A stretch of DNA of 32,283 nucleotides, from NCBI GenBank assembly GCA_014240065.1, contig JAAZXR010000004.1, positions 97,910 through 130,192 on the forward strand. Direction: 5' to 3'. The stretch's first letter is position 1; the number at the start of each line of letters is the position of its first letter. Both the position numbers and the translations under genes were made by a program. Below, piece by piece: positions 1 to 32,283 of the stretch. The stretch is from Myxococcales bacterium. GTDB lineage: Bacteria > Myxococcota_A > Polyangia > Nannocystales > Nannocystaceae. Below the pieces are notes generated by a model. The model was not told the origin of the DNA and ran no database searches. It saw only the letters and a program-made list of their open reading frames with translations.

Positions 1-11
1 TCAGAATGTGA

Positions 12-593
12 TCAATTGGGCGCGCCTCCCACACCCGATCGCAGCGCCGCGGTCCCATGTCCCACCCTCAACACCACCTCGTCGGCGGCGCCTCGCCCGA
101 GGCGAATACCGTGGGCGCGCGCGTGCGAGGTCAGCCACCCCACCGCCTCCCTGTCGTTGCCGGGCGCCTTGAACCGCTCGATGTGACCGTGGGGTGACTT
201 CGTCACCGCCTTCACGAGGCGGCTCGTGCTGCGAAGTCCACCGCTGCTCACCAGCAGCAGCGTCGTCGGAGACGGCGCCTGTACATAGGCCAGCAGCGCG
301 TCCATGCACTTGTCGGCGGGCGGCGCGTCCTTCACGTGTTTACCGAAGCTCTCCGGCGCCGAGAGCTCCACCAGTCGCTGCGGCGCCATCATCGGGAGCT
401 GCTGACACGCCGCCTTTACCGGACCGAAACCCTCCGTGTAGGCGGCGTCGAAGACCTCGTGGTTGAACGCCTCCAGCCCCGCCGCGGCGCCCAAGCTCCG
501 GCCACGCGCCTCGCCGATGGCGGCCTCGATGCGCTCCGTGTCATCCCCCCACAGCAACACCACTCGCGGCCGCTCACCCGCCTCACCCGTCAT
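12..593 (-). pseudogene. holA: DNA polymerase III delta subunit, N-terminal part only (truncated or frameshifted)
   Basis: The 193-residue frame looks like HolA, the clamp-loader delta subunit that opens the beta sliding clamp. It has the N-terminal 'VVLLWGDD' strand, a central 'MMAPQRLVELSAPESFG' segment matching the family's region where the protein reads '...RRLVVVRDAE', and the 'TTLLLVSS' strand. Family members run about 330-350 residues, so the last part of domain II and all of domain III, the collar, are missing. The family-like sequence breaks off after 'RVGHGTAALRS', where an acidic/basic helix is expected; the frame ends seven residues later at positions 12-14. One other minus-strand frame stays open to the window edge, so a frameshift or a boundary artefact is possible. 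The start overlaps the end of the upstream methyltransferase gene by 11 bases, suggesting co-transcription. Confidence 0.65.
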
Positions 594-1887
594 CGGGCGC
601 AGGCTCCCGATCTCGATTGAGCACAGCCACGATCTCCACCTCCGCGGTCATCGGCATCATGTCGAAGATCCGCACGTCCACGGCGCGGAACCCCTCGGAC
701 AACAACACCTCCAGATCTCTCGCGAGCGTCGACGGATCGCACGACACGTACACGATCCGCGAGCGCGCGACCTTGGCGACGAGCTTGGAGGCCTCTTTGC
801 CCAGCCCCGCCCGCGGGGGGTCCACGACGACCACGTCGAATCGACGCCCTTGGCGGGCGTAGCGCTGCAGCTCGGTCTGACTCGCACCGCGTCGCGCTCG
901 AACCTTCAGGTCGGTGGCTTGGATCATCTCGCGGAGCCGACCGATGGCCTCACGATCATCGTCCACCGCCCACACACCGGCGGCGCCCTCCGCGAGCGCG
1001 CGCGTGAGGTTGCCACCACCGCAAAACAACTCCAGCACCTTGTGACCCTCCGAGGCCGTCGCCTTGGCCACGTGGTCGACGAGCGCCTCATTTTGCGCGG
1101 CTTGGGCCTGCGCGAACACGAAGGGCGTCGCAGCGATGGGCAGACGGCCGCCCTCTCCATCGATGGCCAGCGCCGCCACTCCGGCCGTCGCCCGGTTCCG
1201 TCCACCGCGGAACGTGATCCCCACGAGGACCTCGTCGAGCAGGCGCTCCGCCGCCGCCATACGCGCGCTGCTCGGAGCCACGCCGCCGAGTCCGAGCACG
1301 ACGCGCCCTCCGTCCGTCAGCCCGTGGATCTCTCCCCGCTCGGGGAGCACCTCCGCGATCTCCCGGAGTTTTTGAAGCGCCGCATCGAGGACTGGGTGAA
1401 GCACGAGGCATCGATCCACGTCCACCACCCGCCGCGACCGCGCCCCGAAGAAGCCCAACGAGATCGCCCCGTCCTGCACCTCGTAGTGCAGTCGCGCGCG
1501 GCGGCGATATCCCGCGTGCGCGGGGCTCGGGATGACGCGCTTCACCTCCACGGGCAGCCGGCGAAGCTGGCCCCGCACGATCTCCGCCTTGTGCTCCGCC
1601 TGCCGCTCGGGATCAATATGTTGCCACTGGCACCCGCCACACCCTGCCGCGTAGGGACACGACGGCTCCACCCGCTCTGGCGACGCCTCGAGCACCTCCA
1701 CAACGCGCCCCCGGCGGCGCTTCGCGTTCGCCTCCAGCGGCTCCACCCGCACCAGTTCCCCAGGGATCGCCCCCTCCACGAACCAGGTCTCTCGCGTCTC
1801 CGGTCGCTCAGGGTGCGCGATGGCATCCCCTCCGTGAGCGAGGGCGCGCACGCGCAATTCTACGGGGTCAGTCACGTCGCGGACCAT
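583..1887 (-). CDS. TrmA/RlmD-family RNA (uracil-5-)-methyltransferase
   Basis: A SAM-dependent enzyme predicted to make 5-methyluridine in 23S rRNA or tRNA. At 434 residues it has the usual RlmD/RumA length. The N-terminal ~60 residues fit a TRAM RNA-binding domain. Next comes 'CPYAAGCGGCQWQHI', with the Cys pattern that binds a 4Fe-4S cluster in this family. The SAM-binding motif is 'VLELFCGGGNLTRALA', followed by 'VVVDPPRAGLG' and 'IVYVSCDPSTLARDL', which carries the nucleophilic Cys. Which uridine is modified cannot be told from sequence alone, so no symbol is given. It lies 26 bases from a divergent outer-membrane protein gene, so its promoter must lie in or near that short gap, and the downstream holA fragment overlaps its 3' end. 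Confidence 0.93.
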   Translation of the reverse strand: MVRDVTDPVELRVRALAHGGDAIAHPERPETRETWFVEGAIPGELVRVEPLEANAKRRRGRVVEVLEASPERVEPSCPYAAGCGGCQWQHIDPERQAEHKAEIVRGQLRRLPVEVKRVIPSPAHAGYRRRARLHYEVQDGAISLGFFGARSRRVVDVDRCLVLHPVLDAALQKLREIAEVLPERGEIHGLTDGGRVVLGLGGVAPSSARMAAAERLLDEVLVGITFRGGRNRATAGVAALAIDGEGGRLPIAATPFVFAQAQAAQNEALVDHVAKATASEGHKVLELFCGGGNLTRALAEGAAGVWAVDDDREAIGRLREMIQATDLKVRARRGASQTELQRYARQGRRFDVVVVDPPRAGLGKEASKLVAKVARSRIVYVSCDPSTLARDLEVLLSEGFRAVDVRIFDMMPMTAEVEIVAVLNRDREPAPDDG

Positions 1888-1913
1888 ACCACTTGCGGGC
1901 TATCCTCGGGCGC

Positions 1914-2672
1914 ATGTGGTCGCTCGCCCTCGTCGTCACCCTCGGTCAGGCCTCACCGCCCGCGGTGGCCCCCAGGGGAGCGGTGGCGCCCAGCCCCACC
2001 GAGCCGGACGCTCCGACACCGCCGGTCCCCTTGCCTCCGGTGTCTCCGCCTCCCGACGCGAGCGGCGCCGCAGCACCGCGCGACGCGGGGAACCGCGGCC
2101 CCATCGCAGGGCAGCTCGCCGTCGCCTACGAGGGGCGGACGTGGAGCAGGCAGCGCCGGTGGCTGAGCAGCGTCCAGGTCGCGGGGGGAATCGCGACCGG
2201 ATTTGGCCTCACCGCGAACCTCACCGTGGCCCCGACCTCACCGTATTTCACCACCTTGCAGCACCGCGCGTCGAGCACCACCGTGGCCGCGCGACTGCAC
2301 CAGCTCCCCATCACGGCCGAGCTCGGCTACCTCCACCAGTTCGCGCGGGTGGGGCTCGAGGCCGTGGCGGCCGGGGGCGTGGTCGTCCAACACCTCAGCA
2401 CGACCACCATCCCCTTCGACACCGACGGGACAGCGCCCCTGAGGGTCCAGGGTGAATGGTACAGCGACGGAGTTTTGGGCGCGCACGCGGGCCTTCGAGT
2501 CCACATCACGCCACGCTTCGCCCTCCGGTTTCGAGCCGGCGTCGAGCTCCTCGTGCGCGGCGTCACCCCCGTCGTCCAATTCGCCGACGGCGCCCAAACC
2601 ACCGCCGCGGCGGTCGCAGACCCGGAGCGTGTCCGCGGCGTCTTCAGCCTCGGCTTCTCACTCCGCCCGTGA
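1914..2672 (+). CDS. Predicted outer-membrane beta-barrel protein, family not recognised
   Basis: A 252-residue exported protein. The start at the ATG at 1914 gives a short signal peptide ('MWSLALVVTLGQASPPAVA'); a TTG seven codons earlier is also possible. A Pro/Ala-rich linker of about 45 residues follows, and then alternating hydrophobic/polar strands separated by Gly-rich turns (for example 'VQVAGGIATGFGLTANLTV', 'AELGYLHQFARVGLEAVAAG', 'ALRFRAGVELLVRGV'). The last strand is 'GVFSLGFSLRP', aromatic near the C-terminus as in many outer-membrane barrels. About eight strands can be guessed. I do not recognise a named family. It is monocistronic and convergent with the acyl-CoA dehydrogenase gene, whose 3' end lies 9 bases away. 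Confidence 0.75.
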   Translation: MWSLALVVTLGQASPPAVAPRGAVAPSPTEPDAPTPPVPLPPVSPPPDASGAAAPRDAGNRGPIAGQLAVAYEGRTWSRQRRWLSSVQVAGGIATGFGLTANLTVAPTSPYFTTLQHRASSTTVAARLHQLPITAELGYLHQFARVGLEAVAAGGVVVQHLSTTTIPFDTDGTAPLRVQGEWYSDGVLGAHAGLRVHITPRFALRFRAGVELLVRGVTPVVQFADGAQTTAAAVADPERVRGVFSLGFSLRP

Positions 2673-2681
2673 TCGTGCGTC

Positions 2682-3842
2682 TCACGAGCGGCCGCCGAAT
2701 CGCCGCGCGATGTCCCGCGAGATGACGATGCGTTGGATCTGTGAGGTGCCCTCGTAGATCGAGGTCACGCGGATGTCTCGGAGGGCGCGCTCCACCGGGT
2801 ACTCCCGGGTGTAGCCGTAGCCGCCCAACACCTGCAGCGAGCGGTCGCAGATGTCGAAGCCTCGCTCGCTCGCGAACAGCTTCGCCATGGAGGCCTCCCG
2901 CGTGAAGGGCTTGCCCTGATCCTTGAGCCACGCGGCGTTGAGTGTCATCAACTCCATGGCGTCGAGCTCGGTCGCGTTGTCGGCGAGCATCCACTGGATC
3001 GCCTGGTAGGTCATGATGGGGGCGCCGAACTGGGTGCGCTCTTGGGCGTAGTCCAAGGCAAATTCATGGGCGCCGCGCGCGACGCCAGAGGCCAGCGAGG
3101 CGATGCCGATTCGCCCGCCATCGAGCGCCATCATCGCGATCCTAAAGCCCTCGCCTTCCTCGCCCAACAGCCCGTCCTCGCCCACCTCCACCTCGTGCAA
3201 TTCGAGGGCGGTCGTGGTGCTGCCGTGCTGGCCCATCTTCTCCTCGGGCTTGCCTCGGACGAGCCCGGGCGCGTCACCAGGGACGAGGAACGCCGACAAG
3301 CCCCGCGCTCCGGGTGCGTCAGAGGTGCGGGCCCAGACGATGAACAGCCCCGCGTGGGTGCCGGAGGTGATCCAGAGCTTGTTGCCGGTGATGGACCAGC
3401 CCTTGTCGGTGCGGGTGGCCTTGGTGAGCATGCGGCTCGGATCGCTGCCGGCGCCGGCCTCCGAGAGCGCGAAGCCCCCCACCACGTATTCGCCAGAGCA
3501 CAGGCGGGTCACGTGGGACTCGCGTTGCGCCTCGGTCCCGAACGCGCAGATGACCTCAGCGACCATATTCGACACGGTCATCGCCACCGTGGTCGCGGCG
3601 CAGGTCCGCGCCAACTCCATCACGCTCAGGGCGTACGACACCGCCCCCGCCTCCACGCCACCGTAGGCCTCGGGCACGTTGATCCCCAGCAGCCCGAGGT
3701 CCGCCGCCTGCCGAAGGCTGTCTTCCGGGAACCCGCCTTCGTGGTCCAGGGCGGTCGCCCTCGGCGCCAAAATTCTGTCCGCGTACTGACGCGCGCCCTC
3801 GCGCATCATCTCTTGCGTTTCGCTCGGCTGAAACTCGAACAT
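2682..3842 (-). CDS. Acyl-CoA dehydrogenase (second copy, end of operon)
   Basis: An FAD enzyme that oxidises acyl-CoA to trans-2-enoyl-CoA and passes electrons to ETF. Its 386 residues match the family length. Signature 1 is 'GFALSEAGAGSDPSRM' and signature 2 is 'LGGYGYTREYPVERALRDI'. The catalytic base is the Glu of 'YEGTSQIQR' (about residue 364). It is the last gene of a six-gene minus-strand operon, 12 bases after the lipoprotein gene, and starts at an ATG. It resembles the other dehydrogenase of the operon in layout but differs widely in sequence, so the two are old paralogs, probably with different chain-length or branch preference (inference). Substrate cannot be fixed from sequence; short-chain is favoured by the neighbours. 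No etfAB genes are present in the window. Confidence 0.95.
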   Translation of the reverse strand: MFEFQPSETQEMMREGARQYADRILAPRATALDHEGGFPEDSLRQAADLGLLGINVPEAYGGVEAGAVSYALSVMELARTCAATTVAMTVSNMVAEVICAFGTEAQRESHVTRLCSGEYVVGGFALSEAGAGSDPSRMLTKATRTDKGWSITGNKLWITSGTHAGLFIVWARTSDAPGARGLSAFLVPGDAPGLVRGKPEEKMGQHGSTTTALELHEVEVGEDGLLGEEGEGFRIAMMALDGGRIGIASLASGVARGAHEFALDYAQERTQFGAPIMTYQAIQWMLADNATELDAMELMTLNAAWLKDQGKPFTREASMAKLFASERGFDICDRSLQVLGGYGYTREYPVERALRDIRVTSIYEGTSQIQRIVISRDIARRFGGRS

Positions 3843-3854
3843 CTCAGGGTAGGA

Positions 3855-4382
3855 CTACCAGGCTTCGCCCATTCGTCCAATGTGCGTGTGCACATATCGC
3901 ACCTCTGGAGGCGGATCGAACTCCCAGTCCGCCACTTTTTCGTGCACACAGGGCTCAAACTCGTCGGCGTCGCGCGCGACGGCGCCGTCGGCGACCCTCC
4001 GCTCCTTGATGTCCACATCGAAGATTCTCACGTCCGCCACGATCCCGGAGGTCTCAATCGCCATCTCGATGGTGAAGGTCCCCGCGACCCAGCGATTCTC
4101 AAGCCTGGACATCTCCTCCTCCAAGCAGTGCTCGAAGTCGGTGATGTAGACCTCCGAGATGGTCTGCTCGATGCTCGCGAGGGTCGCCGGCAAAATCCCG
4201 GTCCCGACATCTTCATACTCTTGCTGGTCCGACGCGACCTGAATGTCCTGGGAGTAATGGTCTTGCTGCTCGAACTGCGAGTAGAGCTCGTCGTTCGTGT
4301 GCTCGGTCGTGTCGACGGTCTTGCATCCGGTCAGGGCCACGACCCCGCTCACTAAAATCCACTGCGCTGTGCGTACGTTCAT
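3855..4382 (-). CDS. Lipoprotein with TonB/AgmX-like C-terminal domain
   Basis: A 175-residue predicted lipoprotein. The start is placed at the ATG at 4382 because it gives a compact signal peptide ending in the lipobox 'VALTGC', with Cys20 as the lipidated residue; an upstream in-frame start at 4415 would bury this signal. Residues ~25-75 are acidic and Gln-rich and probably disordered. From about residue 90 the pattern 'ENRWVAGTFTIEMAIETSG', a conserved Cys, and 'DWEFDPPPE' resembles the TonB C-terminal-like domain found at the ends of AgmX/PglI and related myxobacterial proteins (family assignment by pattern only). It sits between two acyl-CoA dehydrogenase genes (gaps of 52 and 12 bases), an odd place for an envelope lipoprotein. 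Its role is unknown. Confidence 0.8.
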   Translation of the reverse strand: MNVRTAQWILVSGVVALTGCKTVDTTEHTNDELYSQFEQQDHYSQDIQVASDQQEYEDVGTGILPATLASIEQTISEVYITDFEHCLEEEMSRLENRWVAGTFTIEMAIETSGIVADVRIFDVDIKERRVADGAVARDADEFEPCVHEKVADWEFDPPPEVRYVHTHIGRMGEAW

Positions 4383-4434
4383 GATGATCCCCTTGGCCTG
4401 CGCCAAGTCTACCATCCTTCGCCAGCGGCGTCCG

Positions 4435-5577
4435 CTAGCGGCGCGCGATGGAGGCGGCGATGACGACCCGCTGAATCTCGCTGGTGCCCTCGTAGATCTC
4501 CGTTATCTTGGCATCTCGGTAGAAACGCTCCACGGGATACTCGGTGACGTAGCCGTTGCCGCCAAACACCTGAATGGCGTTCTTCGCGGCCTTGTTGGCC
4601 ACCTCGGAGGCCATCAACTTCGCCATCGCAGACTCCTTGGAGTGGCGTTTCCCGCACGACTTCATCCACGCCGCCCGGTAGGTCAGCATGCGCGCCGCCA
4701 TGATCTCCGTCTCCATATCGGCGAGCATGAACCCGATGGCCTGATGATCGATGATGCGCCGACCGAAGGTCTTTCGGTCGCAGGCGTACTCGGCGGCCGC
4801 TTCGAAGGCCGCTTGAGCGATGCCCAAGGCCTGCGCGGCGATGCCGATGCGCCCGGCGTCGAGAGTGCTCATGGCGACCTTAAACCCGTCCCCGTCCTGT
4901 CCAAGACGCTGGGTGGCGCTCACCCGATGGTCCTCAAAGAACACCTGGCAGGAGTGGCTCGCACGAATCCCAAGCTTGTCATCCTTGGGGCCGCGTCGAA
5001 TTCCCTCCCCGTTCATGTCCACCACGAAGGAGCTGATGCCGCGATGTCCGGCCGCGGGGTCGGTCATGCACATCAACACGCCCGTGTCGGCCTGGGGGCC
5101 GTTGGTGATCCAGTTTTTGGTCCCGTTGATCAGGTAGTCGTCGCCGTCGCGCACGGCCACAGTCTTTTGGGCGGCGGCGTCGGAGCCGGCCTCGGGCTCC
5201 GACAACATGAAACAGCCGAGCTTGTCCCCGCGGGCGAGGTCCTTGAGCCAGCGCTCTTTTTGCTCGTCGTTGGCCCACTTGCTCAGGGGCTCACAGACCA
5301 GGGAGTTGTTGACGCTCATGATGACGCCCGTGGACGCGCAGGCGGCGGAGATCTCCTCCATGGCGATCACGTAGGAGATGGTGTCGAACTCGCTGCCGTC
5401 CCACGCCTCCTCCACCTCCATGCCGAGCAGGCCGAGTTGGGCCATCTCATCGACGAGCTCTTTGGGGTAGCGCGCCTCCTTGTCGATCTGCGCGGCGATG
5501 GGCTTGACGCGGCGGGCCGCGAATTCTCTCGCGGTGGTTCGCACCGCCTCATGTTCGTCCGTGAGCTGAAATTCCAC
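4435..5577 (-). CDS. Acyl-CoA dehydrogenase (butyryl-CoA dehydrogenase-like)
   Basis: 380 residues, typical of short-chain acyl-CoA dehydrogenases of the BCD/SCAD type. It shows 'CFMLSEPEAGSDAAAQ' (signature 1), 'FGGNGYVTEYPVERFYRDA' (signature 2) and the catalytic Glu in 'IYEGTSEIQR' (about residue 363). The motif order and the 'EYPVERFYRDAKITEIYEGT' run are those of butyryl-CoA-type enzymes. The start is a GTG at 5577 with a GAGGA ribosome-binding site seven bases upstream. It follows the enoyl-CoA hydratase gene by 24 bases. With thiolase, 3-hydroxybutyryl-CoA dehydrogenase and hydratase it completes the cycle between butyryl-CoA and acetyl-CoA; which direction runs in vivo cannot be told. 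Confidence 0.95.
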   Translation of the reverse strand: MEFQLTDEHEAVRTTAREFAARRVKPIAAQIDKEARYPKELVDEMAQLGLLGMEVEEAWDGSEFDTISYVIAMEEISAACASTGVIMSVNNSLVCEPLSKWANDEQKERWLKDLARGDKLGCFMLSEPEAGSDAAAQKTVAVRDGDDYLINGTKNWITNGPQADTGVLMCMTDPAAGHRGISSFVVDMNGEGIRRGPKDDKLGIRASHSCQVFFEDHRVSATQRLGQDGDGFKVAMSTLDAGRIGIAAQALGIAQAAFEAAAEYACDRKTFGRRIIDHQAIGFMLADMETEIMAARMLTYRAAWMKSCGKRHSKESAMAKLMASEVANKAAKNAIQVFGGNGYVTEYPVERFYRDAKITEIYEGTSEIQRVVIAASIARR

Positions 5578-5601
5578 GATGTCGTCCTCGTCTTCTCTGG
5601 A

Positions 5602-6393
5602 TCAGGCGTTTTTGAAATCTGGGCTGCGCTTGTCGATGAACGCGCGCATCCCCTCGGTTTGGTCTTCGGTGTTGAACAGGGAGGCGAATCCCTCCACCTC
5701 GATCTGGTTCGCCGCTTCGAGCGGCCGCTCTGCGCCTTCGTGCATCACCCGCTTCACCTTCGCGATGGCGCGCGGCCCCATGGTCGCGATGGTCTCCATG
5801 GTCGTCACCGCGGCCTCCATCAGCTCCTCGGGTGCGAGGACCTTGTTCACGAGCCCGAGCTCCAAGGCCCGCTCCGCGCGAATCATCTCCCCCGTCATGC
5901 ACAGCTCCATCGCCCGGGCCAGGCCGATGCGGCGGAGCAGCCGCTGCGAGCCGCCGAACCCCGGGATGACGCCGAGTTTCACCTCCGGCTGTCCAAAGCG
6001 CGCCTTGGCCGACGCGTAGATGAAATCGCAGGCGAGGGCGAGCTCGCAGCCCCCGCCGAGGGCGAAGCCTTGCACCGCCGCCATCACCGGCACCGGCAGG
6101 TTCGCGATGAGGTCGCCCACGGCGTGCCCGGCGCTCGCGAAGGTCATCGCGTCGTCCTCGCTCATGTCCGCCATGGCCGCGATGTCGGCCCCGGCCACGA
6201 AGGCTTTCTCTCCGGCGCCACACAGCACCACGCCGCGGACGTCGCCGGGGTGGGCCCCCTCGAGCATCGCGAAGGCCTCGTAGAGTTCGGACACGACGGT
6301 GGGGTTCAAGGCGTTGAGCACCTCGGGTCGGTTGACAGTGATGATGCGGATCGGCCCGCGATCCTCGATGAGCAGGGTCTTAAATTCTTTCAT
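5602..6393 (-). CDS. Enoyl-CoA hydratase (crotonase family)
   Basis: Hydrates trans-2-enoyl-CoA to 3-hydroxyacyl-CoA. 263 residues from the ATG at 6393, the normal crotonase length; longer in-frame starts would run into the end of the upstream gene and add a non-homologous leader. Seen: 'AFVAGADIAAMADM' for the CoA-binding/oxyanion region, 'ALGGGCELALACDFIYA' for the second oxyanion Gly and first catalytic Glu, and 'PEVKLGVIPGFGGSQRL' for the second catalytic Glu. The C-terminal 'GMRAFIDKRSPDFKN' is the usual end of bacterial short-chain hydratases. Only 5 bases separate it from the dehydrogenase gene before it, so translation is probably coupled. Confidence 0.96.
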   Translation of the reverse strand: MKEFKTLLIEDRGPIRIITVNRPEVLNALNPTVVSELYEAFAMLEGAHPGDVRGVVLCGAGEKAFVAGADIAAMADMSEDDAMTFASAGHAVGDLIANLPVPVMAAVQGFALGGGCELALACDFIYASAKARFGQPEVKLGVIPGFGGSQRLLRRIGLARAMELCMTGEMIRAERALELGLVNKVLAPEELMEAAVTTMETIATMGPRAIAKVKRVMHEGAERPLEAANQIEVEGFASLFNTEDQTEGMRAFIDKRSPDFKNA

Positions 6394-6398
6394 GGGGC

Positions 6399-7259
6399 TC
6401 AGTCCTTGCTGTAGTCGTAGAAGCCTCGCCCCGTCTTGCGGCCGTGCCATCCGGCGGCGACGTGCATGCGGAGGTTGTTGGCCGCGCGATATTTGTCGTC
6501 CCCCAGCTCGCGATGCAGCACATCCGCGATGGCGAGGCAGGTGTCGAGACCGATAAGATCCGCGAGCTCGAGCGGACCCATGGGATGGTTGAGCCCGAGC
6601 TTGGCGCCGGTGTCGATGTCCTCGGCCGTCCCGAGCCCCTCTTGGAGCGCGAAGCAGGCCTCGTTGATCAGCGGGATCAAGATGCGGTTGACGAGGAAAC
6701 CAGGGCAGTCCTTGGAGGTGATGACCGTTTTGCCCATCTCCACCGCGAGCGTCCGCGTCGCCTCGTAGGCGGCGTCCTCGGTCTGCAGCCCGCGGATAAG
6801 CTCCACGAGCTTCATGACCGGCACAGGGTTCATAAAGTGCATGCCCATCACAAGCTCCGGCCGCGAGGTCTCCGCCGCGAGCAGCGTGATCGAGATGCTC
6901 GAGGTGTTGGACGCGAGGATCTTGCCCGCGGGCAGCGCCTCGTCCATCGCCCGAAACAGCTTCTTTTTCAGGTCGATGTTCTCGGTGGCAGCCTCCACCG
7001 CGAAGTCGGCCTTCGCGAAGTCCGCCACGCTCGCCACCGGCGTGATGCGCTCCATGATGGCGTCCGCGTCGGCCTGGCTGGCCTTGCCCTTGTCCACACG
7101 ACGCTGCAGGCCCTTGCCTATCTTGGACTTCCCGGCCGTGGCGCGGTCGAGATCCACGTCCGCGAGCAACACCTGGTAGCCCGTGGCCGCGGCGACCTGG
7201 GCGATTCCTGCGCCCATCTGCCCTGCGCCCAATACTCCGATGACTTTAATTTCGCTCAT
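6399..7259 (-). CDS. hbd: 3-hydroxybutyryl-CoA dehydrogenase
   Basis: Oxidises (S)-3-hydroxybutyryl-CoA with NAD(P). 286 residues, the length of stand-alone Hbd/PaaH enzymes. The N-terminal Rossmann fold has 'VLGAGQMGAGIAQVAAATG'. The catalytic His lies in 'GMHFMNPVPVMKLVELIRG', and the C-terminal dimerisation domain has 'GFLVNRILIPLINEA' and 'LGLNHPMGPLELADLIGLD'. The ATG at 7259 has a GGAGAG ribosome-binding site just upstream. It is the second gene of the operon, 26 bases after thiolase. The cofactor, NAD or NADP, is not resolved. Confidence 0.96.
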   Translation of the reverse strand: MSEIKVIGVLGAGQMGAGIAQVAAATGYQVLLADVDLDRATAGKSKIGKGLQRRVDKGKASQADADAIMERITPVASVADFAKADFAVEAATENIDLKKKLFRAMDEALPAGKILASNTSSISITLLAAETSRPELVMGMHFMNPVPVMKLVELIRGLQTEDAAYEATRTLAVEMGKTVITSKDCPGFLVNRILIPLINEACFALQEGLGTAEDIDTGAKLGLNHPMGPLELADLIGLDTCLAIADVLHRELGDDKYRAANNLRMHVAAGWHGRKTGRGFYDYSKD

Positions 7260-7285
7260 GCTCTCTCCGTGTTGCTGGCTCGGGA

Positions 7286-8464
7286 TCAGCGCTCCACCAT
7301 GACGGCGACGGCTTCACCGCCGCCGATGCACAAGGAGGCCACGCCGCGCTTCGTGTCGGTCTGTTTCAAGGTGTACAAGAGGGTGGTCAGGATACGCGCC
7401 CCGGAGCATCCGATGGGGTGACCGAGGGCCACCGCGCCGCCACGTGGATTGATCCTCGCCGCGTCAATTCCAAGCTTGTCCTGGTTGGCGAGCGCCACCA
7501 CGGCGAACGCCTCGTTCACCTCCCAGTAGTCCACGTCCGCGACGGCGTGACCCGTCTTCGTCAGCAGTTTCTCCATGCTGCCCGCGGGGGCCGTGGTGAA
7601 CCACTCGGGGGCCTGGGCGTGGCTGGCGTAGGCGGTCAACTTGGCCAGCGGCTCAAGCCCTCGTCGCGTCGCCTCCTCCGCGGACATCACCACCACCGCG
7701 CTCGCGCCGTCGTTGAGTGTGGAGGCGTTCCCCGCGGTCACGGTGCCATCCTTTGTGAACGCCGCCCGCAGCTTGCCTAACTTCTCGATCTTGCCGCGAA
7801 ACGGCTCCTCGTCCGTGTCAACCACGACGGGGTCGCCCCGACGCTGGGGCACCGCCACCGGCACGATCTCCTCTGTGAACAGCCCCTCCTCCACCGCGGC
7901 CTGGGCCCGCCGGTAGCTCTCGGCCGCGTAGGCATCTTGTCGTTCGCGGTCGATCCCGCACTCCGAAGCGCACATCTCCCCCGCGTTGCCCATATGAAAG
8001 TTGTTGTAGGGATCCCAGAGGCCGTCGTGGACGAGCCCGTCCACCACCGTCTGATTTCCGAGGCGAAACCCGTCGCGGGCCTTGGGAAGCAAGTACGGGA
8101 CCTGAGACATGTTCTCCATGCCTCCCGCCACCACGATCTCAGCGTCGCCGGCCTTGATCGCCTGCGCCGCCATCATGACCGCCTTGAGCCCGGATCCGCA
8201 CACCTTGTTGAGCGTGACGCACCCCACAGAGTCCGGAAGCCCGGCGCCCTTGCTCGCCTGGCGGGCGGGCGCTTGCCCCACGCCCGCCGGGAGCACAGTC
8301 CCCATGAGCACCTCGTCCACGTCTTCCCCGGAGACGCTGGCGCGCTCGAGCGCCCCGCGAATGGCGATCGCCCCGAGCTCCGGACCAGAGACGGAGGCGA
8401 GGGATCCTTGAAAACTCCCAATGGGAGTACGAACAGCGCTGACGATGACGACTTCTCGAGACAT
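7286..8464 (-). CDS. Acetyl-CoA C-acetyltransferase (thiolase)
   Basis: Condenses two acetyl-CoA or cleaves 3-ketoacyl-CoA. 392 residues, typical of biosynthetic/degradative thiolase II. The acyl-accepting Cys89 lies in 'NKVCGSGLKAV', His349 in 'GGAVALGHPIGCSG', and the base Cys379 in 'SLCIGGGEA'. All three catalytic residues are present. It is the first gene of the minus-strand operon, starting at an ATG with about 295 bases of upstream non-coding sequence that contains a TTGACA box. Gene order thiolase-hbd-crotonase-acyl-CoA dehydrogenase matches butyrate-type or short-chain fatty-acid operons. Whether it feeds beta-oxidation, ketone-body use or butyryl-CoA synthesis is not decided. Confidence 0.96.
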   Translation of the reverse strand: MSREVVIVSAVRTPIGSFQGSLASVSGPELGAIAIRGALERASVSGEDVDEVLMGTVLPAGVGQAPARQASKGAGLPDSVGCVTLNKVCGSGLKAVMMAAQAIKAGDAEIVVAGGMENMSQVPYLLPKARDGFRLGNQTVVDGLVHDGLWDPYNNFHMGNAGEMCASECGIDRERQDAYAAESYRRAQAAVEEGLFTEEIVPVAVPQRRGDPVVVDTDEEPFRGKIEKLGKLRAAFTKDGTVTAGNASTLNDGASAVVVMSAEEATRRGLEPLAKLTAYASHAQAPEWFTTAPAGSMEKLLTKTGHAVADVDYWEVNEAFAVVALANQDKLGIDAARINPRGGAVALGHPIGCSGARILTTLLYTLKQTDTKRGVASLCIGGGEAVAVMVER

Positions 8465-8535
8465 GGGTGCACACTTTCACGGCGTGGAGGTGGCCCGCGA
8501 TGTGACGCGAGCCGCTGTTCCACGGCGGTGAGAGG

Positions 8536-8564
8536 GGCTTACCCGCCTGTTCGTTGGGTGTCAA
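8536..8564 (-). promoter_or_regulatory. Possible promoter of the acyl-CoA operon
   Basis: On the minus strand there is a perfect TTGACA at 8564-8559 and, 17 bases on, a weak -10 candidate TAAGCC at 8541-8536. It sits 72 bases upstream of the thiolase ATG. A short inverted repeat, GGCGG-AATTC-CCGCC on the plus strand near 8570-8584, lies just upstream of the -35 box and could be an operator. The -10 match is poor, so this is a tentative call. Otherwise I see no gene in 8465-8719. Confidence 0.35.
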
Positions 8565-8719
8565 TGGAGGCGGAATTCCCGCCGCTGACTGCCCGCGCGC
8601 CCAGTCGCGAGGCGACGCCCATCGGCGCACACGCTCCGCGCGCGCGCCCCCCCTCGCCGCCCGAGCCGGCGTTTGGGACGCGAGGGGGCCGACTGTCCGC
8701 CCTCCCCACCCCGTTTTCG

Positions 8720-8748
8720 TTGACTTGTCACCGCGAATCTCCTATCTA
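8720..8748 (+). promoter_or_regulatory. Sigma-70 promoter of the tRNA gene
   Basis: TTGACT at 8720-8725, a 17-base spacer, and TATCTA at 8743-8748. The predicted transcription start falls about 7-8 bases after the -10, only a few bases before the first base of the tRNA at 8759. Spacing and position fit a stable-RNA promoter very well. Confidence 0.75.
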
Positions 8749-8758
8749 ACCGTCCCGC

Positions 8759-8835
<77 letters not shown>

Positions 8836-8869
8836 CGGCGACGCCCCACCGCGTCGTCGTTTACTTTTT
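8836..8869 (+). terminator. Rho-independent terminator after the tRNA
   Basis: Directly after the CCA end, CGGCGACG (8836-8843) pairs with CGTCGTCG (8852-8859) over an 8-base loop (8 pairs, one G-T), followed by TTTACTTTTT. The T-rich tail overlaps the Lys-rich 3' end of the convergent lgt-like gene. Confidence 0.75.
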
Positions 8870-9814
8870 CTTCTTCCGCTTCGACCCTTTGCGCTTGCCG
8901 CTTCGGCCCGCGGCGCCCGTACGCCCGCCGCCCGCGTCGCTCGAACCGGGCTCCGCGGGCGTCCACCGGCCCCCCTCCCACTGTCGCAGCGTGCCGGGAG
9001 CGGCGGCCTCGCGAGAGCGGCGGTGCCGGTAAATAGCCACCGTGATCGCGATGACAGCGACGGCGCTCACTTGGCCGAGCCGCACCGGTCCAAAGACTTC
9101 GGGCGAGCGGTCCGCGCGGAAGGGATCCTCAAGCAGCATCCGAATGATCGCGAAGGCGCTCAGCGCGAAGCACGCTATCTGGCCAGAGAACCGCCGCTTG
9201 CGACGCAACAGCGCGCACACGGCCACGGCTGCGGCCAACGCCCCCGCGCCGTACAGCTGCACCGGATGCACGGCGAGCGACGCGCTCTCTTCAAGGTGCA
9301 GCCCCTCGAGCGCCGCGCGTTGGTAGGCGTAGACGGGGCTGTCAGCGGGGAAGCGGACGGCGAACGGTGAGGCCGGATCGATGAGGTTTCCAAAGCCCGT
9401 CCCCGCCATGAACGCGCCCATCCGCTCGAGCGCCAGCGCCAATAAGATCGCCGGCGCGGCGCAGTCGGCCCACGCAAAAAACGGGATCGCCCGCCGCGCA
9501 CAAAAGACGATGGAGGCGGTCACGCCGAGCACGAGCCCACCTCCCGTCGCGAAGGTCCCCGCCGTCAGTTGTAAAAACGACGCCGCTCCTTCGATCTTGT
9601 CCGGGTGTTGCAGCAGCCACAGCGCGCGGGCCCCAAAGGTCCCGAACACCACGGTGAGCACGTAGGCCGTCCCGAGGTCTTCCGCGGGCAGTCGATCCCC
9701 TCGCGCGCGACGCAGGCTCGACAACCACCCGAGCGCGAGGCCCACGCCCACGAGAAATCCGTACGAGGGGATCAGCATTTCGGTGCCGGGAATCGTCAAC
9801 AGGTCGGGCTTCAT
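8861..9814 (-). CDS. lgt: Divergent prolipoprotein diacylglyceryl transferase (Lgt-like)
   Basis: A polytopic inner-membrane protein of 317 residues with about seven hydrophobic segments, matching Lgt, which moves diacylglycerol from phosphatidylglycerol to the lipobox Cys of prolipoproteins. Family marks are 'SYGFLVGVGLALGWL' near the N-terminus, 'LERMGAF' where Lgt has its GRxGNF segment, and 'AVHPVQLYGAG' matching the usual HPxQLYE. Two motifs are off: the 'SFHGG' block is 'TFATGGG', without the His shown to be essential in E. coli Lgt, and the Asn of GNF is Ala. It may be a divergent active enzyme or a paralog with another job. The C-terminal ~50 residues are hydrophilic and end in a Lys/Arg-rich tail. 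The start is uncertain: ATG at 9814 (chosen), ATG at 9826 or TTG at 9868. Confidence 0.75.
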   Translation of the reverse strand: MKPDLLTIPGTEMLIPSYGFLVGVGLALGWLSSLRRARGDRLPAEDLGTAYVLTVVFGTFGARALWLLQHPDKIEGAASFLQLTAGTFATGGGLVLGVTASIVFCARRAIPFFAWADCAAPAILLALALERMGAFMAGTGFGNLIDPASPFAVRFPADSPVYAYQRAALEGLHLEESASLAVHPVQLYGAGALAAAVAVCALLRRKRRFSGQIACFALSAFAIIRMLLEDPFRADRSPEVFGPVRLGQVSAVAVIAITVAIYRHRRSREAAAPGTLRQWEGGRWTPAEPGSSDAGGGRTGAAGRSGKRKGSKRKKKK

Positions 9815-9966
9815 CGGGGCCACCATCGTAGCCCACGAGTCCACGCGCTCGCGAGGAGGTCGGCCCAAAGGGTCGATCCAGCGATGATCTGCCCCAGGTG
9901 GCCCGAGATGAGCCCCCGGCCCGCGGGCGTGTCACCTATCGCTTGTGCGCCCGATGACCGCGTGAG

Positions 9967-9996
9967 TTGACGCGCGCGACCGGTGTGGACTACGCT
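9967..9996 (+). promoter_or_regulatory. Possible promoter for the small RHH-like gene
   Basis: TTGACG at 9967-9972, an 18-base spacer and TACGCT at 9991-9996, 28 bases upstream of the ATG at 10025. The -10 is a partial match. The rest of 9827-10024 shows nothing else I can name. Confidence 0.35.
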
Positions 9997-10024
9997 TACA
10001 TCGCCCGCTGGGACGATTTCAACG

Positions 10025-10234
10025 ATGGCTGAACCTGACAAGCGTAAACAGAGCCTCTACTTTCCAACCGAAATGCTCACGGAGATCGAGCGCGAGGCGC
10101 TGCGCCAGGATCGTTCGAAATCCTGGATCGTCCAGCAAGCGTGGAAGCGCGCCAAGCGAGAAATCCAGTCGATGCCCGCCGTGAACGACATTCCAGACGA
10201 CTATCCGTCGGACGAGCGCGGCAAGAGCGACTGA
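10025..10234 (+). CDS. Small ribbon-helix-helix-like protein (TIGR04563-like)
   Basis: 69 residues from the ATG at 10025. 'KRKQSLYFPTEMLTEIEREALRQDRSKSWIVQQAWKRAKREI' reads as a beta strand and two helices, the layout of MetJ/Arc/CopG ribbon-helix-helix DNA-binding proteins, with the 'SLYFP' strand and 'DRSKSWIVQQAWK' helix typical of the small TIGR04563 group known from myxobacterial genomes (recognised by pattern, not searched). The acidic tail is probably disordered. It may be a dimeric DNA-binding regulator; the target is unknown. The alpha/beta hydrolase gene starts immediately after its stop codon, so the two are likely one transcript. No toxin-like partner is seen, so I do not call a toxin-antitoxin pair. 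Confidence 0.85.
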   Translation: MAEPDKRKQSLYFPTEMLTEIEREALRQDRSKSWIVQQAWKRAKREIQSMPAVNDIPDDYPSDERGKSD

Positions 10235-10235
10235 C

Positions 10236-11210
10236 TTGTCGCCTCCGGCAACGTCTTCGGCGCCGCCTTCGGGATCCGACGCTGGGCACGCGCGACGTCG
10301 GGCCCGCTCGGTCGTGACGCACCGGCCCGATGGCGCCCTCGTCCACGGCTACTTGAGCGTCCCTCCGGAGTCTGCGAGAGACGCGACGCCCCTCGTGGTG
10401 CTCGACGGCATCGGCTGCTACGGCTGGGCGTTCCCGGAGATCACCCCCCAGCTCGCGGCGACGCGCCCGGTCCTCCACGCCCACTACCGAGGACACGGAC
10501 CGAGCCCCACACCCCCGCGACCGTGGGACCTGCGGATGGAAACCCTCGCCCACGACGCCATGGCGTTGGCCACGGCGGCCGGCTTCGACGGCCCTGTCAT
10601 CGTCCTCGGCTACTCCATGGGCTTCCAGGTCGCGCTCGAGTGCGTCCGACGCTATCCCGAGCGCGTGTGCGGGCTCGTTAACATCGCGGGCCCCTCGGGA
10701 CGGGCGCTGTCGACCTTCCAAGGCACCGACGCCTTCGCCCACGCGCTGCCCATGCTCGCGGGGGCCGCACGATTCGCCCGCCGCATCACCGACGACATGT
10801 GGAAGGCCCTCGTCCCCCACCGCCTCGCCACGGAGATCGGGCTCATCACCGCGGTCAACGGCCGTCGCCTCCCCTCGAGTTACCTCGAGCGCTACATGGG
10901 CGACCTCTCTCGGATCCACCCCGAGCTGTTCTTGACCATGCTCGAGGAGGCCAACGACCACGACGCCGCCGACCTCTTGCCCACCATTGAGATCCCCACG
11001 CAGGTGATCGCCGGGGCCAAGGACAGCTTCGTGCCGCTCGCGGTGCTCGAGCGCACCGCCGAGCAGATTCCCAACGCCTCCCTCGAGGTGATCGAGGAGG
11101 CGACCCACGCGGTCACGGCGGAGTACATCCCCGAGGTCACGGACCTCATCTTGGGCCTGCTGGCGCGGGTGGATCGCGCGCGGGCCGGCGCAGACCTGCG
11201 CGGAGCCTAG
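10236..11210 (+). CDS. Alpha/beta-hydrolase fold protein
   Basis: 324 residues with a full hydrolase triad in the standard order: Ser127 in the nucleophile elbow 'LGYSMGFQ', Asp263 in 'AGAKDSFVP', and His291 in 'EEATHAVTAE'. The oxyanion region is 'VVLDGIGCYGWAFPEI', and 'HYRGHGPSP' matches the usual HxRGHG/DLRG segment. A cap domain spans roughly residues 150-235. The substrate is not predictable; esterase, lipase-like or C-C hydrolase roles are all open. It starts with a TTG one base after the stop of the RHH-like gene; internal GTG starts would shorten the Pro/Ser-rich N-terminus. It is convergent with mlaD, 8 bases away. Confidence 0.88.
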   Translation: MSPPATSSAPPSGSDAGHARRRARSVVTHRPDGALVHGYLSVPPESARDATPLVVLDGIGCYGWAFPEITPQLAATRPVLHAHYRGHGPSPTPPRPWDLRMETLAHDAMALATAAGFDGPVIVLGYSMGFQVALECVRRYPERVCGLVNIAGPSGRALSTFQGTDAFAHALPMLAGAARFARRITDDMWKALVPHRLATEIGLITAVNGRRLPSSYLERYMGDLSRIHPELFLTMLEEANDHDAADLLPTIEIPTQVIAGAKDSFVPLAVLERTAEQIPNASLEVIEEATHAVTAEYIPEVTDLILGLLARVDRARAGADLRGA

Positions 11211-11218
11211 CGGCGGAG

Positions 11219-12637
11219 CTACTCGGCAGACGCGGACGCGGGCGCCCCAGCGGCGGGGGGCGTGGTGGCGGCCGTCGGGGCCGCCGAGGAGCTCGCCTCG
11301 TCTTGCTCCACCACGAATCGAACGAGCTTTTTGATCACGTTGTTGCGCTCGATATTTCCGAGCACCTTCACGAGGTCGTCGTAGGCCTTGGGATCCTTGA
11401 GCAGCTTGCCGAGCGTCCCCTCTCCCGAGGCGAGGGAGGTCCTGACCTCGGCCACCACCGTCTCCACCTCCACGAGCGTCTGCTTGCCCACGACGAGCGC
11501 GTCCGAGGCGGCGGTGATCGCCTCGGCGACCTCCTCGCCGAGCGCGTCGTCGTGCAACAGCCGAGAGACCACGGCTTTGTTCTCCGGGTCGTTGATGGTC
11601 TCGAGGGTTTTGTTGACGCGCCGCAGGGTGCCGCGCACGTCTCGAACCGCCGGCGTGACCTCGCGCCCCATGCTCGTCAAGGCCCCGTCCACCTCTTGCA
11701 CGCCGTGCCGCACATGGCGGAGGGTCTTGGAGAACTCCGCCTTGTACTCGGGATCGTTGAACAGCGCCCCTACGAGGCCGTCGCCCTCGGCGACCTGTCG
11801 TGAGATTTCGTTGGCGTTCGCGAGCACGCCCTTGAGGTCGCCCTTGGTGCGGTCGTCGTTGAGCGCGTCGAACAGGCCCGCGACCCCGGCGAGGCTGCGG
11901 TCGAGATCCTCCGTGATGCCCTCGAAGCGATCCTTGAAGAACAAGAGCTCCTCCATGAGCGACGGCGTCGCCTGGATCGTCCCGCCGTCGGCGATGGGCT
12001 CGCCCTTGCCCACGGTGATGTTGATGAGCTGGTCGCCCAGCACGCCGTTCGCGGTGATCGTCGCCCGCGAGTCATCGCGAATGTGAATGAGTTTCTCCTC
12101 CGAGACCTCCAAGGTCACCCGCACCCGCTGGTGCGACGTTTGGTAGGGGACGCACACGCCCTCGGGGCCCGTCCACTTCACGCGGCGATACCTCCGCGTG
12201 AACAGCTTGGTCACGCACATCTCGCTCTCTCGGCAACCATCCTCCGCGGTGCATGGCTCGTAGTTGCGATCGAGGCCGGTGTACATCTCTAGCTCCGCGC
12301 ACACCGCCTCCGCCGCGCAAAACAACGAGGCGTCACAGTCGTCGGTGCGGCCGCTGCCGAAGCGACCGAGGTCTTCCGTGGTCGGGCTGCACGGATAACT
12401 CGGAGAGGCGAAGCCGATCTCCTTGACGACGCCGATCTTGGTGCCCGCGAGCTGCACCGGGCTGTTTCGTGTCAGGCCCGTCACCGTCCGAAAATCGGCG
12501 TAGATGTCGGCCTTGGCCTCGAGCAGCCCCTCGCTCGTCGCGATGATGAACATGGAGAACACGAGCAGACCGAACATCGTCGTCACGAACGCGCCGACCA
12601 GCAGGTTCACCCGCGCTTCGTCCTTACGTTTCGCCAT
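11219..12637 (-). CDS. mlaD: MCE/MlaD family lipid-transport protein with Cys-rich insertion
   Basis: The substrate-binding component of an Mla-type ABC system that moves phospholipids between membranes. 472 residues; E. coli MlaD is about 180. Residues ~10-33 form one membrane anchor ('LLVGAFVTTMFGLLVFSMF'). The MCE domain is split: 'TVTGLTRNSPVQLAGTKIG' at 51-69 begins it, and 'VRVTLEVSE...NGVLGDQLINITVG' (172-210) ends it. Between them lies an insertion (about 79-165) with eight cysteines at 83, 101, 107, 113, 129, 135, 141 and 162. The C-terminal ~240 residues are helical, coiled-coil-like, as in long MCE proteins, with an Ala/Pro/Ser tail. The start codon shares one base with the stop of mlaF (TAATG), showing operon structure. 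Confidence 0.92.
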   Translation of the reverse strand: MAKRKDEARVNLLVGAFVTTMFGLLVFSMFIIATSEGLLEAKADIYADFRTVTGLTRNSPVQLAGTKIGVVKEIGFASPSYPCSPTTEDLGRFGSGRTDDCDASLFCAAEAVCAELEMYTGLDRNYEPCTAEDGCRESEMCVTKLFTRRYRRVKWTGPEGVCVPYQTSHQRVRVTLEVSEEKLIHIRDDSRATITANGVLGDQLINITVGKGEPIADGGTIQATPSLMEELLFFKDRFEGITEDLDRSLAGVAGLFDALNDDRTKGDLKGVLANANEISRQVAEGDGLVGALFNDPEYKAEFSKTLRHVRHGVQEVDGALTSMGREVTPAVRDVRGTLRRVNKTLETINDPENKAVVSRLLHDDALGEEVAEAITAASDALVVGKQTLVEVETVVAEVRTSLASGEGTLGKLLKDPKAYDDLVKVLGNIERNNVIKKLVRFVVEQDEASSSAAPTAATTPPAAGAPASASAE

Positions 12638-13404
12638 TACCTCGTCCTCCGCACGATGAAATCTCGTACCACTTCATCCTCAATTTGCCGAAAATCTTCC
12701 GTTCGCGCGACCCAGGGGAAGCGGTGGTCGTGCAGCATCGCCATGCGATCAGACACGTAAAACGCCGTGTCGATGTCGTGGGTGACGACGACGCTGGTCA
12801 CAGAGAGCTGCTCTTGAAGGTGTCGAATCATCATCGAGATGCGGTCGCAGTTGGGTGGGTCGAGGCCCGTCGTGGGCTCATCGTAGAGGATAACCGCTGG
12901 TTTAATAGCAATCGAGCGCGCCAGCGCCACCCGTTTCCGCATGCCGCCGCTGAGGTTGGCCGGGAAGGTCTCCAGGATATCGGGGTTTTCACTCAGCCCC
13001 AGCCCCACCATCTCCAGGCACTCCTCCGCGCGGTCCCGAATCTCCGCATCGGACATCTGGGTGTGCTCCGTGAGCGCGTATCCCACATTCTCGAGCACGC
13101 TCATGGAGTCAAAGAGCGCCCCGCCCTGGAACACCATGGAGAGGTCTTGCCGGAGCTTGCGCAGCGAGTCCGCGCCCATCTCCGCGACCTCTTCGCCGTT
13201 GACGTGCACGCTGCCCTCCTCCGCGCGCAGCAGCCCGATCATCAGCTTGAGCGCCACCGACTTCCCCGTGCCGCTGCCCCCGAGGATCGTCAACGTCTCG
13301 CCGCGATAGACGTCGATGTCCATCCCCTGGTACACGACGTTCGCGCCGAACGCTTTGGAGACGCCCCGCATGGAGATAATCGGCGTTTGGGCTTGATCAG
13401 ACAT
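12637..13404 (-). CDS. mlaF: Mla ABC transporter ATP-binding protein
   Basis: The cytoplasmic ATPase of the lipid transporter. 255 residues: Walker A 'GGSGTGKS' (42-49), Q-loop Gln93, ABC signature 'LSGGM' (151-155), Walker B 'VILYDE' (171-176) and switch His209 in 'VVVTHDIDTA'. All catalytic residues are present. 'SMVFQGGALFDSMSVLENV' and 'LSGGMRKRVALARSIA' are typical of the MlaF/TTG2A branch. It shares one base with mlaE upstream (TGATG) and one with mlaD downstream, so the three are translationally coupled and should form one complex. Confidence 0.97.
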   Translation of the reverse strand: MSDQAQTPIISMRGVSKAFGANVVYQGMDIDVYRGETLTILGGSGTGKSVALKLMIGLLRAEEGSVHVNGEEVAEMGADSLRKLRQDLSMVFQGGALFDSMSVLENVGYALTEHTQMSDAEIRDRAEECLEMVGLGLSENPDILETFPANLSGGMRKRVALARSIAIKPAVILYDEPTTGLDPPNCDRISMMIRHLQEQLSVTSVVVTHDIDTAFYVSDRMAMLHDHRFPWVARTEDFRQIEDEVVRDFIVRRTR

Positions 13405-14180
13405 CAGATGGGGAGGAACAGCGTGGTCAAGGCGAAATCCGCGATGACGACGGCGATGGAGACGGCGACCACCGTCTCCGTGGTTGCGAGGCCGACCGCC
13501 TCCGTGCCGAACTTGGTCATGAACCCTTGGTAGCAGCCAATGATGCCCGCGATGGCCCCAAACACTGTGGCCTTCACGATGCCCGAGATGTAGTGGATCG
13601 GGATCAGCTCGTCGATATAGGTCTCATAAAAATAGCCCGCCGGGACGTCGAACACCGCGTCCGAGATGAACATGCCACCGAGGAGCGCCATGATGTTGCC
13701 CCACGCCACGAGCAGCGGCATCGCGAGGGTCGCCGCGAAGAACCGCGGCCACACCAGTTTTTTCACGGGGTCCGCACCGAGCGACGCGATGGCGTCGATC
13801 TGCTCTGTCACCTTCATTGAGCCTAGCTCCGCGGTCATGCCCGTGGCCATCTTCGAGCCCACCGTGACCGCGAGGAGCGCGGGGATCAGCTCGCGGACGA
13901 GGGCGAGCGACGAGGCGTAGCCCAGGGACTGCTTGGCGCCGAAGTCCGCGAGCGCCTCCCCAAACTGCCACACCAAAATCATGCCGACGAACAGCGACAT
14001 CAAGGTCGCCATGGGCATGGAGCGAATGCCCACCGCGAGCGTCTGGTACGAGAGGTCGTAGACGCCAATGGGCCGCTGCGGCGCCACCCACACCGCGCGC
14101 AGGAAGAGGATAAACACACCACCCGACCAGCGAAAAAAATCGTTGAGCGCCGCGCCAATGCGCCCCAACACGCCGCTCAA
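13404..14180 (-). CDS. mlaE: Mla ABC transporter permease
   Basis: The inner-membrane permease of the Mla complex. 258 residues with about five membrane segments and the family marks 'LVRELIPALLAVTVGSKMA', 'GMTAELGSMKVTEQIDAIA' and 'GSDPVKKLVWPR'-like 'GADPVKKLVWPR', plus 'FGAIAGIIGCYQGF' near the end. The start appears to be a TTG at 14180, overlapping the TGA of the upstream lipoprotein gene as TTGA; a GTG three codons later is an alternative. The first ~45 residues are longer than in E. coli MlaE and may form an interfacial helix. Confidence 0.96.
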   Translation of the reverse strand: MSGVLGRIGAALNDFFRWSGGVFILFLRAVWVAPQRPIGVYDLSYQTLAVGIRSMPMATLMSLFVGMILVWQFGEALADFGAKQSLGYASSLALVRELIPALLAVTVGSKMATGMTAELGSMKVTEQIDAIASLGADPVKKLVWPRFFAATLAMPLLVAWGNIMALLGGMFISDAVFDVPAGYFYETYIDELIPIHYISGIVKATVFGAIAGIIGCYQGFMTKFGTEAVGLATTETVVAVSIAVVIADFALTTLFLPI

Positions 14181-14779
14181 CGACGGCCCTTCCCTCGCAA
14201 CGGGAAGGCGAACCCCTCCAGCACGGCGTCGAAGCTCGCGAGGCCGGCGTCAAATGCGGCCGGGCGCGTGATGTACTGCAGATCGAACAGGCACCCGTTC
14301 TTTTTCAGCACGACGAGCTCAAGGTGCACCGGCACCCCGTCGAGCTCGGCCTGGACGCGCGTGCGCAGCCCCTCGCGGCCGACGATCTCGATGGCCCGCT
14401 GCGATTGAATCTCCCACTGGCCAAAATCGATCCGCAGATGATCCGTGAACGACGCCAGATCGCTGTCACCGTGCTCGTCACATTGGGAGCGCACCTGGAT
14501 AACGGCCGGGGTTTTGCCCTTCGACCACGCCACCTGCACGCCGCGCTCGCGGTGGGGCCGCCACCCCTCCCCCGGATCCCCGACCCGAAAGGTCGCCTCG
14601 CGATCCATGCCTTTCCACGCCGGTTGCCACGACTTGTAGTGGACGCGCTCCCCGTCCCACCCGGACGCGCATCCCGCCGCCATGAGGAGGCTCGCGCGCA
14701 GGCCCGCAAGACCTAGCCGCCGTCCGATCTCGAAGCCCCGCACGTGCGCAGAGTGTATCAGCGGAACGAAGGTCGCCAC
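14177..14779 (-). CDS. Lipoprotein leading the Mla operon, family not recognised
   Basis: Up to 200 residues. An Arg-containing n-region, a short hydrophobic stretch and the lipobox 'LLMAAGC' (Cys37 from the GTG at 14779) mark a lipoprotein. A second GTG at 14743 would give a more normal 25-residue signal peptide. The mature part is a mixed alpha/beta sequence ('ATFRVGDPGEGWRP...', 'VAWSKGKTPAVIQVRS', 'VPVHLELVVLKKNGCLFDL') with a late Cys; the 'LFDLQYITRPAAFDAGLASFDAVLEGFAFP' end resembles small PsbP/DUF-type domains that end in a helix after 'F..v..sf', but I cannot assign a family. It overlaps mlaE by 4 bases, so it is probably a component or partner of this lipid-transport system, replacing MlaB/MlaC, neither of which is seen here. 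Confidence 0.75.
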   Translation of the reverse strand: MATFVPLIHSAHVRGFEIGRRLGLAGLRASLLMAAGCASGWDGERVHYKSWQPAWKGMDREATFRVGDPGEGWRPHRERGVQVAWSKGKTPAVIQVRSQCDEHGDSDLASFTDHLRIDFGQWEIQSQRAIEIVGREGLRTRVQAELDGVPVHLELVVLKKNGCLFDLQYITRPAAFDAGLASFDAVLEGFAFPLRGKGRR

Positions 14780-14854
14780 TATTTTCGTCCGGGATACGAC
14801 GAAAGTCGGAGAGATCTCCAGATCGGGCCTCGATGCCGCGAGATCACCTCCGCA

Positions 14855-15763
14855 TCAAGGTCGGGTCCAGCGGACCTGGTCCACGGCGGAGATCGGGGTA
14901 TAGGCCGCCGTATCGACCCGTCCTGCGCACGCGCCGGTGTTGTGCACCCCCGTGGGCGCGAGCGACACCACGGTTCGCGGGGCGAGCGCTCCGAGACTCG
15001 AGTAGCGGGGCCCGCAGCCCCCCGAGTCGTCGGGCGTCATGACCACTGTGAGGTCCTCGTCCAGCGCGTCGATCCACCCGCGTCCGCCCGCGAGCGCCCG
15101 GTCCATCGCCGTCTCGTGAATCCACAGCACGGTCGCCTCCGGACACGACGAGAGGTCGTCGGTAGCGCTGAGCTCCCCCGGAATCCACACCACCTGCCCC
15201 GCAGCCTCCACGCACAATGACAGCCCGGACGTCGCCGGCGCCGCGGGCCGGTGCCAAGAGCGCACCGCGATGCAAGACTCGGACGGCGGTCTCGCCTGGC
15301 CCCCGACGCAGGTGTCGACGCCCGGCGACAGCCGCGCGCTCGACCGCAGCGCGCGCTCGATCGAGGTGTGAACCGGATCGTCGGGGTCGAGCGGTGCGGA
15401 CGGGAGCAGCGACTCGGTGAGCGCGACGTCGTCGCCCGTGCCGAGCGAGCCGTCGGCCCCCGCCACCGCGCGGGGTACGGCGCCTGCCGCCTGCGAGAGA
15501 TCGGGCACCACCACGACCTCACGGGGAGGCGGTGGCCCCTCGCCGTCCCGCCAACGACCCAACAGCTGGCGCGCCGCGCTCGGACCCGCCCGGGAGATGG
15601 TCAGCCGGGTCCCGCCGTGCCGGGCCACCAACATCGAGCCCCCGCCGAGTCGCTCGATGCTGAGGGTGTCTCCCCTGTCCACACCGCGCGCGTGGCCCGA
15701 CGTGAGGAGCCCCGTATACGCACACGCACACGCGATCGCCATCACGCATGCGCACGAGCGCAT
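14855..15763 (-). CDS. Exported protein of unknown function
   Basis: 302 residues from the ATG at 15763, chosen because it gives a signal peptide ('MRSCACVMAIACACAYTG' then a cleavage-like region) behind a G-rich ribosome-binding site; an ATG at 15805 would add 14 Arg-rich residues. The mature protein has 'DTLSIERLGGGSMLVARHGG' at its start, a Pro-rich stretch, and a C-terminal part with about seven cysteines, probably disulfide-bonded ('VDTCVGGQ', 'SESCIAV', 'LSLCVEA', 'LSSCPEATVLWIHETAMDRAL', 'DSGGCGPRYSSL'). 'VLWIHETAMD' and 'VMTPDDSGGCG' look like a folded core, but I know no matching family. Codon use and GC resemble the neighbours. It is divergent from the plus-strand exported-protein operon. 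Confidence 0.6.
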   Translation of the reverse strand: MRSCACVMAIACACAYTGLLTSGHARGVDRGDTLSIERLGGGSMLVARHGGTRLTISRAGPSAARQLLGRWRDGEGPPPPREVVVVPDLSQAAGAVPRAVAGADGSLGTGDDVALTESLLPSAPLDPDDPVHTSIERALRSSARLSPGVDTCVGGQARPPSESCIAVRSWHRPAAPATSGLSLCVEAAGQVVWIPGELSATDDLSSCPEATVLWIHETAMDRALAGGRGWIDALDEDLTVVMTPDDSGGCGPRYSSLGALAPRTVVSLAPTGVHNTGACAGRVDTAAYTPISAVDQVRWTRP

Positions 15764-15833
15764 CCCCAGGCCCCCCCGTTCACTCCGTCTTTGCCGAGGT
15801 CGCATACGAGACAAGTCGCCCCCCCACCGCGAC

Positions 15834-15858
15834 CGTTGCAAAAAAAAAAGATGCAACG
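15834..15858. repeat. Inverted repeat around an A10 tract
   Basis: CGTTGCA (15834-15840) and TGCAACG (15852-15858) are perfect 7-base arms around an A-rich 11-base spacer, in the 90-120 base gap between two divergent exported-protein genes. With the left arm's last base the A-run is ten long. It could be an operator or bent-DNA site for both genes. It is not a terminator in either direction because no T-run follows the stem. Confidence 0.5.
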
Positions 15859-15886
15859 CTTCGTTCGCGGGGGCGACCCCCCTTGC

Positions 15887-16675
15887 ATGCCGTGCCCGCC
15901 GTCGATCATGGTGCCCACCGTGCTGCTGTTCGCCGCGTCGCCCCTCACCGCCGAGGAGCGAGGGACCGCGCGCGCGTCGCCCCTCACCGAGCACCCCACC
16001 GCGGATGAACCCGACGGCGCCCAATGGGGCTTGGGTGGCGCGCCCATGGCCCCCTTTGCGCGCGCCTACGTGAGCGCGGGTCGCGTGTTCGTCCGGTGGT
16101 CCCCTCAGGCGCCGGCGGTGCCGCTGGTCGGACTCCCCCCGATCACCCGCCCCCTCGGACTACGCGGCGTGTTCTTGTCGCCACGGCGGCTGCTGATCGA
16201 GCTGGCCGACGGTCACCGGTGGATCGCGGTGGCCACGCGCGCCTCCGTCGAGCCGTGGACGGAGTCTGGCGGCGAGGCCCCCGGCGAGCGTGCCGCGCTC
16301 GCCGACTTCGTGGACCAAGAACCTGAGGTTGGCGCTCGTGAACAGCGCACGCCAGCCCCCACCGAGTCCGCGCCGTGGGCGTCGCTGCGCCGCTTCCATC
16401 GCCCCGACCCGCGCCCTGCGTTCATCTCCCCAGCCCCCGGAGGGACGGGAGGTGCCGGGCCAGTCCTGCACGCGCAGCCGGCTCCGAGGACACCCTGGCG
16501 CGCGCGGTGGCGCGACCTCGGGCTCACCGTGTCCCTGTGGATCCACACCCACACGCGCGCCCGCGCGGGGGTCCGCGACGGGTCCGCGCTCCCGCACCAC
16601 CGACTCCGCGAGGTCGCCGCCGGCATCACGCTCCGCGGGCGGTGGCGCCCTCTGGGCCCCACGCTCACCCGATGA
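15887..16675 (+). CDS. Exported Pro-rich protein of unknown function
   Basis: About 262 residues from the ATG at 15887; ATGs at 15851 and 15908 are alternatives. The one at 15851 lies inside the inverted repeat and looks less likely. The hydrophobic stretch 'IMVPTVLLFAASPLTA' reads as a signal peptide. The mature N-terminal part contains beta-like segments ('RAYVSAGRVFVRWSP', 'RRLLIELADGHRWIAVATR'), the middle is Pro-rich and low-complexity, and the end 'LGLTVSLWIHTHTRARAGV...EVAAGITLRGRW' alternates like outer-membrane strands. No family recognised. The next exported-protein gene follows after 33 bases. Because the region is very GC-rich with open frames on both strands, the reading frame is supported mainly by the signal peptide and the operon spacing. 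Confidence 0.5.
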   Translation: MPCPPSIMVPTVLLFAASPLTAEERGTARASPLTEHPTADEPDGAQWGLGGAPMAPFARAYVSAGRVFVRWSPQAPAVPLVGLPPITRPLGLRGVFLSPRRLLIELADGHRWIAVATRASVEPWTESGGEAPGERAALADFVDQEPEVGAREQRTPAPTESAPWASLRRFHRPDPRPAFISPAPGGTGGAGPVLHAQPAPRTPWRARWRDLGLTVSLWIHTHTRARAGVRDGSALPHHRLREVAAGITLRGRWRPLGPTLTR

Positions 16676-16708
16676 CCCACACTCCCCGCACGAACGGACG
16701 CTCACATC

Positions 16709-17317
16709 ATGCACTTCACCTCCATCGCACTCCTCCTCGGGACCTTGCCCCTCTCGCCTCCCGCGGCGCAGGCCACCGTCGGTGGCCCCGCGCGTCCCGC
16801 TTGGGCCCTCGCAGTCTCACGCCCCGACCCGCCGAGCCCTCCGCAGACGCGCAGCCTGCCCGCGCTCGTCCAAGCGGCCTGGCGTCGCGCCGACCTCGAC
16901 GTCCCAAAGCGCCGCGCGTGGACACGCCGCGTCCGCGTGGCCACCTTGCTCCCTGAGGTTTCGGTGGGCTACGACCGCCGCCGGGACCGTGGCTGGGACC
17001 ATCACCTCCAGCTCGACGCACCCGACGAGCTCGACACGGACGCGAAGACGGCGCAGACCTTTCGATTCCGGGCAACCTGGGATTTGAGCCGGCTCGTGTA
17101 CTCGAACGACGAACTGCGCGTGGCGCAGACGATCCTCGACATCCAATCCCGCCGCGCCGCCATCCGGGCGGAGGTCCAGTCCCTGTTCGAGCGCCGGCGG
17201 GAAAAAATCGCGACATGGACCATGGCGGCGCCTCGCGATCCTCTCCGCGTCACCCTCGAGAGCGAAATTCGCCAGCTGACCGAGGCCCTTGAGCTCCTGT
17301 GCGGGGTCGAGTTTTGA
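16709..17317 (+). CDS. Exported protein of unknown function
   Basis: 202 residues with a clear signal peptide ('MHFTSIALLLGTLPLSPPAAQA'). The mature part has 'LPALVQAAWRRADLD', then 'RVATLLPEVSVGYDRRRDRG', 'FRFRATWDLSRLVYSNDEL' and a long charged helix ('ILDIQSRRAAIRAEVQSLFERRREKI'). This order of an N-terminal helix, two strands with a Trp-Asp-Leu turn and a coiled-coil-like helix recalls one repeat of TolC-like outer-membrane proteins and similar short proteins in myxobacterial genomes, but this is a pattern judgement. It lies 33 bases after one exported-protein gene and 12 before a PilZ gene, so the three probably form an operon. Confidence 0.72.
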   Translation: MHFTSIALLLGTLPLSPPAAQATVGGPARPAWALAVSRPDPPSPPQTRSLPALVQAAWRRADLDVPKRRAWTRRVRVATLLPEVSVGYDRRRDRGWDHHLQLDAPDELDTDAKTAQTFRFRATWDLSRLVYSNDELRVAQTILDIQSRRAAIRAEVQSLFERRREKIATWTMAAPRDPLRVTLESEIRQLTEALELLCGVEF

Positions 17318-17329
17318 TACCCTGCGAGG

Positions 17330-17713
17330 GTGGAACACGAGCGACGCAACAACTCCCGCCTGGCCTACGAGGTGGCCGCACGGCTGTTTCGCGACGGCGC
17401 CCCCGCGACCAGCCCAGGGGTGAAAGTCCGCACGATCGACCTCGCGATGTCCGGCGTGTGCCTCGAGAGCCCCGAACCCGTCGCCGTGGGCGAGAGCTTC
17501 GATCTCGAGCTCAGCCTCGAGCGCGGAGACATGAGCAGCGAGCCCCTCCGGTTGAGCGCGCGCGCGGTGTGGGGCACCGCCGTGGCGGGTGGCGTACAAG
17601 TGGGCGCCGCCTTTCATAAAGACCTTCCCGCCTTGGCCCTCACGAGGCTCGACGTCCTCCTCAAGTTTGTGCGCGGGGAGCTGTCTTTGCCCGGCGCGAC
17701 TTCGGGTCGCTGA
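17330..17713 (+). CDS. PilZ domain protein
   Basis: 127 residues of a single PilZ domain, which binds cyclic di-GMP. The N-terminal 'ERRNNSR' (residues 4-10) matches the RxxxR ligand motif, and 'TIDLAMSGVCLE' (36-47) matches the D/NxSxxG motif, here D-L-A-M-S-G. Both motifs are close to canonical, so binding is plausible. The pattern 'LRLSARAVWGTAVAGGVQVGAAF' gives the later beta strands with the conserved V-G-F-type end. The start is a GTG at 17330 with GCGAG just upstream. As the last gene of a group of exported proteins it may link them to c-di-GMP control of the surface (inference). Confidence 0.9.
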   Translation: MEHERRNNSRLAYEVAARLFRDGAPATSPGVKVRTIDLAMSGVCLESPEPVAVGESFDLELSLERGDMSSEPLRLSARAVWGTAVAGGVQVGAAFHKDLPALALTRLDVLLKFVRGELSLPGATSGR

Positions 17714-18045
17714 ACCGACGCGCTGGGCCGACGCGACCGCGGTGCTCCGAGCGCGCCCCAAGACTCCCCCATATGCGCCGAGAACCGGTCGCTATCGCCC
17801 GATATCGCGCGGGAACGCTCAGGCCATCATGTGAGAAAAGCGTGACGTGTAGGTCTGCACAGTGAACGAGGCTGCACATGAAAAAGGACGAATTCCGCGA
17901 AGAACCCTGCGCATCGCGGAATTCCCGCCAACATCAACCGTGCGAGGCAACCACCCAAAATCCAAACGTTTTTTGAGGACCGCGCCGTTATCGCGGGCGA
18001 CGGCAAGCCGGTTGCAGTGTTTCGGGCCGTTCCGAAGGACCGCAC
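17714..18045 (+). other. 332-base non-coding stretch upstream of the 61-residue gene
   Basis: No convincing gene on either strand. It is visibly less GC-rich than the flanking genes from about 17820 on, and contains a perfect 11-base inverted repeat (listed separately), the palindrome AAACGTTT near 17965 and a T6 run just after it. These are the marks of a control region or a structured leader/small RNA. No clear -35/-10 pair was found. Confidence 0.6.
17890..17924. repeat. Perfect 11-bp inverted repeat
   Basis: GAATTCCGCGA (17890-17900) and TCGCGGAATTC (17914-17924) pair perfectly around a 13-base loop. No T-run follows on either strand, so it is not a standard intrinsic terminator. It lies about 120 bases upstream of the 61-residue gene. 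It could be an operator for a dimeric regulator or a stem in the leader RNA. Confidence 0.75.
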
Positions 18046-18231
18046 ATGCACGTCACGACCGAACCGCAAACAAAAACCGACCCTCGAACCGTTCCTACGC
18101 TCGCCAAGGCCCTCTTCCGGCAGCTTCGCGAGCAGGGCCTCAGCAGCACCCAAATTGTCAGCCTGTCCTCCGAGCTGATCGACATGGTGAGCAGCGACAT
18201 GAGGCGTGAGACGCGGCACGTCGCCGAGTAG
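18046..18231 (+). CDS. Small conserved-looking protein, unknown function
   Basis: 61 residues. The ATG at 18046 has an excellent ribosome-binding site, GAAGGA at 18034-18039, six bases upstream, and this is the main evidence that it is a real gene. The sequence 'LAKALFRQLREQGLSSTQIVSLSSELIDMVSSDMR' is two amphipathic helices joined by 'GLSSTQI', after a short polar N-terminus; I recall similar small proteins in myxobacterial genomes but cannot name a family. No membrane segment or Cys. It lies alone between a PilZ operon and pgk, after a structured non-coding stretch. Confidence 0.7.
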   Translation: MHVTTEPQTKTDPRTVPTLAKALFRQLREQGLSSTQIVSLSSELIDMVSSDMRRETRHVAE

Positions 18232-18354
18232 GCGCTCCGACCCTCTCTGCCGCCGGCCTTCGATCCCTCGCGCGGCCGCGGCGAAGCGTCCCCTCCGGAC
18301 CTGCGCTTCACGGACCACGCGGCGCGGGAAATGTTGTATGGAAGTGCGCCCGTG

Positions 18355-19589
18355 ATGAGAACGCTCGAACAACTCGACGTGGAGAATCGGCGCGTGCTCG
18401 TGCGCGTGGATTTTAATGTCCCTTTGCAGGATGGGAAGGTGGCAGACGACGCGCGAATCACCGCCGCCCTGCCCACGATCAACCACCTCCGAGCGCGAGG
18501 CGCCCGGGTCATCTTGGCCAGTCACCTCGGCCGCCCCAACGGCGCGGTGGTCCCGGAACTCTCGCTGGAGCCCGTGGGCGATTACCTCGCGGGGCTGCTC
18601 GGCTGCGAGGTCCTGCTCCCCGACGAGGTCACCGGCGACGGCATGGCCCAGGTCATCCGCCAGTGCCCCCCCCACGCCATCGTCTTGCTCGAGAACCTGC
18701 GCTTCCATCCCGGGGAGACCGGGAATGACGTCGCCCTCGCCCTCGAGCTCGCCGAACACTGCGACGCCTACGTCAACGACGCCTTCGGCGTCAGCCACCG
18801 CGCGCACGCGTCGGTGGACGCCCTGCCCCGCGCCAAGGGTGAGCGCGCCGGCGGGTTGCTGCTGCAGCGCGAAATCGAAGCGCTCGAGCGCGTGCTCCAC
18901 CCCACGCGACCGTTCGCCGCGGTCGTCGGCGGGGCCAAGGTCTCCGACAAGCTCGGCGCGCTGGTCGCCCTCGTGAACCGGCTGCAGGCGGGGGACCGAC
19001 TGCTCGTCGGCGGCGCCATGGCCAACACCTTCCTCCTGGCCCGCGGCCACCAGCTCGGGGCGTCACTCGTGGAGCCCTCTCGAGTCGATGAATGTCGACG
19101 CCTCCAGGCCGCCGCGCGCGCGCGCGACGTCCAATTCCTGCTGCCCAGCGACCTCCGCATCGGCGCGGGGCTCGACGCCGGGGACGCGACCGTGTGGTCC
19201 CATGAGCACGGCGAGTTCCCGAGCGATGCGATGGCCCTGGACATCGGCCCCGAGAGCGAGCGCGCGTTCGCAGCGGCGCTCTCCGGCGCCCGCACCATCT
19301 TTTGGAACGGGCCCATGGGCGTGGTCGAGAACCCCACCTTCGCGGGCGGGACCGTGGCGGTCGCGGAGGCGGTCGCGGAGTCTGAGGGGTACACGGTCGT
19401 CGGCGGGGGAGACAGCGTCGCCGCCATCCGCGCCACGGGCCTCGACGGGCGCATCGATCACATCTCCACCGGCGGGGGCGCCTCACTCGAATATGTCGAA
19501 GGCAAGATCCTGCCCGGCATCGAGGTGCTCACATCGGTGACGCCACCGCTCCCCCGCGAAGAACCCGAGCCAACCGAAGGGACGCCACC

Positions 19590-19593
<4 letters not shown>
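18355..19593 (+). CDS. pgk: Phosphoglycerate kinase
   Basis: A glycolytic enzyme that transfers phosphate from 1,3-bisphosphoglycerate to ADP. About 412 residues. The N-terminal '[11 protein letters not shown]' is the family signature, 'LASHLGRP' carries the substrate-binding His/Arg, and the C-terminal nucleotide domain has '[12 protein letters not shown]', '[10 protein letters not shown]' and 'GGGDSVAAI...[10 protein letters not shown]'. The ATG at 18355 and the GTG at 18352 are both possible; GGAAG at 18340-18344 suits either. A Pro/Glu-rich tail of about 18 residues at the end is extra compared with typical PGK. tpiA overlaps its stop by 4 bases. The usual upstream gapA is absent here. 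Confidence 0.98.
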
Positions 19594-20371
<778 letters not shown>

Positions 20372-20375
<4 letters not shown>

Positions 20376-20809
20376 CCACGCTCGTCACAATCATTTTCTT
20401 CCTCGTCAGCACCATGATGATCCTCGCGATTTTAATGCAGGCCGGGAAGGGCGGCGGCATGGGGAGCGCCCTCGGTGGCGGCGCGAGCCAGAGCGTCTTC
20501 GGCGGCGGCGGCGGCGCCGACGTCATGGCAAAGATCACCCAAGGCCTGGCCACCGCGTTTATGGTGTGTGCCATTTACCTGGCCTACGCGGGGTCCCACA
20601 GCGGATCCGAGTTCCTCAAGGATCAAAGCCAGGCGTGGGAGGATGAGACCAAACTCGTGGAGGAGGACGGTGAGGTCAACTACGAACGCGTCGCTCCATC
20701 GGGCAATACAAAGCTCGCCCTCCCGAGCAAAGAACGCGCGGCGGTCATGCGCGCGGAGGCGGCCGCGGCCGCGCCCGCGTCGACCCCTCTCCCGAGCGCT
20801 CCAGGCTGA
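20372..20809 (+). CDS. secG: Preprotein translocase subunit SecG
   Basis: An inner-membrane accessory subunit of the SecYEG channel. 145 residues, with two membrane segments (about 3-22 and 52-70) around the conserved Gly-rich 'GKGGGMGSALGGGASQSVFGG' loop. The core is standard; the C-terminal ~70 residues are an extra charged then Ala/Pro-rich tail, longer than in most SecG proteins, with no domain I can name. Linkage of secG to tpiA is common in bacteria. The gene is followed by a 282-base gap holding a terminator. Confidence 0.95.
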
Positions 20810-20977
20810 CCGCCACACCCGCGCAGGGCGGACCATCCGTCGATCCACCGCGCGCCTCACGGGGATCGGAGATCCCTCGGCGCCGCGCGACCCTCGGCCG
20901 CGTCCGGCTGCCGTCGCGCGCCGTTGTCCCCGCGCTTTCTCAACCGTCGCCGCGCGTTCACCGCGAACACGGTTTTC

Positions 20978-21011
20978 AGCCCCAAGAGGGGCTAAAAAGC
21001 GCCTCTTTTTT
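20978..21011 (+). terminator. Terminator after secG with a competing hairpin
   Basis: AAGAGGGGCT (20984-20993) pairs with AGCGCCTCTT (20998-21007) over an AAAA loop with one mismatch, followed by TTTT: a good intrinsic terminator. A second, mutually exclusive hairpin, AGCCCC (20978-20983) with GGGGCT (20988-20993) over AAGA, would consume the terminator's left arm. It ends the pgk-tpiA-secG transcript or acts on the following regulator gene. Confidence 0.75.
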
Positions 21012-21091
21012 CACGATTTGTGGTGCCGTAGGCCAACCTAGTGACTCACGAGCTCCGATGGGCCCATTTTGGGCTCGACGAGAGAGCTATT

Positions 21092-22150
21092 ATGACCTCC
21101 AGCACGGCGAATCCACCGATGACCACCCAAGCACGCAGCTCCCACCAACTCGCCATGATCGAATTCCACACCGCAGGCCAGACCGGCGCGGGGGGGATCG
21201 AGCGCTGGCTTGAAGGCTCGTCGCAACCGATCGAGCGCCTCCGCGTCCACGCGCTCCAACTCAGCGGCGAGACCTCCCCGCTGATCGTGGTGGAGGGAGA
21301 GCCCGGATCCGGGAAGCTGCGCGTGGCTCAGTTCTTACACCGCGCGTCGTCTCGCACCGCGAGCACGCTGATGGTCCTCGACGCCGCCGACCCTTCGGTC
21401 GACGCCCAGATCAAATCGGTGATCGCCCAGATGCGCTCCAACACAGCGGCGTCCGCGGGCACGCTCGCCGTCCGCAACTTTCACTTGGCGGAGCCCGCCG
21501 CCGTCCAGAGCCTGCTCGAGCTCGTCACCTTGCAAGGAGACGGGAAGGAGCTTTGTACGATCCTCCTGACGCCGGAGCCGATGTCCAGACTCCGCGCCCG
21601 AAATCTGCAATCTGGGCAATTGCTCGGGCGCGCCACCCGGCACGTCCTTCGAATGCCCGCGATGCGAGAGCGCCTCGGCGACCTCGCACTGCTCGCGCGA
21701 CGCTTCATGGACGAGGCCCTGTCTCGCTACGGTCGACGCGTGCGCGGCATCTCTCCGCAGGCCATCGCGCACCTCGAGAAGTACGATTACCCAGGGAATA
21801 TCCACGAGCTCCGCACCATCATCGAGCAGGCGGTCATTCGCTGCCAAGGCGACTGGATCACCATCGAGCACCTCGGCGGGCTCGAGACCAAACAACAAGT
21901 GGATCAACCCGAGAGTTCGGAGCTCGTCATTCGACTCCCCGGCTCCTCCCTCCGCGAAATCGAAATCGCCGCGCTCAAGCTCGCGCTCAAAATCTCCGGC
22001 GGACGAGTCGTCCGCGCCGCGGAGCTCCTGGGCATCACCCGACACGCGCTGCGCAGGAAGCTTGAGAAGTTTGGGCTCAACGAGCTCCGCGTTCGCTACG
22101 ACAACAGCGACAACGTCTCGGACTTGGATCCGGGCCCGCTGAAGGGATAG
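21092..22150 (+). CDS. NtrC-like regulator with degenerate AAA+ domain and Fis-type HTH
   Basis: 352 residues from the ATG at 21092, which has GAGAGAG upstream; a GTG at 21041 is an alternative. The C-terminal half is clearly NtrC-family: 'YDYPGNIHELRTIIEQAVI' (231-249) matches the YxWPGNVRELxN motif, and 'GGRVVRAAELLGITRHALRRKLEKFGL' (303-329) is a Fis-type DNA-binding helix-turn-helix. The AAA+ part is degraded. Walker A reads 'GEPGSGK' (69-75) and is acceptable, but the GAFTGA loop that contacts sigma-54 is absent, and the Walker B acidic pair is gone ('GTLAVRNFHLAEP' where GTLFLDEI is expected). It is therefore unlikely to activate sigma-54 transcription; it may be a repressor or a DNA-binding switch. 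No receiver or FHA domain is present in the N-terminal ~60 residues. Confidence 0.88.
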   Translation: MTSSTANPPMTTQARSSHQLAMIEFHTAGQTGAGGIERWLEGSSQPIERLRVHALQLSGETSPLIVVEGEPGSGKLRVAQFLHRASSRTASTLMVLDAADPSVDAQIKSVIAQMRSNTAASAGTLAVRNFHLAEPAAVQSLLELVTLQGDGKELCTILLTPEPMSRLRARNLQSGQLLGRATRHVLRMPAMRERLGDLALLARRFMDEALSRYGRRVRGISPQAIAHLEKYDYPGNIHELRTIIEQAVIRCQGDWITIEHLGGLETKQQVDQPESSELVIRLPGSSLREIEIAALKLALKISGGRVVRAAELLGITRHALRRKLEKFGLNELRVRYDNSDNVSDLDPGPLKG

Positions 22151-22221
22151 ACGCCCGCGCGCGCGCCAATCGCACGGGCCACGCAGACTCGAGGCGGCGC
22201 GCCGGAGCGTTCGTTGCTAGG

Positions 22222-23109
22222 GTGACGGCAGTGACCGCTCCGCCCACGCGCAGGTTCTCCAAAGTCGAAGGGCTCGGGAACGATTTTATCCTCCTCGATC
22301 TCCGCGCGGATCCGCCGGAGTCGCTCCCGCGCACCCTGCGACGTCTCAAAGACGCCGCCCCCGCCTGGTGCGATCGCCGGACCGGCGTGGGCGCCGACGG
22401 CGTCCTGGTGATCACCCCCGATCCCGACGCGAGCGCCGGGATGATCGTGTTCAACGCCGACGGCAGCCGCCCCGAGATGTGTGGCAACGGCCTGCGATGC
22501 GCGGCCGCCCACGTCGCCGGAGCCTGGTCGTCTGCGGCGAACGCTCCGTCCGTCGCGGAGGTCGTCATCTCCACCGACGCGGGCCCCCGCGCCTGCCTGC
22601 TCTCGGATCATGACGCGCAGAATCGATCCATCCTCGTCGACGTCGACATGGCGCCGGCCACCCTCTCGGACCTCATCGAGGTCGCCAGCGCTCCTGGGCG
22701 CCCCTTGCGGCGCGTGTCCATGGGCAACCCACACGCCGTGCACTTCACCGCTGAGACCGAAGACCCGGAAGCCCTGGCGCGCAGCCTCGGCCCACGAATA
22801 GAACGCGACCCTGCCTTCGCCGCCGGCGCCAACGTGGAGTTTGTCCGGCGCGAGCGCGATGACCTGTTCGTTGTGTGGGTGTGGGAGCGCGGCTGCGGCA
22901 TCACGCGCGCCTGCGGGACCGGAGCCTGCGCGGTCGCGGCCGCCGCGGTCGCGGCTGACCTCGCGGCCTGCGACCGCCCGCTCACGATGCGACTCCCCGG
23001 AGGTGACCTCCGCGTCACCGTGCCCGAAGGCCCTGGTGAGGGGCTGCGCATGTGTGGACCGGCGCGCCTCGTCTTTGAAGGCGAAGCGCCCGTCCTCCCG
23101 CAGGCGTGA
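22222..23109 (+). CDS. dapF: Diaminopimelate epimerase
   Basis: Converts LL- to meso-diaminopimelate for lysine and peptidoglycan. 295 residues from the GTG at 22222; a GTG at 22231 is also possible. Both catalytic cysteines are present: Cys87 in 'EMCGNGLRCAA' and Cys231 in 'ACGTGAC'. 'FSKVEGLGNDFILLDL' at the N-terminus and 'MGNPHAVHF' match the family. Slightly longer than the typical ~275 residues because of a short insertion after 'HVAGAWSSA'. It stands 71 bases after the regulator and ends 3 bases from the convergent ruvB. Confidence 0.97.
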   Translation: MTAVTAPPTRRFSKVEGLGNDFILLDLRADPPESLPRTLRRLKDAAPAWCDRRTGVGADGVLVITPDPDASAGMIVFNADGSRPEMCGNGLRCAAAHVAGAWSSAANAPSVAEVVISTDAGPRACLLSDHDAQNRSILVDVDMAPATLSDLIEVASAPGRPLRRVSMGNPHAVHFTAETEDPEALARSLGPRIERDPAFAAGANVEFVRRERDDLFVVWVWERGCGITRACGTGACAVAAAAVAADLAACDRPLTMRLPGGDLRVTVPEGPGEGLRMCGPARLVFEGEAPVLPQA

Positions 23110-23112
23110 TCG

Positions 23113-24180
23113 CTACGACTCGACGTCGCTCGTCGGCCGGCCGAGGTGCCGCGCAGCCCTCTCGGTCGCGACCCGGCCGCGTGACGTCCTCAAGATAAAG
23201 CCCCGCCGCAGCAAGAACGGCTCGTGCACATCTTCGATCGTGTCGCGGGGGATTCCTACGCTCGCCGCGAGCGCGTCTACCCCCACGGGACCACCGGCGA
23301 AGTGCTCATAGATCGCGGTGAGCAGGTCGCGGTCGAGGCTCGTGAGGCCCTCCTCATCGACGCCGAGTTTCACTAAGAAACGCCCCGCGGCCTCCGGCTC
23401 GATGCGGTCGAGCCCCTCCACCTGCGCGAAGTCCCGGACCCGGCGGACGAGTCGAATAGCCCAGCGCGGCGTGCCCCTGCTGCGGCGACCGATCTCGAGC
23501 GCCCCTGGCCCGGTGCAGGGCAAGCCGAGTCGCACCGCGGCGTTCTCCACGATGGTCGCGAGGTCCTCATCTTCGTAGAGCGACAGCGATTCAACGATGT
23601 GGAATCGATCGCGCAGCGGGGCGCTCAGCAGCCCGGTGCGGGTGGTCGCGCCGATGAGCGTGAACGGGACGATTTGGAACCGCACCGTCTGCGCGCTGGT
23701 GCCCTCCCCCAAGGGCATGTCGATCTCCCCGTCCTCCATGGCGGAGTACAAAAACTCCTCCACCGTCGGGGACAGCCGATGCACCTCGTCGATGAACAGC
23801 ACGCTGCGCTCCTTTAGCCCCGTGAGCAGGCCGATCAGGTGCCCCTTGTGCTCGACGGCCGGCCCCGAGGTGATTTGAAACGGCACGCCCATCTCGTTGG
23901 CCACCACCTGCGCCATCGTGGTCTTGCCGAGGCCCGGCGGGCCGTGCAGCAGCACGTGATCGAGCGCCTCGTTGCGCTGCTTGGCCGCCTCGATGAAGAC
24001 CCGGAACTTCTCCACCAGGTCTCGCTGCCCAATATATTCGTCGAAGCGCTGCGGTCGCAGCATGCCCACGCCGGACTGCGCGAGCCCAGCCATCTGATCC
24101 TCAGGGAGCTGTTCAGGATCGAAGACGTCGTCCTCGGCGTCTTCCCCTCCGTCTCCTCGTGGATGTGGGACCCTCGCCAT
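23113..24180 (-). CDS. ruvB: Holliday junction branch migration helicase RuvB
   Basis: The hexameric AAA+ motor that drives branch migration with RuvA. 355 residues. Walker A is 'GPPGLGKT' (80-87), Walker B 'VLFIDEVHRL', sensor 1 'IGATTRTGLLSAPLRDRF', and the C-terminal winged helix has 'GVDALAASVGIPRDTIEDV' and 'EPFLLRRGFILRTSRGR'. The start ATG abuts the TAG of guaA with no gap. An N-terminal acidic leader of about 40 residues is typical of many proteobacterial RuvB proteins. ruvA and ruvC are not in the window. It is the last gene of its operon. Confidence 0.98.
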   Translation of the reverse strand: MARVPHPRGDGGEDAEDDVFDPEQLPEDQMAGLAQSGVGMLRPQRFDEYIGQRDLVEKFRVFIEAAKQRNEALDHVLLHGPPGLGKTTMAQVVANEMGVPFQITSGPAVEHKGHLIGLLTGLKERSVLFIDEVHRLSPTVEEFLYSAMEDGEIDMPLGEGTSAQTVRFQIVPFTLIGATTRTGLLSAPLRDRFHIVESLSLYEDEDLATIVENAAVRLGLPCTGPGALEIGRRSRGTPRWAIRLVRRVRDFAQVEGLDRIEPEAAGRFLVKLGVDEEGLTSLDRDLLTAIYEHFAGGPVGVDALAASVGIPRDTIEDVHEPFLLRRGFILRTSRGRVATERAARHLGRPTSDVES

Positions 24181-27362
<3,182 letters not shown>

Positions 27363-28496
27363 TTACGGGCACGAGCTCTTGAAATCGGCCCGCGCCCGCT
27401 CCACCTGCGCCTTTGCCACCCCCGCCGAGGCCATGGCCTCGACGGCCCCAAGAGCGTCCTCACACCTCCCCAGCGCGCCGTAGACCCGCACGCGCCTCCG
27501 ATGTGCAGCGACCCCGGCTGGATCGAGGGCCAACGCGCGATCGAGGCTCGCGAGGGCCGCTTGAAGATCTCCCCGTGCGTGCTGCACGGCGGCGTGATCC
27601 GACCACGCCGCCGCGTCCTCCGAGGCTCGTTCAATCGCCTTCGTCGTGACCGCGAGCGCCTCGTCGAGGCTCCCCGCCGGCAGCAACGCCCGCAGCAAGC
27701 GCGCTCTCGCGGGCGCGAGCGCGGGTTCGAGGCCCACAGCCAGGCGGTACGCGGCCAGCACCTCCTCGAGGGGCGCCCCCTCTGCCGCCAACACGTCCCC
27801 GTGAATCATCTGCACCCACGCGTCCTCCGGTGCCACCGCCGCGGCCTCGTGGACAGCCGCCCGCGCCGCCTCCCCGCGCCCCGCCGCCTCGAGCATGCTG
27901 GCCTGCTCGAGCAAGATCTCTGGGTCGCGAGGTTGGAGGGCCCGCGCGCGCTCCATGGCTTCGAGCGCGCGATCGAGGGCGCCCAGCTGGCGGAGCGCCA
28001 GCGCATAATTGTATTGACCGGCGGCGAAGTCGGGGCGGATATCCAGCGCCCTCCGAAAGAACTTCACGGCCTCCTCTGCGCGGCCGTTGTCGAGGTGGAC
28101 GGTGCCGATGCCATCGAGCGCGCCGAACAGGCTCGGATCGAAGGAGAGCGCGCGCTCCCACGCCTCGATCGCCTCGTCTCCGCGCCCCATCTCTTGGAGC
28201 ACCGCCCCGCGCGCGAGGTGCAGCTCCGCGTCGGCGGGCGAGTCCGCGAGCGCCGAGTCGACGAGCTTCAACGCCGCGCTCGCCTGCCCTCGCGCCAACG
28301 TCTGCGCCACCGCGCTCACGACGTCCTTGGGGCTGAGGGCGTCCGCGCCGAGCAGCTCGCTCGCCTCCTCCTCTCCGGGCGGGATCGCCTCCCGCTCCCC
28401 CGACGATCCCGCGCTGCAAGCGACGCCGCCGGCCCACGCGAGCGCCGCGCTCACCGCGACCACCGCGAGCGGCGAACCAACCCGCCGAGCGCTCAC
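27363..28496 (-). CDS. TPR-repeat lipoprotein
   Basis: 377 residues. A signal peptide with the lipobox-like 'GGVAC' (Cys27) suggests an envelope lipoprotein. After an acidic linker come about eight tetratricopeptide repeats, for example 'AELHLARGAVLQEMGRGDEAIEAWERAL', 'FGALDGIGTVHLDNGRAEEA', and 'AAGQYNYALALRQLGALDRALEAMERA', with the W/G/A/P-like TPR positions. TPR arrays bind partners; none is known here. It overlaps glnD upstream by 4 bases and so is co-translated with it, and is followed by guaB after 162 bases. The ending 'RARADFKSSCP' has a free Cys. Confidence 0.9.
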   Translation of the reverse strand: MSARRVGSPLAVVAVSAALAWAGGVACSAGSSGEREAIPPGEEEASELLGADALSPKDVVSAVAQTLARGQASAALKLVDSALADSPADAELHLARGAVLQEMGRGDEAIEAWERALSFDPSLFGALDGIGTVHLDNGRAEEAVKFFRRALDIRPDFAAGQYNYALALRQLGALDRALEAMERARALQPRDPEILLEQASMLEAAGRGEAARAAVHEAAAVAPEDAWVQMIHGDVLAAEGAPLEEVLAAYRLAVGLEPALAPARARLLRALLPAGSLDEALAVTTKAIERASEDAAAWSDHAAVQHARGDLQAALASLDRALALDPAGVAAHRRRVRVYGALGRCEDALGAVEAMASAGVAKAQVERARADFKSSCP

Positions 28497-31075
28497 GGTT
28501 CCCTCCGGCGCAGATACTCTCGCACTTGGCGGGCGAGGGACGCCCGCGCGCGCTCCTCGAGGTGGGAGACGTAGAAGATGTCGAGCACTCGTGGGCCCTC
28601 CGTCATCAGCCGGGCGAGCTCAATCTTGGCGTCGCAGACCGCGAAGGCCTGGGTGATCCGTCGGAGCACCCCCGGCTGGTCGTCGGTCTCCACCTCCACG
28701 ATGGTCCGCGCGCCCCCTGGATCTTCGGCGAACTTCACCACGCTGTCCTCCGGGCGTCGCCGAGCGCCCCTGCGCAGCCGCTGCAGCGAGGGCGGCCGGC
28801 GAAACTCCTCGTGGGCCAGCACCCGCCGGCGCAGCCGCTCTTCCACCCGATGGGTCCACTCTTGATCCGCGCGCAGCTCGTGACCGTTGCGCGCAGACAC
28901 GCGGAAGACGTCGAGCGCCAGCGGGATGTCGCCGGGCACGGGGAACACGTCCGCCGCCAACACCTCGAGCCCAACCTCGTCGAATTCTGCCGCGATGTGG
29001 GCGAGCATGCCGGCCTGGTCACGCGCCGTGACGGTCACCCGCAGCAGCCCCCCCGCCCCCGCGCGCACGTCCACCGCGATGACCTGATCCCCCTCGCGGA
29101 CGCGCTCCAACATCGCCCGGTGGGTGCGGCGCAGGGCCACGTCGTAGAGGGCGTAGTAGCGCTCCGACAACCCCTCCGGCTCGTCACCCCGCGAGCGCTG
29201 CCCGAGGGACCGGCGATGGACCTCGCCGCTCAGCTCCGCCGCGGTCAGCAGGTAGAGCTCGTCGAGCAACGTCGCCTTCCACGACGACAAATAGTCGGGC
29301 GCCACCGCCGACATGTCGGCGATGCTCAACAGGTAGAGCTCCGACAAAAACCGGCGCTCTCCCACCTGCTGCGCGAATCCCCGGATGAGCATGGGGTCGC
29401 TGAGGTCTCTGCGCTGGCTCAGCATCGGCATCTCCAGGTGCAGCGCCACGAGCCGCGCCGTGCGGTTCGCGTCGGCGGCGGAGAACCCCAAGCGTGTCGC
29501 GACCTGCAAGGCCAGCGAGGCTCCCACGTCACACTGGTCGCCGTGGGGCTTGCCCGAGTCGTGCAACAAGGCGGCCAAGTACAGCGGCCGTGGGTCATCG
29601 ACGCCGAGGTGCACCGCGGTCCCGAGCGGGTAGTCCTTGCGATACTCGCCGCGCACGAGGGCCTTGAGGAACTCGACCACGTACAGGCTGTGCTGATCCA
29701 CGGTGTAGGCGTGGAAGCTCTCGTGTTGCATGCGGCCACGGCACGGGCCGAACTCCGGGATCACGCGCTCGAGCAGCCCGTATTCGTGGCAGCGCTCGAG
29801 CGGCGTCGGGCTCCCGGCGTCCTTGGGATCAGTGAGCACATCGAGGAACCATCGGTGGGCCTCCGGATCTTGCGCCATCCGTGACGAGCGAGGATCGCCG
29901 GCGCCGTCGACGATGGAGTCCACCGCGCGCGCGCCGATGGACAACCCGTGATCACGAGCGATGGCGATGGCTTGGAGACCGAGCGCGGGGGTCTCCGCGA
30001 ACGAGGCCCCCCCGTCGTGCACCAGCCGATGATCGACCGCGCGGAAGCGTTCATCGATCCTGCGGTCGAGCCGCGGTCCGAGCCGCGGCGGGAGGCAGCG
30101 TCGAAACTCGCGGCGGCCGAAGCGAAGCGAGAGATTCGCCGCCTCGTGAAAGCGCTGCATAAACGACTCGATGGCCGCGACCGTCACCTCGTCGCTCGCC
30201 TCCTCGTCGACCCGCCCCAAGATGAAAGGGAGCCCGTCTTGATAGCGAAACACCAGCCGGTCCTGCGCGCGCCCGGCCGCCAAATGCAACGCACACCGCA
30301 GCTCGAGCAGCACGTTGGCGGACGCCTCCAGGACCTGGGCGGATCGCTTGCGCAGCACGCTTCGGCCGACCAGCTTCGAGAAGCTCGCGGTCTCGTAGGT
30401 CAGCTGGAACGCCCACCGTAACGCCGCCAGGTCACGCAGCCCCCCCGCCCCAAGCTTGAGGTCCGGCTCGAGGTTGTAGACGGTGCCCCCGTAGCGTGCG
30501 AAGCGCCGCTCCATGTCCTCCCGCAGCCGCATCAGCAGTCCGAGACGACGCTCCCCGGCGAACCGGTTCATCATCCGCGCTCGCAGGGCGTCAAGCATGG
30601 CGGCGTCACCGCCGACGACCCGCGCGTCGAGCAGCGACGTACACAAGCTGAGATCCTCCGCGCACCCGTCGAACCACGCCTCCGGCGTCTGCACCACCGA
30701 CTTAATCTTGAGTCCGCAATCCCACAGCGGATGCAACAGATCGCGCATCCATTGACCGAAGGACTCCTCCGCGTCGAGCGGTCGCTCGCAGAGCACCACG
30801 AGATCGATGTCGGCGAAGGGGCACAGCTCGTCTCGTGCCAACGATCCGGTCTCGAGCACGCTCACCGCCCCGCGCCCGACGTCCCAGACCTCGATGGATG
30901 CGGCCACGACCTCCGTGAGCAAGGTCCGGATGCGCGCGGCGTAGTCGCCCACGATCGCGAATCCACCCGCGTCTCCCAGCAGCGCCTCACGCACCGCCTC
31001 GCGGGCCGCGTGAACCTGCGCCGAGATCTGCGCCGAAGCCATGGGCGCAGCTTGAGGAGGAGGAGCCACGTGCAC
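28493..31075 (-). CDS. glnD: Bifunctional PII uridylyltransferase / uridylyl-removing enzyme
   Basis: The nitrogen sensor that attaches or removes UMP on PII. 860 residues in the family order: nucleotidyltransferase domain with 'ETGSLARDELCPFADIDLVVL' (about 75-95; Asp89 and Asp91 bind metal), a helical region, an HD domain with 'LLHDSGKP' (His-Asp at 505-506), then two ACT domains at about 679-740 and 789-860, which bind glutamine. The usual 'GGYGR' before the metal Asp pair is 'GSLAR', a variation. The start at the GTG at 31075 is a guess; an ATG at 31042 is the other choice. No glnB, glnK or glnA lies within the window. The TPR gene overlaps its end. Confidence 0.94.
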   Translation of the reverse strand: MHVAPPPQAAPMASAQISAQVHAAREAVREALLGDAGGFAIVGDYAARIRTLLTEVVAASIEVWDVGRGAVSVLETGSLARDELCPFADIDLVVLCERPLDAEESFGQWMRDLLHPLWDCGLKIKSVVQTPEAWFDGCAEDLSLCTSLLDARVVGGDAAMLDALRARMMNRFAGERRLGLLMRLREDMERRFARYGGTVYNLEPDLKLGAGGLRDLAALRWAFQLTYETASFSKLVGRSVLRKRSAQVLEASANVLLELRCALHLAAGRAQDRLVFRYQDGLPFILGRVDEEASDEVTVAAIESFMQRFHEAANLSLRFGRREFRRCLPPRLGPRLDRRIDERFRAVDHRLVHDGGASFAETPALGLQAIAIARDHGLSIGARAVDSIVDGAGDPRSSRMAQDPEAHRWFLDVLTDPKDAGSPTPLERCHEYGLLERVIPEFGPCRGRMQHESFHAYTVDQHSLYVVEFLKALVRGEYRKDYPLGTAVHLGVDDPRPLYLAALLHDSGKPHGDQCDVGASLALQVATRLGFSAADANRTARLVALHLEMPMLSQRRDLSDPMLIRGFAQQVGERRFLSELYLLSIADMSAVAPDYLSSWKATLLDELYLLTAAELSGEVHRRSLGQRSRGDEPEGLSERYYALYDVALRRTHRAMLERVREGDQVIAVDVRAGAGGLLRVTVTARDQAGMLAHIAAEFDEVGLEVLAADVFPVPGDIPLALDVFRVSARNGHELRADQEWTHRVEERLRRRVLAHEEFRRPPSLQRLRRGARRRPEDSVVKFAEDPGGARTIVEVETDDQPGVLRRITQAFAVCDAKIELARLMTEGPRVLDIFYVSHLEERARASLARQVREYLRRREP

Positions 31076-31092
31076 CCCACCATAGCAACTCT

Positions 31093-32052
31093 TTAAGGCG
31101 CCGCGCCGGCATCTCGCAGGAACCGCACCTGCACGCCGCCGTCGGTGGCCGCGGGGCGGCGCGCCCGCCAGCCCTCCTGGAGCTCCACGGTCACCTGAAC
31201 GGTCGTGTCACCCCGCCGGACCTCCACCACACGCACCCCGTCGAGAGCGGGCCGGGCCTGCCGAACCGTCGGCAGCGCGCCCGCGTTGGCGAACATGAAC
31301 ATCACGCGACCTCGCGTCGCCTGGCTCGCGATGCTGACGACGGGCCGCCCAGAACTCTTCACGTCCAGCGCGACACCGCCGCCGGTCTCCGTGAGCCCGA
31401 GACTTGTCAGCATCACCAGCTTCGCGTCCTTGCCCACCACCGATGGATTCGCCGGTGTCGTGGCCGCCGATCCGCCCGCGGGGGTGGCTGGCTGCGCGGG
31501 GGTGGCTGGCTGCGCGGGGGTGGCTGGCTGCGCGGGGGTGGCTGGCTGCGCGGGAGCCGGGGCTGGCGCGCCCTCAGGGGCAGCGTCAGGGACCCGCAGC
31601 CGCACCACGTTCTTCGGTCCCTGCGAATCCGAGGCGACCGTGGGGGGCTCTTTGGGGGCCTCCTCGCCCCCAAAGATCCGGCGAGCCGCCGCGAGCTGCG
31701 GCGACGTCGAGTTCAAAATTTCTGCGGTGATCGGCTCGGGGAGCTCACCGTTGACGAGGGACCGGCGGGCACGATCGATGAGCGCGATCTCCTCCGACTC
31801 CACCGCACCGGATCCTGCCTCGGTCGCTCCAGTGACGTCCTGCCCGGTGTCGACAGATCGCGAAGAGTCGCCGGCCGGCTGTTCGACCCCGCAACCGACC
31901 GTGACAACGACGAGCATACAGATCCCAATCACGGCGCGGCCAGCGGCACCGCGCCGGGAGACGCCCGCGGGAGATCGGGCCGGGCGCAGCACCTCGCTCC
32001 ACGCGGCACCACCCACGAGATCACCGGGAACAGATGCCTGCAGCGAATGCAC
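31093..32052 (-). CDS. AMIN-like lipoprotein with a (PATPAQ)n linker
   Basis: About 319 residues if the GTG at 32052 is the start; other GTG codons inside the next ~70 bases are possible, and longer versions would overlap the divergent gene at 32107. The membrane-like stretch 'GICMLVVVTVGC' with a lipobox Cys suggests a lipoprotein. A middle linker carries the hexapeptide PATPAQ repeated four times from a perfect DNA repeat. The C-terminal ~110 residues ('KLVMLTSLGLTETGGGVALDVKS', 'VMFMFANAG', 'VRVVEVRRGDTTVQVTVEL') resemble an AMIN domain, which binds peptidoglycan or secretin-type complexes (pattern judgement). It is 17 bases upstream of glnD, so probably co-transcribed. Confidence 0.75.
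   Translation of the reverse strand: MHSLQASVPGDLVGGAAWSEVLRPARSPAGVSRRGAAGRAVIGICMLVVVTVGCGVEQPAGDSSRSVDTGQDVTGATEAGSGAVESEEIALIDRARRSLVNGELPEPITAEILNSTSPQLAAARRIFGGEEAPKEPPTVASDSQGPKNVVRLRVPDAAPEGAPAPAPAQPATPAQPATPAQPATPAQPATPAGGSAATTPANPSVVGKDAKLVMLTSLGLTETGGGVALDVKSSGRPVVSIASQATRGRVMFMFANAGALPTVRQARPALDGVRVVEVRRGDTTVQVTVELQEGWRARRPAATDGGVQVRFLRDAGAAP
31481..31552. repeat. Four perfect tandem copies of an 18-bp unit
   Basis: GGGGTGGCTGGCTGCGCG occurs four times in a row without a mismatch, inside the AMIN-like lipoprotein gene, where it encodes PATPAQ-type hexapeptides in frame. Identity of the copies implies recent expansion by slippage. The 18-base unit keeps the reading frame with any copy number. 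Confidence 0.95.
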
Positions 32053-32106
32053 GCGCTGAAGGTACCACGAACCCCACGGACTCTCGTGGATGCGATAGGA
32101 TGCCCC

Positions 32107-32283
32107 ATGCGCCTCATGGAAGGAGCCCTCGCCGCGCTCACGCTCCTCGCACCGGGATGCCAATATCCGGGCGACGCAGCGGACCACTCTTCAACCGCCA
32201 CGACGGACCCCTCGCCCGACGACGACAGCGGGGCGTGCCTCGTGGGCTCGGTGGGATGCGACTGCTACGGCAACGGCACCTGC
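32107..32283 (+). CDS. Cys-rich lipoprotein, partial (cut by window end)
   Basis: The frame opens at the ATG at 32107 and stays open for 59 codons to the last base. 'MRLMEGALAALTLLAPGC' is a lipoprotein signal peptide with the lipobox 'LAPGC' (Cys18). An acidic Ser/Thr/Asp linker follows, then 'CLVGSVGCDCYGNGTC', the start of a small disulfide-rich module of a kind common in myxobacterial secreted lipoproteins. The rest is outside the window. It is divergent from the AMIN-like gene, with about 55 bases between likely starts. Confidence 0.75.
   Translation, partial: MRLMEGALAALTLLAPGCQYPGDAADHSSTATTDPSPDDDSGACLVGSVGCDCYGNGTC

Follow-up and report, generated by a model that had tools for sequence, protein, structure and literature searches.

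Enhancer-binding proteins are textbook ATP-driven activators, and a relative that lacks both the GAFTGA motif and the Walker B acidic pair raises the question of what it does, and of whether it is a working regulator or a dying copy. We examined such a gene, here called X, in a stretch of 32,283 nucleotides from a Myxococcales bacterium (the window; all coordinates are positions within it). The family was assigned from named matches, which include Enhygromyxa salina, Plesiocystis pacifica SIR-1, and MAGs such as Myxococcales bacterium FL481; E. salina and P. pacifica belong to the Nannocystaceae, Myxococcota. An initial annotation, made from the letters alone, had placed X between secG and dapF, and Pfam confirmed both neighbours. 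The gene and its surroundings are laid out as follows.

20372..20809, plus strand: secG, the upstream neighbour of X (Pfam).
21092..22150, plus strand, stop codon included: gene X, encoding a 352-residue stand-alone pseudo-enhancer-binding protein with an AAA+ core, a lid, and a Fis-type HTH.
21665..21907, plus strand: AAA+ lid domain (PF25601) with a YPGN motif (Pfam and alignment).
21947..22072, plus strand: Fis-type HTH (PF02954), the most conserved part of X, with a dN/dS of 0.12 in the closest ortholog pair (residues 281-335).
22222..23109, plus strand: dapF, the downstream neighbour (Pfam), 71 nt after X.

The reading frame of X is open, and a longer reading is possible from a GTG at 21041 (21041-22150, plus strand, 369 residues). 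X and its FL481 ortholog have a conserved 16-nt block in common, which starts 33 nt 5' of the ATG in the window and 38 nt 5' of the ATG in FL481; since the block thus lies in different frames relative to the ATG, the comparison favours the ATG at 21092 as the start. Pfam matches to X at E ≤ 0.01 were AAA_lid_14 (PF25601, 75.6 bits), HTH_8 (PF02954, 40.0 bits), and Sigma54_activ_2 (PF14532, 36.1 bits); Sigma54_activat barely passes (20.9 against a cutoff of 20.2), and its match is fragmentary, covering profile positions 4-60 of 168. The N-terminal tail is about 37 residues long, and at the same threshold no sensory domain was found in X, in agreement with the initial annotation, which had named receiver, GAF, and FHA domains as absent. 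The Fis-type HTH and the lid motif are both present, as also claimed, although the motif described as WPGN-like reads YPGN. All seven X proteins scanned carry PF25601 and PF02954, and none has a receiver match among Pfam families at E ≤ 0.01. The sigma-54 interaction domain scores above cutoff in all seven at that threshold, the figures for score and cutoff being those of the first of the seven only. Domain matches alone (sigma-54 interaction domain, Fis family) mislabel genes of this kind.

An AlphaFold2 model of X (mc32c0790dd8a, built from a 7-row alignment) has a mean pLDDT of 73.7 and a pTM of 0.61, with residues 1-34, 266-279, and 338-352 below pLDDT 50. Comparison by Foldseek and VIA-align gave Z scores of 20 to 22 against NtrC1, ZraR, and PspF. 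Individual chains aligned as follows: NtrC1 (1ny5_A), Z 21.7, rmsd 2.5, 224 residues; VpsR (7v2b_A), Z 20.9, rmsd 2.6, 219 residues; Brucella NtrX (5m7n), Z 20.6, rmsd 2.8, 223 residues; and PspF (2c96), Z 20.4, rmsd 3.2, 219 residues. The predicted structure shows an NtrC-family AAA+ fold, and with the top matches tied or nearly so (within Z 1) it singles out no closest relative. Profile alignment to PDB chains left the residue pairing of the motifs unchanged; they lie on the sequence of X as follows.

21296..21316, plus strand: Walker A, GEPGSGK, residues 69-75; GxxGxGK in 8/8 genomes having the region.
21380..21382, plus strand: Asp97, at the "switch" position of PspF N64; aspartate in 8/8 genomes having the region.
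21383..21457, plus strand: segment from which the sigma-54-contacting L1 loop (GAFTGA) is excised (alignment).
21473..21478, plus strand: Arg128-Asn129, replacing the Walker B Asp-Glu pair (PspF D107-E108; alignment).
21569..21571, plus strand: Thr160, at the sensor I position; threonine or serine in 10/10 X rows, duplicates included.
21629..21631, plus strand: Arg180, equivalent to the PspF arginine finger R168; kept in 7/7 aligned orthologs and all 10 X rows.

The Walker A motif is intact, as had been stated, and the predicted absence of GAFTGA is explained by excision of the L1 loop and extends to all eight genomes in which the motif region is readable. The span from the N64 equivalent to the Walker B aspartate (D107) measures 31 residues in X; of the 16 further activator-like proteins aligned from this genome, 11 have 43 (17 proteins above 100 bits, X included), and the loss at L1 amounts to 12 residues. 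We rejected the idea that X is a canonical activator whose GAFTGA survives in cryptic form, since the loop has been cut out and not mutated. A second shortening precedes sensor I, where X has 31 residues against 40 (39 in one) in 11 canonical activators, nine fewer. At Walker B, GTLFLDE has become GTLAVRN (residues 123-129, nt 21458-21478). The claim that the acidic residues are missing is borne out for this copy, with Arg-Asn in their place, and must be softened for three orthologs that keep one lone acid, a Glu in G010 and an Asp in G019 and G011. The R162-equivalent arginine finger is serine in X and non-arginine in 6/6 X rows. The sensor II position is His238 in X; five of the 10 X rows still have arginine there, so the residue has not been lost throughout. 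Judged against what characterises sigma-54-dependent bacterial enhancer-binding proteins (bEBPs), X has Walker A and the AAA+ fold with an NtrC-type lid, and has neither GAFTGA nor the Walker B Asp-Glu pair; two traits of GAFTGA-less bEBP paralogs, an L1/GAFTGA loss conserved in orthologs and a Fis HTH, are both found in it. From these residues, X has in all likelihood lost ATP hydrolysis.

The initial annotation had named orthologs keeping GAFTGA and Walker B as the sign of simple decay. A single-sequence search of 59 genomes (the source genome and 58 relatives) separated X orthologs, at E values of 5.7e-38 or better, from the best ordinary activator at 3.1e-26; only one X sequence fell outside this range, the N-terminal half of the copy that is split in G011 (2.9e-22), and it was recognised by its position beside secG. 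Orthologs occur in 9 of 29 family genomes, the source genome counted, and in five genera. The G018 copy is a C-terminal fragment and that of G011 is split over two contigs, and the motif region is readable in eight of the nine genomes. All eight lack both motifs: the first Walker B position is never Asp (Arg in four; Thr, Cys, Ala, and Glu once each) and the second never Glu (Asn in six, Asp in two). The P-loop lysine is kept in 8/8, and the P-loop glycines and lysine together with D97 are invariant among the orthologs. Searches with an X profile of 317 class genomes and 377 sampled phylum genomes, with the best five to six candidates per genome scored, yielded 153 bits as the highest score outside the X copies, which range from 177 to 568. 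Two other matches in the 317 class genomes passed E 1e-42, at 153 and 150 bits, one in G105 and one in G192; the G105 protein was rejected as X, being a receiver-bearing activator with GAFTDA and a Walker B DE. In a tree with 10 GAFTGA activators the X proteins form one clade on a long branch (support 100).

These data bear directly on the reading that X is a redundant activator whose motifs were lost neutrally and which is retained for now. Faster divergence of the AAA core than of the HTH would fit it, as would the lack of an X match in 20/29 family genomes, several of which are incomplete. The frame, however, is open and the same losses recur in orthologs down to 37 to 39% identity, the P-loop glycines, the lysine, and D97 do not vary, and in the closest pair (G022/G015) NG86 dN/dS is 0.31 for the whole gene, 0.43 for the AAA core, 0.23 for the lid, and 0.12 for the HTH. 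The closest pair is thus under purifying selection, strongest in the HTH; dN/dS was computed for six pairs, and the distant ones (values up to about 1, in lid or AAA core) were set aside because dS was near-saturated or uncertain. Simple decay was rejected on the losses common to orthologs and on dN/dS, and we regard the decaying-copy reading as a whole as highly improbable. Because counterparts in seven related bacteria share the losses, X is probably a stable, repurposed DNA-binding regulator and not a dying copy. The proposal that an enhancer-binding protein had turned into a non-sigma-54 regulator finds support here, in losses shared by 8/8 genomes and purifying selection in the closest pair.

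In a rival account X would be a dominant partner that co-assembles with one of the genome's canonical activators into mixed rings, lends the kept R168-type finger to a neighbour's site while itself incapable of hydrolysis or sigma-54 contact, and so tunes or blocks sigma-54 activation. Retention of the finger throughout the X rows, selection on the AAA core and lid in the closest pair, and the presence of canonical activators in the genome all speak for it. It is nonetheless the HTH, and not the AAA interface, that is by far the most conserved, and a search for further activator-like ORFs (E ≤ 1e-8, 100 residues or longer) in the window and in nine ortholog stretches of 4 to 20 kb found none; an unlinked partner may still exist. 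Mixed rings are in our judgement a decidedly unlikely account, and we return to X as a repurposed regulator.

Loss of both functions at once is not confined to X. Among 117 distinct non-X relatives (127 non-X rows less eight X-fragment rows and two duplicate segments; drawn by searches with X, the X profile, and neighbouring loci, and so biased to X-like proteins), 17 lack Asp first and Glu second at Walker B, some with a lone Asp second, and none of these 17 has a GAFTGA-like motif either. They comprise eight Corallococcus/Myxococcaceae loci, three from Nannocystis, four from genus g12, and one each from Planctomycetota and Polyangia. Within the source genome, two of the 17 activator-like proteins besides X, L227 and L228, have neither GAFTGA nor the DE pair. 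L228 (G000:C179:27500-31000) is a stand-alone 306-residue frame with a GKSGTGK P-loop, no GAFTGA, SN at Walker B, and an N64-to-D107 span of 18 residues, 27.5% identical to X over 269 residues. L227 (G000:C98) is a longer NtrC-like regulator with AD for DE, no GAFTGA, and, by eye, a receiver-like N terminus. Since 17 of 117 relatives and two more genes of the genome show related losses, joint loss of sigma-54 coupling and of the ATPase acids recurs in the phylum, and X is not unique. What distinguishes X is its conservation, its stand-alone form, an inverted switch pair, and its fixed place after secG. Small, stand-alone, hydrolysis-defective by sequence, and with orthologs down to 37% identity, it would offer a clean test of what an AAA+ module does in the absence of hydrolysis or sigma-54 contact. 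The eight Corallococcus/Myxococcaceae loci (L111, L114, L115, L116, L121, L124, L126, and L127, from Corallococcus and a Myxococcaceae MAG) make up a separate conserved enhancer-binding-like group with Glu at the N64 position, RH for the Walker B DE, and no GAFTGA. A further longer NtrC-like regulator of the source genome, L225 (G000:C155), likewise has a damaged ATPase site, its Walker A being GEPGTGR, Lys to Arg, with DE kept.

In PspF, according to an excerpt of PMC4132715, the Walker B residue E108 pairs with N64 and couples nucleotide state to L1. The X proteins have Asp at the N64 position in 8/8 genomes and Asn at the E108 position in 6/8, with Asp there in two genomes of genus g11, so that the pair reads D/N in six of eight. 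Asn at the second Walker B position occurs in none of the 117 non-X relatives, and Asp at the N64 position in seven, all with an intact DE; L228, in the same genome, has Asn at the second position, preceded by Ser. Because D/N is near-fixed in orthologs of 37 to 51% identity, the alignment favours a kept polar pair over drift in a dead site.

Whether X has left the sigma-54 system was weighed against its genome and its known relatives. The source genome has a sigma-54 match (PF04552, 217.9 bits) and canonical GAFTGA activators, so the loss in X does not follow from loss of sigma-54. Against sigma-54 independence stands the Pfam sigma-54 interaction domain, still above cutoff in 7/7. VpsR, Brucella NtrX, and the NtrC proteins of Rhodobacter capsulatus and Caulobacter have receivers, TyrR, DhaR, and HupR carry N-terminal sensor domains where X has only its short tail, and PspF has a Fis HTH. 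Receivers being absent from all seven X proteins by Pfam, X falls outside the VpsR family proper. VpsR of Vibrio cholerae (PDB 7v2b), which binds c-di-GMP according to the PDB title, resembles X in its bEBP fold, lack of GAFTGA, and non-canonical Walker B (GTLLLND in the aligned chain); unlike stand-alone X, with D and N, it carries N where PspF has N64 and D where PspF has E108. Brucella NtrX (5m7n) shares the fold and, in the aligned chain, the lack of GAFTGA, and differs in keeping the Walker B DE. Among NCBIfam models, DhaR is one of those overlapping X most widely (residues 63-348 of the 369-residue reading), at 79.8 bits against a cutoff of 551.

The excerpt of PMC10274813 that deals with these proteins describes an L1 deletion covering GAFTGA, which X shares, and sigma-70-type promoters for the NtrC proteins of R. 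capsulatus and Caulobacter. The R. capsulatus protein acts via sigma-70 and there ATP binding, not hydrolysis, is essential; Caulobacter NtrC needs the Walker B Asp, whereas X is without the D-E pair. The same excerpt mentions aspartyl phosphorylation for NtrC of this kind, and has VpsR (printed as VspR) regulating sigma-70 promoters with no requirement for ATP. TyrR, DhaR, and HupR appear in part of PMC3162934 as GAFTGA-defective, sigma-70-dependent bEBP paralogs outside the sigma-54 system, and in that departure they are like X. PspF, which an excerpt of PMC7057263 describes as having no cis-regulatory domain, offers the same AAA+ plus Fis HTH plan; it differs from X in its GAFTGA motif, its Walker B pair D107-E108, its two arginine fingers, and its N64-E108 switch (PMC4132715, in part; R168 from the PDB title of 2bjv). 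By analogy, X would be a regulator of the type of VpsR, TyrR, or R. capsulatus NtrC, and possibly binds nucleotide. Titles and abstract openings in the literature yielded nothing on the X family.

On balance we think it likely that X is a conserved NtrC-type offshoot, no longer coupled to sigma-54 and very probably unable to hydrolyse ATP, that acts at a sigma-70-type promoter by binding, the likeliest site being its own promoter. By sequence and analogy we infer independence from sigma-54. X would bind DNA through the Fis HTH in dimeric or higher oligomeric form; if the kept P-loop binds nucleotide, the nucleotide would set oligomerisation and not power remodelling; and the promoter would be controlled by binding, with no remodelling of a sigma-54 holoenzyme. 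The weakest step is the site, most likely the promoter in the secG-X gap, from which X might also affect dapF where that gene lies co-directionally downstream. Two features of the gap are relevant.

20984..21011, plus strand: terminator-like hairpin (one stem mismatch) and T run after secG, found by folding and absent from the consensus-scan list.
21059..21074, plus strand: TGGGCCCATTTTGGGC, with the inverted repeat GCCCA-TTT-TGGGC, common to the FL481 ortholog upstream region; the exact pattern occurs once per genome.

Downstream of the terminator-like hairpin, X in the window and its FL481 ortholog are preceded by a common 25-nt stretch, 21/25 identical (BLAST E 0.002), which ends in TGGGCCCATTTYGGGC and contains the inverted repeat. 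The 16-nt core has one exact match in G000 and one in G002, both at X. At up to two mismatches, matches against a reversed-pattern control number 6 to 2 in G000 and 9 to 9 in G002; with inexact matches in G002 no more frequent than in the control, only the exact match is informative. The Enhygromyxa/Plesiocystis trio (G022, G015, and G007) has a different upstream block; a 30-nt pattern taken from it was found once per genome, at X, and was absent from four other X genomes at up to three mismatches. On their sequence, these blocks are conserved candidate promoter or operator elements, private to X, that differ between subgroups. The remark in the initial annotation that X has no obvious target is thus only partly right, as private conserved elements just 5' of X make its own promoter a candidate. 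A conserved upstream element may be a mere promoter, and the elements differ between subgroups; a consensus scan of the plus strand near X returned no sigma-70-type promoter. No shared dyad was detected in seven X upstream regions at the set thresholds (arms of 4, 5, and 6 bp gave 4, 3, and 2 of 7, and shuffles almost none), and the lack of a dyad common to most of them, despite an almost unchanging HTH, speaks against a single autoregulatory site shared by all.

That result would suit a sigma-54-independent regulator of a distant regulon, for which the secG-dapF position has no regulatory meaning; TyrR and VpsR, for example, are regulators of this kind whose targets lie apart from the genes that encode them. 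The private elements upstream of X and its linkage to secG, which it directly follows in 8/8 testable genomes, tell against this reading, which we hold possible and rather on the unlikely side. Action of X at its own promoter remains our preferred reading. In the 51-nt fold of the gap, an overlapping upstream hairpin beats the terminator-like one, and hairpins after secG were also seen by eye in FL481, SWB005, SWB007, and SIR-1. Window positions 20976-21011 can form two mutually exclusive hairpins, AGCCCC/GGGGCT and AAGAGG/CCTCTT, before the T run; the pair could be an attenuator or two overlapping terminators.

How X came to lie there can be traced in part. X precedes dapF in 7/9 genomes; in G019 and G011 other ORFs come after X and dapF is found on a different contig, so dapF is no obligate partner. 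Where X is missing and a single contig carries both secG and dapF (14 family genomes), the gap between the two genes is about -24 to +16 nt (secG stop to dapF start, the latter extrapolated from the window protein). Of 26 dapF loci read from other families of the class, 12 have secG immediately 5' of dapF, and tblastn found X at none of the 26. As secG and dapF roughly abut without X, and secG stands 5' of dapF in other families, the secG-dapF neighbourhood is older than X, and insertion of X there is the simplest account. A midpoint-rooted tree of concatenated TpiA and DapF from 21 genomes scatters the genomes with X over three positions, at poorly supported nodes (43, 65, and 74), and groups G002 with G011/G019 (97), where the X tree groups G002 with G000 (73); the history was either one gain followed by losses or transfer into the same site. 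A bolder version, which we consider improbable, would make X an AAA+ sensor-regulator that works without hydrolysis through an inverted glutamate switch: its polar Asp/Asn pair would read bound nucleotide and determine how the Fis HTH oligomerises, with no power stroke. Having arrived together with a promoter of its own and a terminator for secG, X would have split a pgk-tpiA-secG-dapF run and placed dapF, which serves the supply of cell-wall and lysine precursors, on a separate transcript under self-regulation.

Several neighbours have features of their own. SecG proteins here have long C-terminal tails, the protein measuring 145 residues in the window (20372-20809) and 269 in G002 (L039 10289-11098), with a SecG domain of about 70 residues. 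In G002 a pgk-like gene beside tpiA (L039 11877-13070, minus strand) is 31% identical to the window pgk, compared with 57 to 61% at other orthologous loci; the gene, partly masked as N, is possibly a diverged or degenerate paralog. Upstream of pgk in the window, positions 17330-17713 encode a small PilZ-domain protein of 127 residues (36.2 bits).
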